From NCBI RefSeq assembly GCF_024159265.1, contig NZ_JAMYWY010000001.1:558001-622000 (forward strand): a stretch of DNA of 64,000 nt, written 5' to 3'. Positions within the stretch are counted from its first letter, which is position 1; each line of letters opens with the position of its first letter. Source of the stretch: Paenibacillus sp. 1781tsa1 (GTDB lineage Bacteria; Bacillota; Bacilli; Paenibacillales; Paenibacillaceae). This document shows positions 1-64,000 of this stretch, one piece after another. The translations under genes and the position numbers were made by a program. Below the pieces are notes generated by a model that saw nothing but the letters and a program-made list of their open reading frames with translations, did not search any database and was not told where the DNA came from.

Positions 1-1
1 G

Positions 2-313
2 ATTGGATTACCGAATAGCCTGTTTGCCGTATGTCTGCGTGAAGAGGATATGCTGATAGGCATGGGGCGAGTGATTGGAGATGGAGGTTGTTTCTTTCAG
101 GTCGTCGATATTGCTGTACACCCGGATGTTCAGGGAATGGGGTATGGAAAACTGATCATGAGCGAAATTATGAATTATCTGCGTAAAGCAGTACCTGCCC
201 GTGGTTTGGTCAGTCTTCTGGCGGATGTTCCGGCTGATCAACTTTATGCTCAATTTGGATTTGAATACACCAGCCCAAAATCGGAGGGTATGTGGTGGAG
301 GCAGGGAGACTAG
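2..313 (+). CDS. GNAT family N-acetyltransferase, C-terminal part (cut by window start)
   Basis: The open frame enters from the left edge and ends at a TAG at 311-313. About 103 residues remain. They carry the acetyl-CoA binding core of the GNAT fold: a hydrophobic strand followed by V-H-P-D-V-Q-G-M-G-Y-G, the Q/R-x-x-G-x-G/A pyrophosphate loop, and a late F-G-F-E-Y segment. GNAT enzymes move an acetyl group from acetyl-CoA to an amine; the substrate cannot be read from this fragment. A terminator follows directly, so it closes its transcript. The ATG at 50 is internal to the domain and is not the true start. Confidence 0.85.
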   Translation: MGLPNSLFAVCLREEDMLIGMGRVIGDGGCFFQVVDIAVHPDVQGMGYGKLIMSEIMNYLRKAVPARGLVSLLADVPADQLYAQFGFEYTSPKSEGMWWRQGD

Positions 314-339
314 TGAACTAGTTAAAAACATATTCGGCG

Positions 340-367
340 AACCTTTGGATAAATCCGAAGGTTTTTT
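340..367 (+). terminator. Intrinsic terminator after the GNAT gene
   Basis: AACCTTtGGA pairs with TCCgAAGGTT across a short loop, followed by a run of six T. It separates the GNAT transcript from the RHH/MFS operon. Confidence 0.8.
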
Positions 368-369
368 GC

Positions 370-397
370 TTTACAACCATTTATTTACAGGTATAAT
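370..397 (+). promoter_or_regulatory. Predicted sigma-A promoter of the RHH-MFS operon
   Basis: TTTACA (370-375), a 16-nt spacer and TATAAT (392-397) form a good vegetative promoter. Predicted transcription start is near 404, just ahead of the direct repeat at 411-440 and 65-70 nt before the regulator start codon. Confidence 0.6.
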
Positions 398-410
398 GTA
401 ATTTAAAACC

Positions 411-440
411 AATTTACGATTTACAAATTACGATATACGC
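411..440 (+). promoter_or_regulatory. Tandem direct repeat, candidate operator for the RHH protein
   Basis: Two near-identical 16-mers 14 bp apart, AATTTACGATTTACAA (411-426) and AAATTACGATATACGC (425-440), match at about 12 of 16 positions. They lie directly after the predicted transcription start and before the RHH gene. RHH dimers typically bind short tandem repeats, so autorepression is a reasonable inference. Confidence 0.45.
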
Positions 441-470
441 GTGCACTCGTGAAGAATGGAGGAATTGAAT

Positions 471-848
471 ATGTACAATGACCAGAAAGCTCAGTTTAAC
501 CAGATGGTGGAACGATCTGTGGAGCAGGCGAACAAAAATCTTTCGGGAGCTAAGGGAGTTGTTTCCGTTCGATTAAGTCAGGAGGAGATTGATATCATAG
601 ATCAGCTTGTATTTCTTGAGTTAGCCAAAAACCGTTCTGACGCAACTGCGATGTTGATTAGGGAAGGCATACGAACACATCAGGCCTTATTAAACGAGAT
701 ACGTGAGTATACAGCTGAACTGGAACGGGTAAAAGCCAAGATACAACAGACCATTCGAGATTCAGGTTTAGTAGCGCGTCTGCATCGTAATAGTGATGAA
801 GAATCTATTACGTACGATGGAGAGGTGCGTGAAAAAGATGAAAAGTGA
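471..848 (+). CDS. Ribbon-helix-helix (CopG/Arc-like) transcriptional regulator
   Basis: A 125-residue protein. Residues about 30-70 (VVSVRLSQEEIDIID through the RSDATAMLIREGI segment) match the strand-helix-helix plan of RHH DNA-binding proteins, with the S-x-x strand preceding two helices. The C-terminal third is charged and probably helical (coiled coil). ATG 471 is chosen over ATG 456 because the SD GGAGG (458-462) overlaps the latter and sits 8 nt before 471. Its end overlaps the MFS gene by 11 nt, so the two are translationally coupled and the regulator probably controls the exporter. Direct repeats in its leader are candidate operator sites. Confidence 0.8.
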   Translation: MYNDQKAQFNQMVERSVEQANKNLSGAKGVVSVRLSQEEIDIIDQLVFLELAKNRSDATAMLIREGIRTHQALLNEIREYTAELERVKAKIQQTIRDSGLVARLHRNSDEESITYDGEVREKDEK

Positions 849-2109
849 GATTCGCGGCGACAGCTATCGAGCGGTTTTGCGCCTTCCTTCTTTTGTTGTG
901 CTACTTGTTGGCAGATTGATTTCCGGGGCAGGTCAGATTTTATTTTCTATGGCAACGATGTGGTATATCCTCCAATTAACGGAGTCGGCACTCGCTGCTG
1001 CACTGATTCCGATGCTGCCTTATCTGATCTATGCATTTCTAGGCATTCCCCTGGCTACGATCAGTGATCGCCTGCCGAAGAAACAACTTTTGATCTGGAC
1101 AGATATACTGCGCGCAGGTATAGCCTGTCTTCTGGCACTTTTGTTCATGACAGATTCCATGCTTCCTTGGCATATTTACGCAGCCAATCTGCTCATTGCA
1201 ATTCTTGGTTTTTTGTTCAATCCGGCTACCCAGACAGTCATCCCCGCAATTTTGCCAGAACCTACAAAACAATTAGCTCCAGCCAATGCATTACTGAACT
1301 CTTCCTCCAAAACGATTGAATTGCTTGGATACGCCATGGGGGGGATATTGATTGCGCTCATCTCCGTTCAGTCCATCTTGTTCATCTATGCAGTTACGTT
1401 TCTGTTATCCGCCATATCCATTTTCTTTATCCGCATCCCTGTAACCAAAGTCGTGAAACAAAAAGGAGTCTCTGGTTTTGTCAAAGATAGCATGCAGGGA
1501 ATTACATTCCTGTTTTCCCGTAAAATTTTGGCCTGCTGCATTATCTTTGGAGCCATTATCAATTTTGCAGGTGCGCCATTGCATATTTTCACGCCGATTT
1601 TTGCCAATATGGTGCTGCAAGCCGGACCGCAAGGCTACGGTCTTCTTCAGTCAGCCTTTGCCGCTGGCAGTATTGCAGGCTCTCTGCTCAGTGGCAAATA
1701 TGCCAAACGACTCTCGCTCGCTCACTGGTTTTTGATTAGTTATCTCATCTCAGGCACAAGTTTGCTGCTCATGCCGATGTTTCCTAACCTGTATATCGCT
1801 ATTGCGTGTTCATTTTTGTTGATGATGGGACTTGCTCTTGTGAATGTACCCTTGGTTACTTCCATTCTTTTATCCACACCTGAAGAAAAAAGAGGACGTG
1901 TCATGAACAGCATGGGTGTCTTGATGAGTGGCATTAGTAACCCGCTTGGTCTGTTACTGGGAGGGTGGTTCATCGAAACGTACAACCCTTCATGGGTGTA
2001 CATGGGGATTGGTACATTTGTTATTTGTATGGGCATGGCAAGCCTGTTTGTCCGACCTTTCCGTGAAGAACGGAGCAAGCGTACGAGACAACAAACGACC
2101 TCTGTGTAA
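838..2109 (+). CDS. MFS transporter (multidrug/peptide efflux type)
   Basis: A 423-residue membrane protein with about 12 hydrophobic segments and the loop motif SDRLPKKQLL between helices 2 and 3, typical of the major facilitator superfamily. A second half-domain begins after the charged central loop near residue 200. ATG 838 is preferred because SD GGAGAGG lies at 819-825; upstream ATGs at 793/796 have no SD. It overlaps the RHH gene. It sits directly before the lanthipeptide precursor, and that operon has no ABC exporter of its own. This MFS protein is therefore a candidate exporter or self-protection pump for the peptide, which is inference from position only. Confidence 0.85.
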   Translation: MKSEIRGDSYRAVLRLPSFVVLLVGRLISGAGQILFSMATMWYILQLTESALAAALIPMLPYLIYAFLGIPLATISDRLPKKQLLIWTDILRAGIACLLALLFMTDSMLPWHIYAANLLIAILGFLFNPATQTVIPAILPEPTKQLAPANALLNSSSKTIELLGYAMGGILIALISVQSILFIYAVTFLLSAISIFFIRIPVTKVVKQKGVSGFVKDSMQGITFLFSRKILACCIIFGAIINFAGAPLHIFTPIFANMVLQAGPQGYGLLQSAFAAGSIAGSLLSGKYAKRLSLAHWFLISYLISGTSLLLMPMFPNLYIAIACSFLLMMGLALVNVPLVTSILLSTPEEKRGRVMNSMGVLMSGISNPLGLLLGGWFIETYNPSWVYMGIGTFVICMGMASLFVRPFREERSKRTRQQTTSV

Positions 2110-2200
2110 TCTGGAATCTGATGTCATATTGCGCCTCTTTTTAGTCCAAAGAAACATGTAATGTGACATGATCAGGCGGGATAAATGGATTTAATAAATA

Positions 2201-2254
2201 ATTTATGTAAAATAATTCAATTAAAAAGAAGGAATATCAAAATTTATGTAGAAT
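2201..2254 (+). promoter_or_regulatory. Duplicated ATTTATGTARAAT motif upstream of the lanthipeptide precursor
   Basis: The 13-mers ATTTATGTAAAAT (2201-2213) and ATTTATGTAGAAT (2242-2254) are 41 bp apart, about four helical turns. Each ends in a -10-like hexamer (TAAAAT, TAGAAT) preceded by TG. I cannot identify convincing -35 boxes. They may be two weak promoters or a duplicated regulator site for the operon. Confidence 0.3.
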
Positions 2255-2295
2255 TTGGTTTATAAGAGGGGGAGACAAATGGGAGGTAATTTATC

Positions 2296-2433
2296 ATGGA
2301 AAACAAGGAAATTTTATCTGTACAGGATTTGATGGCACTAGAGGTTGAAGAGGATAACAACATGTTTGAGGAAACAAGCTTGTGTACAGTGTGCAGCTGG
2401 ACTAGCTCACAAACAATCGTTGTCGAGAGCTAG
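2296..2433 (+). CDS. Lanthipeptide precursor peptide (LanA-like)
   Basis: A 45-residue ORF with SD GGGAGGT (2281-2287), 8 nt before ATG. The first half is an acidic leader starting MENKEILSVQDLMALEVEED; its I-L-x-V-Q element resembles the amphipathic I/L-L-x-L-Q recognition helix of class III/IV leaders. The C-terminal core is SLCTVCSWTSSQTIVVES, with Cys30 and Cys33 and nine Ser/Thr residues. Most Ser/Thr follow the cysteines, unlike the usual Ser/Thr-before-Cys order; T27, S28 and T31 are the available upstream partners. There is no proline anywhere. The synthetase gene follows 118 nt downstream. Cleavage site and ring pattern cannot be deduced. Confidence 0.8.
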   Translation: MENKEILSVQDLMALEVEEDNNMFEETSLCTVCSWTSSQTIVVES

Positions 2434-2551
2434 GAACTTCTTTACACGCTCTATTCACTGAATCATTTGAAAGATAAGTCTTTGGTTTTCGCGCATTACT
2501 AAAATAATTGTACCTCCCCCTCTTACTTTATCCAAAAAGGAGTGATTCTCA

Positions 2552-5296
2552 TTGAAATTCGCAAGCGTAACCCCCAAGAAGGACGCCTTTGAGAACGCTT
2601 TGGAACATATAATACGAGAACTTCCCCAATCCATCCAATGGTCGAATGACGGCCATTGGATTTGTTTTAGACCGGAGGAATTAAGGCTTCCCGCGCAGGG
2701 GTGGAAAATCCATATATCGGTCATCCCTGTGGAAGGAGCTGAATTGCTGCGCCGTATTGCACCTGTTCTCACAGAAAATGAAGTGCAATGGAAAGTAGTG
2801 AGCAGTGGGCTGAAACTGATTGAAACATCTAACGGTTCCATACCTCTCCCTCAGACTGGGAAATGTGTCACTATCTACGCACGAGACGAAGAACAGTTCT
2901 TGAAGTTACTTGAACTAATGCATTCATGTACAGGTGATCTGGAAGGACCAGCTATTCCGACAGATCGGGCATACCTCGGCAGCCAGTGTGTATTTTACCG
3001 TTATGGTGCATTCACGGATCGTTTCTACTATGACCGTTACTCGGGTGCAAAAGTATATGCCATCCAGAATCCTGAAGGTAAGCTGGAGGAGGATCGAAGA
3101 ACACCTGGCAGGTACAAACCGGATTGGGTGAATGAACCCGAGGAGTTACTGCGCATCCAAGCCATGGAGAAAAATCAGGTGACTTCTCGTCATGCCGATT
3201 CCAATAACAATGAGTTTGGTATACGAAACATTCGTGTAAGGCGTGTGCTTAAGAAATCCGGCAAGGGCGGAGTATTTCTCATCTCTGGCACATCGTATGA
3301 ACAGGCTGTCATGAAAGAAGCAGTCTACCGCATGCGTGTAGACGGTGGTGGGCGGTCTGCTCATGACTATCTGGATAATGAATATCGTGTGCTTGATCTG
3401 ATGAAGGATACGGGGGTTACCCCGAGGCCGCTTGATCTGTTTAGTACTGAAAATAACCGCTATCTGATCCTGGAGTATTTTGAAAGCATCAGCTTGCGTG
3501 AATATATCCATCGCAGACATGTGGCCGCAGATTACAACCTGGCGGATATGCATCGGATGGGTGTACATATTCTCGATATGGTGCAGCAATGTCATGATAA
3601 AGGAATTGTGATCAATGATCTGACTCCCAACAATATTGTTGTGCTGACGGACGGAAGTGTACGCCTGATTGATCTTGAACTGGCTTATGTTAGAAGTGAT
3701 GAGAACCAGGCTGATCCATTGACCGGTCATACTCCGGGCTATGTGCCACGAGGGCGTGAGCACAGCAGGCGATCCAGTCATGCAGATGATCTGTATGCAC
3801 TGGGAGCCGTCTTTTATTACATGGCTTCATCCATCGACCCCTATCTGAAATATCGACAATCCCATCTGGAAGCTGCACAAGCTTATCTGGATCATCAAAG
3901 TAATACACAACTTCGTGGCTTGGGAAGTCTGGGTATTGAGATCATGTCTGGCGGATATGTGAAGTTATCAGATATTCGTGAAACGTTGGTTGCATTACTG
4001 GAGCAGCAAGAGGTCCGTTCAGGAGGAAGCAGGGATGTAATAGAGAAGGATGAATGCAATATGGAACCAGAAGAAGTGCTCCGTCAGGCTGAGCGTATGG
4101 TAAACACACTGTATACTTCTCTTGATTTTAATAGCCCCTTGCAACTGTTCCCGGAAAACAGTATGAGCAAGATGTTTCATCCGGCTAATTTTAACTTTGG
4201 GTGGACAGGGATGATTTTTGGTTTTAATCAGCTTGGTCAGATTACAGAGAACAGACAATATCATCAATATGCGTATGAAGTATTGGAATGGATTTTGAAG
4301 AATCACCCTTACGTTCCAGATGAGACACCTGTAGCATTATACTTTGGATATGGCGCTGTCCCCTGGGCAATGGCAGAGACGGCTGAACGAATAAAAGATC
4401 CATCGTTGCTGCGACGTGCAGAGGATCTGGCATTGGAAATCACCCGACATGAGCCAGTGCAGACCAATATTAGTCATGGAGCTGCGGGTTTGGGATTGAT
4501 GCTGCTTGAAATATACCGTATTGGAGGCCGCCCTGAACTTCTGGCAAGAGCAGAGGAACTGGGTGTCTATATTTTGGAACAAGAAGAGCGGACAGACGAA
4601 TCATTGAGTTTGTGGAAAGTAAAAGATAAATCGGACAAAAAAGGTCATCATTCCCTTGGATTCTCTCATGGCATTGCAGGCATCGGGTATGTTCTACTTG
4701 CCTTGGCAGAGCGTACAGGAAAGGAAGCGTACTATTCTGCTGTGAAGCGAATTGTACATACACTCGACCGTACAAGTTATGGCGGACAGAATGGCGTGAG
4801 TCTGTGGCCCGCATCGCCTGAAAAACCAGATACACTCTGGGTGCACTGGTGTAATGGATCGGCGGGTATTGGTCGATTCCTAATGGCAGCGGCTGATATT
4901 TTGCAAGATCCCCTCTGCACTAGACTAGGACTTCAAGCAGCAGATGCAGTGGCACAGGCAACGGTATTTGCTTCTTTTGGGCAATGTCACGGAATTGCAG
5001 GTAATGGAGATTTTCTGCTCTTGGCCAATCGCAGGTTCCCGGGCAGATATGAAACCAAACTAGCGGAATACACACAGAGCTTGCATGTATTGCGAAGTGA
5101 TCAACGGGAAGATATATGGATGTGGCCTCTGGAGGATATGGAGTCGTTCTCCCCGGATTATATGACGGGATATATGGGGATCTATACATTCCTGCTTCGC
5201 CGGTTTTATCCGTCTATTGCATCCGAACCACTGGTTTACTCAGGTTTTGATCATGACAGGGAGGGAAAAGTGTATGATGCTAACATCCATGTCTGA
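2552..5296 (+). CDS. Class III/IV lanthipeptide synthetase (LanKC/LanL: lyase-kinase-cyclase)
   Basis: A 914-residue trifunctional enzyme that would phosphorylate Ser/Thr in the precursor, eliminate phosphate and cyclise with Cys. Residues about 1-210 form the lyase-like region, with the family hallmark FYRYGAFTDR and the DRRTPGRYKPDWV segment. Residues about 230-490 are a Ser/Thr kinase, with catalytic loop NDLTPNN near 354 and DLE in place of DFG. Residues about 520-900 are a LanC-like barrel with SHG motifs. WCNG (Cys767) and CHG (Cys812-His813) reproduce the three LanC zinc ligands, which by established family rules mark class IV (LanL) rather than metal-free class III cyclases. Start is TTG, set by SD AAAGGAG at 2536-2542. 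It overlaps the following GNAT gene. Confidence 0.92.
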   Translation: MKFASVTPKKDAFENALEHIIRELPQSIQWSNDGHWICFRPEELRLPAQGWKIHISVIPVEGAELLRRIAPVLTENEVQWKVVSSGLKLIETSNGSIPLPQTGKCVTIYARDEEQFLKLLELMHSCTGDLEGPAIPTDRAYLGSQCVFYRYGAFTDRFYYDRYSGAKVYAIQNPEGKLEEDRRTPGRYKPDWVNEPEELLRIQAMEKNQVTSRHADSNNNEFGIRNIRVRRVLKKSGKGGVFLISGTSYEQAVMKEAVYRMRVDGGGRSAHDYLDNEYRVLDLMKDTGVTPRPLDLFSTENNRYLILEYFESISLREYIHRRHVAADYNLADMHRMGVHILDMVQQCHDKGIVINDLTPNNIVVLTDGSVRLIDLELAYVRSDENQADPLTGHTPGYVPRGREHSRRSSHADDLYALGAVFYYMASSIDPYLKYRQSHLEAAQAYLDHQSNTQLRGLGSLGIEIMSGGYVKLSDIRETLVALLEQQEVRSGGSRDVIEKDECNMEPEEVLRQAERMVNTLYTSLDFNSPLQLFPENSMSKMFHPANFNFGWTGMIFGFNQLGQITENRQYHQYAYEVLEWILKNHPYVPDETPVALYFGYGAVPWAMAETAERIKDPSLLRRAEDLALEITRHEPVQTNISHGAAGLGLMLLEIYRIGGRPELLARAEELGVYILEQEERTDESLSLWKVKDKSDKKGHHSLGFSHGIAGIGYVLLALAERTGKEAYYSAVKRIVHTLDRTSYGGQNGVSLWPASPEKPDTLWVHWCNGSAGIGRFLMAAADILQDPLCTRLGLQAADAVAQATVFASFGQCHGIAGNGDFLLLANRRFPGRYETKLAEYTQSLHVLRSDQREDIWMWPLEDMESFSPDYMTGYMGIYTFLLRRFYPSIASEPLVYSGFDHDREGKVYDANIHV

Positions 5297-6074
5297 ACTT
5301 CTGCCGCAATGCCAGCATGAATCGGGAAAGACGGGTAATCGCTATTATGCCGTTGAACCTGGAAATGAGGATACCCTATCTTCGCTCATGGTAATTGATC
5401 AGGGAGAAGGGCAGTATACACTGGATTTATGGAGTGAAACGCATTCCAATTCTTATTGGGAAGATCGAATGTCATCCGTTTTGGACAAAATGACATGGTC
5501 CTCTCTCTATGCAACCACTCCTGCTTCATTTCCGTGGGAGAAGCTTGGATACCGGGCAGATGTTCTTGCCCATCGATACCGGTTTTTCGGCAAGCTGAAG
5601 GACGTTCCCGTGCCGGCTATGCCTAATGAAGACGCGGTTTGGATGTCTGCGGAGGGGCAGGTGGATTCTCTGGCACACTTGCTCCAGGACAGTGATCCTA
5701 CCTGTCCAAGTTGGGAAGCTGCTCGTCAAGCTATCCGAGATATTGATGAGGGGGTGTATGGCAAGTTGCTGAAGGGTTCCGGCCTTGTGGAACTGGAGGG
5801 AAGGAAGATCGGGGGCTGCCTGTTAAGCGATGAGTTCGGCAGTATACTCCTTGCTCATATCTTCACGATACCTGAAGCGAAACGTCAAGGTTGGGCCCGT
5901 TGGCTTGCTGCATATGGCCTCCATCGGTGCAGTTCCAATCCGAATCAGCGGGTTAAAGCTTCACTGGATGCAAACAACCGGGGCAGTTATCAATTGATGA
6001 CGGCACTGAATCTACAACAGGTACCTGAACTTATACACGTATGCCGTATCACGAAAGTGAGTGAGTTTTCATGA
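5274..6074 (+). CDS. GNAT-like acetyltransferase of the lanthipeptide operon
   Basis: About 266 residues. The C-terminal third has a GNAT-like core: a strand pair (GGCLLSDEFGSILLAHIFTI), a helix with R-Q-G-W-A-R in the acetyl-CoA loop position, and the ASLDANNRGSYQLMTALN segment typical of the late GNAT helix. The N-terminal two thirds are unassigned. ATG 5274 (or 5277) follows SD GGGAGGG at 5259-5265 and lies inside the end of the synthetase gene, so translation is coupled. N-terminal acetylation of the mature peptide is plausible, since the Paenibacillus lantibiotic paenibacillin is N-acetylated, but self-immunity by acetylation or an unrelated role cannot be excluded. Confidence 0.65.
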   Translation: MMLTSMSELLPQCQHESGKTGNRYYAVEPGNEDTLSSLMVIDQGEGQYTLDLWSETHSNSYWEDRMSSVLDKMTWSSLYATTPASFPWEKLGYRADVLAHRYRFFGKLKDVPVPAMPNEDAVWMSAEGQVDSLAHLLQDSDPTCPSWEAARQAIRDIDEGVYGKLLKGSGLVELEGRKIGGCLLSDEFGSILLAHIFTIPEAKRQGWARWLAAYGLHRCSSNPNQRVKASLDANNRGSYQLMTALNLQQVPELIHVCRITKVSEFS

Positions 6075-7537
6075 TGCCTGTCCCACTGGAAAGTACGGAT
6101 TATCATGATCTGAGAAGTAAATGGTATCGTGCGAGTCATGAACCCGGGTTGTTTGTCGTTGAAGGGACATCGGATGCAGTGAAGCATGAAATTCACAAAT
6201 TGACAACGCATTGGCAGGATAAAGCTATCCAAATCGCGGTTGATGATCCGTATGCTACTCTCCCGCTGATCTATCAATTAAGTCCGGTTAAACCCATAGA
6301 TGATCTTGTAGCATGTAAAAATGCGTTATTGAGATTCCAAAGATCAGGGTGGACACCTGGCAATAGGAAATGGGTTCTGATTGAAATATCTTCCTACCTT
6401 CACCCTGCGGATCTGGGAGCCATCCACTATATCCTGTATCGACAGAAATTAAGGGGAGTAAGTGTCGTACTTTTTTTTCATCGATATCCAACCATAGCGA
6501 GCAATCCTGAGGACATAGCCAAACTTCCGGTATCCCTTGTCAGGGATACGCCTGATCAGACCCGACGTTTGTTGGAGGAACATCTACGGATGGTAAGCAA
6601 GGATAAAGGGAAGGAGAAAGAGGCCGCATTGGCGCTCTATAACAGGCTGGCCTGGATTTTGTTGTCCAAATCGGATAATCCGGCCCGCTACAGGTCCTGT
6701 TTTCATTTCTTTGACCATAATTCGTTATTTCAACGTTTGTCAGTGACACAGCAGGCAGTACTCTGGTTTGAGCTGGGTCAGCTGTTGACCAAAAACGGGA
6801 AGTATTATGCCGAAGCACGACACTGTTATTCGAAAGCTCGGGAAATCCTTGCCCATGAAGAACTAACGGAAACGTATCGTACCGGGAAATGGGCTGCGCT
6901 TGATAATGGTGAAGCATTAATTGAGATGCAGGAGGGCAATGTAGAACGTGCAATTATGTTGGAGCGACAGGCGGGACAGCGTATACGACAGCTTCCTGAG
7001 GGACCTGATCAGCGAGTTTTTCAGATTCAGACCCTACTCAACATTGCGGGGTTGCAGCTCCGGGCGGGGCACTATGCAGAGGCAGGTAAGACGTTGCTGG
7101 CTGCGGAGAAGCGATGTGTTGATACGTATGCAGATTGGCTGGGGCATGTGCTGCAATTAAAAATGGTATTACATCAACAGCTTGGTGAGCAGGAGCAGGA
7201 ATACGAACTGTTGATTCAATTGTTACGTATGAAGACAAACACGGTCCATTCCAAACTGCTTGGCCGTGCGGTGGAAATCGCTGGCGCGCTGATTACTCAA
7301 GGGTTAGAGGAACGGGCATCCCGGGTGTACCGTCTATTGATGATGGGGCTGCCGGTTGCCAGTCTGCCACAGATCAGGTTGATTCGGGAAACATTAGGCA
7401 GACTGGGGACCGTTACGCCCCTAGATGCATACACGCAGGACCAGTATATTGATAAACTGGAATCGCAATTGGAGGGATGGGAGCAGTTAAAGAGCTGGAA
7501 TGAGAGGAGGAAATCCGGTTGGGTTATCCATTCCTGA
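6071..7537 (+). CDS. TPR-repeat protein of unknown function in the lanthipeptide operon
   Basis: A 488-residue soluble protein. Residues about 1-165 look like an alpha/beta domain with strands such as RKWVLIEISSYL and GVSVVLFFHRYP, reminiscent of the core of P-loop regulators, but I see no Walker A motif. From about residue 220 onward it consists of helical repeats with TPR-like spacing (ARHCYSKAREILAHEE, LLNIAGLQLRAGHYAEAGKTL). Its ATGATG start overlaps the GNAT stop (ATGA coupling) and its 3-prime end overlaps the peptidase gene. Co-translation with the modification enzymes suggests a scaffold, regulator or immunity role. I do not recognise a characterised family. Confidence 0.7.
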   Translation: MMPVPLESTDYHDLRSKWYRASHEPGLFVVEGTSDAVKHEIHKLTTHWQDKAIQIAVDDPYATLPLIYQLSPVKPIDDLVACKNALLRFQRSGWTPGNRKWVLIEISSYLHPADLGAIHYILYRQKLRGVSVVLFFHRYPTIASNPEDIAKLPVSLVRDTPDQTRRLLEEHLRMVSKDKGKEKEAALALYNRLAWILLSKSDNPARYRSCFHFFDHNSLFQRLSVTQQAVLWFELGQLLTKNGKYYAEARHCYSKAREILAHEELTETYRTGKWAALDNGEALIEMQEGNVERAIMLERQAGQRIRQLPEGPDQRVFQIQTLLNIAGLQLRAGHYAEAGKTLLAAEKRCVDTYADWLGHVLQLKMVLHQQLGEQEQEYELLIQLLRMKTNTVHSKLLGRAVEIAGALITQGLEERASRVYRLLMMGLPVASLPQIRLIRETLGRLGTVTPLDAYTQDQYIDKLESQLEGWEQLKSWNERRKSGWVIHS

Positions 7538-9273
7538 CACGAATGAGTGTGAATAAGGAACGAACGAGTATGCTATTGGGTTATGATGACAACACATGCG
7601 AATGGTGCAGTCTTGATGATACAGGCCGCATGGGTAGCCGGAAGATCCTCTCTGAACATGGGACGGAGTCAGAGCAGCACACGCAGCATATTCAGTTCAT
7701 TGGAAGGAACCAGGTTCTGGTGATTACACAGGACAAGGCGGGGAAATGGCTTCATATATACGAGAATGAGGAGCGAGCAATTCTGGTACAGAGCCGATTT
7801 GTGAAGTTTCCATTTCCTGTGATGCAAGCCGCGTGGCAAGAGGAGCGATTACTCCTGCTATTTTCCATTAGGAATCGGTCAGGGTCTGTTCGTATAGGTC
7901 TTTATGATCCGGAAAAGGATGAAGCGAGATGGGTTACTCCTGATCTGGATCAGCCGCAATTTGTATTCTGGTCTGCATCTACACGAGAGGTCGGCGTAAA
8001 CGTTGGTGGATTCGGAAGAGTGTATTCGTATTCCCAAGACATCCTTCCATCATCCGAAATCCCTTATACGGAGTATGCCTACCCTGTGATGGATAAGCAG
8101 GGTGACCTGGTAGCGGTATCGATTCCTGTGGAACATGGTTTCCAGCCTGGATGGATCAGGCAAGGAGAGGGATTGGTACATGTATGTTCAATGGATAGCG
8201 AACCCTTCTCTGAACTGATCAGAATGCAACTCGATGCACATCAACAGCTCGTCCTCTGTGAAGGGATAACCTGCGGCAGGTGGCAATATGTTCAATATAC
8301 ATTGGACAGAGAGAAGAGATTTGAGCTACGTGATTATCCGGGAATCTTGACACAGGCTGTGCTCAGCAGGGACAGGCAGGGATTGATCGGAAAATATGAA
8401 TCTATTGTCCGCCCTCCTGCGCCGGGAATATACCGTTTTTCAGAGCAAACGAGTACGAGTACCCCTTTCCCGATTGGGAGAGATGAGAGAACTGGCAACT
8501 ATCCTGGCGAGGAACCAGATGTAATCTATGGGAGGATTCGTTATGGACAAGACATGATTCCGTACATGGACATGCACCCGGAGGGTGCTGAACAGGTGGT
8601 TATCTATCTCCATGGGGGGCCTCATAATTGCCTGTTTGACAGCTTTAGTCCGGTCATCAGCGGATTATATCAGGCAGGAGTGCGGGTCATCGGGTTGAAC
8701 TATCCCGGCAGTTCAGGGTTTGGCACGGATTACAGGATGCTCATTCAGAACGACTGGGGCGGCGTGGATGCAGAAGTCATCCAGTTCATGCGGGAGCAGA
8801 TGTTATCTTCCTATTCAAACGTCTCTCTCTATGGCGTGAGCTATGGGGCTTATCTGGCATTGCTGGTAGCAGGTAAAAGTCCTGCGCTATGGAGTAATGT
8901 GGTTGCCTGTGCACCGTTCACAGATCTGGAAAGACTGTACGCAGGCGGAGGAGCGAAGCTGAGATCATTCTTGCAAACGGAAATCGGTGAGCTTTTGCAT
9001 GATCCATCTGCCCTGCGGGATCGAAGCCCAACAGCCTATGTATCCGGGCTCAGTGAGGTGAATATTCAATTCATTCACGGTCAGGAGGATCAATTGTGTC
9101 CTGTAGAGCAGACGGAGAGATTGTATCGGGACATTATGGAAAACAAGCGGTTGTCTGGAGCTGTAGGCAGGATTGAGCTTCATATCGAGGATATGGCGCA
9201 TGAAGCTTATTCGGAGCGAATCTGGGCGCAGAAGGCTGTTGATTTTCTAACCTACAGTAGAGTATCCACGTAA
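7519..9273 (+). CDS. S9-family prolyl-oligopeptidase-type serine peptidase, candidate leader peptidase
   Basis: A 584-residue protein with an N-terminal propeller-like half (to about residue 330) and a C-terminal alpha/beta-hydrolase domain. The oxyanion motif is YLHGGPH, the nucleophile is in GVSYG (Ser441), and the triad is completed by Asp524 (GQEDQL) and His561 (DMAHEAY). It starts at TTG 7519, placed by SD GAGGAGG (7504-7510), and overlaps the TPR gene by 19 nt. In the class III flavipeptin cluster an S9 peptidase (FlaP) removes the leader, so that role is likely here. However, the precursor has no proline, so cleavage would have to be acyl-aminoacyl-like or have another specificity. A terminator follows. 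Confidence 0.85.
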   Translation: MGYPFLTRMSVNKERTSMLLGYDDNTCEWCSLDDTGRMGSRKILSEHGTESEQHTQHIQFIGRNQVLVITQDKAGKWLHIYENEERAILVQSRFVKFPFPVMQAAWQEERLLLLFSIRNRSGSVRIGLYDPEKDEARWVTPDLDQPQFVFWSASTREVGVNVGGFGRVYSYSQDILPSSEIPYTEYAYPVMDKQGDLVAVSIPVEHGFQPGWIRQGEGLVHVCSMDSEPFSELIRMQLDAHQQLVLCEGITCGRWQYVQYTLDREKRFELRDYPGILTQAVLSRDRQGLIGKYESIVRPPAPGIYRFSEQTSTSTPFPIGRDERTGNYPGEEPDVIYGRIRYGQDMIPYMDMHPEGAEQVVIYLHGGPHNCLFDSFSPVISGLYQAGVRVIGLNYPGSSGFGTDYRMLIQNDWGGVDAEVIQFMREQMLSSYSNVSLYGVSYGAYLALLVAGKSPALWSNVVACAPFTDLERLYAGGGAKLRSFLQTEIGELLHDPSALRDRSPTAYVSGLSEVNIQFIHGQEDQLCPVEQTERLYRDIMENKRLSGAVGRIELHIEDMAHEAYSERIWAQKAVDFLTYSRVST

Positions 9274-9291
9274 GATAAATACGTGATATTG

Positions 9292-9313
9292 AAGCCGCAA
9301 ATGCGGCTTTTTT
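9292..9313 (+). terminator. Intrinsic terminator of the lanthipeptide operon
   Basis: AAGCCGC pairs with GCGGCTT over a 3-4 nt loop, followed by T6, 18 nt after the peptidase stop. Confidence 0.85.
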
Positions 9314-9536
9314 GGCGATGGTTAAGGTAATGATACGGAACGGAAAAGCGGTTGGTGACGTGTTGTTCGTGGGATGTTGCATAGTATCAGAGGTTAAGTG
9401 AATGAACATTAACGTTTACAAGATGTCACATCCGGTTTAAGATGGCGTGAGCCGTTTAAGGTATATAACAATAGGATTAAGTATTAAAATAACGGTAAGT
9501 TGTTGAGATAATATCTACAGAAAAGAGGGAATTGAT

Positions 9537-10169
9537 ATGAAAGTAGCCATTTTTGGAGCAACCGGCGCGATTGGCAAGACGATACTGTGGGAGCTGATGG
9601 ATCGTGGACATGAAGTGACAGCAGTGGTACGTGATCCATCCAAAATTGAGATGGTGCATGAGCGTTTGCGTGTAGAACAGGGAGATCTGCTTAACCCGGA
9701 TCAGGTGGCTGATTTTGCAGCGGGTCAGGAAGCGGTTGTGAGTGCATATGGGCCGAAGTTCGGTGGAGAAGAAGAGATGCTGGAAGTGACACGTTCGTTG
9801 ATCGAGGGTGTGCGCCGGGCAAAAGCAGGACGTTTGATTGTAGTGGGTGGAGCGGGAAGCCTGCTGACCGATTCCGGTGATATGCTGATGGATACGCCTG
9901 GCTTCCCGGAAGAAGTCAAACCACTGGCGAAAGCACATGCAGATGCATATGACCTGATTGAAGCATCGGGTATTCACTGGACCTACATGAGCCCCGCTGC
10001 GACAATCACAACAGGACGCCGGACAGGCCAGTTCCGAGTTGGGATGAACCGTGTGATTACGGATGATATCGGGGAAAGCTCGATTTCCGTTGGTGATTTT
10101 GCAGCGGCTTTGGTGGACGAACTGGACGATCCGCAGTTTATTCAAGCGCGGTTTACAGTAGGTTACTAA
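9537..10169 (+). CDS. NAD(P)-binding NmrA/YwnB-like atypical SDR protein
   Basis: A 210-residue Rossmann protein. The N-terminus MKVAIFGATGAIGK carries the G-A-T-G-x-I-G dinucleotide loop, and the second strand ends in V-V-R-D, which favours NADP. The V-V-G-G-A-G-S-L strand and the YMSPAA segment match the NAD(P)H-binding family of B. subtilis YwnB/YhfK type (anti-sigma/NmrA-like epimerases). No classical Tyr-x-x-x-Lys pair is apparent, so it could be a redox sensor or a reductase. SD AGAGGG lies 8-10 nt before ATG. It is monocistronic between a terminator and a 200-nt gap. Confidence 0.8.
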   Translation: MKVAIFGATGAIGKTILWELMDRGHEVTAVVRDPSKIEMVHERLRVEQGDLLNPDQVADFAAGQEAVVSAYGPKFGGEEEMLEVTRSLIEGVRRAKAGRLIVVGGAGSLLTDSGDMLMDTPGFPEEVKPLAKAHADAYDLIEASGIHWTYMSPAATITTGRRTGQFRVGMNRVITDDIGESSISVGDFAAALVDELDDPQFIQARFTVGY

Positions 10170-10371
10170 GCGTAAACAGGCTTTGGAATGGATGATTTAA
10201 TCTGAAGATCTCGTACACGGAATCGATAGAGTTTCCGATGATGTATCGATTGGATTGTGGTAACTGGATAAGGTAAGGGGAAAGATAGCGATACACATAC
10301 AGGATCAGCATTTAAGTGTGAAGTTGTTGCTTTTAGGTATGAGATGAGCTTGTCACGGGGAGGGATGACCG

Positions 10372-12051
10372 TTGTTTATCGTGACCGCTGAACAGATGAG
10401 AGCTGTGGACGATCATACGATTCATCAGCTTGGTATTCCAGCAGCAAGTCTGATGGAGAATGCAGGCCGCGCCATAGCCGAGGAAGTGATCAAGCTGTGC
10501 CGGGAAGGGCAGGAAGTCGGCTGGCTTGCGGATTCAGGGCAGCTTGGTTATCACAGTAAGGCAGGTGCGAGGCGGGCACACACCGGGCCCGGCGATCGGC
10601 AGGGTTATGGTGGCGACATCATCGCCGATCCGGCGCTGGTGATGGAGCGCCCGGGAGATCAGCAGTGGTACATGCTGATCGGCAAGGGCAATAATGGCGG
10701 CGATGGACTGGTGGCCGCGCGCCATTTGGTTGAAGCAGGGCTTGGCGTGACATTGGTCTACGCCGATGCCCCTAAGGCACTGCGGGGCGAAGCCGCAGTG
10801 CAACGGGATGCCGCCGCGAAGCTCGGCATCCCTGCTCTTGTCCACGGGCGCGAAGCCGTGGACTTCAGCCGGTGCACAGGCATCGTGGATGCGCTGCTGG
10901 GCACCGGCTCGCGGGGGGCGCCGCGGGGAGCTTACGCGGCGCTGATTAAGGCGGCGAACGACAGCGGCAAGCCGGTCGTGTCCGCCGATGTGCCAAGCGG
11001 GCTGGACGCCGACACCGGAGAGGTGTACGAGCCTTGCATTCAAGCCCGGGTGACCGTATGCCTCGCGCTGCTCAAGCGCGGGCTGGTGCAGTACCCGGGC
11101 GCTTCTGCCGCGGGGCGCATTGTGATGCGCGCCATCGGCATTCCCTCGCGGCTTGCGCCAGAGCATGGCCCCTCGGTCCGTCTGCTGACGGACGAGGTGC
11201 TGCGCGGTGCGCTGCGCGTGGACACAGGCCGCCTCCGGGCACCGGACGGCCATAAGGGCACCTACGGCCACGTACTGCTGGCCGCAGGAAGTCTGCCGAT
11301 GAGCGGCGCGGGCCTGCTCTCGGCCAAGGCCGCGCTGCGCGCAGGCTGCGGGCTCGCCACATGGGCGCTGCCCGCGGCACTGCTGCCGCATGTCATCGGC
11401 ACCGTGCCCGAGCTCATGCTTGCTGCCGCCGCCGATGGCGACAGCGGCGAATGGAACGCGGCTTCCGCCTCCGCCGTGCTGCGTCTCGCGGAGAGCCGCG
11501 ACGTGCTCGCGACCGGCCCGGGCCTCGGTCGCTTCAAGGGCGACACAGACTGGCTGCGCCGTCTGTGGCAACATACGGATCGTCCGCTCGTCATTGACGC
11601 GGACGCCCTCAACATGCTGGCAGACGCGGGCCCACATGGGCCTCGCGACTGGGGCCAGCGAAGTGCGGCGACAATCCTGACGCCGCACCCTGGCGAGATG
11701 GGTCGACTGCTGGGCATGTCGACCCAGGAAGTGCAGCGTGACCGCATTGGACACGCTGCACAGTACGCCCGCGAGCAGGGCGTGACCCTTGTGCTCAAGG
11801 GAGCACGAACGGTCATCGCAACGCCATCCGGCGAGGCGTACATCAACACCACCGGGCACGCCGGCATGGCGACTGGCGGTGCCGGAGACGTTTTGACCGG
11901 CATCATCGCCGGTCTGCTTGCCCAAGGGCTCAGCGCGGAGCAAGCTGCCGCGTTCGGCGTATATCTCCACGGACAGGCCGCCGAACAAGCAGCACTGCTG
12001 CGCGGTGACCCGTCGTCCCTGCTGGCGGGAGACATCATCGACGCATTGTGA
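10372..12051 (+). CDS. nnrD: Bifunctional NAD(P)HX epimerase / ADP-dependent NAD(P)HX dehydratase (YjeF type)
   Basis: A 559-residue nicotinamide-nucleotide repair enzyme. The N-terminal NnrE epimerase half has MLIGKGNNGGDGLVAARHL and SADVPSGLDADTGE. The C-terminal NnrD dehydratase half (from about residue 270) has LTPHPGEMGRLLG and the nucleotide loop MATGGAGDVLTG. It repairs hydrated NADH/NADPH. The start is TTG 10372, set by SD GGGGAGGG at 10357-10364. Two oddities are noted. A non-conserved insert of about 55 residues (near residues 44-100) interrupts the epimerase before the GNNGGDG loop. GC content also rises abruptly after the first 250 nt. The GC-rich part generates long spurious antisense frames. 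Confidence 0.93.
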   Translation: MFIVTAEQMRAVDDHTIHQLGIPAASLMENAGRAIAEEVIKLCREGQEVGWLADSGQLGYHSKAGARRAHTGPGDRQGYGGDIIADPALVMERPGDQQWYMLIGKGNNGGDGLVAARHLVEAGLGVTLVYADAPKALRGEAAVQRDAAAKLGIPALVHGREAVDFSRCTGIVDALLGTGSRGAPRGAYAALIKAANDSGKPVVSADVPSGLDADTGEVYEPCIQARVTVCLALLKRGLVQYPGASAAGRIVMRAIGIPSRLAPEHGPSVRLLTDEVLRGALRVDTGRLRAPDGHKGTYGHVLLAAGSLPMSGAGLLSAKAALRAGCGLATWALPAALLPHVIGTVPELMLAAAADGDSGEWNAASASAVLRLAESRDVLATGPGLGRFKGDTDWLRRLWQHTDRPLVIDADALNMLADAGPHGPRDWGQRSAATILTPHPGEMGRLLGMSTQEVQRDRIGHAAQYAREQGVTLVLKGARTVIATPSGEAYINTTGHAGMATGGAGDVLTGIIAGLLAQGLSAEQAAAFGVYLHGQAAEQAALLRGDPSSLLAGDIIDAL

Positions 12052-12579
12052 GGACGGGGCTGAGGCAAGTTCTTGATTTTGGCTATCTAAGTGTGAGTGT
12101 ATGACTACTCATGTCCAAGCTATAAGTAATCCAAGGAACCAGCACACCAAGAACGAGGTGTGTGAACGTTATGGGTTGTTCAAGGTTCATGTTCAGTGTT
12201 CATGATTCATGATTCATGTTCATTGTCTATTGTCCATTGCTCAACACCCAACACAAATGATCAATGCTCAATGCCCTAGCGAACCTGATACACCTTATGC
12301 CACGGTTTATATCGAGGAGCAAAAGCTAACGAACCCTATCCACGTTATTTCTATGTATTTCAGAGAAAACACCTGAAAAAGCGGACTAAATTAGGGAATA
12401 GAGTGCCTGAGATTCGTTAGATTTTATAATCCTCAATTCGTGGTCCAATAAGGTTTGCTCGGTTCGTTAAACGTTTGGATCTGAAACGCTGATGCCTTGT
12501 GATCCACTTTCGTGTCTGGTTACCGACTTGCGCGTGTCTTGGGAACAATGGTTAGTTGAAACAACGATTAGCTACTGAG
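12052..12579. repeat. Intergenic region with low-complexity TTCATG runs and a CTAACGAA/TTCGTTAG repeat element (copy A)
   Basis: No gene is visible here. 12180-12260 is a low-complexity stretch of TTCATG/TTCATT words. 12326-12333 is CTAACGAA; the inverse TTCGTTAG occurs at 12413-12420 and a variant TTCGTTAA at 12463-12470. The 20-mer CTGAGATTCGTTAGATTTTA here recurs exactly in copy B near 32.78 kb. Confidence 0.55.
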
Positions 12580-12619
12580 AAGGGGAGCCCTGTCATGGTC
12601 TATGACGGAGGCTCCCCTT
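12580..12619. terminator. Strong hairpin with T-run, probably a bidirectional terminator
   Basis: AAGGGGAGCC...TCAT pairs with ATGA...GGCTCCCCTT. It lies between nnrD (+) and the chemoreceptor gene (-). The rest of the gap to 12847 contains only short CCTAC/CATC-rich repeats. Confidence 0.6.
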
Positions 12620-12847
12620 TGTTTGCTTGTATGTTCACGCTGCCTGATCCTGGCTTACCTATAACCTACCTATAGCGTACCTATAATCAGCATCTAACAG
12701 CATATAAACTACATCCAACCTACATCTGACCTGCATCCAACCTACCTCTTCACCCTTGTCACGAAGCAGGGCACTGCATGCTGGGATGCACGCATCCCGA
12801 ATTCTTCGGCCAACTTGCTTACAGCCTGAATTCTCCCAACATCCTGC

Positions 12848-14500
12848 TTACAGCCGGAATCGCAGCAGTTCCTGATGCATCTCCGCACTGATATCACGCA
12901 GTGACTTCACCTTGATACTTGCATCAGCGAAGGAACGTTGTTGTTCCGACGTGGAGGCGGTAATCTCTTCACTGCTGGCAGCCGACTGCTCCGTGATGGC
13001 ACTGATATTTTCAATGGCCTGTTGCACCTGTGTACTGAGTTCGTTGGATTGTTGCATGTCCTCAGCAAGCTGGTGGATACCCGTACTTATGCGCTCCACA
13101 CTTTCACGAATGGCAGAGAAGGATTCACGAGTCTGGCTGGTGGCTTGTTCCTGTTCGCCGAATAGCTGCATGCTCTGTGCTACAGAATTCTTCACCTTGT
13201 CCATGGAGGTTGTGATTTCGCCCACCGCCGCATAGATATGCTTGACCGATTGCGCAGATTGTTCGGCGAGTTTGTTCACCTCGCCTGCAACAACAGCGAA
13301 GCCACGTCCGGCTTCTCCAGCGCGAGCAGCCTCTATGGAGGCATTTAACGAGAGCATGGTCGTTTGTTTGGCAATCTCCGATACATACGCAGTCATCGTA
13401 GTGATTCGAACCGCGCTTTCTTCCAGTTCCCGCACCGTTTGTTCCACCTCGGACATCGCCAGACGATTCACTTCGGCCAGACGGAGTTGCTCCGCTACAG
13501 CCTTATTTCCTTCCTCAACGGTAGTTAATACTTCGCGACCATCGATTACCGATTGGGAGGTGGCCTCCAGATTGCTATTGAAGGTAGACTGCATTTTGTC
13601 CACAACCATCACCGTTTCACTCAGATCCTCGGCAATCTTTTGACTACCAATCGAGAGTTCCTCCGTGGTGCGGGATACTTGCTGCACGATCGCTTGGGCT
13701 GTATCGTTACCGCGGTCAATATCTTGCGCCATCAGATCGACACGATGACCAGCTGCACCAATCGATTGAATAATACCACGGATATTATGGGTCATGATAC
13801 CGAAGGAGCGACTCAGATCATCGAGTTCATCTTTGCCCCGAGCTTCCGATAATTGTCCGGTCAGGTCACCGTCCGCAATTTGTCCCGCAGCGTCTTTGAG
13901 CGTACGAATACGCCGGGCGATCTGCCGTGAAGTATACATATTGAACAACATTACAGCGACGAGCAATATGATAGCTCCACCGAGAGCGACTTGCCACGTT
14001 TGCTGAATGTCATGTTCCAAATCCACGGTATATTGATCATAACGATCCCGAGTCATCTCATCTAACGAATAGATATCATTCTGTATGCCCCGAACCCTAG
14101 TGCTGTAACGTTTCGCTTCCGCACTGTTCATCGCGCTCATCGCTTCGGTGGCTCCCTGGTTTAGAGCTTGTAATTTTGTCTCAATGGATTGTATAAGTTG
14201 TAACTGCGGATCGGTTTCGAGCAATCCGTCCGTAAGCTCCTGAATCATCGTTTGGCCTTCATCCAGCAAGCGGAGTACTGCGTCCTGATTTCCTGCTGTC
14301 ATGGAGAACGAATAGACATCCAGTGCCTGCTGGGTCTGAATCTGATTGGCATTCAGTTCACTAACCTTGAGCATGGCTGGTACCAGATTTTGATTCTTGG
14401 CATTCATACCGAGCAATTGCATGATGATATAAGCGACCAGCGCAAGGCATAGAAGTAGTGAAATTAGAGCATTAAGTATTAGTTTTCCCTGTAGTTTCAT
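12848..14500 (-). CDS. Methyl-accepting chemotaxis protein
   Basis: A 550-residue transmembrane chemoreceptor. TM1 is at residues about 8-30, followed by a helical extracytoplasmic sensor of 4HB type (about 30-170). TM2 comes next (about 172-192), then a HAMP domain ([20 protein letters not shown]) and a long signalling coiled coil. The hairpin tip is [20 protein letters not shown], which binds CheA/CheW. SD AAGGAGG precedes the ATG. It lies 26 nt downstream of a BMP-family lipoprotein gene on the same strand, suggesting the lipoprotein is its ligand-binding partner. No terminator is evident at the 3-prime end before 12619. Confidence 0.93.
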
Positions 14501-14526
14501 GTACGTACCTCCTTGTATCCGATGGG

Positions 14527-15540
14527 TTATTGATCAAGCGTAATTTTGATTTGACCCGAAGAGATCTTTGCTTTCAGATCTTCGAAGGTTTTCTGCTGTT
14601 CATCACTGAGCGTGATATTATGTAGAGCAGTCAGACCCACGGCGTTCTCCGCCAGCCCCTCCACAATTTCTTTTTGAGGGAAGGTATGATTGTTTTTAAT
14701 AAATGTGTTAACGGCATTATAGATAGAGACATCCACATTTTTCAGCATCGACGTCAGAATGGCTTTTTCCGCCAAAAAGAATTGATCGGTATCTACACCG
14801 ATGGCGTATTTCCCTAATTTCTGAATCTCCGTCAGTGCACCAACGCCTGTGAGACCGGCAGCCACATAGATCACATCAGCGCCCTTGTCCTGAATCATCT
14901 GTGCAGCCAGTTGTTCACCCAGATCGGCATTACCGAAGTCCCCTGCGTAGACGGCATCCACGGTTGCATCCGGCTTGACAGCCAGAACACCTTGCTCAAA
15001 ACCCTGCTCGAAATCACGAAGGACCGGGATCTCCATTCCACCAAGGAAACCGACATGATTTTCCGTTGTGGCCATAGCGGCAATAACACCTGCCAGATAA
15101 CTTCCTTCTTCCGCCCGGAATGAAATGGAGGCAATGTTGGGCAGTTCGGATTGACTGTCAATCATGAGGAACTGCTGGTCAGGATATTGGGCTGCAACTT
15201 TCTCCATATCTGATTGGACCGTATCACTCAGGCCGATAATCAGATCGAATTTGGCTTCCGCAAACTCTTCAAATGCAGCTTCGGCAGTTAAATTCTCGCC
15301 CGGTTCACGATAGTCAAAGACAATGCTTTTCTCGTCTCTGGCCTGAACCAGCCCATCAAAAGCAGCATCATTAAAAGAACGGTCACCCAGACCCACTTCC
15401 GTAAGCACGATCCCGACCCTCGTTCTTGTGTCTGTTGACGTTGTTGTATTACTGGCTGAACACGCCCCCAGGATCAGTACCGTCAGGATTATCATTATGG
15501 TGAGACCTAGACCTGCGCGTCTGCTCTTGTTTGTTTTCAT
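14527..15540 (-). CDS. BMP-family substrate-binding lipoprotein (Med/PnrA type)
   Basis: About 337 residues. The signal peptide ([14 protein letters not shown]) ends in the lipobox LGAC. The mature part follows the basic-membrane-protein fold: [20 protein letters not shown] at the start, then [22 protein letters not shown] and [13 protein letters not shown]. Relatives bind nucleosides or act as the B. subtilis Med regulator. ATG 15540 is chosen since SD GAGGGT sits 8 nt upstream of it. The frame is open to ATG 15555 but that start has no SD. There are no ABC permease or ATPase genes nearby; its operon partner is a chemoreceptor, which points to sensing rather than uptake (inference). Confidence 0.88.
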
Positions 15541-15806
15541 GTGTGGTACCCTCATTTCTGTATTCTCATTTTTCTGTTTTGAATGGTTTCTTAGCTCCAG
15601 GGAAGTACGTGTACATGGATGACACGTGTGGTGAGGATTTCCCTTTATCTATATCGGTTAGAAAGGCATTGTGATTTATGGTATGTAGTGAAAATTTACG
15701 AAAAAATAAATATTTTTCATGAATTACACATTATTTTCACATTTTCCTGGTTGGAAGGATACATAATTAACTACAGTCTGTTGTTTGCTGACGTTTAACG
15801 TGTCGA

Positions 15807-15850
15807 AAAGGCATAACAGAGATGACATGAATCATCTCTGTTATGCCTTT
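15807..15850 (-). terminator. Strong hairpin terminator downstream of the gamma-glutamyltransferase gene
   Basis: A 19-bp perfect stem (AAAGGCATAACAGAGATGA and its complement) with a 6-nt loop lies between the GGT stop and the BMP lipoprotein promoter region. Confidence 0.75.
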
Positions 15851-15907
15851 GAATAGAATCATATATGGATCAGAGGGTGATCTTCCCTTTGTAGAAATTA
15901 CATGAGT

Positions 15908-17518
15908 TTACCAAGCCGCAATGGAGCCATCGGCTCGGGTTTCCGTACCTCCGCATAATACGCCATTGTCCGGGTTGCGCCAGATAATCTGACCGCGTCC
16001 AAACTGGGATGGATCGAGCGCCACTTGAATATCATGTCCCTTGCGGGCGAGTGCCTGTGCAATGTGTTGCGGGAAACCTGGTTCCACGAGAATAGTTTTG
16101 CCCTTCGTCCACTGCCAGCGCGGAGAATCTAAGGCGGCCTGTGGGTTCAGGTGATAATCGATTGTATTCATGACCACCTGTACATGACCCTGCGGCTGCA
16201 TGAAACCACCCATGACACCAAATGGCCCGACCGCTTTGTTGCCACGGGTGAGGAATCCCGGGATGATCGTGTGATATGTTCGTTTGCCTGGCTCCAGTGC
16301 GTTCGCATGATTCGGGTCCAGTGAGAAGTTGTGTCCGCGATTTTGCAGGGCAATGCCTGTCCCCGGAACAACGAGTCCAGACCCGAAGCCCATGTAGTTA
16401 CTCTGGATAAAGGAAACCATGTTGCCTTCACCGTCCGCTGTAGCCAGATAGACCGTTCCACTTGCTCGTGGATCACCTGCATCAGGTGTTCGTGCGGTAT
16501 CACCAATGAGTTTGCGCCGTTCTTCCGCGTAGGCCTCGGACAGTAGTTCCTCTACGGTCACGCCCATTTTGCGTTCTTCGGTAATATATTTCTCCCCATC
16601 AGCAAATGCCAACTTCATGGCTTCAAGTTGCTGATGATATGCCTGAACGGATTCTTTATCGTCAAACTCGTAACCTTTCAACAGATTAAGCGCCGCGAGA
16701 GCAATCAGCCCTTGTCCATTCGGTGGGATTTCCCACACATCGTATCCGCGATAGGAGACAGAGATGGGATCAACCCACTCGGGCTGGAATGTTGCCAGAT
16801 CTTCTTTGGTTAGATAACCACCGTGGTCTGCCATAAAGGAATGAATGCGTTCTGCCAGTTCTCCTTCGTAAAAGTCTCGCGCTTCGCTCTCGCCAATCTG
16901 GCGCAAAGTCGCCGCATGATCCGGCGAGCGCCACAACTCTCCAGCTGCGGGAACACGCCCGCCTGGAGCAAATGTCTCAAACCACGCACGCCCTGCCTTC
17001 GCATCACCCTGGCGTGCATAGATTTCGGCTGCCCTTGCCCAGTGGCGGGCCAGCCCAGGCGCAAGCGGATAACCTTCCTCCGCATAGCGGATGGCCGGTT
17101 CCAGCGCTTCCGCCAGCGTGAGCCGCCCGAAACGGCGGCTCAGCTCAGCCCAACCCGCCGGTGCGCCAGGCACCGTCACCGGAACAACCCCAAGCTTCGG
17201 CATCTCCGTATAGCCTGCCGCTTGAAGCGCCTCAATGGATATGCCCTGAGGCGCAGGGCCGCTGGCATTCAGGCCATGCAGTTTGCCCTCGGTCCAGACG
17301 AGGGCAAAAGCATCGCCTCCAATGCCATTGGACGTAGGCTCCAGCACGGTGAGTGCTGCCGCAGTTGCAATGGCTGCATCGATGGCGTTGCCGCCTTTTT
17401 TCAATACATCCAGACCGGCTTGTGCAGCCAGTGGCTGTGACGTGGCGACCATGCCTTGTTTCGCATACACAGGTACGCGGTACGAGGGGTATGGTTGGTA
17501 GAGTGGATCAAAGTTCAT
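15908..17518 (-). CDS. Gamma-glutamyltransferase family protein (YwrD-like)
   Basis: A 536-residue Ntn-hydrolase precursor. The N-terminal large-subunit part has GMVATSQPLAAQAGLDVLKK and the GGNAIDAAIATAAALTVLEP motif followed by NGIGGDAF. The autoproteolytic site is at the G-T-V-Y-L-A-T segment, with Thr as new N-terminal nucleophile, followed by the small-subunit motifs ADGEGNMVSFIQSNY and GVMGGFMQPQGH. No secretion signal is seen, so it is probably cytoplasmic like YwrD rather than secreted GGT. It would hydrolyse or transfer gamma-glutamyl groups of glutathione-like compounds or poly-gamma-glutamate fragments. The start has a weak upstream AAGGAG. Confidence 0.9.
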   Translation of the reverse strand: MNFDPLYQPYPSYRVPVYAKQGMVATSQPLAAQAGLDVLKKGGNAIDAAIATAAALTVLEPTSNGIGGDAFALVWTEGKLHGLNASGPAPQGISIEALQAAGYTEMPKLGVVPVTVPGAPAGWAELSRRFGRLTLAEALEPAIRYAEEGYPLAPGLARHWARAAEIYARQGDAKAGRAWFETFAPGGRVPAAGELWRSPDHAATLRQIGESEARDFYEGELAERIHSFMADHGGYLTKEDLATFQPEWVDPISVSYRGYDVWEIPPNGQGLIALAALNLLKGYEFDDKESVQAYHQQLEAMKLAFADGEKYITEERKMGVTVEELLSEAYAEERRKLIGDTARTPDAGDPRASGTVYLATADGEGNMVSFIQSNYMGFGSGLVVPGTGIALQNRGHNFSLDPNHANALEPGKRTYHTIIPGFLTRGNKAVGPFGVMGGFMQPQGHVQVVMNTIDYHLNPQAALDSPRWQWTKGKTILVEPGFPQHIAQALARKGHDIQVALDPSQFGRGQIIWRNPDNGVLCGGTETRADGSIAAW

Positions 17519-17736
17519 CAGGTTGTTCAGCTCCTTGTCACAAGATGTCAGGTTCCGGCATCACCGGATCATACTCCTAACCCTCTTCGCAACCGGACAA
17601 CCGATATCCTGCCACACCTGCCAAATCCAACCTGACATCAGCTGCACATCGTTCAGAAATACGTTCCATCCCGGCTTGATTAGCCATCATCTAATACGTT
17701 TCTACCAAGGGAAGTGACATCAGCCACCGCATTACC

Positions 17737-18636
17737 CTAAGTCGTTACCATATCACCGCCATTGACATGAATGCATTCACCTGTGACGTAGGATGAATCG
17801 CGGGAGGCGAGATAGACATAAGCTGCCGCCAGTTCGTAAGGCTGACCAGCCCGACCCATAGGTGTCTCCGTTCCAAATACCTGCACATCCTCCGCGGAGA
17901 AGCTGGCAGGAATAAGAGGTGTCCAGATGGGACCAGGGGCAACAGAATTCACGCGGATTCCCTGTGCTGCGAGTGATTGGGAAAGTACACGAGTGAGCGA
18001 CACGACAGCACCTTTGGTGGAGGAATAGTCGATCAACTGGACGTTACCTTTGTATGCTGTGATGGAAGCCGTATTGATGATGGAGGCACCATTGCACAGA
18101 TGGGGGAGAGCGGCCTGGATCAGAAAGAAATAGGCGAACACATTCGTTTGAAAGGTGTGGTACAACTGCTCCTCCGTAATATCAACAATGCTTGGCTGCA
18201 CGTACTGCACGCCATGGTTGTTGACCAGAATATCGATCTTTCCATAGGTCTCCATCGTCGTGCGAATGACGGTTTCACAATTTTTCTTCAGGCGGAGGTC
18301 AATCTCGATTAAGAGACAGCGCTGTCCCAGTTCTTCGATCCGTTCACGAGTCCTTTCGGCATCTGTCCGTTCATATAGATAAGCGATGACGATATCCGCA
18401 CCTTCCTTGGCAAAAGCGATGGCTGCTGCCCGGCCGATTCCGCTATCACCACCCGTAATAATGGCAACTTTGCCTTCGAGTTTGCAGCTGCCGATATAAG
18501 CGGGATCTTCACTAATCGGTTCAGGCACCATCAGGGTTTCCAGACCGGGTTGCTGGTCCTGATGCTGGGGTGGAAATGCCAGCTTTTGCTCCTTGCACAC
18601 CGTTTTCTCACCGTAAAAAGGATAAACAGGATTCAT
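17737..18636 (-). CDS. Short-chain dehydrogenase/reductase, general-stress type (YhdF/YhxC-like)
   Basis: A 299-residue classical SDR: TGGDSGIGRAAAIAFAKEGA cofactor loop, VNNHGVQ (NNAG-like), the S-I-I-N-T-A-S-I strand, and catalytic Tyr-Ser-Ser-Thr-Lys (YSSTKGAV). The long N-terminal tail with the LETLMVPEP segment is typical of the stress-induced YhdF/YhxC/YdaD subgroup. The frame is open upstream to 19038, but SD GAGGAGG lies directly before ATG 18636. The upstream extension is antisense to fosB and is rejected. It is divergent from fosB. Confidence 0.9.
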   Translation of the reverse strand: MNPVYPFYGEKTVCKEQKLAFPPQHQDQQPGLETLMVPEPISEDPAYIGSCKLEGKVAIITGGDSGIGRAAAIAFAKEGADIVIAYLYERTDAERTRERIEELGQRCLLIEIDLRLKKNCETVIRTTMETYGKIDILVNNHGVQYVQPSIVDITEEQLYHTFQTNVFAYFFLIQAALPHLCNGASIINTASITAYKGNVQLIDYSSTKGAVVSLTRVLSQSLAAQGIRVNSVAPGPIWTPLIPASFSAEDVQVFGTETPMGRAGQPYELAAAYVYLASRDSSYVTGECIHVNGGDMVTT

Positions 18637-18723
18637 TCGCTTTACATCCTCCTCGAACGTACATTGATACGGATAACCTATGCATTCGCCCAGAAGGATG
18701 TGCGAGAGGAGCAGGCACAGCGG

Positions 18724-18751
18724 TTGTTTTTTGCGCAAAATATAACATAAT
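18724..18751 (+). promoter_or_regulatory. Predicted promoter of fosB
   Basis: TTGTTT (18724-18729), 16-nt spacer, CATAAT (18746-18751), about 40 nt before the fosB start. Confidence 0.4.
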
Positions 18752-18792
18752 AAGGATAGATCCTTTAAATCGATGGAGGTGTCAGGAGCCAC

Positions 18793-19212
18793 ATGAATAT
18801 TCAAGGAATTAATCATTTGTGCTTTTCCGTATCCAATCTGGAGCGGTCCATTGCCTTTTATGAGCAGGCTCTCGGTGCCCGAATTCAAGTGAAAGGACGC
18901 AAACTGGCTTATTTCGAGTTGGCCGGTCTGTGGATTGCCTTGAATCAGGAGGATGTTATTCGCAATTATACGGAACGAACCTATACTCATATTGCTTTTA
19001 CCGTCAAAGAAGAAGAGTTCGACGAATCTGTGCAGCAACTGCGAGCAGCCGGGGCGGACATACTTCCCGGAAGGCCAAGAGATCCGCGGGATGCATTATC
19101 CGTTTATTTCACCGATCCGGATGGACATCTGTTTGAACTGCATACAGGTACGATGAAGCAAAGGCTGGATTATTATCGCGAAGACAAAGCTCATATGACC
19201 TTTTATCCATAA
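18793..19212 (+). CDS. fosB: Metallothiol transferase FosB (fosfomycin resistance)
   Basis: A 139-residue vicinal-oxygen-chelate protein that closely follows FosB from end to end: GINHLCFSVSNLERSIAFYE at the start, then VKGRKLAYFELAGLWIALN, YTHIAFTVKEEEF and VYFTDPDGHLFELHTGT, ending YREDKAHMTFYP. Metal ligands would be His8 (NH), His66 (THIAF) and the Glu of FELHTG. FosB adds a thiol, normally bacillithiol, to fosfomycin in the presence of a divalent metal. This supports a bacillithiol-producing Bacillota host. It is monocistronic and intact; the length is normal. Confidence 0.95.
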   Translation: MNIQGINHLCFSVSNLERSIAFYEQALGARIQVKGRKLAYFELAGLWIALNQEDVIRNYTERTYTHIAFTVKEEEFDESVQQLRAAGADILPGRPRDPRDALSVYFTDPDGHLFELHTGTMKQRLDYYREDKAHMTFYP

Positions 19213-19258
19213 GTGGAGGGGAAAATGGAGAGAATCTGAATTATAACTCACATATCTA

Positions 19259-19286
19259 TTGTCTAAACATTGGCATTACCTATAAT
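19259..19286 (+). promoter_or_regulatory. Predicted sigma-A promoter of the S9 peptidase gene
   Basis: TTGTCT (19259-19264), 16 nt, TATAAT (19281-19286). It is followed by the inverted words TAAATTTACC and GGTACC-like sequence near 19296-19320, before a strong SD (AAGGAGG, 19341-19347). Confidence 0.55.
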
Positions 19287-19351
19287 ATGGACAAATGGTA
19301 CCTTAATTTACCAATGTTAAATTCATTGGTTCAATTCCAAGGAGGTTTGTC

Positions 19352-21163
19352 ATGATTCAGTTCCCTAAACCGGATGTTGAGCAATATTTTCAGACGTACC
19401 GTATTTCGCATTTTGCCGTATCGGCAGACGAGAAACGTTTGTTCATGGACAGCAATCTGAACGGTCAGCCGAATATTTGGGCGATGGATTTGCCTGGAGG
19501 ATACCCGTATCCTTTAACGTACTTGAATCAGAGCAGTCAATTTATCAAAGCAGACCCGCAAGGACGTCATCTTCTTACCGCGTTTGATCGGGATGGAGAT
19601 GAGAACTATCATTTATATGCCCTCAAACCGGAAGGCGGCGTTCCACTACCTATTGTATCGGCTGAGCCGAATGATCGCTGTTATTTCTCTGAATTGTCCG
19701 AGGATGGACAACGTCTCTATTATGTCACCAGCGCGGGTAATCCGAACTATCTGAATTCACGGCGCATCGATCTGGAGACAGGTGAAGATGAACTGTTATA
19801 CAGTGGAGAAGAGGTTACGAGCAGCCTGGTTGCCGTAAGTCCTGACGAGAAGAGTTATGTCATTCTCAAAATGTACTCGAATACGTATCAGACGGCGCAT
19901 CTGTATCGTAACGATGAAGAAATGGTCATTCTGCCAGCCTCAGAACGTCATAGTCAGGTATCCGATCTGATTTTTGCAGATGACAATCGCCTTCTGTTCA
20001 TTACCAATGATGACTCCACATACGCCTATGTGGCTGAGTACCGTATCGATACCCGCGAATTCCGTTCATTGTGCAAAATTGAAGGTGAAGATGTGGAGTT
20101 TATCCGCTGGCATCAGGCTTCCGAGACCTTATATTTCTGGACACTTACAGGGCCGGAGAATCGTATGTACGTATTAGGCAAAAATGCCGATGAGCCTCGG
20201 CGCATAGAGATGCCGCTGGATACAATAGAGCAGGTGAACGTTACGAAGGCTGGTAATGTGTATATCCTCGGACGTGGAGCAATCCAGCCGCATAACATTT
20301 ATCGCAAAATGGCAGGTGCTGAGTCCTGGGAACCGCTGACTGCCAATCGGGTAACCGGACTGCACCCAAGTGATCTCGTGTACCCTGACGTTATTTGGTA
20401 TAACTCCTACGACGGACTGGAGATTGAAGCTCTTTTGTTCAAAGCAAAGCCCGAGCAGGCCAATGGTTACACGGTATTTTGGCCTCATGGTGGGCCGCAA
20501 GCCTCCGAAGCGAAGTTTTTTCGGCCGATGTTCCAGATGATGCTCGCTCAGGGCTATCATATCTTTGCACCGAATTTCCGAGGGAGTACCGGATATGGTG
20601 CGGAATTCGTCAAATTGGTTGAACGAGATTGGGGCGAAGGGCCAAGACTGGACTGTGTTGCCGGGATCAACTGGTTGTTTGATCAGGGAATTACCTCACC
20701 AGAGCGGTTGTTTGTGGTAGGAGGAAGTTATGGGGGATACATGACCCTGTTATTGGCAGGACGCCATCCGGAGCTGTTCCGGGCTGCGGTTGATATTTTT
20801 GGGCCAAGTAACCTGTTCACATTCCTTGAATCCGTACCGGAAGACTGGAAGCCGATGATGGATAACTGGCTGGGTGATCCGGTCCGTGACCGCGAACGCT
20901 TAACGAAGGATTCACCGATTACGTATCTCGATCAGATGGTTAACCCAATGCTGGTCATTCAGGGTGCCAATGATCCAAGGGTCGTGAAGGCCGAATCCGA
21001 TCAGATCGTAGCTGCGCTCCAGTCGAAGGGACTTGATGTGGAATATATCGTTCTGGACGATGAGGGCCATGGCTTCTCCAGAAAAGCAAACGAGATTCTC
21101 GTGTATCGCCGGATGCTGGAGTTTTTGCAGAAACATCAGGAGTCACCCGTCGCACAGGCTTAA
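19352..21163 (+). CDS. S9-family prolyl oligopeptidase / acylaminoacyl peptidase
   Basis: A 603-residue cytoplasmic peptidase. Residues about 1-350 form a WD-like propeller (PGGYPYPLTYL, SPDEKSYVILK). The C-terminal alpha/beta-hydrolase domain has WPHGGPQ, GGSYGGYM with nucleophile Ser459, Asp541 (GANDPRV) and His573 (EGHGF). It differs from the lanthipeptide-operon S9 enzyme in its propeller and stands alone with its own promoter, so general peptide turnover is the likely role. A convergent terminator follows. Confidence 0.92.
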   Translation: MIQFPKPDVEQYFQTYRISHFAVSADEKRLFMDSNLNGQPNIWAMDLPGGYPYPLTYLNQSSQFIKADPQGRHLLTAFDRDGDENYHLYALKPEGGVPLPIVSAEPNDRCYFSELSEDGQRLYYVTSAGNPNYLNSRRIDLETGEDELLYSGEEVTSSLVAVSPDEKSYVILKMYSNTYQTAHLYRNDEEMVILPASERHSQVSDLIFADDNRLLFITNDDSTYAYVAEYRIDTREFRSLCKIEGEDVEFIRWHQASETLYFWTLTGPENRMYVLGKNADEPRRIEMPLDTIEQVNVTKAGNVYILGRGAIQPHNIYRKMAGAESWEPLTANRVTGLHPSDLVYPDVIWYNSYDGLEIEALLFKAKPEQANGYTVFWPHGGPQASEAKFFRPMFQMMLAQGYHIFAPNFRGSTGYGAEFVKLVERDWGEGPRLDCVAGINWLFDQGITSPERLFVVGGSYGGYMTLLLAGRHPELFRAAVDIFGPSNLFTFLESVPEDWKPMMDNWLGDPVRDRERLTKDSPITYLDQMVNPMLVIQGANDPRVVKAESDQIVAALQSKGLDVEYIVLDDEGHGFSRKANEILVYRRMLEFLQKHQESPVAQA

Positions 21164-21210
21164 GTTGAGCAAGGTTTCATCATTGTTCGAGATATATAGT
21201 GTATGACGAA

Positions 21211-21244
21211 AACCGCCAGAGATCATCATTGATCTTTGGCGGTT
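21211..21244. terminator. Bidirectional terminator between convergent genes
   Basis: AACCGCCAGAGATC pairs with GATCTTTGGCGGTT across a 6-nt loop, between the S9 peptidase (+) and the phosphotransferase (-) genes. Confidence 0.7.
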
Positions 21245-21261
21245 ATATGCGTGCGCCCGGA

Positions 21262-22296
21262 TTAATCCAGCAATGCGAGAATCGAATCGATGGACTGCTC
21301 CGCCCACTGTGCAAAAGGCAGGTCGGGTGCCCACGTCACTTGTCCTGTCGCTTTGGCTTCGCCCCACCACAAGATCCGTTGATAGAGCAGATGCATGCTG
21401 AGACGTGTACGGAAGTGTTGGCACTTCTCCTCATCTGCTGCACAGATCAGATCCCGGTAGCAGCGAAGGAACAGTGAGGCCAGATCTGGTTGACCCTCAC
21501 GAACATATCTGGTGGATATTTTGGTTAGGTCAGCTGTGCCGTCTCCGAAATAGGCGGTTGTAAAATCAAACAGACCACTAATCTGCCACCCTGAAGAACG
21601 ATCGTCCAAATTTTGAATCAGGATATTCTCGACCTTGAAGTCTCCCATGACAAAACTCGGAACAGCTTTGGAACGAAATGCCGGTTCAGCATTTTTGAAT
21701 TGCTCGTCCACCCACTGAACATCTTCATCCGTAATCACGGAGTATTGCTCCGCATCATGTAACCAGTGACGAATGGTTCCGTACAACCAGTCCAGATAAT
21801 CGCCTGCAAAGGAAACAATCTGCTGCGCTATAGGGTCATATTCCCCGGCGTCAGGCACCTTCCAGCGGTGCAGCTCAGCCAAAGTATGGGCAAACATACA
21901 GGCGATCTCTTCCTGATCCTGCTGTGACAGTGAAGCCTGGAATGCTGGATCATACAGGTGATTCCCGGGCAGGCGCGGCATGATGGCATAACTCCAGCCT
22001 AGAAGTTCGGTATCTTCCTGTAATAAATAAGGATCAGGGACAGGAATGGACGTATGTTTCGCCAGTTGGTCTACAAAGAACTTTTCTTCCTGTAACTGTC
22101 CTGCATATAAAGGATTGCCTTTCAGAATATACTCTCCACGGGAAGAGCGAAAGAGCAAGGTCTGCCCCATAACCCCTTTATCCGTTCGTCGATAGTCTTC
22201 AAGTATTCCCAGGTCAAGCTCATTCAGCGCATCCTGCAATGAAACTGCGGCCACTTCGCCAAGTTGATTGGAACCAAAATAGATACGGGTTGTCAT
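21262..22296 (-). CDS. Aminoglycoside-phosphotransferase-fold small-molecule kinase
   Basis: A 344-residue APH/choline-kinase fold protein. The N-lobe has EYILKGNPL (ATP-binding Lys). The catalytic loop reads VMGDFKVENIL, where the usual H-G-D-x-x-x-x-N has Met in place of His but keeps Asp and Asn. The metal-binding segment is LFDFTTAYFGDGTADL (D-F in the D-x-D/DFG position). The substrate is unknown; the family includes aminoglycoside, macrolide and fructosamine kinases. SD AGGAGG precedes the ATG, and the gene lies 21 nt downstream of the SMI1/KNR4 gene on the same strand, so they are co-transcribed. Confidence 0.8.
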   Translation of the reverse strand: MTTRIYFGSNQLGEVAAVSLQDALNELDLGILEDYRRTDKGVMGQTLLFRSSRGEYILKGNPLYAGQLQEEKFFVDQLAKHTSIPVPDPYLLQEDTELLGWSYAIMPRLPGNHLYDPAFQASLSQQDQEEIACMFAHTLAELHRWKVPDAGEYDPIAQQIVSFAGDYLDWLYGTIRHWLHDAEQYSVITDEDVQWVDEQFKNAEPAFRSKAVPSFVMGDFKVENILIQNLDDRSSGWQISGLFDFTTAYFGDGTADLTKISTRYVREGQPDLASLFLRCYRDLICAADEEKCQHFRTRLSMHLLYQRILWWGEAKATGQVTWAPDLPFAQWAEQSIDSILALLD

Positions 22297-22317
22297 ATGG
22301 CAGGATCCTCCTGAAGT

Positions 22318-23292
22318 TTAGTCCTCATTCTCTTCGTCAGACAGGTCATACCAATCCTCATCGACCAATCCACGGATGAAAGCTTCAAAATTCGGCGCAA
22401 GATATGTAATCTCATAATCATTTTCCTGATCCACATGAACGACACAGGGCTCGCCTTCAGGACCACAAAAGCGATAATCCAACATAACGACATCATGGCC
22501 AGCGGATGGACAATCACAGATCACAATCCCCAGGTCAGGGTATCCCCAATCTTCGATCATGAACCGACTCCCAAACTCTCCTCCAAGGGAATACATCTTG
22601 TCCCGGCCAATCCCCAAAATACTTGAAATCTCAATATGGTCCACAGCCCAGGAGGTTGCTTCTTCGGTTGGGAACACCGTTCGTGTAGGGATTCCACCAT
22701 TTTGGGTATGCATAAGCTGAATATAGGAGGCAGGGAGCTTGTAACCAAATTCGTGTTCAAGCGATACAATCATTTCTTCGTCAAAGGGGGCCGACACATG
22801 GTTATCCCGTGCATAATCACTCTGCTTCCAGAATGTCACTGGGTCGTACGTTCCTGAAGCAGCACGAAGATGGTTCAACGTGCCACGCTGCTGCCATGCT
22901 GTCACGTGTTCTTCATGACGTTGTCGATCCCGCCGCATCTTCTCGACTAAAGGCCGAATCTGACTTAAAAATTCAAGGGTTGATTCATCATGTGGCTGAA
23001 GTTCGTTAGCTCTCTCAAACGCCAATAGTGCTTGTTCATAGTTGGCGATATAACAATACGCGTACCCTAAGCGATAATGCCACAGCGGGTCGTTGACTCC
23101 TTGCTCCTCGACAGACAACAGTTGTTGAATGGCTTCGCGGTAACGTGCGTCATTGTTATAGGCTCTGGCGAGTTGACCAATCAGATCATAATCCCGTTCC
23201 GAGACGGGGATACGCTCGATACGTTCTATAATGAGACTGAATTGGTCCTGCTCATGCCACAAGTTGATCTGTTCCAGCAGTTCTCTTTCCAT
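22318..23292 (-). CDS. TPR-SMI1/KNR4 domain protein
   Basis: A 324-residue protein with two parts. Residues about 1-130 are TPR-like helices (DPLWHYRLGYAYCYIANYEQ, ALLAFERANELQPHD). Residues about 170-300 form a SMI1/KNR4 (SUKH) domain: EHEFGYKLPASYIQLMHTQN-G-G, a central ILGIGRD and the late VMLDYR strand. SUKH proteins often act as immunity proteins against contact toxins, but many are stand-alone house genes. No toxin gene lies beside it. SD GAGG is 8 nt before the ATG. Confidence 0.85.
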   Translation of the reverse strand: MERELLEQINLWHEQDQFSLIIERIERIPVSERDYDLIGQLARAYNNDARYREAIQQLLSVEEQGVNDPLWHYRLGYAYCYIANYEQALLAFERANELQPHDESTLEFLSQIRPLVEKMRRDRQRHEEHVTAWQQRGTLNHLRAASGTYDPVTFWKQSDYARDNHVSAPFDEEMIVSLEHEFGYKLPASYIQLMHTQNGGIPTRTVFPTEEATSWAVDHIEISSILGIGRDKMYSLGGEFGSRFMIEDWGYPDLGIVICDCPSAGHDVVMLDYRFCGPEGEPCVVHVDQENDYEITYLAPNFEAFIRGLVDEDWYDLSDEENED

Positions 23293-23358
23293 GAATAGGC
23301 CTCATTTCGTTGGGAGGGATGTGAGTCTTTTACAAACTATCTTACAGGGTTAAGAGAC

Positions 23359-23415
23359 AAAAAAACACTCCCGCATGTAGATAGCCATGAAGGCATTCTA
23401 TCAAAGGGAGTGCTT
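23359..23415 (-). terminator. Terminator of nrdB
   Basis: On the minus strand GCACTCCC pairs with GGGAGTG around a secondary GATAG/CTATC stem, followed by T7. It lies between the nrdB stop and the promoter region of the SMI1 gene. Confidence 0.75.
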
Positions 23416-23457
23416 TAATGTGTGCTTATTTATATCGGAATACTTGATCAGAAGATT

Positions 23458-24489
23458 TTACAAATCGTCAAATCCGTTATCGTCGCCGACTTTACCGTAG
23501 TTACGGGATTTGGCTTCGAAGAAGTCGGTTTTGGTTGCATTCAGTGCTTCATCGGAGAATGGTTTAATCCAAGGCATGCAGTTTACATCCACACCTTCAT
23601 ATGCTTTTTCCATACCCATCAGACGCAGACGTTTGTTAGCGATGTACTTGATGTAATCTTCCAACTCGTTCAGGTCAATGCCGCGTACGTTGCTGAGCGT
23701 ATAATGTGCCCAGTTGGTTTCGAGCTCAACCGCACGATTAATGGTTGTGTATACATACTCCATGTTCTCAGGTGTGTTCAGTTCAGGGAAGTCTACCAGC
23801 AACTGTTTGTACACTTCAGCAAAGAAGTAACAGTGTTGGTTTTCATCCCGTTGGATATAAGAAATCATCTGGCTGGTTGCCATCATTTTCTGGTCACGGG
23901 CCAGGTTGTAGAAGAAGGCAAACGTACTATAGAAGAAGATTCCTTCGAGTACCAGATCGGCTACCATAGCTTGGAAGAACGTCTGTGGAGACGGCTCGTC
24001 CCGGAAGTTCTGATAGATATCAGCAATGAAACGGTTGCGGTCGAGCAGCACCGGATCATGTTTCCAGTATTCAAAAATTTCCTTTTGCTCCCGATCAGAT
24101 ACGATGGAAGAGAGGACGTAGGAATACGATTGGTTATGAACAACTTCCTGCTGTCCAATAATGGCCGAGATCGCTTCGAGGGAAGAATCGGTAAAGTAAC
24201 GTTTTACGTCACCCACAAACATCGTCTGCATGGAATCAAGTACCGCGAGCAGGGAGATGTTGATTTTGAATGTACGTTGTTCTTCCTCATCCAGTTGAGC
24301 AAATTGGGAAGCATCTTTGGACATTGGAATTTCGTCTGCGATCCAGTGGTTGAGCAGCAGTACTTTGTACAATTTGTACATATGAGGCATGCGAATGTCG
24401 TTCCAGTTCAGGATACCGGAGCATTCACCTTCAATAATACGGGTGGATTGGTTAGGGGCTTCGGTGTTGAAAATTTTCTGTACTTGCAT
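23458..24489 (-). CDS. nrdB: Class Ia ribonucleotide reductase, beta (radical) subunit
   Basis: A 343-residue R2 protein. Di-iron ligands are visible: Asp85 (LLAVLDSMQ), Glu115 and His118 with radical Tyr122 (QEVVHNQSY), a middle Glu in LVLEGIFFYS, and Glu-x-x-His in RDENQHCYFF. The radical-bearing tyrosine is present, so this is the classical Tyr-radical type. The C-terminal acidic tail with hydrophobics (NGFDDL) would dock on NrdA. SD AAGGAG precedes the ATG. It lies downstream of nrdA on the same strand with about 190 nt between, including an internal hairpin that could lower its expression relative to nrdA. Confidence 0.95.
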   Translation of the reverse strand: MQVQKIFNTEAPNQSTRIIEGECSGILNWNDIRMPHMYKLYKVLLLNHWIADEIPMSKDASQFAQLDEEEQRTFKINISLLAVLDSMQTMFVGDVKRYFTDSSLEAISAIIGQQEVVHNQSYSYVLSSIVSDREQKEIFEYWKHDPVLLDRNRFIADIYQNFRDEPSPQTFFQAMVADLVLEGIFFYSTFAFFYNLARDQKMMATSQMISYIQRDENQHCYFFAEVYKQLLVDFPELNTPENMEYVYTTINRAVELETNWAHYTLSNVRGIDLNELEDYIKYIANKRLRLMGMEKAYEGVDVNCMPWIKPFSDEALNATKTDFFEAKSRNYGKVGDDNGFDDL

Positions 24490-24586
24490 CGTCCGTTCAC
24501 TCCTTGAAATATCATAATGTTCTGCCGACAGAACTTTGGAAAATCATCTATATCAACATCTTGCGATGCTGTGATCGTGTTTTAGG

Positions 24587-24638
24587 CAAAAAAGAACCAG
24601 GGCAACGCCATTTTGCAATCAAAACAGGATGCCCTGGT
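24587..24638 (-). terminator. Terminator/attenuator between nrdA and nrdB
   Basis: On the minus strand ACCAGGGCA pairs with TGCCCTGGT around an inner TTTTG/CAAAA stem, followed by TTCTTTTTT. It may terminate part of the nrdA transcripts or stabilise the nrdA mRNA end. Confidence 0.6.
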
Positions 24639-24681
24639 GGTCATCGTGAATCTGGTCAATCTGCTCTATCATGGGTAAAAC

Positions 24682-27015
24682 TTAGCTTGCGCAAGAATCA
24701 CATTCTTCAATGGTTAATGCCCGGCTACGAACGTAATACGTCGATTTCATGCCGGCTCTCCATGCGTGCAAGTGCAGTTCCAGGAATTCCGTTGCTTTAA
24801 TATCCGGACGAACATACAGGTTGAAGCTCTGTCCCTGATCGACGTGGCGTTGACGGGCAGCAGCCATATTGATGGAAGCATGTTGATCCACCATGAACGC
24901 TGTTTTGTAGTACCAGATCGTTTTTTCGGACAGATCAGGTGCCGGGTTGGCAATCTTGTATGTCGTTTTCTCTTCATAGGACAACAGTTCGTAAAGCGGA
25001 TCAATGCTGGCTGTTGAACCTGCAATGATGGACGTTGAACCATTTGGTGCAATGGCGAACAACCAAGCGTTACGTACACCGTTTTGCTGAACTTGGGCTT
25101 GCAGTTCTTTCCATTGTTCCGTTGTAACGAATTCGCCTACGCGCTCACCAGTCGTGTATTCCCGTTGGTCGAAGTATTTGCCTGTTTGCCAATCGGAACC
25201 TTGGAATTTCGGATAATGTCCTTTTTCCTTGGACAGCTCCATGCTGGCTTTCACGAGCAGATAGTTAATTTTTTCATACAGATTATCGTTATATGTGACT
25301 GCTTCTTCCGATTCCCAACGAATGCCTTCAAGAGCAAGCAGATGATGAAGTCCGAAGGTTCCCAGACCAACTGCACGGTATTGACTGTTGGTGTATTGGG
25401 CTTGCAGCACTTCAATGTTGTTGATATCGATAACGTTGTCCAGCATACGAACCTGAATCGGTACCAGACGTTCCAATACATCATGAGGTACAGCACGTGC
25501 CAAGTGAATGGAGTTCAGGTTGCAGACTACGAAATCGCCAGGTACTTTGGATATCACGATACGGGTTTGTCCATCCTTGGTTACGAGCTCTTCCTTTTCA
25601 ACTACAGTCGCAGATTGGTTCTGCATGATTTCGGTACAAAGGTTGGAAGAGTACACCATGCCGTGTGCACTGTTCGGGTTCGAACGGTTAACGGTATCCC
25701 GGTAGAACATGTAAGGCGTACCCGTTTCCAGTTGGGATTTCATAACACGTTTCATAATATCAATCGCCTGAACCGTGATACGGGACAAGAGCGGATGGTT
25801 GACCGCTTCCTCATATTTCTCACGGAACGCGCCTGCGCCTACGGACTCATCATAGAAATCTTCCAGTCCGAGTGCACGACCGTTCTCATCTTTCCAGCCC
25901 ATCACTTTTTTCGTTTCGTGCGGGCAGAACAGACTCCACTCACCGCGGCTGGCTACTCGCTCCATGAACAGGTCAGGCAGACAGATCCCGTGGAATACGT
26001 CATGTGCACGCATCCGTTCGTCACCGTTGTTCAGCTTCAGATCAAGGAAGGCCAGAATGTCTTTGTGGAAGACGTCCAGATATACGGCAATGGCACCTTT
26101 ACGTGTACCAAGCTGGTCTACGCTGACCGCTGTATTGTTCAGTTGGCGAATCCAAGGGATTACACCGGAACTTGTGTTTTTGTGTCCACGAATATCTGAT
26201 CCACGAGCTCTGACTTTACCAAGGTAAACGCCGATGCCGCCGCCCATTTTGCTCAGACGGGCTACATCTGTATTGGAATCGAAGATACCTTCAAGTGAGT
26301 CGTCCACAGTATCAATGAAGCAGCTGGAGAGCTGTCCAGCCACTTTTTTGCCCGCATTGGACATCGTAGGTGTAGCTGCTGTCATATACATGTTGCTCAT
26401 CGCCCAGTAAGCTTCCTTAACGAGATCCATACGTTTCTCAGCAGGCTCCTGATGCATCAGGTACATCGCAATAACCATGTAACGCTCTTGAGGCAACTCC
26501 ATTACTTTTCCGTCAAAATCGTGAGCAAGGTAACGTTCTGCCAGTGTGAGCAAGCCGATGTAATCGAAGAGCAGATCGTTGCGATAGTCAATGCACTCCG
26601 CAAGTTCGTCGATCTGTTCTTTGGTGTAACATTCCAGCAATTCCTCACGGTAGATGCCTTTTTTCACGAGATCTACAAGAAGAGGGTGAAATGCCCCATA
26701 AGGCTCGTCCGGGTAAGACTTGTATCTGCGGTTGGTCGCCGCTTTTTTGTACAGGGAAGTGAGCAGGGAGCGTGCCGCTGCAAATTTCCAGTTAGGCTCC
26801 TCTTTGGTTACCAGTTCCAGTGCGCTCATCATAAAAGCGTTGCTGATCTCGTCTCCGGTAACTTCGTCACGGCGGAGCTTGCTGTTTACCCCGCGTACCA
26901 GACGTTCCTTGTCGAGCATGTCCAGTCCTTCCAGAATACGGTCGGCATATACCGAGATGCGCATATCATCAAAGGCAAGCTGGCGGTTGTTCGGCTTGGT
27001 CACAACTTGTGGCAT
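24682..27015 (-). CDS. nrdA: Class Ia ribonucleotide reductase, alpha (catalytic) subunit
   Basis: About 777 residues. Active-site cysteines are seen in LSSCFIDTVDD, SSNLCTEIMQ (thiyl-radical Cys) and VVCNLNSIHLARAV. The finger-loop asparagine/glutamate region is in SNLCTEI. The redox-relay C-terminus ends ECDSCAS (CxxC). The IAPNGSTSIIAGSTASIDP phosphate-binding loop is intact. The N-terminus is short (NNRQLAFDDMRIS...), so the allosteric ATP-cone is partial or absent. ATG 27015 is taken because SD GAGGAA lies directly upstream; the ATG at 27036 has no SD. It reduces ribonucleoside diphosphates together with NrdB. Confidence 0.95.
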   Translation of the reverse strand: MPQVVTKPNNRQLAFDDMRISVYADRILEGLDMLDKERLVRGVNSKLRRDEVTGDEISNAFMMSALELVTKEEPNWKFAAARSLLTSLYKKAATNRRYKSYPDEPYGAFHPLLVDLVKKGIYREELLECYTKEQIDELAECIDYRNDLLFDYIGLLTLAERYLAHDFDGKVMELPQERYMVIAMYLMHQEPAEKRMDLVKEAYWAMSNMYMTAATPTMSNAGKKVAGQLSSCFIDTVDDSLEGIFDSNTDVARLSKMGGGIGVYLGKVRARGSDIRGHKNTSSGVIPWIRQLNNTAVSVDQLGTRKGAIAVYLDVFHKDILAFLDLKLNNGDERMRAHDVFHGICLPDLFMERVASRGEWSLFCPHETKKVMGWKDENGRALGLEDFYDESVGAGAFREKYEEAVNHPLLSRITVQAIDIMKRVMKSQLETGTPYMFYRDTVNRSNPNSAHGMVYSSNLCTEIMQNQSATVVEKEELVTKDGQTRIVISKVPGDFVVCNLNSIHLARAVPHDVLERLVPIQVRMLDNVIDINNIEVLQAQYTNSQYRAVGLGTFGLHHLLALEGIRWESEEAVTYNDNLYEKINYLLVKASMELSKEKGHYPKFQGSDWQTGKYFDQREYTTGERVGEFVTTEQWKELQAQVQQNGVRNAWLFAIAPNGSTSIIAGSTASIDPLYELLSYEEKTTYKIANPAPDLSEKTIWYYKTAFMVDQHASINMAAARQRHVDQGQSFNLYVRPDIKATEFLELHLHAWRAGMKSTYYVRSRALTIEECDSCAS

Positions 27016-27145
27016 GAATATTCCTCGCTTTCGCATGTTTAAGAGATAAATTGGAGAAATTCTTTATATAAAGAATTGAGTGTCTTTCTTACGGTGAGAA
27101 AAAGAAATAGGGTTGCGTTTTGCGGACTGAAACGGCGGCGACAAA

Positions 27146-27448
27146 TCATGTCTTAAATCGCTCAACTTGAGCGCACAAAGCAGCACAATGCAGAACATGC
27201 TCATATAAAAAGCATTCTCCCGCCTCGCGGCTGAAAATGCCCATGGATGCTCTGGCTTCCTTACTGTCTTGGAGGTTCAGGAATATCGACAGAGAAGGGT
27301 GCTTATGTAAGCTTTTGTCTATATGCAGATGTGCCTGTAGTTTGAGGATACCGGATGCAGTCCAAACAGCCCCTTTAACCTCGGTGTCAACTCTGTTTCG
27401 AGAAAGCGATTTACACCTACAGGGACGTGCCTTTGGAGGTGATTTCAT
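27146..27448 (-). CDS. Small HPr-like protein upstream of nrdA (tentative)
   Basis: A 100-residue frame on the nrdA strand, ending 130 nt before nrdA. The segment LSIFLNLQDSKEARASMGIF, followed by S-R-E-A-G, resembles the second half of HPr (strand, then AKSIMGI helix, then an xxG turn). The spacing to the end fits a HPr fold of about 85 residues. The active-site G-L-H-A-R-P is not conserved: the matching position reads SGILKLQAHL, so no phosphorylatable His15 is evident. No good SD precedes the ATG. It is either a degenerate regulatory HPr paralogue or a chance frame in the long nrdA leader. Confidence 0.4.
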   Translation of the reverse strand: MKSPPKARPCRCKSLSRNRVDTEVKGAVWTASGILKLQAHLHIDKSLHKHPSLSIFLNLQDSKEARASMGIFSREAGECFLYEHVLHCAALCAQVERFKT

Positions 27449-27502
27449 CCTGTTTTTCGCGAGAATGCAGAAGCTGACTATTAGAAGCGGAGAAATCTAG
27501 TG

Positions 27503-27550
27503 TTACTACATTTTGTAGCTGTCAACATACTGTAACCCAACATATTGTGT
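27503..27550 (-). promoter_or_regulatory. Tandem NrdR boxes for the nrdAB operon
   Basis: ACCCAACATATTGTGT (27535-27550) matches the 16-bp NrdR consensus (acaCwAtATaTwGtgt) at 14 positions. TTACTACATTTTGTAG (27503-27518) matches at about 10, including most of the core. The starts are 32 bp apart, about three helical turns, as is standard for NrdR pairs. On the minus strand the better box lies in the spacer between TTTACA and TACAGT, a plausible promoter. NrdR-(d)ATP would repress nrdAB here. Confidence 0.65.
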
Positions 27551-27690
27551 TTGTAAAGTGGGCAGAACCAGTAAAACGTAATTCCGAGTATACCATTTAA
27601 GCCAGGAATCCGCAAAGGAAAAGGACTGGAAGATTTGAAGAATTATCAAAAAAAAATTTTGACCAATTCCAATGACGTCTTCACGTCAGT

Positions 27691-27720
27691 TTGAATTGTA
27701 ACGTATTCAACTGGTAAAAT
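27691..27720 (+). promoter_or_regulatory. Predicted promoter of the thiamine-binding protein gene
   Basis: TTGAAT (27691-27696), 18 nt, TAAAAT (27715-27720), about 70 nt before the start codon. Confidence 0.4.
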
Positions 27721-27790
27721 AAAAGGAGTCAAATTTCGACTAAAATAAGCGGCAGCGGTTGTTCACGGGGCCCAGAGGAGGCGGAGCAAA

Positions 27791-28117
27791 ATGGCAATAG
27801 CAGAAGTGACTGTCATTCCAATCGGAACGGGTACAACGAGTCTAAGCAGTTATGTGGCAGACATGCAAAAGGTATTGGAACATCAACGGGGCATTACATA
27901 TCAGTTAACTTCCATGAGCACCATTATTGAGGGACCGCTTAACGAGATCTTTACAGCAATTGCGGCTCTGCATGAAGCGCCGTTTTTGTCAGGAGCTCAG
28001 CGTGTTTCCACATCCGTCAAGATTGACGACCGTCGTGATAAACCGGATGCCTCTAGTATACAGAAGTTACAATCGGTTCAGGATAAACTGATGTCACTTC
28101 AGGCAAGACCCAATTAA
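27791..28117 (+). CDS. MTH1187/YqgV-family thiamine-binding protein
   Basis: A 108-residue ferredoxin-like fold protein (Thiamine_BP, DUF77): IAEVTVIPIGTGTTSLSSYV at the start, the GITYQLTSMSTIIEGPLNEI segment and a C-terminal RVSTSVKIDDRRDK strand. This arrangement is conserved in MTH1187, YkoF-like and B. subtilis YqgV proteins, which bind thiamine or related compounds in the cytoplasm. SD GAGGAGG is 8-10 nt upstream. Monocistronic, with a terminator following. No TPP riboswitch is visible in the leader. Confidence 0.88.
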   Translation: MAIAEVTVIPIGTGTTSLSSYVADMQKVLEHQRGITYQLTSMSTIIEGPLNEIFTAIAALHEAPFLSGAQRVSTSVKIDDRRDKPDASSIQKLQSVQDKLMSLQARPN

Positions 28118-28161
28118 CAAAGCTCCACGTCAGCGAATTAAATTAAATAGTCTATCATCAC

Positions 28162-28195
28162 ACTGCAAGTTCCGATCCGGGGCTTGCAGTTTTTT
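28162..28195 (+). terminator. Intrinsic terminator
   Basis: ACTGCAAG pairs with CTTGCAGT, followed by T6; it ends the thiamine-binding protein transcript. Confidence 0.85.
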
Positions 28196-28345
28196 GCATT
28201 CAGCCAGCGGTTCGGAGTAAGGCATTCTCGCACAGAATCTTTCAACACTTCGTTGTAGATGCCGTGTCTTTCAACAAGATTCCACATATTTTATAGCATA
28301 CTGTCAAACTTTGTCGGCGGTACCATAGAGGAAAGGAGGGAGGCA

Positions 28346-28714
28346 ATGCCCTATAGTACAGGTCTTCTCTATAACTCACCAACAGGGGCGGATCGTGCCA
28401 CTCAATTAATTGTGACCTGTTTGAATGATTCTCTCAATATTTCATCCAATATCGAGCTTCAGGTCTTTCGTTGGGATACTTCCCAGACGGCACGTATTCC
28501 AATCGGTCATGATCTGTTCCAGTTAGGTCCCCAAGTGTCCAAAACTTTGTTATATACACTGAACACAGCGGATTATTTTGAGGTGCAAAGCGATTTTTTT
28601 AGTGCGACCAGCACGTTGATCCAGGCTTATAGTTTGGACTCTGTAGGCAATGTTACACAGCGTGTGTTGCAATCCGAGATGGTATGGATCGACCGATTTA
28701 CCAATATTCCATAA
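28346..28714 (+). CDS. Hypothetical protein upstream of the Asp-box protein
   Basis: 122 residues from ATG 28346, chosen because SD AAAGGAGGGAGG lies at 28333-28343; the frame upstream to 28259 has no SD. The sequence (YNSPTGADRATQLIVTCLND, SSNIELQVFRWDT, VSKTLLYTLNTADYFEVQSD) suggests an all-beta sandwich with no signal peptide or membrane segment. I do not recognise a family. It is followed 25 nt later by the propeller gene with a similar SD, so the two form an operon and may work as partners, perhaps on the spore or cell surface. Confidence 0.65.
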   Translation: MPYSTGLLYNSPTGADRATQLIVTCLNDSLNISSNIELQVFRWDTSQTARIPIGHDLFQLGPQVSKTLLYTLNTADYFEVQSDFFSATSTLIQAYSLDSVGNVTQRVLQSEMVWIDRFTNIP

Positions 28715-28739
28715 TTTTAATAGACGGAGGTGAATGCGG

Positions 28740-29972
28740 ATGCCGGTTGTAAATATTACAGGGGCTCTGGGAGGTAACCAGTTTGAACCGTCGATTGCGG
28801 TGAACGAATTACTGCCCAATATAATGTGTGTTGTTGCTGTCGATACAAGTACCGGACCAACAAGAATCGGATTTTACCGCTCCATTGACGGTGGACAGAC
28901 CTGGTCGACCACGACCCTGCAGCAACCTGCCGGATACGATGGTGCGGAAGCCCCTACGATAGATTATACCTTTCCAAGCACATTCATTGTGACGGTGCAT
29001 GTATTTAATGGGGATGACGATGGAACCATTGTCAGCTATACGTCGTTTGATGATGGGGTGAATTGGACTCCGCCTGTGTTTGTTAACAGAGGTTACGGAC
29101 TGATTGTTCACAATGACGAACCGCTTGTTGCCTGTGATCGTACACCAGGCAGCCCGTACCGAGGGAATGTTTATGTGGGTTATACACCGCTGGCAACGGA
29201 GGCCTCTTCAATCTTTTTACAACGATCTGTGGATGTGGCTTCTACCTGGCAGATTCCAAGCCGAATCTCCAATCCAAGGGGCTTTCATGATCGGGCGACC
29301 ATCGGGGTTGGATTCACCGGGGAAGTCTATGCCGGCTACATCCTCACCGGTCCGGGCAGCGCGTATGCTTTACTGCGGATATCCTATGACGGGGGCGTTA
29401 CATTCCAGCCGCCTATAAGTAATCAGTCCACACTTATTGCCTCCGTTGTGCCATCACCACAGATTTTGCCTGTACCCAATTATGCATTTCGCGTTCAAAC
29501 CAACCTGAATCTGGCTGCAGATATATCCAATAGTATTTACAGTGGTAGAGTTTATGCGGTATGGAACGATGCCCGAAACGGGTATACCGATGTATTTATG
29601 TGTAGCTCACCGGATGGATTGCTCTGGAGTGAGCCGATGAGTATTACTGGGGCACCTGTGGGATCGCAGAATTTCTTTCCTTCCATTACCGTATCTCCAT
29701 TCACAGGAGTAATAAGGGTCATCTATTACACCAACCAGCTCGATGGTTTTCTGCTGGATGTTTATGTGGCGGAGTCGTTTGACGGGGGAGCAACGTTTAC
29801 GAATCGAAGACTCACCACAACTTCATTTAATCCAAACGGAAACTCGCCAACCCCGACGGTCCTCATTGGTGACTATATCACGGCTTACACCCAGGCACCT
29901 GATAATCTGGCCGCAGTATGGATGGCAACAACTCAGCCTACGGGAAAGCTGGATGTCTATTTTGGTTCATAA
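28740..29972 (+). CDS. Asp-box (BNR) repeat beta-propeller protein, sialidase-like fold
   Basis: About 410 residues with at least five Asp-box motifs (S-x-D-x-G-x-x-W/F): SIDGGQTWS, SFDDGVNWT, SYDGGVTFQ, SPDGLLWS and SFDGGATFT, spaced 60-80 residues apart. This predicts a six-bladed propeller as in sialidases and related glycan-binding proteins. I cannot see the catalytic Arg triad of sialidases with confidence, so enzymatic activity is not claimed. No signal peptide is visible. ATG 28740 is 9 nt from SD GGAGG (28726-28730), better than ATG 28734. A strong terminator follows. Confidence 0.75.
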   Translation: MPVVNITGALGGNQFEPSIAVNELLPNIMCVVAVDTSTGPTRIGFYRSIDGGQTWSTTTLQQPAGYDGAEAPTIDYTFPSTFIVTVHVFNGDDDGTIVSYTSFDDGVNWTPPVFVNRGYGLIVHNDEPLVACDRTPGSPYRGNVYVGYTPLATEASSIFLQRSVDVASTWQIPSRISNPRGFHDRATIGVGFTGEVYAGYILTGPGSAYALLRISYDGGVTFQPPISNQSTLIASVVPSPQILPVPNYAFRVQTNLNLAADISNSIYSGRVYAVWNDARNGYTDVFMCSSPDGLLWSEPMSITGAPVGSQNFFPSITVSPFTGVIRVIYYTNQLDGFLLDVYVAESFDGGATFTNRRLTTTSFNPNGNSPTPTVLIGDYITAYTQAPDNLAAVWMATTQPTGKLDVYFGS

Positions 29973-30000
29973 GATCGAGATGTGTCTATAAAATAAAGAC

Positions 30001-30038
30001 AAAAAGGCCAGCTTAACATTCATTAAGCTGGCCTTTTT
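30001..30038. terminator. Strong bidirectional terminator
   Basis: AAAAAGGCCAGCTTAA pairs perfectly with TTAAGCTGGCCTTTTT, between the convergent Asp-box and lipoprotein genes. Confidence 0.9.
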
Positions 30039-30056
30039 GTATACTCATTGAACAGT

Positions 30057-31181
30057 TTAATCGGCAACTACCAATGAAGCGCCAATCAATGTGGCGTTGG
30101 TGTAACCACCGCCAACATTTTCAAAAGAGAAGTTGGTAATTGGAGCACCGATAACAGTGGCATAGTCACCATCAAGTAAATCACCTGTCGATGCAGGGTA
30201 CATCGCTATAATATCATTTCCGTTTTCATCCATGACATGAACGATAGAGAAGGTCGCTCCGAGAGAGTTATCTTCTTCAACTGAAATAACTTCACCGTTG
30301 ACTTGCACGAAAGTAGTGTAATAGTTGGCCACATTTTTATTCAGGTGCCGGGTCGTTACATTGGCGTCAACGAGATTCTTCGCCTTTTTACGGAGTTCTG
30401 CCGTGCTGGCAGGGAATGCATCGCTATGCTTGTCAAAGAAATCATATGAAGCCTGCTCCATAAAGGCTGTATCTTCCGTAATGTACGGAGTTAACTCACT
30501 AAAGAAATCAGCAGCTGATGCTGTGGCAGATGAATCTCCAGTCGTTGCAGTTGGTGTTGTTTGCTCCAGAGGAGCAGTGATGCTTAGGGAATCCAAGATA
30601 TCTTTGATCTCGTCCTGATTATATGTATCTTTGGCATAGGTTAATGTCATGCTATACAGTTCTGTATTGGTTGGAATCAGATATTGGACAAGGACAACAT
30701 CTGTACCTGAGGAGTGCTTATACGTACCTTCCAATACACCTGCACTATATTCTTTATAAGGCTTGTTTGTGTAGCTGTTTTTTTTATAATCGGTAATGCC
30801 GATACTTGAACCGTTTTGTGTGTAATAATCAACCACATTATTAGCGTATTCTTCAGGATGGATTGAACCGGTTGAGCTGGCCTCAATCGTCAGATTCATA
30901 TTATCTGCAAATGTGGCTGATGAAGATTGGTCTGAAAAAGCAGCTTTAATGGATGGAACATTCATTTGACTTGTATCTACGCTTTGCCAGGATTCAGGAT
31001 AAGCAAAAGAAAATCCTTCTCCACTATATGTAGTGTATTTCGTAGCTTTTGCTTCTGTTGAGACAGTTTCAGTTGTCTGGGTTGCTTCTGGAGTTTGGCT
31101 GCTAGCTGTTGTATTTGTTTCTGAATTACCACAAGCGCTAAGCAATGCGGCTAGTGCCAAGATCGTAATAAGTTTCTTCAT
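30057..31181 (-). CDS. Lipoprotein with PsbP-like domain
   Basis: 374 residues. The signal peptide MKKLITILALAALLSAC ends in a lipobox (LSAC), followed by a Ser/Thr/Gln-rich linker of about 30 residues. Residues about 48-200 (YSGEGFSFAYPESWQ, a central NLTIEASS, IPTNTELYSMTLTYAKDTYN) resemble PsbP/DUF1795 domains found in many Bacillota lipoproteins. After a second low-complexity linker comes a domain of about 150 residues that I cannot assign (FFDKHSDAFPASTAELRKKA, then an OB-like strand set with VNGEVISVEED). Cell-surface location; function unknown. Confidence 0.8.
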   Translation of the reverse strand: MKKLITILALAALLSACGNSETNTTASSQTPEATQTTETVSTEAKATKYTTYSGEGFSFAYPESWQSVDTSQMNVPSIKAAFSDQSSSATFADNMNLTIEASSTGSIHPEEYANNVVDYYTQNGSSIGITDYKKNSYTNKPYKEYSAGVLEGTYKHSSGTDVVLVQYLIPTNTELYSMTLTYAKDTYNQDEIKDILDSLSITAPLEQTTPTATTGDSSATASAADFFSELTPYITEDTAFMEQASYDFFDKHSDAFPASTAELRKKAKNLVDANVTTRHLNKNVANYYTTFVQVNGEVISVEEDNSLGATFSIVHVMDENGNDIIAMYPASTGDLLDGDYATVIGAPITNFSFENVGGGYTNATLIGASLVVAD

Positions 31182-31560
31182 TATGTCTAATTTCTCCTAA
31201 TGTGCTTCCCATCGGCTGGGATTTTTTCTAAGGTCATCATTTCGTTTGGCATACTCAAGTCTAGATGGTGGGAATAAACTCCTTTCTACTTTATTAGTAA
31301 AATAATAACATAAATAAATACTTCAGTATTCATACTTACTAAAAAGGTAATTTAGCTGTATTTAACAAGTTGAAATCTAATAATATACCGTGTTGATATC
31401 GATCTTGAACGAGAGTACATACACTTGGTTGATGTAACCGTGTGTTTCATATATGACTTAAACGTATTTGAACATAACACCGTCAGACTTAAGAATTAAC
31501 TCTGTATGTATGTTCAATTAGAGAATAGTCTGTGGAAAAAAACAGCCCATTTTCGACCTG
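31182..31560. other. AT-rich intergenic region without a visible gene
   Basis: It carries the promoter region of the lipoprotein gene (-) and leads into the YjcZ promoter. I see no ORF or convincing RNA element. Confidence 0.5.
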
Positions 31561-31594
31561 AGCCCGGTCCCATGTGTGATCGATGCATATAGTG
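31561..31594 (+). promoter_or_regulatory. Shared promoter-like element upstream of yjcZ-like gene 1
   Basis: AGCCCGGTCC (31561-31570), 15 nt, CATATAGTG (31586-31594). The same decamer plus a CATA-type -10 recurs before the third yjcZ-like gene. CATAnnnTA resembles the sigma-K -10, but the -35 side does not fit well. Confidence 0.4.
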
Positions 31595-31625
31595 AACTGT
31601 ACCTCAAATCAAAGGAGGGGTTTAC

Positions 31626-31730
31626 ATGAGTGGAGTAGTAGGTGGATACGGCGGCGCATGGACATCGACTGGCGCGATTTTGGTTCTCTTTATCTTGTTG
31701 GTCATCATCTCTAAAGCATTCCTGATCTAA
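31626..31730 (+). CDS. YjcZ-family small membrane protein 1
   Basis: 34 residues: MSGVVGGYGGAWTSTGAILV followed by a hydrophobic helix LFILLVIISKAFLI. Gly/Tyr-rich head plus C-terminal F-I-L-L-V-I-I helix is the signature of the YjcZ family of sporulation-associated peptides. SD AAAGGAGGGG precedes the ATG. It is the first of three tandem paralogues. Confidence 0.9.
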   Translation: MSGVVGGYGGAWTSTGAILVLFILLVIISKAFLI

Positions 31731-31773
31731 TAAACCGTTTGGACCCTAATATATTAGTAAAGGAGGGTTCTAC

Positions 31774-31881
31774 ATGGGCAACGTAGTTGAAGGCGTTGGA
31801 TACGGCGGCTGGACATCGACTGGAGCAATCCTGGTTCTGTTCATCCTTCTCGTAATCATCACAAAATCATTCTGGGTATAA
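31774..31881 (+). CDS. YjcZ-family small membrane protein 2
   Basis: 35 residues: MGNVVEGVGYGGWTSTGAIL then VLFILLVIITKSFWV. It is nearly identical to its neighbour in the hydrophobic half. SD AAAGGAGGG lies 7 nt before the ATG. It is 43 nt after gene 1 and shares its transcript; a terminator follows. Confidence 0.9.
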   Translation: MGNVVEGVGYGGWTSTGAILVLFILLVIITKSFWV

Positions 31882-31890
31882 TAATGACGA

Positions 31891-31920
31891 GCCCTGCCGG
31901 GCAACCGGTGGGGTTTTTTT
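31891..31920 (+). terminator. Intrinsic terminator after yjcZ-like gene 2
   Basis: CCCTGCCGG pairs with CCGGTGGGG over a GCAA loop, followed by T7. Confidence 0.8.
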
Positions 31921-32076
31921 CTAGGGGACAAGCGTGATGAAGAGTCAGGAAGATAAGATAGCGTGTGGTTGAACGGAAGAATGGGTGGAATTCAAGTAAT
32001 GGAATGACGGAGTATGCTTCAAAAATGAGGAAGGTACCTAATGGCTAAACGCCCATTTTGTCAAAATGAGGGCGAT

Positions 32077-32111
32077 AGCCCGGTCCAGAGGTAGGCTGAA
32101 TACATAGCTTA
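32077..32111 (+). promoter_or_regulatory. Shared promoter-like element upstream of yjcZ-like gene 3
   Basis: AGCCCGGTCC (32077-32086), 16 nt, CATAGCTTA (32103-32111). It repeats the element at 31561, and GCCCATTTT is also conserved further upstream at both sites. CATAGCTTA fits the sigma-K -10 pattern CATAnnnTA. Confidence 0.4.
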
Positions 32112-32144
32112 GGGGTGTAGGCAAATGTTAAGGAGGAATGAACA

Positions 32145-32456
32145 ATGAGCGAAGTAAAACCGAATTCACCGAACGGACAGGGACACGTATACGGACATAT
32201 GGGAGGTTATGAGCATATGCAAGGATACCAATACACAGGTCATGAAATGCATGGGTATGGATATGGTTGTGGAACAATGCCAATGGGATATGGCTATGGA
32301 TACGGACACCATGCCAATCAGGCTCCAATGATGCACGGTTATCAACAGGGTTGTGGAGTATCCTATGGGCATGGCGGCGGAAGCTGGGGTTCCATGGGCA
32401 CGATTCTTGTTCTTTTCATCCTGTTGGTCATTATCTCCAAAACGATGTTCATCTAA
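32145..32456 (+). CDS. YjcZ-family protein 3 with a long Gly/Tyr/His-rich N-terminal domain
   Basis: 103 residues. The C-terminal 24 (MGTILVLFILLVIISKTMFI region) is the YjcZ hydrophobic helix. The first 75 residues are an extension rich in Gly, Tyr, His, Met and Gln (HGYGYGCGTMPMGYGYGYGH) with two Cys. Such low-complexity segments occur in spore-coat proteins and can bind metals or cross-link through tyrosine. SD AAGGAGG lies 6-7 nt before the ATG. It has its own copy of the promoter-like element and probably a mother-cell or spore-coat role. Confidence 0.85.
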   Translation: MSEVKPNSPNGQGHVYGHMGGYEHMQGYQYTGHEMHGYGYGCGTMPMGYGYGYGHHANQAPMMHGYQQGCGVSYGHGGGSWGSMGTILVLFILLVIISKTMFI

Positions 32457-32570
32457 GTATTTGTGAATGCAAGGAGAATTTGCTGATCGTGGGGCGTTAC
32501 CATAGGTGTTCTAAATAAACTCCGAGTTTAAGTTCCATGTTGGGGCATAACGTACCTATGATTTAGAAAG

Positions 32571-32608
32571 GGACAGCGTAGGATTTCATCCTGCGGTGTC
32601 CTTTTTTT
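32571..32608 (+). terminator. Intrinsic terminator after yjcZ-like gene 3
   Basis: GGACAgCGtAGGAT pairs with ATCCTgCGgTGTCC, followed by T7. Confidence 0.85.
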
Positions 32609-32644
32609 ATTAGAATTAAGTGAAGGAGCGTTGGGATTACTTGC

Positions 32645-32840
32645 TTTAACGAACTCCATAGGCTCTATTTCATAAAATTCTGCCATTTCACAAGTTTAAC
32701 GAATCGTAGGCGTCTTATTTCCTCAATCCGGGCATGTTTGGAGCCTATATTCATGAAGTGACATGGATTAAGTTGGCTGAGATTCGTTAGATTTTACATA
32801 GCACAGAAATCCTCAATATAAGGTGTACAGGATTCGTTAG
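32645..32840. repeat. CTAACGAA/TTCGTTAG repeat element (copy B)
   Basis: TTAACGAA occurs at 32646-32653 and 32696-32703; the inverse TTCGTTAG occurs at 32783-32790 and 32833-32840. It shares an exact 20-mer with copy A. No coding potential is seen. Confidence 0.55.
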
Positions 32841-32895
32841 CGTCTGGTGAGCGTAAACATTTGCTTTAGAATCTGGGGTTATTTGCAGAATTGGA

Positions 32896-32959
32896 GAAGT
32901 AAGGAAGTAAGGAAGTAAGGAAGTAAGGAAGTAAGGAAGTAAGGAAGTAAGGAATTAAG
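32896..32959 (+). repeat. 8-bp tandem repeat (GAAGTAAG)n, 7 perfect units plus one variant
   Basis: GAAGTAAG repeats seven times from 32896, followed by GAATTAAG. It lies in a gene-free stretch (32609-33617) and is likely length-variable between strains. Confidence 0.95.
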
Positions 32960-33118
32960 TATCCAGGAGTGCAGTCAGTGGGAGAATGGAAAAGTTTTAA
33001 AAGCAGAGCCGAATATATCTGGTTAGTCTGATAAGCGGAAGGAGAGACTTCACTCACTGAAGGTTGGTGTAGGGCAGTCTGTACGTGGTGCTGAACTGAA
33101 TATGTAGACATGGATAAA

Positions 33119-33141
33119 CACCCGGAACCCAATTCCGGGTG
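33119..33141. terminator. Terminator-like hairpin in a gene-free stretch
   Basis: CACCCGGAA pairs with TTCCGGGTG. The T-run is weak and no gene clearly ends here. The rest of 33142-33617 has only an imperfect inverted repeat, GAAATGTTC (33499) / GAACATTTTC (33523), upstream of the sigma factor. Confidence 0.35.
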
Positions 33142-33617
33142 CTTTGTGTATGTTTTCAATCTTCTCAAGAATAAGTGATATCCAAAACAACAAAAGCCCT
33201 ACCTCTCTTTTGTCCTTGCGGCTCCGATGACCGCGCCAGTGTGAATGGGAACATCTTGTGAAACTCTGTACTACCGGGTTATTGTGATGCAGGTTCTTCA
33301 ATCTTCATAGGTTGATTGTGCTTAATTCGCTGCGGTCGCAGCATGAAGAAAATATTCCGGGGTTTAAAGAAGACAGAAATCATATGAGGTTGTTTTATAC
33401 AACTCTTATACTATACCACAGGTTGTAATTTATTGCAATAAAAAGGAAAGGGCGAACAGAAAAACATGCTTTTCGGGTGGTCTTTCAAGTCAGAAGCTGA
33501 AATGTTCGTCTGAAAATATACAGAACATTTTCAAACTATTTCTCAATTGAGGTAATCCTCTTCAAAAGATTGTGCGTAGGTTATAATAAGAGGGAAGAAA
33601 CAGAAAGGGGCCCTCGC

Positions 33618-34214
33618 ATGACTGAATCGATGGAGGACAGCAGGTTAATGCGGCAGATTGCGGAACGAGATTCCTCCGCACTGGAGCTTTTATATGACCG
33701 ATATGAGCGAGCGGTGTATTCTTTTGCTTATCGGATCGTTGGTGATCCCATGACGGCAGAAGAGACCGTTCAGGAACTTTTTATGCGGGTCTGGAATAAT
33801 GCTGAACGATACGATGCCTCACAGGGGAAGCTGACCACATGGATGTTTGCGATTACGCGCAACATAGCAGTGGACATGCTGAGGCGGAAATCGAAAGGGG
33901 CAGCGGCTACTTCAGTTGAACACGAGACGCTGGCGGCCTATGCCGATGAGCATACGAATACGGAAGAAGAAGTGCAGCGTAAATTGGAAGGCACCCGTAT
34001 TAAAGAGGCGTTGTCCCAACTGAATGGGGATCAGCAGCAAGTTATAGAATCGATTTATTATGCGGGATTAACCCAGCAGGAAGTATCCAGCCGATTCGGG
34101 ATTCCGCTGGGTACAGTAAAGAGCCGTGTCAGGCTTGCCATGCGACAGCTCCAAAAGTTGCTGGCCGATGCTGAATTGCATCCGGACGCGGGAAGGGAGG
34201 GCATACATCCATGA
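33618..34214 (+). CDS. ECF-type RNA polymerase sigma factor (sigma-70 family)
   Basis: 198 residues. Region 2 is at about 14-85 (LELLYDRYERAVYSFAYRIV, TAEETVQELFMRVWNNAERY, LTTWMFAITRNIAVDMLRR). Region 4 is at about 125-180 (LNGDQQQVIESIYYAGLTQQ then EVSSRFGIPLGTVKSRVRLAM, a helix-turn-helix). ATG 33618 is preferred with SD GAAAGGGG; the frame is open from a TTG at 33570 without SD. ATGA overlap with the anti-sigma gene. The pairing with a RskA-like regulator suggests a SigK/SigJ-type redox or envelope stress response. Confidence 0.93.
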   Translation: MTESMEDSRLMRQIAERDSSALELLYDRYERAVYSFAYRIVGDPMTAEETVQELFMRVWNNAERYDASQGKLTTWMFAITRNIAVDMLRRKSKGAAATSVEHETLAAYADEHTNTEEEVQRKLEGTRIKEALSQLNGDQQQVIESIYYAGLTQQEVSSRFGIPLGTVKSRVRLAMRQLQKLLADAELHPDAGREGIHP

Positions 34215-35194
34215 TAGAACGACATGAGGAGTGGTCTGATCTGGCACCGATGTATGTGCTGGGCGGACTGGAAGCAGAGGAAGTGGCGGCGTTTGAAGCG
34301 CATATGGCAACTTGCGAACCTTGTCGCCAGGAGGTGAAGGAATTGCAGGAAGTGACCGGCTTCCTGCCACTTGCGGCGGAACCTGTAGCACCGCCGCCAG
34401 GCATGCGAGCACGTGTGCTGGGCAACGTGCTTGGACATGTGCAGGAGAGCGCCGAGGCGAAGCCAGCGGCTGCTCCTGCTGAGCCTGAAGCACCCGTGGT
34501 GCTTCAGGAGGAACTTGCGCCGCAGCACGAACGTGCGGCGCAGCCCGGGCCAGGCCTGCCGCCGGTAACGGCGGTGCCTGCGGCCCGGGGAGAAGAGGCT
34601 GCCCAGGCACAGCCATGGCAGCCTCAAGGGCGCGCGCGTGCGCGCAGCAGCCGCGCCTGGCGCGTGGCCAGCGCCGGCCTTGCGGCAGCGGCGCTGGTGC
34701 TTGGCGTGTACGCGGCGCAGCTGCAGAGCCAGATCGACTCGCTGACGCAGCAAGCAGCGAGCTCGTCGGCTACGCAAGAGCAACTGGTGCAGGCACAGGC
34801 GCAGAATGCGCAGCTGCAAGAGCAGCTGGCATCAGCTTTGGAACCTGCACAGGGCATGCAGACTGGCGAGGCAGTGAAGCTGAATCCTGCAACGCAGGAT
34901 ATTGTAGCTCAGGGTCTCGCAACCATCGTAATTGACAGCAAAGGCACTCACTTGGTTGTGCAAGCTGAGAACCTGCCGAACCTGGAAGGCAACGAGGCTT
35001 TTCAGGTGTGGTTGATCAAAGGAGATACCCCTCAGAATGCCGGTACGTTCCTTAGTCGTGATGGGACGGGAGCGGTATACTACACATTGGATTCGGCCAA
35101 CGACTATGATACGGTTGCGATCACGCTTGAACCGGATGCAATGGGAGATGAGCCGCGGGGTACGATGATTCTGGCTGCCAAGATTAAAGGATAA
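34211..35194 (+). CDS. Transmembrane anti-sigma factor, RskA type with zinc-binding N-terminus
   Basis: 327 residues. The N-terminal anti-sigma domain has the H-x3-C-x2-C zinc motif (AHMATCEPCRQE, about residues 34-45) that holds the sigma factor. The linker of about 90 residues is Ala/Pro/Gln-rich and very GC-rich. One TM helix (VASAGLAAAALVLGVYAAQL) lies at about residue 155-175. It is followed by an extracellular coiled coil and a RskA C-terminal domain (FQVWLIKGDTPQNAGTFLSR...AITLEPDAMGDEPRGTMIL). It is translationally coupled to its sigma factor. Regulated intramembrane proteolysis is the usual release route in this family. Confidence 0.93.
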   Translation: MIERHEEWSDLAPMYVLGGLEAEEVAAFEAHMATCEPCRQEVKELQEVTGFLPLAAEPVAPPPGMRARVLGNVLGHVQESAEAKPAAAPAEPEAPVVLQEELAPQHERAAQPGPGLPPVTAVPAARGEEAAQAQPWQPQGRARARSSRAWRVASAGLAAAALVLGVYAAQLQSQIDSLTQQAASSSATQEQLVQAQAQNAQLQEQLASALEPAQGMQTGEAVKLNPATQDIVAQGLATIVIDSKGTHLVVQAENLPNLEGNEAFQVWLIKGDTPQNAGTFLSRDGTGAVYYTLDSANDYDTVAITLEPDAMGDEPRGTMILAAKIKG

Positions 35195-35211
35195 AAATAG
35201 GATATATCACC

Positions 35212-35243
35212 AAAGGCTGCTCCGTTATGGAGCAGCCTTTTCG
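35212..35243 (+). terminator. Terminator of the sigma/anti-sigma operon
   Basis: AAAGGCTGCTCC pairs with GGAGCAGCCTTT over a 5-nt loop. Confidence 0.85.
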
Positions 35244-35443
35244 TGCTTCACAGATTACTACCAGAAGATCGGGACAGGGTCAAATTTTTTGAAACGATTC
35301 GACAGTTGAAGTCTCGGCACCCATCCATTGGATTTTATTAATTTTTTTAGTCGGAGCAGCCGATAAACAAATAGAAGGCAATACCCATAATTTCCCCGTG
35401 TCTCAAGGGAGAACGGGTTGCACATAGAGAGTGAGGGGTTCAG

Positions 35444-36955
35444 TTGGAAGCATACCGTTCATTTATCTTTCGCCTGATACGCAATTATCTGATCGGTTCA
35501 CTGGCAGCTGTTTTTGTTGTCGGTACAGTGGTTATGGTGTCTACGCTGCAAATACCCAATATTCAATTTGTTCGACTCATCGTTATTGTACTGATTTCAC
35601 TCTTGTTCATGTTGGTTGCAGAATTAATTACGCTGTGGGTGCAGCTTGGGCCCATAAGACAATTTTTCGCTTCCGAGCATCACGAGAGAGACGAATTGAA
35701 TCACATGTATGAGAGAATTCATCGTTTCCCTGGACAGACCATATATCGGATCATGGGTCCGCACATGCTTGGTTTTTCACTTCCGGCAGCGGGATTAACC
35801 ATATGGATGATATCCACAGGGGGGCTAGAATTCCCTTACTTGTATATTATCGTGGCCGCCGCATGCGCCTTTCTGATTGCCGTCATGCATGCGCTGATTG
35901 AGTATTACCTAACGGTACGGGCGATTAGACCTCTGTTACTTGAGATTCGTCATCGAGGCAAAACTCAGTATGGGATGGAGCCTTCACTGGGAGGACGTAT
36001 TCTGGTATCGATTCAACGTAAATTTCAGCTAAGTACGGCACTGATCGGATTATTTCCTCTATTTCTATTTTTCCTGGCTACATCTATCCGGCTTCAGTAT
36101 ATGGACAGTGAATTTGCGAAAGAGTACATTCTGTGGGGAATTCTCATCGTGGTTCTGGGCGCGGGGTTTGCGCTGGTGGGAAGCTGGCTCTTGATTCGTG
36201 ATGTTCGTGATCCAGTTGCTGAACTGACGCATGAGATGAACCGAATTCAGGAGGGAGATCTTGGCAGACGAGCTCCGGATCTGTATGCGGATGAGTTTTC
36301 GGCACTGATCTCCGGCTTTAATATGATGATTAATCGGCTGGAGATGAGACAGGAACGCAATCGGCAGCTGTTGCAAAGTTATTTTTCTACACTGGCGGCT
36401 GCTTTAGATGCCCGAGATAAGTACACGGCAGGGCATTCCATGCGGGTGGCAGAGTATTCGCTGATGATTGGCAAGCTGAGCGGAATGAATGAGGAACAGG
36501 CGGATTTGTTGTACAAATCAGCCCTTCTTCATGATATCGGGAAAATCGGCATACCTGATGAGGTACTGCTGAAGGATGGAAAATTAAGCGATGAGGAATT
36601 CGCGATTATTCGCACACATCCCGTGCAGGGAGAGAGTATTTTGTTACAGATAGAGCCTATTGATGCCATGGCGGACTTTCTGCCAGGTGTACGATCTCAC
36701 CATGAGAGATATGATGGCAAAGGATACCCGGATGGGATGGCTGGTGATGATATTCCCCTTTTTGGCCGCATCATTGCGGTGGCGGATGCCTTTGATGCGA
36801 TGACGTCTGATCGACCCTATCGGAATGGGATGAGTCATGAGAAAGCGCTAACGATTTTGGAAGAAGGAAAAGGGACCCAATGGGACCCCTATTTTGCAGG
36901 TTTGTTTATTGATGAATGGAGACGACAACAGCATCTTCAGAAACCATCGAAGTGA
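35444..36955 (+). CDS. HD-GYP domain protein with membrane and HAMP domains (putative c-di-GMP phosphodiesterase)
   Basis: 503 residues. Six hydrophobic segments lie in residues about 12-260, then a HAMP domain (ELTHEMNRIQEGDLGRRAPD) and a linker helix. The HD-GYP domain follows at about 310-495: H-S-M-R-V-A-E-Y, ALLHDIGKIGIP, RTHPVQGE, SHHERYDGKGYPDGM (the H-x-x-x-x-D-G-x-G-Y-P motif) and ADAFDAMTSDRPYR. All metal ligands look intact, so cleavage of c-di-GMP at the membrane is likely. The start is TTG 35444 after SD GTGAGGGG. Its stop codon lies inside a hairpin shared with the convergent PAP2 gene. Confidence 0.93.
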   Translation: MEAYRSFIFRLIRNYLIGSLAAVFVVGTVVMVSTLQIPNIQFVRLIVIVLISLLFMLVAELITLWVQLGPIRQFFASEHHERDELNHMYERIHRFPGQTIYRIMGPHMLGFSLPAAGLTIWMISTGGLEFPYLYIIVAAACAFLIAVMHALIEYYLTVRAIRPLLLEIRHRGKTQYGMEPSLGGRILVSIQRKFQLSTALIGLFPLFLFFLATSIRLQYMDSEFAKEYILWGILIVVLGAGFALVGSWLLIRDVRDPVAELTHEMNRIQEGDLGRRAPDLYADEFSALISGFNMMINRLEMRQERNRQLLQSYFSTLAAALDARDKYTAGHSMRVAEYSLMIGKLSGMNEEQADLLYKSALLHDIGKIGIPDEVLLKDGKLSDEEFAIIRTHPVQGESILLQIEPIDAMADFLPGVRSHHERYDGKGYPDGMAGDDIPLFGRIIAVADAFDAMTSDRPYRNGMSHEKALTILEEGKGTQWDPYFAGLFIDEWRRQQHLQKPSK

Positions 36956-36987
36956 GGGATCAGTTGATCCCCTCTGTCCACTTCGAT
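36946..36987. terminator. Hairpin containing both stop codons of two convergent genes
   Basis: ATCGAAGTG (36946-36954) pairs with CACTTCGAT (36979-36987), and GGGATCA (36956-36962) with TGATCCC (36965-36971). The HD-GYP stop (36953-36955) and the PAP2 stop (36960-36962) are 4 nt apart in the left arm. Confidence 0.65.
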
Positions 36988-37613
36988 TCTTTTCTGCGTC
37001 TCCGGTGCAGAGCGAGGCCGGTTATGATGGTGAGAACACATTCGCCGAGTATGATGGCACCAACGGCGTCATAGATCACATGTTGTTTGATCATAAGCGT
37101 GGATATGATAATGGTCGCTGCTCCTGCAGCCACCAACAGCTTAATGGGTTTGCGAATGCTTGGAACCGAGAGAACGGCACGCATAACCAGATAAGAGTGC
37201 AGAGAATGAATACTTGGAAAACAATTAAACGGGCGGTCCTGGCTGTAGAGCCATCCGAGAACAGATACGCCCAGGCCTGTACCCGTCAGTTCCGGGCGCG
37301 GTACCATGGTCTGAAAGTTGAAGTAGATGAGATAACAGATCCAGACACAGATATTCATGGATAACAAGACGCGATAATACGTCAGTCGATCCTTGGCACA
37401 CAGGTAGGCGAGCACACCGAATACAAAGGGGTACCAGCCCAAATATGGAATGGACATGGCGGGTACATAGGGAATGATCTGGTCAAGCGAGGAATTAAGT
37501 ACTACAAACCCGCGTTCCGGACTATTAAGAATATCATAGAATAGCCCCATGACAGCCAATGACAACATCAAACTTAATGACAGCCAATAGGATTTACTTT
37601 TTAACAATTGCAC
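36960..37613 (-). CDS. PAP2 superfamily phosphatase-like membrane protein
   Basis: 217 residues, about six TM helices. The PAP2 motifs are NCFPSIHSLHS (the P-S-x-H-S segment) and STLMIKQHVIYDAVGA (the S-x-x-x-x-x-H-x-x-x-D segment), with the K-x-x-x-x-x-x-R-P motif represented by VPRPEL. This arrangement resembles the inositolphosphotransferase (AUR1-like) branch of PAP2 proteins. It would act on lipid phosphates at the membrane. The start is GTG 37613, placed by SD AAAGGAG. Convergent with the HD-GYP gene. Confidence 0.85.
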   Translation of the reverse strand: MQLLKSKSYWLSLSLMLSLAVMGLFYDILNSPERGFVVLNSSLDQIIPYVPAMSIPYLGWYPFVFGVLAYLCAKDRLTYYRVLLSMNICVWICYLIYFNFQTMVPRPELTGTGLGVSVLGWLYSQDRPFNCFPSIHSLHSYLVMRAVLSVPSIRKPIKLLVAAGAATIIISTLMIKQHVIYDAVGAIILGECVLTIITGLALHRRRRKESKWTEGIN

Positions 37614-37877
37614 AACAGCGTTCTCCTTTCATTCATGTTCCGACGAACATGCCCCTAGCAAATATCTATTTCTTTAGTTCAATCTATATAGTAGTTCAAA
37701 TTTGAACAACAATATATTTTACTACGTTCCGCACACAAATTGAATCCTGATTTGTGTATTTTTGTGTACTTTTTTGACGAAGAAGGAATGCAGTAATTTC
37801 AATGGACATGATATGATAGAAACACATACGGACGATGGTAACAAGGCCAGTAAAGTCGGGACAACAGGAGTGAGCAA

Positions 37878-39293
37878 ATGCAATTTTTGAAAATGTTCGT
37901 ATTGAATATGGGGATGCTTATAACGATTGCCTATCTCGCCAGTGTGTTCTATAAATATATCGTCATACGTGCCTCTTCCCGAATGAAACAGATCGGTTCA
38001 GTACTTGTCCTTATCTTTGCGGGCTGGATCAGTACGGTTTTTGGATTTCAACTCACGGATGAAGTGGTCTTTGACCTTCGTTATGTTCCTTTAATTGTTG
38101 CCGTTCTAACGTACAGACAACCCTATAGTGTAATTATTGTGGGTGTAGGGATAGGTTTATCCAGGTTAACGTTTGGTATCACGGATGCTACGGTGGCAGC
38201 GGTAATTAATATGACTTTACTCGGTGTAATATGTGCGGGTTTAAATATATGGATGAGACGCAGCGACTTCAGACTGATCACAAAAGGCGTCCTTGTTGTA
38301 ATTATCGTCAATGTGGTTAATAGTGTGGGCATCGCTATCTTTGGCGTCATCCCGGCTACATATTTTTTCTCTCATATTATGCCTTACACGCTTCCAGCAG
38401 GTATCTTGTTAAGCCTTATGTTTGCGTTTATATTACGTGATTTTCAGAATGAACAGAACCGGATTTTGCTTATCCAAAGTACGAACCGGCTATTATCTGT
38501 GCAAAAGGAAGAGCTACAGAAAGCCCAGATTGTACTGGAGGATCGAGCGAAACAATTGATGATCGCCTCACAGTACAAATCCGAATTTCTCGCCAATATG
38601 TCACATGAGCTGCGTACACCATTGAACAGTGTTATTAACTTTGCCCAGATGATCAGCGAGAACGCGGACACGATGGACCCCGAGGATATTGTACGTTTTG
38701 CCACCATGATTGATCACTCCGGACAGGAACTGCTCACACTCATTAACGATATTTTGGATCTGTCCAAAGTGGAAGCGGGGCGGCTGGATATAGTACTGGA
38801 GGATATCAGTGTGGCACAACTTACCGAAGATGCCATGAGCCACTTCCAACTGGTTGCCGAGAAAAAGGGTATTCAGTTGCAGATGGATAAGAAACCGGGA
38901 CTGCCCGACACACTCTGGTCTGATCCCCAGCGGGTTCAACAGATTTTGCGGAATCTGATGTCGAATGCCATCAAGTTCACTCACCGGGGGAAGGTCACGC
39001 TGATCGTAAGCACCAAGCAGATGAAGAATGCAGGTATTCAGAATCGATGGCTTGTTTTCTCCGTACAGGACACCGGCATTGGTATTTCTGAGGACAAGCA
39101 TCATTCCATATTTGAAGCATTTCAGCAGGCTGACGGGTCGATTAGTCGAAAATTTGGCGGTACCGGACTTGGCCTCTCGATCAGTCGGGATTTGGCGAGA
39201 TTACTGGGAGGATCGATTGAACTTGAGAGCGTTGAAGGCAAGGGAAGCACCTTCCATCTCTATCTTCCATTGAACCGTGAAAAAATGAGTTGA
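37878..39293 (+). CDS. Membrane sensor histidine kinase with 5TMR-LYT-like sensor
   Basis: 471 residues. Five or six N-terminal TM helices (residues about 1-190) resemble the 5TM receptor of LytS-YhcK type. A coiled-coil linker follows, then HisKA with FLANMSHELRTPLNSVINFA (phospho-acceptor His near 240). The HATPase domain has N box (QQILRNLMSNAIKFTH), G1 (VQDTGIGIS) and G2 (GGTGLGLSISRDLARLLGG). No receiver domain is present and no response regulator lies next to it, so it is an orphan kinase in this window. ATG 37878 follows AGGAGTG. Confidence 0.92.
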   Translation: MQFLKMFVLNMGMLITIAYLASVFYKYIVIRASSRMKQIGSVLVLIFAGWISTVFGFQLTDEVVFDLRYVPLIVAVLTYRQPYSVIIVGVGIGLSRLTFGITDATVAAVINMTLLGVICAGLNIWMRRSDFRLITKGVLVVIIVNVVNSVGIAIFGVIPATYFFSHIMPYTLPAGILLSLMFAFILRDFQNEQNRILLIQSTNRLLSVQKEELQKAQIVLEDRAKQLMIASQYKSEFLANMSHELRTPLNSVINFAQMISENADTMDPEDIVRFATMIDHSGQELLTLINDILDLSKVEAGRLDIVLEDISVAQLTEDAMSHFQLVAEKKGIQLQMDKKPGLPDTLWSDPQRVQQILRNLMSNAIKFTHRGKVTLIVSTKQMKNAGIQNRWLVFSVQDTGIGISEDKHHSIFEAFQQADGSISRKFGGTGLGLSISRDLARLLGGSIELESVEGKGSTFHLYLPLNREKMS

Positions 39294-39317
39294 CAACCTC
39301 CGCGCCGTGAGTAGAAT
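39290..39317 (+). promoter_or_regulatory. Predicted strong sigma-A promoter of the MFS gene lacking a canonical start
   Basis: TTGACA (39290-39295), 16 nt, TAGAAT (39312-39317); the -35 overlaps the stop codon of the kinase gene. The leader then contains a GACCGG...CCGGTC hairpin (39338-39359) immediately before SD AAGGAG (39361-39366). Confidence 0.6.
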
Positions 39318-39375
39318 TTGGGATGACAACTAGCATCGACCGGCTTTTGAGACCCGGTCTAAGGAGTGTATCCCC

Positions 39376-40659
39376 ATACAGAAGACGGTCAACGTTAACC
39401 CTCCCCCGTTAGCAAGCAAACCACGGCGCAAGGGTTCAACACAACGCACAAATTTATCGATTGCAACATGGGAGGGTGTACCGGCAATTATTTTACAGAC
39501 CTTGCTGGGAGGCCCGTTTTTAACCGGGTTTCTGCTGTACCTTGGGGCCGGGTCGAGACATATCGGCTTTGTGCTCGCCATTACGACCTTTGTAAACATT
39601 GCCCAGATCGGAGCAGCTTACTGGATGCAGCGTATTCGCAGTCGCAAACGCATGCTGCTGTTATTTGTGGGCACACATCGTATCTTATGGAGTGCGACGG
39701 GACTGATCCCGTTTATATTTCCCAAAGAGTGGTGGGTAAGCGTATATATTGGCGTGTATACGGTTGCTTTTATATCCAATACCATCGGCGGTATGATCTG
39801 GACTTCACTGATTGGGGACATCGTACCTGCCAAGGTGAGAGGGCGTTATTTTGGAATTCGAAATACGATTCTGAATGCTCTTGGAAGCGTATGCTTATTC
39901 GCGGGCGGTATTGTTTTGGACCGATACCCTGGGGAAATGGGCTTTCTAATCCTGTTTATTCCGGTGTGGATCTGTGCCATTGCCAATACAGTCATTTATT
40001 TCTTTTATCCGGATGTTCCCTTCGAACGTTCTACCGAAAAGGTTTTCTGGCGCATGTTCATCAAGCCGTTCCAGGATCGTTCTTTTCTTAAAGCAACGCT
40101 GTTCCTGGCTGTCTGGTTATTGATCCAGACCTTGATTGTTCCGCTCTATTCCTATGTTATGTTGGATCTATTGAACATTAATTATCAGACTGTATCCCTG
40201 ATCACGGTAGTCCAGACGCTGGTTATGATGGCCGGTTTCTATGTCTGGGGCAATCTGAATGCCAGATTCAGCAACAAAACCCTCCTATTTTGGACATTGC
40301 CAGTCATTGCACTCTCCTGTTTGTCGTGGGGTTTAATGTCGTTCATGCCCGTATTGATCGCACTATTTCTATCTCATATCTTCCTTGGGATCGGTGTAGG
40401 TGGTTTTAACCAGCTGGCATTTAACTTTACGATTGGAGACACACCCAAAAGTGAAAGACCGATGTTTGTCGCGGTGTATTCGGCTCTGACCGGAGTAACT
40501 TCGTTTCTTGGGCCGTTGTTGGGTGGCTGGTTGTATGAAAAGATGGAAACCTGGTCCGATGCGCTGGCCTGGATCTCAGCCTATGGATTTCAGGTGGGGG
40601 TTGGTGTCGTGATGCTGATCCTTACATTTACCCTTGGACGTCGTGTACTGTTAAAATAG
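39376..40659 (+). CDS. MFS transporter with probable non-canonical AUA start
   Basis: The frame encodes about 427 residues with 12 predicted TM helices. The first ATG/GTG/TTG/CTG in frame is TTG 39502, in the middle of the first membrane helix (VPAIILQTLLGGPFLTGFLL). The residues just upstream (RTNLSIATWEGVPA) match the conserved N-terminal motif of this MFS group, so translation must start earlier. A stop closes the frame at 39331-39333. The SD AAGGAG at 39361-39366 is 9 nt before ATA 39376. An AUA start is therefore proposed; a base error changing ATG to ATA is the alternative. Substrate unknown. Confidence 0.8.
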   Translation: MQKTVNVNPPPLASKPRRKGSTQRTNLSIATWEGVPAIILQTLLGGPFLTGFLLYLGAGSRHIGFVLAITTFVNIAQIGAAYWMQRIRSRKRMLLLFVGTHRILWSATGLIPFIFPKEWWVSVYIGVYTVAFISNTIGGMIWTSLIGDIVPAKVRGRYFGIRNTILNALGSVCLFAGGIVLDRYPGEMGFLILFIPVWICAIANTVIYFFYPDVPFERSTEKVFWRMFIKPFQDRSFLKATLFLAVWLLIQTLIVPLYSYVMLDLLNINYQTVSLITVVQTLVMMAGFYVWGNLNARFSNKTLLFWTLPVIALSCLSWGLMSFMPVLIALFLSHIFLGIGVGGFNQLAFNFTIGDTPKSERPMFVAVYSALTGVTSFLGPLLGGWLYEKMETWSDALAWISAYGFQVGVGVVMLILTFTLGRRVLLK

Positions 40660-40717
40660 AAATGAACTATTTTCACTGGTATGAATTCAAAAAAGATGGC
40701 GAAGTGGAGGGATGTAT

Positions 40718-41398
40718 TTGAATCGTCTCGAACGGAAAGCCATGGTGATTGGAGCCACAGGACTTGTAGGCGAATTATTGGTTCGTCATCTGCTGGCACA
40801 CCCGGCATATAGTCTGGTTCGCATACTGGTTAGACGTGCACTTGAGCTGCAGCATCCCAAATTGGAACAGCATATCGTGGACTGGGAGCAGCTCGAGAAC
40901 CAAGGCGAATTATTCGACGGGATCAATGACCTGTACTGCTGTTTGGGTACAACGATCAAAAAAGCAGGCAGTCAGGAAAATTTCCGCCAGGTGGATTATC
41001 ATTACCCTGTTCGTGCGGCTACGCTTGCGAAGCAGCATGGCGTACCACAGATGATGGTGATCTCCTCCATGGGAGCGAGTGCAGGTTCTCGGGTCTTTTA
41101 CAGTCGGACCAAAGGGGAGATGGAGGATGCACTGTCCGATATCGGTTTTCAATCTTTGCATATCTTCCGTCCTTCCTTAATTCTGGGAGATCGAAACGAG
41201 AAGCGGTTCGGTGAACAGATGGCTGCCCATGCCATGAAGTTGCTGGATCGCTGGATGAAAGGCAGAGCGGACAAGTATCGGGCAGTCCACGCAGCAACCA
41301 TTGCACAGGCCATGACGAATATTGCACTGGTGCAAGCCAAGGGAAACCATGTGTATTCGAATGAAGTCATTCATGTCCTTGGCGTGGACGGGGGCTAA
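40718..41398 (+). CDS. NAD(P)-binding atypical SDR (HTATIP2/TIP30-like oxidoreductase)
   Basis: About 226 residues. Rossmann start KAMVIGATGLVGELLVRHLL, then V-R-I-L-V-R-R, the YCCLGTTIKKAGSQENFRQV segment and VISSMGAS with Y-S-R-T-K-G-E-M-E carrying the Tyr-x-x-x-Lys pair. This matches the HTATIP2-like family of bacterial NAD-dependent epimerase/dehydratase proteins. SD GGAGG (40706-40710) leaves only 1 nt before ATG 40712 but 7 nt before TTG 40718, so TTG is taken as start. Substrate unknown. Confidence 0.85.
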   Translation: MNRLERKAMVIGATGLVGELLVRHLLAHPAYSLVRILVRRALELQHPKLEQHIVDWEQLENQGELFDGINDLYCCLGTTIKKAGSQENFRQVDYHYPVRAATLAKQHGVPQMMVISSMGASAGSRVFYSRTKGEMEDALSDIGFQSLHIFRPSLILGDRNEKRFGEQMAAHAMKLLDRWMKGRADKYRAVHAATIAQAMTNIALVQAKGNHVYSNEVIHVLGVDGG

Positions 41399-41546
41399 GA
41401 AACCTTTGAACAAGCTGTTCACTTTATAGGGCTGGTGAGGAGCGTTTCTCGCTTGAGGTAGATCGTGGTATAATAGGCAACAAAAATGAGTTCGAACCCT
41501 GACTCCTTGCGGCAGCAGGATAACGAACATGAAGGAGAACTCGTCC

Positions 41547-41921
41547 ATGAAAAAACCAATCTCTACCGATCAGGCGCCAGGCGCCATTGGTCCATACAGT
41601 CAAGCCGTTGATGCAGGCGATTTCATCTACACGTCCGGACAGCTTGGTCTGAATCCCCAAACGGGAGAATTCGGTGCAGATGTACAGGAGCAGACACGTC
41701 TTTCCTTGAGCAATGTGAAGGCTATCCTTGAAGCAGCAGGCACAAGTATGGATAAAATCGTGAAAACGACGGTGTTCCTGAAGGACATGAATGACTTTGT
41801 TCCTGTGAATGAAGTGTACAGCACGTTCTTTGAACAGCCATATCCTGCACGCAGTGCAGTAGAAGTTGCTCGTTTGCCAAAAGACGCACTGGTGGAGATT
41901 GAAGTTATTGCCCTGAAATAG
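41547..41921 (+). CDS. ridA: RidA family enamine/imine deaminase
   Basis: 124 residues covering the complete RidA fold: KPISTDQAPGAIGPYSQAVD, FIYTSGQLGLNPQTG, VKAILEAAGTSMDKIVKTTV, and the C-terminal YPARSAVEVARLPKDALVEI with the conserved Arg that salt-bridges the carboxylate of the imine. It hydrolyses reactive 2-aminoacrylate-type imines formed by PLP enzymes. ATG 41547 is 9 nt after SD AAGGAG; the earlier ATG 41529 precedes the SD. Monocistronic with a terminator. Confidence 0.93.
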   Translation: MKKPISTDQAPGAIGPYSQAVDAGDFIYTSGQLGLNPQTGEFGADVQEQTRLSLSNVKAILEAAGTSMDKIVKTTVFLKDMNDFVPVNEVYSTFFEQPYPARSAVEVARLPKDALVEIEVIALK

Positions 41922-41949
41922 GACAATCTTCATTCACTGCGGTATACAT

Positions 41950-41990
41950 AAAAAGCCGATTCTAGGTCGAATGACCAGAATCGGCTTTTT
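41950..41990. terminator. Bidirectional terminator after ridA
   Basis: AAAAGCCGATTCT pairs with AGAATCGGCTTTT, T-run following; it also serves the convergent TspO-like gene. Confidence 0.88.
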
Positions 41991-42022
41991 GCTTTATGTT
42001 TTTGCGTTAGGATGGAGGTCGC

Positions 42023-42781
42023 TCAATCGCGATCCTGATTACGGGCGAAGAACAGCCATATTGCGTAGATTGCCAGTACGATCGCAATGATGATTGCCGT
42101 ATAATATATGGAAGTGACATCTTTTTGTTTAAGTGCGATGGCGATGTACGCCCATGTGAAGACCAGTGGATATACACTGTCCCGATAACGGAAGCTAACG
42201 AGCACAGCCAGCACCATACCCACAATCAACATAATGATGGTCCAGGTCGGTTCGCTGAGACCAAAACCATCCCAACCGATTTTATATAACAGAACAGCTG
42301 CATTGATAATAGTTGCCACGCTAACCCATCCCAGATAGATGCTGAATGGCAGCTTCACAAGCCAGATCTCAGCAGTGGTTGGAACAGTAATGGTACGTGT
42401 TTTTACATACAGCACGATCAGAGACAACAGAAGCAGTACAATAATCAGTAAAGCGAGACCGGTCTGCAAGTTTTGAAAAGCGAAAATCCAGGCGACGTTA
42501 AAGGCACAGCTTGCCAGGAACCAGTATCCGAGACGGGTGATGGAGTCCCTTTTCCACGAAGCAGGCACGAACTGATAGATCACAAAACCTGCAAGCAGCA
42601 AGTAGATCAAACCCCATATAGAAAAGGCATAGCCAGAAGGTGTGAGTAGCACAGGGTACATATCCGATACTTCCTTGTTGGTTCTGCCCCCGATCGGCAG
42701 AGCGTTGGAAAGGTAGTTCACGATAATTACAGCGATAAAACCAATGGCGTTTAACCACTTGTACGGATTGTTACGTGACAT
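42023..42781 (-). CDS. TspO/MBR-related tryptophan-rich membrane protein
   Basis: 252 residues, about seven hydrophobic helices. The segment TPSGYAFSIWGLIYLLLAGF followed by FNVAWIFAFQN matches the conserved P-x-x-x-F-x-x-x-W core of TspO/MBR-like proteins. The long form with extra helices is common in Bacillota and annotated as tryptophan-rich sensory protein. Ligand and role are not established for this long form. SD AAGGAGG is before the ATG. Convergent with ridA and divergent from the next transporter. Confidence 0.75.
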   Translation of the reverse strand: MSRNNPYKWLNAIGFIAVIIVNYLSNALPIGGRTNKEVSDMYPVLLTPSGYAFSIWGLIYLLLAGFVIYQFVPASWKRDSITRLGYWFLASCAFNVAWIFAFQNLQTGLALLIIVLLLLSLIVLYVKTRTITVPTTAEIWLVKLPFSIYLGWVSVATIINAAVLLYKIGWDGFGLSEPTWTIIMLIVGMVLAVLVSFRYRDSVYPLVFTWAYIAIALKQKDVTSIYYTAIIIAIVLAIYAIWLFFARNQDRD

Positions 42782-43006
42782 TGTGTTTCCTCCTTGGTTT
42801 AACGAATGAATGAACCACGGGTCAGTCTACAATGAATATACCCAGTTCTTGCACATTCTAATAACAGCCGCAAAAAATTCACAAGTTGATCTTTCAGATC
42901 CTTGTGCTCTGCCGCTATGTTGGAACGGTACTCTGTCCCAATGTACGCTTTACGAAGCAGAAATATGTCCATGCCCACGATGTCCCATTAGAAGAGGAGG
43001 AAGAGA

Positions 43007-43972
43007 ATGCTCACAAGAGAAACGATGGAGAAACAGCAAACCTGGTTCTATGTCGTTGCACTGTTCTTAGGAGCAGTTATAGGGCTGAGTAATCCAGCAT
43101 GGGGCAATGGTTTACACTACACCGTGTCCCCGGTACTTGCCGTTCTGTTATATAGCATGTTTGTACAGATTCCCTTTTTACAGTTAAAAGAGTCTTGGTC
43201 GAATCTTCGATTTATGGGCGCGTTACTGGTGGCTAATTTTATCGTTGTACCTGTAGTCGTATGGTTGCTTACACTGGTCTTTCCACAATCACCAGGCGTT
43301 CTGATTGGAGTCTATCTGGTACTGTTAACGCCCTGTATTGATTACGTCATTGTGTTCACACAACTCGGCAGGGGCAATGAGAAACTGATGCTGGCCGCAA
43401 CACCCCTTTTATTTGTTATACAAATGATCCTGTTGCCGTTTTACTTATGGCTTTTGATGGGTGCTGAGGTGGCACAGGTCATGCAGATAAGGCCGTTCAT
43501 GGAGGCGTTTCTGTTTCTGATCGTTATTCCACTGGTGCTCGCTGTCGTTACACAAGTTCTCTCAAAAGGTAAAGCGAGTGGTGAGCGGGTCATGAATGCA
43601 ACGGCATGGCTGCCGGTTCCGATGATGGCACTGGCGCTGATCGTGGTTGTCGCTTCCCAGATTAACAAAGTCTACAATGATATGGCGATCATCGTGAACG
43701 TGATCCCGATCTATGTTGCTTTTCTAATCATCATGCCTTGGATATCTCGGCTCATTGCTGCTTGGTTTGGATTGAATCCAGGCGCCGGGCGGGCATTGAT
43801 ATTCAGTTCAGCCACACGGAATTCGCTGGTTGTTCTGCCACTTGCGCTGGCACTCCCTCCAGAATGGGCAACCATAGCTGCGGCTGTTATTGTTACACAG
43901 ACGATGGTGGAGCTTGCAGGGGAGCTAATCTACATTCGACTTGTACCTGAGGTGATTTTGCGAGATCGGTGA
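43007..43972 (+). CDS. ACR3/bile-acid symporter superfamily transporter (arsenite-efflux-like)
   Basis: 321 residues, about ten TM helices. TPCIDYVIVFTQLGRGNEKL carries the Cys and following polar residues in the position conserved in ACR3 transporters, and SSATRNSLVVLPLALALPP resembles the second discontinuous helix region. No arsR, arsC or other arsenic gene is near, so arsenite export is not assured; a BASS-family organic anion substrate is possible. ATG 43007 follows SD GAGGAGGAA. An upstream, weakly coding frame is rejected. Confidence 0.8.
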   Translation: MLTRETMEKQQTWFYVVALFLGAVIGLSNPAWGNGLHYTVSPVLAVLLYSMFVQIPFLQLKESWSNLRFMGALLVANFIVVPVVVWLLTLVFPQSPGVLIGVYLVLLTPCIDYVIVFTQLGRGNEKLMLAATPLLFVIQMILLPFYLWLLMGAEVAQVMQIRPFMEAFLFLIVIPLVLAVVTQVLSKGKASGERVMNATAWLPVPMMALALIVVVASQINKVYNDMAIIVNVIPIYVAFLIIMPWISRLIAAWFGLNPGAGRALIFSSATRNSLVVLPLALALPPEWATIAAAVIVTQTMVELAGELIYIRLVPEVILRDR

Positions 43973-44115
43973 GGCAGCTCATACAACGGGAAATAAAGTT
44001 TATTATCTCTACTTTGGTGTAGCTGCAGCCGCAATCTTTCGGAGCGTATCCTATCTTAGAAAAGAAAGAGCCAACAAGTCGTCATGATATGAGCTATACC
44101 TTGTAAAAGTAAAAT

Positions 44116-44160
44116 AAAAAAGAGTACTTCCGATTGGCCATGCCCGGGAGTACTCTTTTT
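44116..44160. terminator. Bidirectional terminator between convergent genes
   Basis: AAAAAGAGTACTtCCG pairs with CGGgAGTACTCTTTTT, between the ACR3-like and yesN-like genes. Confidence 0.88.
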
Positions 44161-44179
44161 AATTCGGATCAGGTACTCG

Positions 44180-45808
44180 TTACGTACCAGCCTCCAATAA
44201 TGTTTTACGATATTCGGCTGGCGAGAGGCCCTCCATTTTTTTGAACACTTTGCTGAAATACTTTTCATCCTGGAATCCAACCATCTCCGAGATTTTGGCG
44301 ACTCGTAGAGAAGGATTTTGTAGTAGCAGCTTCGCATTATTGATTCGCAGTTTGCCGAGATATTCCGACCAGTTCAGGCCGAATTGCTGTTTGAATTTTC
44401 GGGAAATATACTCCCGGCTCAGGTAGAAACGCGCGGCAATCTGCTGCAAGGACAGGTCCTCCTGATAATGGGCGTCCATATAACGTGCTATCTCACTCAT
44501 GGGATCAGGATTGGCGTGGTGATGAGCGGTGAGCGCCTTTCCTGCGGCAAGCAGTCGTTGTTCCAACAATGAACGAAGCAGGGGGAAGGATAATAGTCCT
44601 TCAGCGTCAAAAGGTAACTCGGCAAAGGGAATAGACTGTTCCTCCGTCACTTCCTCCTCTATGAATGACGAACCTGCCGTATCATCAAGCCAGCGGCTCA
44701 GCATCCATTCCAGCTCATCGATCCATTGCTGGATCTGCTCGGCACTGACAACCTCAAGATCAGTAATCGGGTCAAGCCACTCGGCGACCGCAGCGGATAC
44801 ACTGGAAGCTCGGCAGCTCATGGCTGCCATACGCAGGGGTTCTTCATGGGCGGTTAAACGCCTGATTTTATTCCCATTTGATGACTCCACGGAAGCATGG
44901 ATTCGCTGTTTGATTTGCACAGCATTACGTCTCCACAGCCTAGAACTTGCTTCCAGATAGGCTGCTGAGATTCCGCCTGGGTAGGACTCACAGGTGGATA
45001 TGCCGAAATGAAGCCGGCGCTGTATCGTCTGCTCCAATCCATGATTAACCTTGTCCAGAATATGTTCCAATGAGCTGGATGGGCCCCAATGCAGCAGAAC
45101 AATCTCGTCCGGCTGGTCCAACTGACGAAACATTACGCCTTCGTCTGGTGTGGATAACATTTCGGCACAGATATTGAGAACCGAGAACACAAGCAGGTCG
45201 GGTTGACTGCGATATTTTGCCAGACAACCTGCATCCAGATGGGACAGGCTGGTGACAGCGACACTACAGACAGGAATAACAGAGGGGAGATTCAACTCAT
45301 CCTGCAATCGCTGCATCTGTGATGGGCTGCTGCCTCTTCCGACGGCAAGTTCGGTGAGCAGACGATCCTGGTAGTGGGGGCGCATTCGATTAACGACAAT
45401 GGATTGTCGGGTAGATTGTATTCGAATGGCGTCCTCCTCCACCCAAGCTGTAACTGCCTTTAATAGAGATGCATTCAGCTCATCTGCTTCCACAGGTTTC
45501 AGGAGGTAGTCCATGCCACCATGCCTGATGGCATGCCTCACAAGTTCAAAATCATCATATCCGCTGATAACCAGCACTTTGCTGTGTGGGGTATTAGCCG
45601 ATATCCATTCAAGCAATGCCATACCGTCCTTGCCCGGCATACGCATGTCACTAAGAATGATTTGAGGCTGATGTGTCGTGATGGAGGCGATCGCTTCGTC
45701 CCCGTCTGCTGCTTCAAGTAATGTATCAATACCAAAGTCTTCCCAATGACCAAGCAACTTTATGGCATCGCGGACATGTTTTTCATCATCTACAAGCAGT
45801 GCCTTCAT
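44180..45808 (-). CDS. AraC-type two-component response regulator (YesN family)
   Basis: About 542 residues. The receiver domain (1-120) has VDDE, phospho-Asp in ILSDMRMPGKDG, ISGYDDFEL and the K in LLKPVE. The middle region (about 150-430) is poorly conserved. The C-terminal AraC domain has two helix-turn-helices (LSLQQIAARFYLSREYISRK, then LRVAKISEMVGFQDEKYFSK). ATG 45808 lies 9-10 nt from SD GGGAGA; GTG 45817 overlaps that SD. It overlaps or abuts yesM. It should bind the divergent promoter of the sugar transporter operon. Confidence 0.9.
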   Translation of the reverse strand: MKALLVDDEKHVRDAIKLLGHWEDFGIDTLLEAADGDEAIASITTHQPQIILSDMRMPGKDGMALLEWISANTPHSKVLVISGYDDFELVRHAIRHGGMDYLLKPVEADELNASLLKAVTAWVEEDAIRIQSTRQSIVVNRMRPHYQDRLLTELAVGRGSSPSQMQRLQDELNLPSVIPVCSVAVTSLSHLDAGCLAKYRSQPDLLVFSVLNICAEMLSTPDEGVMFRQLDQPDEIVLLHWGPSSSLEHILDKVNHGLEQTIQRRLHFGISTCESYPGGISAAYLEASSRLWRRNAVQIKQRIHASVESSNGNKIRRLTAHEEPLRMAAMSCRASSVSAAVAEWLDPITDLEVVSAEQIQQWIDELEWMLSRWLDDTAGSSFIEEEVTEEQSIPFAELPFDAEGLLSFPLLRSLLEQRLLAAGKALTAHHHANPDPMSEIARYMDAHYQEDLSLQQIAARFYLSREYISRKFKQQFGLNWSEYLGKLRINNAKLLLQNPSLRVAKISEMVGFQDEKYFSKVFKKMEGLSPAEYRKTLLEAGT

Positions 45809-45813
45809 GTTGT

Positions 45814-47643
45814 TCACTCTCCCGCGTATAGTTTAACCCTGATCTTCACACCATTGGGTTCCCGATTGCTGATCTCAAGTCTGGCGGAGTGACCGGGATG
45901 TGAGTTCAATTGAAGTCTGCGCATCACATTTCGTAGACCGATGGACTCGGACTCATCGGATTCTTGCGTGGCTAACCCGGTTGATGTGTGATTTGGATGG
46001 AGCCATCCCCGAATCTCCGTTAATTTATCATCAGGTATGGAGGGCCCGTTATTATTCAGTTCGATTTCAATCCAATGATCATTGATCCGACGGCTGGATA
46101 GGGAGATGTGACCTTTGCCTGGCTGAATATCTGCCCCATGTTTGAAATAGTTCTCAATTAAAGGTTGTAACGTCATTCTTGGCATCTCGACAGACAAGGT
46201 ATCTTCGGCAAAATCCAAATCCACCTCAAGACGGTCACCGAACCGCTCCTGTTGAAGTTCCAGATACAACCGGGCATGCTCTGCCTCTTCGCGTAACGTC
46301 ACGCCGGTCTGATCCCGCATGCTGTAGCGCAGCATTTTAGATAGGGAAGAGAGTAGGGTATACGCCCGCTGTCCTTGCTGTTGAAGGGCAAGTGTACCGA
46401 TGGATTGCAATGTATTATACAGAAAATGCGGATGAATCTGCGCTTGCAACGCTTTGAGCTGATTCGTCTTATTGGCGATTTCAAGTCGATATTCCCGCAA
46501 AATAAGGTTATTTACCGTATCCATCATATCTCGGAAATGACGAGCGAGCACCCCGAATTCATCTCGGCTGGATAGATGGATATCCACATGCAGACGCCCG
46601 GCTTGGATCTGGTTCATATACCGCATGAGTTGCTTGAGCGGACCGGTGATTCGGATGGAAATGAACAAGGTAGCGACAATGACCATTACAAGTGCTGCGA
46701 TAGCAATCATCGCGTTATTCCAAGTGAGTGAAGTTGCTCTGGCATATAACGTCTCATTCGGAATCTGTTTGACAATGGTCCAGTCGGCGTATGTGCTGCC
46801 AAGCTGCTGGTATACATACATGGAACGATCCTGTTCAAAATGTCCTGCGACATTCTGGCCTGTACCAGCGCTAGTCCGTGCGATATTCAGCTCACTAGCC
46901 GTTTCCTCTCGCAGTACATCCGTATGATTGACCTCGGAACGTCCCTGGTAAATGATCTGATTCTGACCATCTACAACATAGATCTGTTCCTTAGCCGGAT
47001 CATACAGCCTGCCACAGATTGCTGCAATGGTATTCATATTCAGATCAATGGCGAGTACACCCAGACGCTCGGTGGACGGAACATCCTTGATCACCCGATG
47101 CAGGGTAATGACCGTTCTTGCAGGATCATCGGGGGAGGCAGCCTTGAATCCGTAAGTGTGACTCATATGGGCCGATTCCACCCAAATATCCGGGCTGTTA
47201 CCGCCTGTTTTTCCATGAAGCGAGCCGGAATAGGCCTGTTTACGTTCTTCCCGCTTCGGAAAGGGATTCGCAATTAAGGTGGATTGATTGGCGGCAAAAG
47301 AGTGCAAATACAGCTGGAATACATCCGGCACAGCAGCGCGGATGGTCTGCAAAGTAGTGTACACCTCGGCCACTGCACGATAATCACCAGGAATCTTCGC
47401 CAGGTTACGCAGGAAGTTCGGGTCGTTATACACAGCAAGCGACGCTCTGGCCACGTTATCCACATAGTTATTGAGATTCGTGGACGCTTGGTAGATCAGG
47501 CGTTTGTTTTCTTCAACCGCCTGTTCCCGCAGGGCCGTCTTAGTCTGGATAAACGTCATGCTGATCGATGCAAGCAGCGGAAGGGTGGTAGCAATGAGCA
47601 TAAAAGCAATCAATTTGGTGCGTATACTGTAGTATTTGGACAT
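45814..47643 (-). CDS. Sensor histidine kinase (YesM family)
   Basis: 609 residues. TM1 lies at about 10-30, then an extracellular dCache-like sensor of about 260 residues and TM2 (about 297-320). These are followed by HAMP (ITGPLKQLMRYMNQIQAGRL), the His_kinase domain (LKALQAQIHPHFLYNTLQSI, phospho-His in HPHFLYN) and HATPase with N and G motifs (MTLQPLIENYFKHGADIQPG, SIGLRNVMRRLQ). It would sense an extracellular saccharide directly or through the binding protein and phosphorylate the adjacent YesN-like regulator. SD AAGGGG before ATG. Divergent from the permease genes. Confidence 0.92.
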   Translation of the reverse strand: MSKYYSIRTKLIAFMLIATTLPLLASISMTFIQTKTALREQAVEENKRLIYQASTNLNNYVDNVARASLAVYNDPNFLRNLAKIPGDYRAVAEVYTTLQTIRAAVPDVFQLYLHSFAANQSTLIANPFPKREERKQAYSGSLHGKTGGNSPDIWVESAHMSHTYGFKAASPDDPARTVITLHRVIKDVPSTERLGVLAIDLNMNTIAAICGRLYDPAKEQIYVVDGQNQIIYQGRSEVNHTDVLREETASELNIARTSAGTGQNVAGHFEQDRSMYVYQQLGSTYADWTIVKQIPNETLYARATSLTWNNAMIAIAALVMVIVATLFISIRITGPLKQLMRYMNQIQAGRLHVDIHLSSRDEFGVLARHFRDMMDTVNNLILREYRLEIANKTNQLKALQAQIHPHFLYNTLQSIGTLALQQQGQRAYTLLSSLSKMLRYSMRDQTGVTLREEAEHARLYLELQQERFGDRLEVDLDFAEDTLSVEMPRMTLQPLIENYFKHGADIQPGKGHISLSSRRINDHWIEIELNNNGPSIPDDKLTEIRGWLHPNHTSTGLATQESDESESIGLRNVMRRLQLNSHPGHSARLEISNREPNGVKIRVKLYAGE

Positions 47644-47786
47644 CGGAACACCCCTTCTGGTTGCAGGTTAAGAGAGGACAATATTTTACCCCCAACTGTT
47701 CACAAGGGTCGGTGTTTCCCTCGGCGATAATGGGGTTTAATAGAAAAAGAGACCAATTTCATCCATCTATAGAAGGGGAGAACGAT

Positions 47787-48668
47787 ATGAAGCATCGCAA
47801 ATCTTCACAGCTGTTACAGCAGCTTGTGTTCGTGGGTCCCTCCATCGTGTTTTTTATTCTCATCATCGTGGTCCCTTTCCTGCTTGGTATGGTGTATTCC
47901 TTCACGGATTGGAACGGGGTATCCGAGAACATTAATTGGGTAGGGTTCGATAACTTCGTGCATGTTTTTGCGAATGATCCCAAGTTCCAAACGGCGTTTT
48001 GGTTTACGGTGCGCTTCACCGTGGTTGGTGTGATACTGACCAATGTGATTGGCTTTTTCCTGGCGTATTTTCTGACCAAACCGCTCAAGACGAGAAACAT
48101 TCTGCGTACGATCTTTTTTATGCCTAACGTGATCGGTGGGTTGTTGCTCGGCTTTATCTGGCAGTTCATATTTGTGAAAGGGTTTTCAGCAGTAGGCGAT
48201 GTAACAGGCTGGTCCTTCTTCAACCTTCCTTGGCTGGGAGACGAACCAACCGCCTTCTGGGGAATCGTGATTGTGTTTGTATGGCAGACCGCAGGATATC
48301 TGATGGTCATCTACATCTCATCTCTGACGAATGTATCCCCTGATCTGCTGGAAGCTGCCGAGATTGATGGCGCAAGTCGCTGGCAGGTACTGCGGAGCAT
48401 CATTCTTCCGCTCATTATGCCGGGTGTAACGATCTGTCTGTTCCTGGCGATCTCCTGGTCGTTCAAAATGTTCGATCTCAATCTGTCATTGACCAAAGGT
48501 GGACCATTCGGATCAACAGAGTCGGTTGCGCTTAATATTTACAATGAAGCCTTTGTGAATAACAGATATGGCATCGGAACCGCCAAAGCACTCGTGTTCT
48601 TCGTAATCGTTGCCATCATCACTATGATTCAGGTACGTCTGACGAAGAGCAAGGAGGTAGAAGCCTAA
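47787..48668 (+). CDS. ABC sugar transporter permease (MalF/LplB type)
   Basis: 293 residues, six TM helices. The EAA loop reads EAAEIDGASRWQVLRSIILP, contacting the ATPase. SD AAGGGGAGA precedes ATG 47787; the frame open to TTG 47661 has no SD. With the next gene it forms the permease pair of a CUT1 transporter. No ATPase gene is present, so a shared MsmX-type ATPase encoded elsewhere is presumed. Probably controlled by the divergent YesMN pair. Confidence 0.93.
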   Translation: MKHRKSSQLLQQLVFVGPSIVFFILIIVVPFLLGMVYSFTDWNGVSENINWVGFDNFVHVFANDPKFQTAFWFTVRFTVVGVILTNVIGFFLAYFLTKPLKTRNILRTIFFMPNVIGGLLLGFIWQFIFVKGFSAVGDVTGWSFFNLPWLGDEPTAFWGIVIVFVWQTAGYLMVIYISSLTNVSPDLLEAAEIDGASRWQVLRSIILPLIMPGVTICLFLAISWSFKMFDLNLSLTKGGPFGSTESVALNIYNEAFVNNRYGIGTAKALVFFVIVAIITMIQVRLTKSKEVEA

Positions 48669-49504
48669 TGGAGACGACGAAAAATTACCGCTTCAGTACC
48701 ATTCTAACCGAGATTATCATGGTGCTCATTGGACTTTTATTCCTGGTTCCGTTTTACTTCCTGTTTGTGAATTCGGTTAAAACCTTCGGTGACCTGCTCA
48801 CCAATTCGGCTGCATGGCCGGAGGTATTCCAATGGGGCAACTATGCAAACGCCTGGGAGAAAATTAACTTCCCGTCCGCGCTGATGAACTCGCTTATCGT
48901 TACCGTAGTCAGCAATCTGTTGCTTGTGCTGATCAGTTCCATGGCCGCGTACCGGATGGTTCGCAGTGATACACGGTTCAACCGGATTTTGTTCGGCATG
49001 TTCATTGCCGCCATGGTGATTCCGTTCCAGTCTATCATGATTCCACTCGTTACTGTAACCAGTAATCTTGGATTGATTGACAGTCTTGGCGGCCTCATTA
49101 TCTGTTACCTTGGTTTCGGGGCGCCGATGTCTGTCTTCCTATTCCACGGATTCGTGAAGTCGGTCCCACTGGAGATTGAGGAAGCGGCTCGGGTGGATGG
49201 AAGTTCTGCCTACGGGGTGTTCTTCCGGATCGTATTTCCACTGATGAAACCGATGTATGTAACCGTCATTATTTTGAACACACTCTGGATCTGGAATGAT
49301 TATCTGCTCCCATCCCTGATCCTGCAAAGCTCCAACTTGCGTACGATTCCAATTGCAACCTTTGCCCTGTTCGGTCAATATACGAAGCAATGGGATCTGG
49401 CCTTGCCGGCCCTTGTGCTTGGCATCATGCCGATCATTATCTTCTTCCTGCTGATGCAGAAATATATCATTCAGGGGATTACCGCTGGATCAGTTAAAGG
49501 GTGA
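48668..49504 (+). CDS. ABC sugar transporter permease (MalG/YtcP type)
   Basis: 278 residues with six TM helices and the EAA motif EEAARVDGSSAYGVFFRIVF. Its ATG overlaps the stop codon of the first permease by one base (TAATG), giving coupled translation. The binding-protein gene, usually first in such operons, comes 870 nt later here, separated by a duplicated structured repeat. Confidence 0.93.
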   Translation: METTKNYRFSTILTEIIMVLIGLLFLVPFYFLFVNSVKTFGDLLTNSAAWPEVFQWGNYANAWEKINFPSALMNSLIVTVVSNLLLVLISSMAAYRMVRSDTRFNRILFGMFIAAMVIPFQSIMIPLVTVTSNLGLIDSLGGLIICYLGFGAPMSVFLFHGFVKSVPLEIEEAARVDGSSAYGVFFRIVFPLMKPMYVTVIILNTLWIWNDYLLPSLILQSSNLRTIPIATFALFGQYTKQWDLALPALVLGIMPIIIFFLLMQKYIIQGITAGSVKG

Positions 49505-49534
49505 GTGCGAGGGAAGGGGTCGCTGTGGCGGAGT

Positions 49535-49736
49535 GCGAGGCAAGGTCGCTGGCGGGATCAAGTTGCGCTTTCGGTCGCTGTTGCTCCTCGGTGGCCTGAA
49601 TGTATTAGGGCAAAGAAGCCACCGAGTATCAAAGGCGAACGCTCCGCTCCTGCAACGCATTCTTGATCCCTTTGCTCCACCTCGCACGGAGGTGTGCATA
49701 GGGGAGTCATGCCCGCATAGCATGGGCATGACTCCT
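49535..49736 (+). repeat. About 202-bp structured repeat, copy 1
   Basis: It starts GCGAGGCAAGGTCGCTGGCG. Internal complementary arms are GGGATCAAG/CTTGATCCC (outer), TCGGTGGC/GCCACCGA (inner), then CACCTC/GAGGTG and GGAGTCATGCCC/GGGCATGACTCC hairpins. A vestige of another copy (GCGAGGgAAGG..TCGCTG) begins at 49507, right after the permease stop. The minus-strand frame spanning both copies is an artefact of the repeat. Confidence 0.85.
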
Positions 49737-49825
49737 AGGGAAAAGAGCATTAAAGAAAAGAGATCCTTCAAGAAATGACCAAGAAAGAAAAGATTTAAAG
49801 ACCAGATTGATAAGGCAGAGAAGGG

Positions 49826-50027
49826 GCGAGGCAAGGTCGCTGGCGGGATCAAGTTGCGCTTTCGGTTGCTGTTGCTCCTCGGTGGCCTGAATGTATTAAG
49901 GCAAGGAAGCCACCGAGTATCAAAGGCGAACGCTCCGCTCCTGCAACGCATTCTTGATCCCTTTGCTCCCACCTCGCACGGAGGTGTGCAAAGGGGAGTC
50001 ATGCCCGCATAGCTTGGGCATGACTCT
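49826..50027 (+). repeat. About 202-bp structured repeat, copy 2
   Basis: Direct repeat of copy 1, same orientation, with about eight differences. Paired arms are kept, including the compensated end hairpin GGAGTCATGCCC...GGGCATGACTC. The 89 bp between copies is purine-rich. Confidence 0.85.
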
Positions 50028-50094
50028 TGAAGGGGAGGCACTAGCATAGCCAGGAACTTTTTTAGAGGGCGATGTTATGCTCCTATTCAAAGCG

Positions 50095-50289
50095 CTAACG
50101 AATCTACCGCATCTTAATAGGCAGATAATCAAGGAATACAAATTTTAAGGAACCTCAGCAACGTTATCCGGGTACAAAGAGGCGCCAGAGGTTTGAAAAA
50201 CGATCAAATCGTCGAAATAACGCCGCTGTGATTCTTTAGAATGGAGAATTACGCCAATAGGGGCGAATAACGTGCGCTCGGTTCGTTAG
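50095..50289. repeat. CTAACGAA/TTCGTTAG repeat element (copy C)
   Basis: CTAACGAA (50095-50102) and TTCGTTAG (50282-50289) bracket about 195 bp without coding potential. CTCGGTTCGTTA at its end is shared with copy A (12458-12469). The region leads into the binding-protein gene. Confidence 0.5.
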
Positions 50290-50373
50290 ATTAAAAAACA
50301 CGCTTCTAAGCCAAGATTCTCGCCACACACAAACAGTTTGTTATACTGAAACTACTATAGGGAGAGTGTATGT

Positions 50374-51672
50374 ATGAAAAGAATGACGAAGTTGACGTTG
50401 CTTATGCTGATTGCTTTTGCGGTAATGCTCGCGGGATGTGGCAATGGGGACAAGAGTGGCAGTCCGGTCAACACAGATACTCAAGGTGGTAGCGAAGCTG
50501 CTGCCGGGGACAAAACGATTAAAATCTTCCAATTCAAAGTTGAAATTGCGGAAGCGCTTAACCGTCTCAAAGCGGAGTACGAATCCTCCCATCCAGGCGT
50601 CAAACTGGACATTCAAACTGTAGGTGGTGGTAGTGACTACGGTGCTGCATTGAAAGCCAAGTTTGCCGCAGGCGAACAACCGGACATTTTCAACGTAGGT
50701 GGATATCGTGAGCTGGATACATGGCTTGAATATCTGGAAGATCTGTCTGGGGAATCGTGGGCCAAAGATGCGCTCGAAGTAGCCAAAGAGCCAATGACCA
50801 AAGACGGCAAGCTCTATGGACAGCCGCTGGCGCTGGAAGGTTATGGCTTCATTTATAACAAAGACCTCTTCCAAAAAGCGGGTATTACCGAAATTCCAAC
50901 GACACTGGAACAGTTGGATCAAGCTGCACAGAAACTTCAAGCCGCAGGCATCACCCCGTTCTCGAACGGATATCAGGAGTGGTGGGTGCTGGGCAATCAT
51001 AACGTCAACGTCGCATTTGCAAATCAGGCAGATCCGGTGAAATTCATCCAGGGATTGAATGAAAGCACGGAGAAAATTCCTGGCAATCAGGTGTTCAACG
51101 ACTGGATTAACCTGCTCGACTTAACGCTGAAATATAGCAATAAAAACCCGCTGACAACCGACTACAATACGCAAGTTACGTTGTTTGCGAGTGGAGAAGC
51201 GGCGATGATGCAGCAAGGGAACTGGACTCAAGTACAGATCGATGGAATTGATCCGGATCTGAATCTGGGTATCCTGCCGATGCCAATTAACAATGAACCA
51301 AATGACAAATTGTTTGTCGGCGTGCCGAACTATTGGGTTGTGAACAAGAACTCTCAAGTGAAAACGGAAGCGAAAGAGTTCCTGGAGTGGCTCGTGACTT
51401 CGGATATCGGGAAACAATATATGACGAAAGAATTCAAATTCATTCCGGCGTTCAGTTCCATCACAGCATCCGAGGAGGATCTGGGTGACCTCGCCACAGA
51501 GATCATGAAGTATAGCCAGGCCAATAAAACACTGAGCTGGAACTTCAACCGTTTCCCTGAAGGGGTTCCACAAGAGTATGGCAGCACGATTCAGGCTTAC
51601 GTTGCAGGTAAATCGGATAAAGCCGGCTTGCTTGATGCATTACAACAGAACTGGGATAGTTTGAAAAAATAA
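50374..51672 (+). CDS. ABC sugar-binding lipoprotein (extracellular solute-binding protein family 1)
   Basis: 432 residues. The signal peptide LTLLMLIAFAVMLAGC ends in lipobox LAGC. The mature domain follows family 1 binding proteins: IKIFQFKVEIAEALNRLKAE, PDIFNVGGYREL, the GEAAMMQQGNWT segment (the G-x-A-A-M motif of sugar binders) and a C-terminal AYVAGKSDKAGLLDALQQNW. It delivers an oligosaccharide to the two permeases encoded upstream. SD GGGAGAG before ATG. A very strong terminator follows. Confidence 0.93.
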   Translation: MKRMTKLTLLMLIAFAVMLAGCGNGDKSGSPVNTDTQGGSEAAAGDKTIKIFQFKVEIAEALNRLKAEYESSHPGVKLDIQTVGGGSDYGAALKAKFAAGEQPDIFNVGGYRELDTWLEYLEDLSGESWAKDALEVAKEPMTKDGKLYGQPLALEGYGFIYNKDLFQKAGITEIPTTLEQLDQAAQKLQAAGITPFSNGYQEWWVLGNHNVNVAFANQADPVKFIQGLNESTEKIPGNQVFNDWINLLDLTLKYSNKNPLTTDYNTQVTLFASGEAAMMQQGNWTQVQIDGIDPDLNLGILPMPINNEPNDKLFVGVPNYWVVNKNSQVKTEAKEFLEWLVTSDIGKQYMTKEFKFIPAFSSITASEEDLGDLATEIMKYSQANKTLSWNFNRFPEGVPQEYGSTIQAYVAGKSDKAGLLDALQQNWDSLKK

Positions 51673-51720
51673 CAGGTCCCATCCACTCGTTTAATACATG
51701 TGGGAAGAAGAAAAAACATA

Positions 51721-51758
51721 AAAAAGGTGACTCCGGATGAATTGGAGTCACCTTTTTT
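51721..51758. terminator. Strong terminator after the sugar-binding protein gene
   Basis: AAAAAGGTGACTCC pairs with GGAGTCACCTTTTT, followed by more T. Confidence 0.92.
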
Positions 51759-51908
51759 AATGTGAAAATTTCCAGTTAGGAAGTGCCAGTAGGAATGAAT
51801 AGGACGACTAATACAGAAGGTGGAGGTGTTTGTATAATGTCTACAACCTGTTGTTAGTACACAATATGGCAACAAATAGCCAAAATTTAAATATTTGTAA
51901 TTTTTAGA

Positions 51909-51937
51909 TTGACAGCCCTTACCAATATCCATATTAT
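51909..51937 (+). promoter_or_regulatory. Near-consensus sigma-A promoter of the N-oxygenase/ATP-grasp operon
   Basis: TTGACA (51909-51914), exactly 17 nt, TATTAT (51932-51937); predicted start near 51944, leader about 45 nt. Upstream lies another TATAAT (51833-51838) followed at once by the inverted repeat ACAACctGTTGT (51843-51854), a possible operator or second start. Confidence 0.65.
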
Positions 51938-51988
51938 AGAAAAATATAGCAGAAAGTAAAGAAATTTGAATTGGAGGTGAAATTCTTT

Positions 51989-53212
51989 ATGAGGGATATC
52001 GTCTTTCTGTGTGACAAGCGAATGAACACCAAAACGGGGTTTATCGAAGCTTTGTCCAACATATCGGAAACAACCAATATTTTGTTGGTAGAACAGGGAT
52101 ATGAACAATTTTATTCCTTACCGGAAGGGTTGTTCAGTGCTGTGTTCGAAGTGGAAGATATTACTCGGATTGATCAGGTGGAAGAGGTTTTTGAGCGCAT
52201 TTTGGATGAATATGATGTGGAGCGCGTCATTGCCCCGACCGAAAATGTGGTGGAGACCGGTGGGTATCTCCGATCGCGTTTTGGCATACCTGGTATTCAA
52301 AAGAATCAGGCCGAGACGGTTCGGAACAAATGGATCATGAAGGAAACATTGCGGCAGGCGGGAATCCACACGTCACAGACGCGTATTGCGTCCAATGCAG
52401 TACAGATTAGAAAGATTGTCGCAGGCATTGGTTTTCCCATCATTATCAAACCGATTAGCGGCTGGGCGACGATCATGACGTACAGGCTCAATAATCAAGA
52501 GGAGCTTGAGCAGTATATCAGCCATTCCTGGAATCGGGAATCGGTGCTCATTGAGGAATTTATTACGGGTAGGGAGTTTCATATTGATTCGATCGTTTCA
52601 GAAGGTGAGCTTGTATTTTCCTCCGTCTCTGAATATTTGTTTAATTGTCTTGAGATTGTCCAAAATGATCGCCCTTCCGGCACGATCTGTTATCCCGCTA
52701 ACACACATTATGAATATGTGGAACGGATGCAGTCGTTCAATGAAGAGATCATACGGACACTGGGAATACGTAACAGTGTGTTCCATGCAGAAGTATTCCT
52801 TCTGCCGAATGGGGAGATCTGTTTTGGAGAGATTGGAGCACGAATTGGAGGCATTGTCATCATTCCACCTATGGTTTTGAATTCTCATCAGGTGAACTTG
52901 TTTGATGCGGCCATTCAAACGGAACTTGGGATATATGAAGCGCCAACCTTGGTTAATACAGGCAAGTATACCGGTGCGGTTAATTTCCCATCTGCTGTAG
53001 GCAAGATCGAAAGTATCTCATCAGCAGAAGATTTCAAATCGATGGAAGGACTCATTGATATCCGAATTAACTTTACATCGGGTCAGTCCATTTCAGGTGG
53101 TCGAGATACGATGTCCCGATCCGGATTTGCCATTGTGGAAGGTCCAGATATCGAATTCGTTAGAAAACAACTTCTAGAACTACATGACAAGTTTGTCCTG
53201 GTTCACCAATAA
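51989..53212 (+). CDS. ATP-grasp amino-acid/peptide ligase (first of two)
   Basis: 407 residues. The N-terminal pre-ATP-grasp domain is at about 1-110. The ATP-binding lobe has RNKWIMKETLRQAGI, FPIIIKPISG (ATP-binding Lys) and ESVLIEEFITGREFHIDSIV. The metal-binding segment is FHAEVFLLPNGEICFGEIGA followed by R-I-G-G. It resembles the carboxylate-amine ligases of dipeptide and amino-acid ligase type (BacD/CarB-like). It would activate a carboxylate as acyl-phosphate and couple it to an amine. ATG 51989 follows SD GGAGGTGA (51973-51980); TTG 51971 precedes it. First gene of a four-gene operon. Confidence 0.88.
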   Translation: MRDIVFLCDKRMNTKTGFIEALSNISETTNILLVEQGYEQFYSLPEGLFSAVFEVEDITRIDQVEEVFERILDEYDVERVIAPTENVVETGGYLRSRFGIPGIQKNQAETVRNKWIMKETLRQAGIHTSQTRIASNAVQIRKIVAGIGFPIIIKPISGWATIMTYRLNNQEELEQYISHSWNRESVLIEEFITGREFHIDSIVSEGELVFSSVSEYLFNCLEIVQNDRPSGTICYPANTHYEYVERMQSFNEEIIRTLGIRNSVFHAEVFLLPNGEICFGEIGARIGGIVIIPPMVLNSHQVNLFDAAIQTELGIYEAPTLVNTGKYTGAVNFPSAVGKIESISSAEDFKSMEGLIDIRINFTSGQSISGGRDTMSRSGFAIVEGPDIEFVRKQLLELHDKFVLVHQ

Positions 53213-53234
53213 ACCATTCTAGGAGGGCTTTGGG

Positions 53235-54287
53235 TTGTTGCTAGATAACGCTGATGTGAAGAGACTGGATAGTCATGATTGGAGAAAGCAAGAATTTGAG
53301 CATTTTGAAAAGGACATGACCAGTGAGAGTCCACGTTTTCCCTGCATATTCGGTTCCATGGGACTTAGCCGTAATGAGCTACGTTTCTCCTTTTTTGATG
53401 ATGTAGATGACCATTCCATAGAAGAACTGGGAAAGGCATTGAGAGAATACGTGGAACAGGCAAGGAGCTTTGGAAACTACACTTCCATGGTCACGTTCTT
53501 TAATATTGGTAAGGATCTATCCATCCATGAATATCAGCATATGTTTTGGTCCATCCTGACCCGGCTACACACCATTGACTTGAAAGAATGGCCTGAATTC
53601 ATACCGAATGAAGAGAATGATCCCTTGTGGGAATTTTGCTTTCATGGGGAACCCATTTTTGTCGTTTGTAACACACCAGCACATGAGGTCAGAAGGAGCA
53701 GACGTGCCAATACATACATGATTACCTTTCAACCCCGATGGGTCTTTGATTCGATTGGCTTAGGAACACCAAAAGGAGATAAATCCAAGGATTTGGTGCG
53801 AAGCTTGCTTCGGCAATACGATGCAATTGAACCATTCCCGCATCTAGGGATCTATGGGAATCCGAATAATCGAGAGTGGCTGCAATATTTTATTCCAGAT
53901 ACCAACGAAGTTTCCGCTACAGCGCAATGCCCATTTCATCATATGAGGAGGAATACTATGAGTTCAGTTCAATATATCAAAGGGTCTGACGTAACACTTG
54001 AAGAAGCTGTAATGCAATTGCTGCCTGTAACCGGTTCGGTAGAGGTACAAAGAGATACACCATTCAGGGAGCACAAATCCCATACCCATCCTACAGACGA
54101 GACACTTTTGATTATAAATGGAGATATTACCTTCTTCACTGAAGAAGGAGAACTGCATTGCACGCCTGGTGACCGCATTCTGCTTCCGGCTAATACGGTG
54201 CATTCCTCCAAAGCCGGGGAGAATGGAACGTTGTACATTATCGCTTTGGAGTTTGTGGAGCAGCCGAAAGAAGAGGTTCTGGCATGA
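53235..54287 (+). CDS. Fusion of YqcI/YcgG-family putative heme N-oxygenase with a cupin domain
   Basis: 350 residues in two domains. Residues 1-236 are a YqcI/YcgG protein: SPRFPCIFGSMGLSRNELRF (Cys37) through to ATAQCPFHH (Cys232). To my knowledge members of this family include heme-dependent N-oxygenases of arginine-like substrates (GntA of guanitoxin synthesis; DcsA is probably related). Residues 242-350 are a complete cupin with metal ligands His283, His285, Glu289 (SHTHPTDE) and His323 (PANTVHS). Start TTG 53235 is 7 nt after SD AGGAGGG. An N-oxygenase joined to a metal cupin parallels SznF, where the cupin rearranges an N-hydroxylated arginine into an N-nitroso group, though SznF uses a different oxygenase fold. 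ATGA overlap with the next ligase. Substrate and product are inference. Confidence 0.8.
   Translation: MLLDNADVKRLDSHDWRKQEFEHFEKDMTSESPRFPCIFGSMGLSRNELRFSFFDDVDDHSIEELGKALREYVEQARSFGNYTSMVTFFNIGKDLSIHEYQHMFWSILTRLHTIDLKEWPEFIPNEENDPLWEFCFHGEPIFVVCNTPAHEVRRSRRANTYMITFQPRWVFDSIGLGTPKGDKSKDLVRSLLRQYDAIEPFPHLGIYGNPNNREWLQYFIPDTNEVSATAQCPFHHMRRNTMSSVQYIKGSDVTLEEAVMQLLPVTGSVEVQRDTPFREHKSHTHPTDETLLIINGDITFFTEEGELHCTPGDRILLPANTVHSSKAGENGTLYIIALEFVEQPKEEVLA
53945..53960 (+). promoter_or_regulatory. Internal ribosome binding site and start codon for the cupin half
   Basis: GAGGAGGA (53945-53952) is followed after 5 nt by an in-frame ATG (53958-53960, Met242) exactly at the domain boundary. Free cupin (about 109 residues) could be made besides the fusion, or this is a relic of two formerly separate genes. 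Confidence 0.6.
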
Positions 54288-55552
54288 CTCGTTCCTCCGT
54301 TGGTTTGCTTATGAGAAAAGGTTTTTCTCTGCACGGGGATCATATTGAAGCTCTGGGGAGAATTTTCGAAGAGGTCCATTTATGGACCTCTGTTTCTGGA
54401 TATGAACAAGATCCGCGCTTTCGGTCTGTTCAGCATATTCCCAAGTACGAGAATGTGGAAGAAATGATCTTGCAGGCTAGACAATTAGGCGTTCCGTTTT
54501 TCATTACCTGGCAGGAAACGGATATTGTACTGAATGCGAGATTGAATGAAGGATTGGGAAGACAGGATATTCCTGTCCAAGCGGCCGAAATTGCCAGAGA
54601 CAAGTCCAGACAGCGTCAGTTCCTGAAGCAGGAGGACGTGGCCTGTCCTGAATTTTATGCTGTAAATACGTTGGATGAGGCTGTTTCAGCGGCGGCAAGT
54701 GTAGGCTATCCGGTTATTATTAAACCCACACTGGCCGCATCCAGCAGCCATGTTGCGCTCGTTCATTCGTATGCCGAATTGAAGGAGGCCTTCGATAGTA
54801 TCTCGCAACTTGCCATTTCGCAATCGGAGCTATATTTTGACGAGGAATGTCCTGCAATAGCGCTGATTGAAGAGTTCCTGCCCGGGGAAGAGATTACGCT
54901 GGATGGCGTAGTTGTGAATGGACGGTTTTATCTGGGCGGAGTCCATAACAAGCTCAGAATGCCAGGTCCTTACTTTGAAGAGGATGAATATACGCTACCT
55001 TTTCAGGGAGAATCCAATGTGGAACAAGAACTTTGCGAGATGGCTCAGCAAATATGCACAGGTCTGAAACTTGTAAATGGGCTGTTTAACGTTGAAGCCA
55101 GGCAGAACGCCAATGATGAGTATAAAGTGGTGGAGTTCAGCTGCCGTATCAGTGGTGGGCATGTCTATCGCAATATTCGTGATGTGTACGGCACTGATCT
55201 GGTGACCGCCCACGCTTATGGTCTTCAGGGGGAGGAGAAGTTGGCTGCCCATTTTGCGAAAAGAACGGCTCCCAAGTGCGCAACCTGTATCAAATTTGTA
55301 TACCGTGATGGCAAGGTGTTGAATAATGCCAGCGGTGAGGCAGCAGACGATGTGAGGTACCGGGCGTATTATCCGGTTGCTGCCAAAGGTAGAGTGGTTC
55401 ATTCTGCTCCGAAGGGATTCGATATTACAGGTCTGTTGTCTGTACGTACCAAATATCAGGGTCCTGAGGACATCGAATCGGTAAAACAAGCCGCAAGATT
55501 GCTGGAACAAAAGCTGGATTTGCAAGTTGCTGAGGTGAGACAGCTTCAATGA
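54284..55552 (+). CDS. ATP-grasp ligase (second of two)
   Basis: 422 residues. ARDKSRQRQFLKQEDVACPE, then GYPVIIKPTLAASSSHVALV (ATP-binding Lys), ALIEEFLPGEEITLDGVVVN and the acid residues in FNVEARQN and VVEFSCRISGG. The usual E-x-N-x-R metal motif is E-F-S-C-R here, with Ser for Asn. It is closest in pattern to carboxylate-amine ligases of ATP-grasp type 4/CarB-like. Coupled by ATGA overlap to the N-oxygenase/cupin gene and to the MFS gene. Two different ligases in one operon suggest a product with two amide or related bonds, or a ligation of an N-oxygenated unit to amino acids. Confidence 0.87.
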   Translation: MTRSSVGLLMRKGFSLHGDHIEALGRIFEEVHLWTSVSGYEQDPRFRSVQHIPKYENVEEMILQARQLGVPFFITWQETDIVLNARLNEGLGRQDIPVQAAEIARDKSRQRQFLKQEDVACPEFYAVNTLDEAVSAAASVGYPVIIKPTLAASSSHVALVHSYAELKEAFDSISQLAISQSELYFDEECPAIALIEEFLPGEEITLDGVVVNGRFYLGGVHNKLRMPGPYFEEDEYTLPFQGESNVEQELCEMAQQICTGLKLVNGLFNVEARQNANDEYKVVEFSCRISGGHVYRNIRDVYGTDLVTAHAYGLQGEEKLAAHFAKRTAPKCATCIKFVYRDGKVLNNASGEAADDVRYRAYYPVAAKGRVVHSAPKGFDITGLLSVRTKYQGPEDIESVKQAARLLEQKLDLQVAEVRQLQ

Positions 55553-56781
55553 TACAGACTATTTTATTCATCCTCTTCCTGTCCATTACCTTATGTGGAG
55601 ATACCATTCTAAACATTACCCTGATCTGGTCGGTACTGGAGCAGGGTGGGTCGATTACTCATCTGAGTATTATTATTACGATCATGAGTTTGATACCTAT
55701 TTTATTGCAGAAGTATAGCTTTTTTCTTAAAACTGCACTTAAAGAACGACCCTTGCTAATTTTCAGCTTAGCGCGCATCCTGGGTATTGTGTTTCTTCTT
55801 GTGTTTTTAATTCAATTTGCCGGCAATACCAATGTGTATGGCTTATATCTGATTGGTGGCGTATTCTCCGTGATTCTGTTTTTGACCAATCAGAGTCTGG
55901 AAATCTACATGTCCCAGATGGTGTTGGATGGGAAAATCAAATCACACAAGGCCTCGCATGACTTGCAGACGGCAATTCAGATTGGTGCATTTGGAGGAAG
56001 TGCGGTAACTGGAGTTTTGCTCAGTATAGGCGGACTGCCAATGATCTCAACGGTACTGATGGTGACGCTGGCTGTGGGGATGATGGCTCCATGGCTCATT
56101 CCAATTCTGTCCCGATCCGGTCAGGCTGAGCAGAACGTACAGAAAGAAAAAACGGAGGCTCCGCAGATTACCTACTCCGACGCTGTGCGAAAAAAAGTAC
56201 TGAACATGACCATATTGGCGGTGGTTGTATTAACCGTGCAATTGGGAGCAATCAATTTTATCGTACCAATTTTGTTCCATGATATCTACAATTGGGATTC
56301 ATCCCGTTACGGGGCTATCGGAGCTGCGATGGGGCTTGGGGCCTTTCTTGCAACGCTGATTCGTAAGTGGGAACACCGAATTCCAATGTATCTATTTATA
56401 CTGATCGGTGTTATTGATATCATCATTGGCACGGTACAGGTGTTTGCGGTGTCGTTAATCTGTGGATTTATGCTTGGGTTTGTGTTTAATCGGACTCGTA
56501 TTATGCAAAGATCAGTCATGTTTGATAACTTGCGCAGTCGTGAAGAGACCATGAAGTGGTCGGGAAGATCAACATTTGCCACTCAATTCACAAGATCTGT
56601 TGTCCCGCTGGTACTGGCACTACCGCTGTCCCTTATGGGGCAGGAGAACACAGGCGTGCTGTTAGGAGCAATCGGTGTTACGGTGACGATAATCCTGTTT
56701 GTCGCCATAAGGCTGGAGAACAGATTGCCACTTCAAGGCACCGAGTCGATTATTGCCGGGGACAGTAAACCTTCGATTTGA
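55549..56781 (+). CDS. MFS transporter, probable exporter of the operon product
   Basis: 410 residues, about 12 TM helices, with a cytoplasmic charged loop near residue 195 (EQNVQKEKTEAPQITY). It has the pattern of drug/metabolite exporters (EntS/MefA-like) rather than sugar importers. ATGA overlap with the preceding ligase places it firmly in the biosynthetic operon, so export of or resistance to the product is likely. A terminator follows 45 nt after its stop. Confidence 0.85.
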   Translation: MIQTILFILFLSITLCGDTILNITLIWSVLEQGGSITHLSIIITIMSLIPILLQKYSFFLKTALKERPLLIFSLARILGIVFLLVFLIQFAGNTNVYGLYLIGGVFSVILFLTNQSLEIYMSQMVLDGKIKSHKASHDLQTAIQIGAFGGSAVTGVLLSIGGLPMISTVLMVTLAVGMMAPWLIPILSRSGQAEQNVQKEKTEAPQITYSDAVRKKVLNMTILAVVVLTVQLGAINFIVPILFHDIYNWDSSRYGAIGAAMGLGAFLATLIRKWEHRIPMYLFILIGVIDIIIGTVQVFAVSLICGFMLGFVFNRTRIMQRSVMFDNLRSREETMKWSGRSTFATQFTRSVVPLVLALPLSLMGQENTGVLLGAIGVTVTIILFVAIRLENRLPLQGTESIIAGDSKPSI

Positions 56782-56826
56782 AGGAGGTAAACAGTTATTA
56801 AAGATTGGGAAATGAAGTGTATGGAG

Positions 56827-56863
56827 GGTCAGCCAGATACGTTCTGGTTGACCTTTTTTTTTT
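56827..56863 (+). terminator. Terminator of the N-oxygenase/ATP-grasp operon
   Basis: GGTCAGCCAGA pairs with TCTGGTTGACC, followed by ten T. Confidence 0.92.
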
Positions 56864-56883
56864 GGTGGTTCAACCGGAAGAAA

Positions 56884-56985
56884 TGTGGATAACCCAAAAG
56901 CAGTTAACGATCTCATGACGTATTTAACACAAAGTTAATACCATATGTGGATATCTTGTGTGTATAACACTCTAAATGTGGACAA
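56884..56985 (-). other. Cluster of three DnaA-box-like sequences (minus orientation)
   Basis: TGTGGATAA (56884-56892, perfect complement of TTATCCACA), TGTGGATAT (56946-56954) and TGTGGACAA (56977-56985), all in the same orientation, between the MFS terminator and the tetR promoter. The spacing is 62 and 31 bp. Confidence 0.6.
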
Positions 56986-57032
56986 GTATGGATTAGTTTG
57001 AGCGGAAGAAGATCATTTGTTAACAGAAATAC

Positions 57033-57061
57033 TTGTTTTCAACCAACTAGTACTGTATAGT
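57033..57061 (+). promoter_or_regulatory. Promoter of tetR giving an apparently leaderless mRNA
   Basis: TTGTTT (57033-57038), 17 nt, TATAGT (57056-57061) with TG just upstream. The expected start at 57068-57069 coincides with the ATG at 57069, and no SD exists before the gene. Confidence 0.55.
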
Positions 57062-57067
57062 TCTAAA
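57045..57067 (+). promoter_or_regulatory. TetR operator 1, overlapping its own -10
   Basis: Two octamers of the palindrome TAGTACTA type (TAGTACTG, TAGTTCTA) 10 bp apart. The 23-bp site matches operator 2 at 20 positions. Confidence 0.7.
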
Positions 57068-57068
57068 T

Positions 57069-57689
57069 ATGACAAATCAAAAAATGAACACGGGACCTGC
57101 GAAATCCAAGAGTTCCAATCCGGTGAACCGGACCAAGGCAGTTGAAGTGGCTGCACAATTATTTCTGCGTCAGGGGTACAGCTATGTCAGCATGGATGAG
57201 GTCGTGCGTGTGAGTGGGGTATCCAAGTCCAATATCTATTACCACTTTAAAAACAAGGAGGAACTGCTTCAGGCCGTGGTACAATACTGGATTGCCCAGT
57301 ATGAGTCGGAGCTGTATCTGCTGCTCAGTCAACGTGAGCGAGGAGTGGAGGAGCGCATCTACTCATTTATGGCAATGCTGTCGGCAGGTATTGAGGGCCG
57401 AAATTACGAAGGGAGCTGCCCTTTTGTCACGTTATATATGCAGACGCCTGACAGTGCATCCCAAGTGAAGGAGAGCATATCCAGATTCTTTCGTGAGCTT
57501 AGACCAATGGTGGAGAAGCTGTTTCAGCAAGGTTTGGATCGTGGTGAATTTCGCAAAGAAATCGAACCGGGACCGGCTGCGTTGTTGTTTATTGCAGCAT
57601 TAGAAGGTTCACTGATTCTTGCGGGAACTGCGCGTGATGTAGGCATTATTGAACAATCGGCACGTACTTTTTGTCAGATGCTTCGGTAA
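57069..57689 (+). CDS. TetR/AcrR family transcriptional regulator
   Basis: 206 residues. The N-terminal helix-turn-helix domain (about 20-68) has AVEVAAQLFLRQGYSYVSMD, EVVRVSGVSKSNIYYHFKNK and EELLQAVV. The C-terminal ligand/dimer domain resembles the LmrA/YxaF-like group (GSCPFVTLYMQTPDSASQV, PGPAALLFIAALEGSLILAG). No SD precedes the ATG and the promoter places transcription start at the ATG, so leaderless initiation is inferred. The same operator occurs before itself and before the next gene, so it autoregulates and controls the SDR-hydrolase fusion. Its terminator overlaps its stop codon. Confidence 0.92.
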   Translation: MTNQKMNTGPAKSKSSNPVNRTKAVEVAAQLFLRQGYSYVSMDEVVRVSGVSKSNIYYHFKNKEELLQAVVQYWIAQYESELYLLLSQRERGVEERIYSFMAMLSAGIEGRNYEGSCPFVTLYMQTPDSASQVKESISRFFRELRPMVEKLFQQGLDRGEFRKEIEPGPAALLFIAALEGSLILAGTARDVGIIEQSARTFCQMLR

Positions 57690-57705
57690 ACGAAGCTTTT
57701 TTTTT
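57680..57705 (+). terminator. Terminator overlapping the tetR stop codon
   Basis: GCTTCG pairs with CGAAGC; the TAA stop (57687-57689) is in the loop; nine T follow. Confidence 0.85.
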
Positions 57706-57711
57706 GAATAT

Positions 57712-57734
57712 AACTAGTACTACATAGTACTAAA
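57712..57734 (+). promoter_or_regulatory. TetR operator 2, before the SDR-hydrolase fusion gene
   Basis: TAGTACTAcaTAGTACTA: two perfect palindromic octamers with centres 10 bp apart, directly before SD AAGGGG. It matches operator 1 at 20 of 23 positions. Confidence 0.75.
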
Positions 57735-57749
57735 AGGGGCGATAACGGA

Positions 57750-59741
57750 ATGAACGTACATACGATCCAAGTATCCAATGAAGAAAATACAGCGTCAAAT
57801 TCAACAAAAATTAATCAGGTAATGAGCACGTCTGATATGGAGCCAACAATCATTTTCATGACAGGCAGCACTGGTTTTATCGGCAAAGAAACGGTCAAAC
57901 AACTCGCGCAAGGAGACGCTCAATTGCTCTTGCTGGTTCGATCGGAACAGCGTGCCAGAACGGTGCTGAAGGCTTATGGAGTGAAGGATTTCGCCAGAAT
58001 TACCTTTATTACCGGTGATTTATCCATTTCGGGTCTTGGAATTACCGCAGTGGACCGGGAGCGTGTTGCTGAAGCGAATGTGATCATCCATGCGGGGGGA
58101 ACGATGGACGTCACCTTGGAACGAACGGTAGCCGAGCAGATATTCATGAACGGGGCGAGAGAAGTGGCCCAACTTGCACAAGAAATTCACTATACCCGCG
58201 GACTGAGACACTTTATCCACGTGGTTGGTTTCATGAGTCCCTATGGACAGCGGAACGAACAGGGAGGTTATCTTCAGGTCGACCATGTGGGCGATCAGGA
58301 AAGTGCATATGAAGAGATGAAATTTCATGCTGATCTGCATATTCGTGAACATGCAGAACAACATAACTATCCTTTATCCGTTGTGAATCCGAGTACAGTG
58401 GTTGGACCACGTCCGACTGGGGAAACGGAGCAAACGGGGGGGATTGGGCTGCTCATTCAGGCGATTCAAAAACGACTTATGCCTGTAGTGCCGGGAGGTT
58501 CATCCTATTGGTTACCCCTTGTGGAGAATGATGTTGTTGCACAAACACTTGTTTTTCTATCCAGGGAAGCAGATCCAGCCGGAGGAACCTATCCATTGTT
58601 GGCGCGGAAGGAAGACAGCCCCAATATGAAGGAACTGTTGCATCTTCTGGCACATGAATTGGATGTACCCAAACCCAAAGGATCTGTACCGCTACCTTGG
58701 ATTCAATGGGCAATGAAATCAGGGGGCACACGCCTCACTGGTGTACCAGCGGAGTCGGTTGCTTTTATTACAAACAGGTCATTCCCGGTCGAGGAGACGG
58801 AGGCTCTGTTTACACGTATGGGGCAATCCTGGCCGGACATCAGGGAACAGCTTCCGTTGGTTACAGCAGATCTGGACTACCGTCTTCGGTATGCATCTTT
58901 ACCTGAGGATGTTCCGGCAGATTATATCCGGTCACGGAGCGGGAATATGGCTATGATCGGTTGGGAGGGTGAAGGAGAGCCCTGGATTATTGTGCATGGT
59001 CTGCTGCAAACAGCAGATGAGATGTTACCTTTGGGAGAACAGCTTTGGAAAGAGACAGGTAACCCAGTTTGGTTAATGGATCTCGCGGGATTCGGACGGT
59101 CCCCTGTACATCAGGGAGATGAAGCGTTTGAAGGTCAGGTGGCTGCACTACTTAAGGCACTTGGTGAGTTTGAGGGTCCCGTGAAGCTGGTAGGTCATTC
59201 GATAGGGGCAGCTATTGTGGCTGCCGCACAGTTGCGTAGCGGCCGGACAGACATTCGGCTGGGATTGCTTCAGCCGGTTGCCAACAATTCAAATCCGAAT
59301 GTGCTCAGATGGGTTTCCCGTTTGCCAAGAGGTGTGATGCGTTCTTTGCTTCGTCTCCGATCGGAGAAGAGTTGGAAGCGAATGTTCAGTGCATATATCA
59401 GTGGAGAAGACAGAAGAGGCATGGACCATACGATGGCCAAAAGGATACGCTCCAGTCTCCAATCCCCTCGAATTGCGGGAGCGAATGCAGATTTGCTACG
59501 GTGGATCCACTCCGGCAAGCAGGGAAGGGTCAACGCCTTGCTCTGGATGAAAGCGTTGGCTGATGATCGCGCCAAAAATGCATTAGTTATATGGGCCAAT
59601 AAAGATCGGGAATATCACTATCCCCGGGATATGAACTCACAGATCAAACGCATAGATGTACCCTATGGACATTACTTTCCGACGTTTCAATATAAGGAAA
59701 CAGCTGCAATCCTCGCCGAATGGGCCAATACCTTGAAGTGA
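57750..59741 (+). CDS. Two-domain protein: extended SDR (thioester-reductase-like) fused to an alpha/beta hydrolase
   Basis: 663 residues. Residues about 30-370 are an NAD(P)-binding extended SDR: IIFMTGSTGFIGKETVKQLA, a G-D-L-S loop, HAGG-type strand (VIIHAGGTMDV) and YEEMKFHAD with the Tyr-x-x-x-Lys pair. Residues about 400-660 are an alpha/beta hydrolase: PWIIVHGLLQTADEM, nucleophile Ser484 in GHSIGA, then WANKDREYHYP and a final GHYFPTF with the catalytic His. Together they could reduce and hydrolyse an acyl or ester substrate such as a fatty or polyketide derivative. It is under the neighbouring TetR regulator, through operator 2. Confidence 0.85.
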   Translation: MNVHTIQVSNEENTASNSTKINQVMSTSDMEPTIIFMTGSTGFIGKETVKQLAQGDAQLLLLVRSEQRARTVLKAYGVKDFARITFITGDLSISGLGITAVDRERVAEANVIIHAGGTMDVTLERTVAEQIFMNGAREVAQLAQEIHYTRGLRHFIHVVGFMSPYGQRNEQGGYLQVDHVGDQESAYEEMKFHADLHIREHAEQHNYPLSVVNPSTVVGPRPTGETEQTGGIGLLIQAIQKRLMPVVPGGSSYWLPLVENDVVAQTLVFLSREADPAGGTYPLLARKEDSPNMKELLHLLAHELDVPKPKGSVPLPWIQWAMKSGGTRLTGVPAESVAFITNRSFPVEETEALFTRMGQSWPDIREQLPLVTADLDYRLRYASLPEDVPADYIRSRSGNMAMIGWEGEGEPWIIVHGLLQTADEMLPLGEQLWKETGNPVWLMDLAGFGRSPVHQGDEAFEGQVAALLKALGEFEGPVKLVGHSIGAAIVAAAQLRSGRTDIRLGLLQPVANNSNPNVLRWVSRLPRGVMRSLLRLRSEKSWKRMFSAYISGEDRRGMDHTMAKRIRSSLQSPRIAGANADLLRWIHSGKQGRVNALLWMKALADDRAKNALVIWANKDREYHYPRDMNSQIKRIDVPYGHYFPTFQYKETAAILAEWANTLK

Positions 59742-59835
59742 GTTCAGATCTGGACATGCAGGAATCCCGTGCCAATTGTCGAAAGGGTCAAGTCGAGTTG
59801 TGAAGAGCTGAAACCTAGACAGGAGAGATGAATGT

Positions 59836-60783
59836 ATGAGCGAGCAACGTGTAGAAATCAGTAAAAAGGTACTAACGGAGTGTCTGGGACTACGCAGTGG
59901 AGAAAATCTGGTGGTTATCGCAGATGATATGAAACGGGACTTGGCCCAATCCATCTATGAGGCGGGAAAAGCACTTGGTGCAGAGTCGGTCCTGTTAATT
60001 ATGGAGGAACGCAGCAGATCCGGAGAAGAGCCACCTGCGCCGATTGCAGAGGCCATGATTCGGGCAGATGTAGCCGTGTGTGTAACGAAATATTCATTAA
60101 CTCATACCCAGGCACGCAAAAAAGCTGCTGCATCAGGGACCCGAGTGGCAACAATGCCCGGCATGACAGAGGATATGTTTATGAATGGAGCCATTACAGC
60201 TGAATATTCGCAAGTGAAGGCGTTGACCGAGAAGGTAACGGCTCTATTAACCGCAGGTCGCCATGTGCGAATAGAGAAGCAGGGCCATAGTCTTTCCTTT
60301 TCTATAGAGAGTCGTAACGGTGTACCAAGTACAGGTATGTATTTGAACCCCGGTGAATCGGGTAACTTGCCGTCAGGAGAGGCTTATATTGCTCCCGTTG
60401 AGGGCAAGGGCGAGGGCAGTATTGTTGTAGATGGTTCCGTTGCTGGAATCGGGGCACTTCGTGAACCGATGTTATTAACCGTCAAGGAAGGACGGTTGGT
60501 GTCAGCTGAAGGACCAGACGGGGCTCAATTACTGGACACGCTTGGCGATGGCGATGGTCGCTTTCTCGGCGAATTCGGCATTGGTACCAATAACAAGGCG
60601 CGAATCACAGGTGTGGTGCTGGAAGATGAGAAAGTGTACGGCACGATCCATGTGGCCTTTGGTAGTAATAACACATTCGGTGGAACGATTGCCGCGGGTG
60701 TGCATATTGATGCAGTTGTGCAAAAGCCGGACGTGTACATCGATGACAAGCTGATCTTGCGTCAGGGTGAATTGGTGGAATAA
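59836..60783 (+). CDS. M29-like aminopeptidase (aminopeptidase T family)
   Basis: 315 residues. The C-terminal half carries motifs of the leucyl aminopeptidase/AmpS family: GNLPSGEAYIAPVEGKGEGS, LGEFGIGTN and GTIHVAFGSNNTFGG, where Glu and His residues would bind two metals. The protein is shorter than canonical AmpS (about 410), as in the group annotated as leucyl aminopeptidase (aminopeptidase T). Predicted cytoplasmic. SD AGGAGAG lies before the ATG. It stands alone upstream of the DnaA-box-rich intergenic region. Confidence 0.85.
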   Translation: MSEQRVEISKKVLTECLGLRSGENLVVIADDMKRDLAQSIYEAGKALGAESVLLIMEERSRSGEEPPAPIAEAMIRADVAVCVTKYSLTHTQARKKAAASGTRVATMPGMTEDMFMNGAITAEYSQVKALTEKVTALLTAGRHVRIEKQGHSLSFSIESRNGVPSTGMYLNPGESGNLPSGEAYIAPVEGKGEGSIVVDGSVAGIGALREPMLLTVKEGRLVSAEGPDGAQLLDTLGDGDGRFLGEFGIGTNNKARITGVVLEDEKVYGTIHVAFGSNNTFGGTIAAGVHIDAVVQKPDVYIDDKLILRQGELVE

Positions 60784-60828
60784 CTGAATAACTGCGTATC
60801 TGCATATCTGCACTGAAGGGAAGTGGGC

Positions 60829-61064
60829 ATGTCCACAACGTGTCCACAGTGATGGATAAAATGGATTTGAAATTCAGATTTTACGTTAGATTTACAAACA
60901 AATACACAACATGTCCACATTAAAATAATGAATATCCACATGAAACACTAAACATATCCACAGCATGTGTGCAATATGTGCACAACTTATCCACAAATCA
61001 GGTATAACTCATGTTTTTATTCGATAAAACAGTCATTTTGGAGTAATAAAACAAGTTATCCACA
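60829..61064 (+). other. Cluster of seven DnaA-box-like sequences (plus orientation)
   Basis: Perfect TTATCCACA at 60987-60995 and 61056-61064; ATATCCACA at 60932-60940 and 60954-60962; ATGTCCACA at 60829-60837 and 60911-60919; GTGTCCACA at 60840-60848. All share TCCACA and one orientation. The stretch is AT-rich with no ORF. No dnaA or dnaN gene is in the window. Confidence 0.65.
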
Positions 61065-61126
61065 GGAATATCTTTTTTTTGTTCCAAGTATTTGAAAACA
61101 TAGAAACAGATCCATAATATTGGGGA

Positions 61127-61173
61127 TAAAAAAGACCAAAGATCAGCTGTTTGCCGACTCTTTGGTCTTTTTT
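61127..61173. terminator. Terminator-like hairpin downstream of the DnaA-box cluster
   Basis: AAAAAAGACCAAAGA pairs with TCTTTGGTCTTTTTT. Confidence 0.75.
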
Positions 61174-61428
61174 GAATAAATCGAATGTCAGGTTACTTAC
61201 GCTCATAATTAAAACGAATGACTTCCACGCCGCTTCAAGGGAAAGGAACCTTGTTGAACCGAACAGGGCAAATGAGCAGAGACAGCAACCGTAATACAAC
61301 GTTGGTTGAAGTTGGCCAAATTGATCTGAAGCCTAAACATTTGACCCAAAATAACCGATACACCAAAGTAACATCTAATGAGACGAAAGTAGTCTGATTA
61401 TACGGAATGAGAGGGTATGGGGATAACT

Positions 61429-61863
61429 ATGGATGAGGGAATGCAATATATTAATTTTTCGGTAGGAGACCAGATCTTTGCACTACGAATTGATGAAGTT
61501 CATGAGATCATCAGAATGGTGCAGGTGACAACGGTCCCGTTTGGAAGTCCAGAGATCAGAGGTTTTGCTTCGCTGTACGGTAAGGTAGTTTCGGTAGTGA
61601 GTCTTCGTGTATTGCTAGGCATGCCGGACCAGGAGGATACCTCTTCTACACGTATTATTGTGGTGCCTTACAAAGGAGGATTTGTACCTCTGATCGTCGA
61701 TATGGTTGATTCTGTCGTAAGTTACGATCGTTTCGAAGAACCTGCTGAGGAGCACCGCCGTTTCATGCTTGGCGTTTTTGACAAAATCGGGTTCTGTGAA
61801 GATCATCGTGCAGGTATTTTGAACCTGGATGTATTGCTGGGCAGCTTGATCAGATCATCGTAA
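61429..61863 (+). CDS. CheW-like chemotaxis coupling protein
   Basis: About 144 residues, one CheW domain: YINFSVGDQIFALRIDEVHE, IIRMVQVTTVPFGSPEIRGF, YGKVVSVVSLRVLLGMP and IIVVPYKGGFVPLIVDMVDS-V. It would couple receptors to CheA. It is outside any che operon, so it may be an accessory CheW. ATG 61429 is preferred because GAGAGGG leaves only 1 nt before ATG 61417; the choice is not certain. Confidence 0.85.
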   Translation: MDEGMQYINFSVGDQIFALRIDEVHEIIRMVQVTTVPFGSPEIRGFASLYGKVVSVVSLRVLLGMPDQEDTSSTRIIVVPYKGGFVPLIVDMVDSVVSYDRFEEPAEEHRRFMLGVFDKIGFCEDHRAGILNLDVLLGSLIRSS

Positions 61864-61914
61864 GGTAACGATTCGTAATTCTTTCAATACTCAGTATTAT
61901 CCTTCGGTTGACCC

Positions 61915-61958
61915 AAATGTTCCTCATCCGCTTTTCGGGAGAAGGGACATTTTTTTGT
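61915..61958 (+). terminator. Terminator after the CheW-like gene
   Basis: AAATGTtCC...pairs with GGgACATTT, followed by T7. Confidence 0.75.
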
Positions 61959-62065
61959 CTTGTTAAACAACGAAATAACCACTTTTTGTGGGCAAAGGTT
62001 TTTAAATCCGATCATTTTCGTATATGATGGAGAGTAACAATGCGAAGGGATGACGGGAGACTTTA

Positions 62066-64000
62066 ATGATGCAATCGCTGTATGGAGTATGGCTTGGTGA
62101 CGTATTTTTTTGTTTTTCCGGTGAAACATCGGAACCGCGTGTGGATGCATGGAGCCACGTGGTAAGACGGTTGAATTTTGGCGACGGGGGTCGTCTGTTT
62201 CAGCCTGCCGCTCTGCGTCTTGCGGAGCTGCGCTGGCCGAATCCGCTGAGGAACACGGCTGAAGCCAAGAACACGAAGCGGCGTCAACTGTTGGGGCGCA
62301 CATTGGAAGGATTGGCGGTCTCGCCTAAGGATGCCTTCAGATTGCTGCTGCAATGGGATGACCGTTTGTTCAATGCAGCCGGAATTCAGGTTGGAGAAGA
62401 GATGCGTTACTGGATCAAAGCGGCGCAGTTCACACAGGAGCTGCTGTTGCGGGGAGCAATTGCTCCATCAGCTGAATTCGCAGCAAAGACCGGAGCACGG
62501 CGACGGACCGGGCAAGAGACATTAACAGGCGTATGGCGGCCGCGCTTGCAGTCTGAGGAGGATATTGAACGCTTCCGCGATCTTGCTGAAGCGATGCCGC
62601 CAATTGGACTTTCTGCTCCTGGAGCCTATGCTTCATTGGAACCGGAAACGCGTGAAGAAGCAGGGGCTGCGGTATTATTTTCATTCATGAGTGGCATGAT
62701 TCATGCTGTAGTGACAAGTGAACTGGAGGGCATGGACAGTGAACTGTCCCGTTACCGCACGCCATATCGACGCGGCTCTTCGCCAGTAGCCGAACTTTGG
62801 TGGAACAGTCTGATCTCGATGTTCCGTCCAGTGACGGTGCAAGGGCCAACGGACGATATGACAGCGTTTATTCATACGCTGCAAGAAGTTGGTGGAACAT
62901 CGATGCCGATCGTGGGCGCAGAAGAGATGGCGCCTGCTGAAGGCCAATTGAAGCTGGCACTCCGTCTGGAGCCTCCACTGGGCGAACATGAAACGATCTG
63001 GGGAATCAGCTTCTGGGTAGATAGTGAGCAGGAACCAAGCCTGAGGCTGCCTGCGCGGACCATCTGGGCACATCCGGAGCGAGATCTGGACCGAGGGAAA
63101 GTGTTATATACCTCGGCGGCAGAGCAGTTACTGATGGCGCTCGGGCAAGCAGCAGAATTGGCACCTGAACTGGAGACGGCGCTACTTACCGCTCGCCCGG
63201 AGGGAATCAAGCTGGAGCAGCAGGGTTTCTTTGAATTTCTAACGCATGCGGTTCCGCGTTTGCAGAAGGCTGGGATAACCGTTCTCATGCCTTCAAAGTG
63301 GAGTCGTGCTGGGAAACGTCGTGCGGGACTCCGTCTGCAGATGTTGAATCGGGGAACAGAGCGGTTGCCTGGAGCCACATCAGCACTCGGTATGGAACAA
63401 TTGGTTGCTTTCAAAGCAGAGCCCATGTTGGACGGTAAACCGGTCACGGCAGAGGAACTGGCAGCATTGGCTGAATCCACAGTTCCCTATGTCATGTTCC
63501 GCGGTGAGTGGATTGAAGTGGATACAAAAGAGATTCGCCAAGTCCTGCGTTATATGAAAAAAGAAGAAGAACAATATATGCCTCTCTCCGAATGGCTGCA
63601 TCTGGCTGCGGATGAAGGGGAGGATTCCGCATGGAAGGGCCTTTCCGTCTTTGGCGCCGAATCTGATGGGATGCTTGCTTTCCTGCTTGATGGACAGGTG
63701 CTTCGCAGCATTGAGCCTCGTCAGGTTCCGGCAGAATTGCATGGTGAACTAAGACCTTATCAGGAACGAGGTTTCCAATGGTTATCCGCGATGCGTGATC
63801 TAGGCTTTGGCGTATGTCTTGCGGATGATATGGGACTTGGGAAGACCATTCAGGTCATTACCTGTCTGCTGGATCGCAAACACGAAGAACGCCAGGCGGC
63901 TGCAGAGGAAGCACGTGAGAATGAAATGCTGGATGGATCAGATGATTCTTTCCCGGCGGATCAGCACATGAATGAGCAACCTGTTCATCTGCCTGCACTT
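62066..64000 (+). CDS. SNF2-family DNA/RNA helicase, N-terminal part (cut by window end)
   Basis: 645 codons are present and the frame stays open to the window end. The first about 560 residues form the poorly conserved N-terminal region of bacterial SNF2 proteins of YwqA/HepA type. The SNF2 core begins near residue 555 (LRPYQERGFQWLSAMRDLGF), followed by Walker A in LADDMGLGKTIQV. Right after motif I comes an acidic, probably disordered insertion (EEARENEMLDGSDDSFPADQ) before the next motif. ATG 62066 or 62069, with GGGAGA upstream. It would remodel nucleic-acid-protein complexes, for example stalled RNA polymerase. Confidence 0.9.
   Translation, partial: MMQSLYGVWLGDVFFCFSGETSEPRVDAWSHVVRRLNFGDGGRLFQPAALRLAELRWPNPLRNTAEAKNTKRRQLLGRTLEGLAVSPKDAFRLLLQWDDRLFNAAGIQVGEEMRYWIKAAQFTQELLLRGAIAPSAEFAAKTGARRRTGQETLTGVWRPRLQSEEDIERFRDLAEAMPPIGLSAPGAYASLEPETREEAGAAVLFSFMSGMIHAVVTSELEGMDSELSRYRTPYRRGSSPVAELWWNSLISMFRPVTVQGPTDDMTAFIHTLQEVGGTSMPIVGAEEMAPAEGQLKLALRLEPPLGEHETIWGISFWVDSEQEPSLRLPARTIWAHPERDLDRGKVLYTSAAEQLLMALGQAAELAPELETALLTARPEGIKLEQQGFFEFLTHAVPRLQKAGITVLMPSKWSRAGKRRAGLRLQMLNRGTERLPGATSALGMEQLVAFKAEPMLDGKPVTAEELAALAESTVPYVMFRGEWIEVDTKEIRQVLRYMKKEEEQYMPLSEWLHLAADEGEDSAWKGLSVFGAESDGMLAFLLDGQVLRSIEPRQVPAELHGELRPYQERGFQWLSAMRDLGFGVCLADDMGLGKTIQVITCLLDRKHEERQAAAEEARENEMLDGSDDSFPADQHMNEQPVHLPAL

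Follow-up and report, generated by a model that had tools for sequence, protein, structure and literature searches.

A four-gene cassette with a fused YqcI-cupin gene

The window, by which we mean the whole 64,000-nt stretch analysed here, comes from Paenibacillus sp. 1781tsa1 (assembly GCF_024159265.1, contig NZ_JAMYWY010000001.1, positions 558,001-622,000 of the forward strand). It includes a cassette (51673..56879 in window coordinates, no strand assigned), a block missing in the relatives examined, with four co-directional genes. The last three are joined by ATGA overlaps at 54284 and 55549, as the first-pass annotation had read them from the open reading frames. The first gene (51989..53212, + strand) is ATP-grasp ligase 1, a RizA-like L-amino acid ligase; its reading frame is listed from a TTG at 51971, and the ATG at 51989, which lies 8 nt past GGAGGTGA, is the likelier start. 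The second gene (53235..54287, +) encodes 350 residues in which Pfam and an AlphaFold2 model identify a YqcI/YcgG domain, a predicted heme domain, fused to a cupin; the model has a pLDDT of 84, and its linker (residues 235-243) is below 50. The predicted heme N-oxygenase domain spans residues 1-235 (53235..53939, +), with Cys37 as the predicted heme ligand. The cupin domain (53958..54287, +), with ligands H283, H285, E289 and H323, is a stand-alone gene in relatives, and it is preceded by an internal Shine-Dalgarno sequence AGGAGG (53946..53951, +), 6 nt 5' of an ATG at 53958, that would serve a free cupin. The third gene (54284..55552, +) is ATP-grasp ligase 2, which is BacD-like, and the fourth (55549..56781, +) is a predicted MFS exporter.

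The operon had been described as lying between a near-consensus promoter and a T10 terminator. The terminator stands, as a stem of 15 pairs followed by T10 (56823..56857, +). The promoter-like site TTGACA-17-TATTAT (51909..51937, +) does exist, with 11 of 12 consensus matches, and is the top-scoring of 16 such sites in the region, but it is weak evidence because 16 is the number expected from shuffles of the region, which average 15.5. Rfam gives no hit at or above a family's gathering score in 51500-57300.

We find the fusion in 7 of 75 genomes of the genus (the window, L003-L005 and L184-L187, where L005 and L187 are one genome). All four genes adjoin one another in each of the seven, with apparent frameshifts in the operon of two (G052 and G005). 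All seven retain the cupin's own Shine-Dalgarno sequence and ATG inside the fusion gene, and the cupin is possibly also translated alone from this internal start. For the five operon-less relatives shown, blastn homology ends at 51672 and restarts at 56880, with 187-245 bp intervening. By eye, the empty site of relative L174 has a terminator-like sequence that resembles the one of the operon.

Two amino-acid ligases and a putative exporter

The two ATP-grasp ligases are different, as first proposed, and both are of the amino-acid-ligase type. ATP-grasp_4 scores above its cut-off in both and LAL_C2 in ligase 1, and their nearest solved relatives are L-amino acid ligases: for ligase 1 the best PDB match is 4wd3 (E 6e-30), identified as RizA in a passage of PMC6920838, and for ligase 2 it is BacD, 3wo1 (E 3e-20). 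We reject membership in the DdaF equivalog (cut-off 840), for which ligases 1 and 2 score 71.4 and 60.4 bits, and in the BacD equivalog (cut-off 850), for which they score 29.2 and 65.0 bits. The exporter is barely above the MFS_1 cut-off (33.8 bits versus 33.4). A plasmid search with ligase 2 has a top identity of 32%, and YqcI is not named among the best 15 of its 137 records.

The YqcI/YcgG domain

The YqcI/YcgG assignment holds. A profile search covers residues 28-235 with an E-value of 3.7e-67, and PF08892 (YqcI_YcgG) scores 226.7 bits against a curated cut-off of 27. Of the proposal that this is the family of heme N-oxygenases such as GntA, the family survives but GntA as a relative does not (NF041366, 61.7 bits versus an equivalog cut-off of 145). 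The nearest characterised protein is instead AglA, which passages of PMC12866846 describe as hydroxylating an arginyl side chain. The heme cysteine and pocket residues that the same passages give for AglA (C44, F152, R166, Q177, R179, F182, K196, R200 and Q228) map to C37, F142, R156, Q166, R168, F171, K185, R189 and Q217 in the fusion; the mapping is our own, from the AglA alignment, with the residue letters verified in the sequence. The AglA-type pocket and the heme-ligating cysteine are thus conserved in the Paenibacillus domain. In AglA, K225 contacts the phosphonate, and the K225E variant acquires N-delta-hydroxylation of free L-arginine, according to the account in PMC12866846; the equivalent position is E214 in the fusion and a Glu in 12 of 12 aligned YqcI.

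The cupin domain

The cupin is the complete His3-Glu cupin that had been read from the sequence: H283, H285, E289 and H323 are kept in 29 of 29 aligned pair cupins (a thirtieth, L143, was dropped for an internal stop), and so are E270, Q272, D274 and H280. Its best Pfam match is AraC_binding, at 29.2 bits and above cut-off, and Cupin_2 stays at 25.1 bits, below its cut-off of 27.2. Profile and fold comparisons group it with generic cupins. Profile, hhalign and fold comparisons give no sign of a special kinship with the cupin of SznF, and all leave SznF no closer than other cupins; the sequence profile match to SznF is weak (E 0.008), and hhalign against the SznF homologue of Tistrella gives a probability of 21%. 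A plasmid search with this homologue returns 5 records. SznF likewise carries H-x-H-x3-E, a motif common among cupins.

The YqcI-cupin pair across phyla

The pairing of YqcI with a cupin is broader than the fusion, and this is new here. The fusion had been presented as the central feature; it is real, in two distant lineages, Paenibacillus and Rhodoferax, but it is only one of two forms, and most relatives examined have two genes. The two are separate and adjacent in Priestia, Bartonella, Gluconacetobacter and Rhodobacterales plasmids. The pair is present in 14 of 16 sampled genomes of the Priestia family and in 12 of 71 Bartonella, where it is often broken. Among the best 40 of 48 records of a plasmid search, H1-H13 match both halves at more than 40% identity, although the YqcI of H13 is truncated (the loci examined among them were H1, H2, H4, H7, H11 and H13), and H14 and H17, whose match reaches the cupin region at 27-32% identity, are candidate pairs. 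The cupin-partnered YqcI are one lineage: in a tree, 29 of 29 separate from 29 solo YqcI with support 98/91. The solo set takes 24 of 68 solo loci and five solo loci of the genus, with three further genus loci left out, as were several pair loci that are near copies or broken Bartonella copies.

The neighbours are also conserved, a point on which the first-pass annotation had let its reading depend: ATP-grasp and MFS genes accompany the pair as far as Bartonella. The Bartonella cluster has the order MFS–ATP-grasp–YqcI–cupin, and its genes are homologous to those of the Paenibacillus operon, so the neighbours are kept across phyla. At E<=1e-3, the Bartonella MFS has a single match in the 7-Mb Paenibacillus genome, which is the operon MFS (E 2.4e-26), and the Bartonella ATP-grasp also has a single match, inside the operon. 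Relatives of the cluster ATP-grasp lie at most 5 kb from 8 of 12 pair loci (3 Paenibacillus, 5 Bartonella) and from 0 of 68 solo loci, a control with queries from pair clusters that unrelated ATP-grasp proteins near solo YqcI could escape. The cupin adjoins a YqcI gene or its remnant in the clusters examined, except for one Bartonella fragment.

LysE-type exporters also adjoin YqcI, and the one in Rhodoferax matches the L-lysine exporter (1e-35) and ArgO (1e-28) models, both below their cut-offs. On the Rhodoferax and Rhodobacterales plasmids examined, no ATP-grasp is annotated beside the pair, and around the pair of Priestia locus L006 Pfam finds LysE and a hydrolase and no ligase. We considered that the hydrolase of Priestia, which is isochorismatase-like, splits a urea produced by the cupin, and dropped the idea because relatives of the hydrolase also lie at most 5 kb from 14 of 68 solo YqcI loci.

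Proposed pathway and alternatives

We propose, with a probability of about 0.5, that the product of the operon is a short, exported peptide with an arginine-derived N-oxidised residue. We infer the pathway as follows, from heme and substrate to cupin reaction, product and role of the operon. The heme domain, by P450-like chemistry with Cys37 as thiolate ligand, would hydroxylate arginine, probably as the free amino acid, at a guanidine nitrogen; we consider arginine N-hydroxylation very likely. The cupin, tethered or separately made, would receive the hydroxyguanidine directly and rearrange it with its bound metal, and it is likely that the cupin acts on an N-hydroxylated arginine product. The likeliest single outcome would be an N-N bond of the N-nitroso type, as in SznF, a plausible hypothesis that we hold tentatively. 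The RizA-like and BacD-like ligases would then couple the modified residue to ordinary amino acids, and the MFS protein would export the resulting peptide, which may be a 'Trojan horse' antimetabolite or else serve as a metal ligand. A heme-cupin enzyme with two ligases and an exporter makes a small secreted arginine-derived peptide probable, and we regard peptide formation and export as nearly as well founded as the hydroxylation. N5-hydroxy-L-arginine from Bacillus was reportedly described as an antimetabolite in the 1970s.

The alternatives differ mainly in the task given to the cupin. The end residue may be plain N-hydroxyarginine, as in argolaphos, with a cupin that stabilises, reduces or trims the hydroxyguanidine, or binds or regulates, and with no N-N bond. 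AglA makes such a residue, in a cluster with ATP-grasp and MFS genes (PMC8976061 and PMC12866846, in the passages on this cluster), and the grouping of the cupin with generic ones, with AraC_binding as best Pfam match, also speaks for this alternative; we nevertheless think it somewhat unlikely, because the metal site and four further residues are invariant, the cupin stays beside YqcI or its remnant apart from the one Bartonella fragment, and the two were fused in two distant lineages, all of which points to a catalytic cupin that takes its substrate from YqcI. More improbable is a zinc cupin like RHS1/PyrN, in which a hydrazine arises when the cupin rearranges an O-aminoacyl ester that an ATP-grasp has built at the hydroxylated nitrogen: pair clusters without an ATP-grasp are seen (the plasmids and Priestia locus above), and RHS1 carries an Asp at the position of the first His of the pair cupins. 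A two-part analogue of NOS, where YqcI makes N-omega-hydroxyarginine and the cupin turns it into citrulline and NO or HNO, agrees with general chemistry, in that NOS itself begins by N-hydroxylating arginine at a thiolate heme and cupins with iron can act as dioxygenases, but it is very improbable given that the exporters, and the ligases of Paenibacillus and Bartonella, point to the amino-acid product itself as the purpose of the pathway.

Returning to the N-oxidised peptide, a wider reading, which we offer as a doubtful but possible one, is that YqcI and a small cupin form a second N-N-forming machine, assembled independently of SznF and equivalent to it but made of heme domain and cupin, with arginine as its substrate and an N-nitroso-type amino acid as its product. 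Occurring as a gene pair in both Bacillota and Pseudomonadota, and fused at least two times (Paenibacillus and Rhodoferax), it would serve both free amino-acid export and ligase-built peptides. The Paenibacillus protein has oxygenase and cupin in one 350-residue chain without an intervening dead diiron domain, so whether a bare cupin takes hydroxyarginine to an N-N bond is directly testable. As the pair is near-universal in the sampled Priestia family and present in a number of Bartonella, well-known bacteria may make a metabolite that still awaits description.

Comparison with known systems

The first-pass annotation knew of no described cluster with this gene set. In the open-access PMC literature we find no description of a YqcI-cupin fusion or of YqcI paired with a bare cupin, and PMC10849742 and PMC2922099, which mention YqcI/YcgG and cupin together, describe neither in the parts that concern them; related systems, however, are known. 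A 2010 study (PMC2922099) predicted operons in which an oxygenase and a cupin are accompanied by one or two ATP-grasp ligases and in some cases by an exporter. By that account they share the logic of the Paenibacillus operon, but with a diiron oxygenase and a Rieske protein where Paenibacillus has a heme YqcI and no Rieske protein.

Argolaphos (AglA/AlpD) also combines a YqcI arginine N-hydroxylase, of which AglA is the closest solved structure, with an ATP-grasp ligase and an MFS protein, but its pathway is a phosphonate one, the substrate is AMPn-Arg, and the gene table, as given in these sources, names no cupin (PMC8976061, PMC12866846). We reject an argolaphos-type phosphonopeptide cluster, with no PepM among the four operon genes and the next two downstream. 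The dipeptide antibiotics bacilysin and rhizocticin are built by homologous amino-acid ligases, BacD and RizA (PMC6920838 and PMC9321006, passages on these ligases); they differ in the warhead, and the Paenibacillus ligases are far under the BacD and DdaF equivalog cut-offs.

SznF, the streptozotocin N-nitrosourea synthase, likewise has an N-oxygenase and a C-terminal cupin on one chain and an arginine-type substrate, which for the Paenibacillus fusion is a predicted one. Its oxygenase is a heme-oxygenase-like diiron domain, whereas the fusion has the YqcI fold, and no such diiron domain is found in the four operon proteins by Pfam at E<=0.001. A heme YqcI in place of this diiron domain is already published for chalkophomycin, where ChmN di-hydroxylates arginine for an SznF-like cupin partner, in the account of PMC10849742. 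As in ChmN with ChmM and GrbE with GrbD, YqcI would oxidise arginine (shown for ChmN, proposed for GrbE) and a partner cupin would form the N-N bond, also a proposal in the sections of PMC10849742 and PMC11705231 on these enzymes. As described there, the chalkophomycin and gramibactin cupins follow an SznF-like diiron domain, which in ChmM is inactive, and an NRPS/PKS takes up the product; in Paenibacillus, a bare cupin of ~110 aa is paired or fused with YqcI and accompanied by ATP-grasp ligases.

Operon layout and boundaries

The window lies at 558001-622000 on contig 1 of a genome of 7.08 Mb. The first-pass annotation described the operon (51909-56863) as four genes with two ATGA overlaps and a terminator, and the sequence agrees: a RizA-like ATP-grasp ligase (ligase 1), a YqcI-cupin fusion (53235-54287), a BacD-like ATP-grasp ligase and an MFS exporter. 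Ligase 1 probably starts at the ATG at 51989, not at the TTG at 51971. At the seam of the fusion, an AGGAGG stands 6 bases 5' of a cupin-initial ATG (53946-53960), and since both are kept in 7/7 genomes, the gene may have a dual output, the fusion protein and a free cupin. The fusion protein is 95-97% identical in operon loci labelled P. amylolyticus, Paenibacillus sp. SZ31 and P. polymyxa ISL-58. Apparent frameshifts, possibly sequencing errors, split several operon or flanking genes in loci L184 and L186 (genus genomes G052 and G005).

The operon (51673-56879) is a clean present/absent cassette, with a sugar-binding-protein gene on one side and a TetR gene on the other. The downstream TetR gene is found at E<=1e-60 in 46/75 genus genomes, 39 of them without the operon. 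The upstream sugar-binding-protein gene adjoins TetR in 10/10 operon-less genomes fetched (10 of the 39), and in DNA alignments of five of these genomes the homology ends at 51672 and restarts at 56880. The short gap of locus L174 holds a terminator that, judged by eye, resembles the operon's own, so the operon was probably inserted between a gene and that gene's terminator. The alternative to such a gain is loss of the cassette in the operon-less relatives.

Distribution and neighbours of the YqcI-cupin pair

The fusion is present in 7/75 genus genomes. The cupin profile matches 2/398 genomes in the phylum sample, 6/295 in the family sample (every one in Paenibacillus), 14/16 in the Priestia family, 13/71 in Bartonella and 4/385 in the Alphaproteobacteria sample (centre included). 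The fusion protein matches 48 plasmid records, and among the matches listed, 13 (H1-H13) match both halves at >40% identity. H14, a Haladaptatus halobius plasmid, may hold an archaeal pair: its YqcI match, next to a hypothetical protein, covers query 1-295 at 32% identity and reaches into the cupin.

YqcI and cupin are separate, overlapping genes in Priestia, Bacillus sp. FJAT-14578, Gluconacetobacter and Bartonella, and Rhodoferax antarcticus has its own plasmid-borne fusion. In the Priestia family, YqcI and cupin occur with an isochorismatase-like hydrolase in 14/14 cupin-bearing genomes and a divergent LysE transporter upstream in 12/14. Plasmids of two Thioclava, one Leisingera and one other Rhodobacterales carry an Lrp/AsnC regulator, YqcI, cupin and an amino-acid permease, as do three further alphaproteobacteria. 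The neighbours of the Rhodoferax pair are a permease, a 2OG oxygenase and a lysine/arginine-type LysE. Counting genes in any state, 12/13 Bartonella stretches (L134-L146) have the order MFS, ATP-grasp, YqcI, cupin; the thirteenth has a cupin fragment alone. The reading frame of YqcI is split or absent in 8/13 and has an apparent stop in one more, while the ligase and exporter still give unbroken alignments in most cases. Judged from these sequences, most Bartonella copies of the cluster are in decay. Against this Paenibacillus genome, the Bartonella MFS has one match at E<=1e-3, the operon MFS (E 2.4e-26), and the ATP-grasp has one match, ligase 1 (E 7.1e-6).

With queries taken from the pair clusters, and 9/80 loci having <3 kb on one side, relatives of the clusters' ATP-grasp lie within 5 kb at 8/12 pair loci (3 Paenibacillus, 5 Bartonella) versus 0/68 solo loci, where YqcI has no cupin partner. 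Near these 68 solo YqcI, LysE is found at 16 and the isochorismatase-like hydrolase at 14; by genomic context, LysE and hydrolase thus go with YqcI of either kind rather than with the cupin. In ten Bacillales loci (L012, L032, L037, L039, L044, L047, L057, L062, L065 and L070) LysE stands directly 5' of the solo YqcI on the same strand, at about 130-300 bp, which suggests that an N-oxidised basic amino acid is made and exported there with no cupin involved.

YqcI phylogeny

In the maximum-likelihood tree, one branch (support 98/91) divides 29 cupin-partnered from 29 solo YqcI. Cupin partnership requires one change, and 0/500 shuffles do as well. Because the solo rows come from Bacillota alone and the set contains many near copies, the tree shows the cupin-partnered YqcI as one lineage in this sample only. 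The second YqcI of this genome (G000:C1:3970640-3971281, locus L001) is solo and sits in the solo branch.

Discussion

A heme YqcI in place of the diiron oxygenase of SznF, the streptozotocin N-nitrosourea synthase, has already been published, and oxygenase-cupin operons with ATP-grasp ligases, sometimes with exporters, were predicted in 2010 (PMC2922099). Our literature search found no report of this operon, nor of YqcI with a bare cupin as its partner or fusion domain. In Tistrella mobilis (L126), a "hypothetical protein" (5386-6813) is an SznF homologue (E 1e-31) that lacks the cupin Glu, and an unannotated YqcI-like coding stretch lies beside it (7001-7966).

Amino-acid-type clusters exist without ATP-grasp genes, which suggests that the pair alone would make an export-worthy compound, most likely from arginine. 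These clusters also speak against an obligatory RHS1/PyrN route, which depends on prior esterification of the hydroxylamine by a ligase (PMC8664883). ChmN, the YqcI of chalkophomycin, acts on arginine and produces dihydroxyarginine, and the proposed recipient is a cupin partner resembling SznF; the study did not reconstitute the activity of this partner (PMC10849742). By analogy, the cupin described here may perform an N-N rearrangement, to which we give about one chance in three. In peptide-type clusters, the pair is supplemented by amino-acid ligases related to RizA (4WD3; PMC6920838) and BacD and by an MFS exporter; known dipeptide antibiotics likewise combine amino-acid ligases with an MFS exporter.
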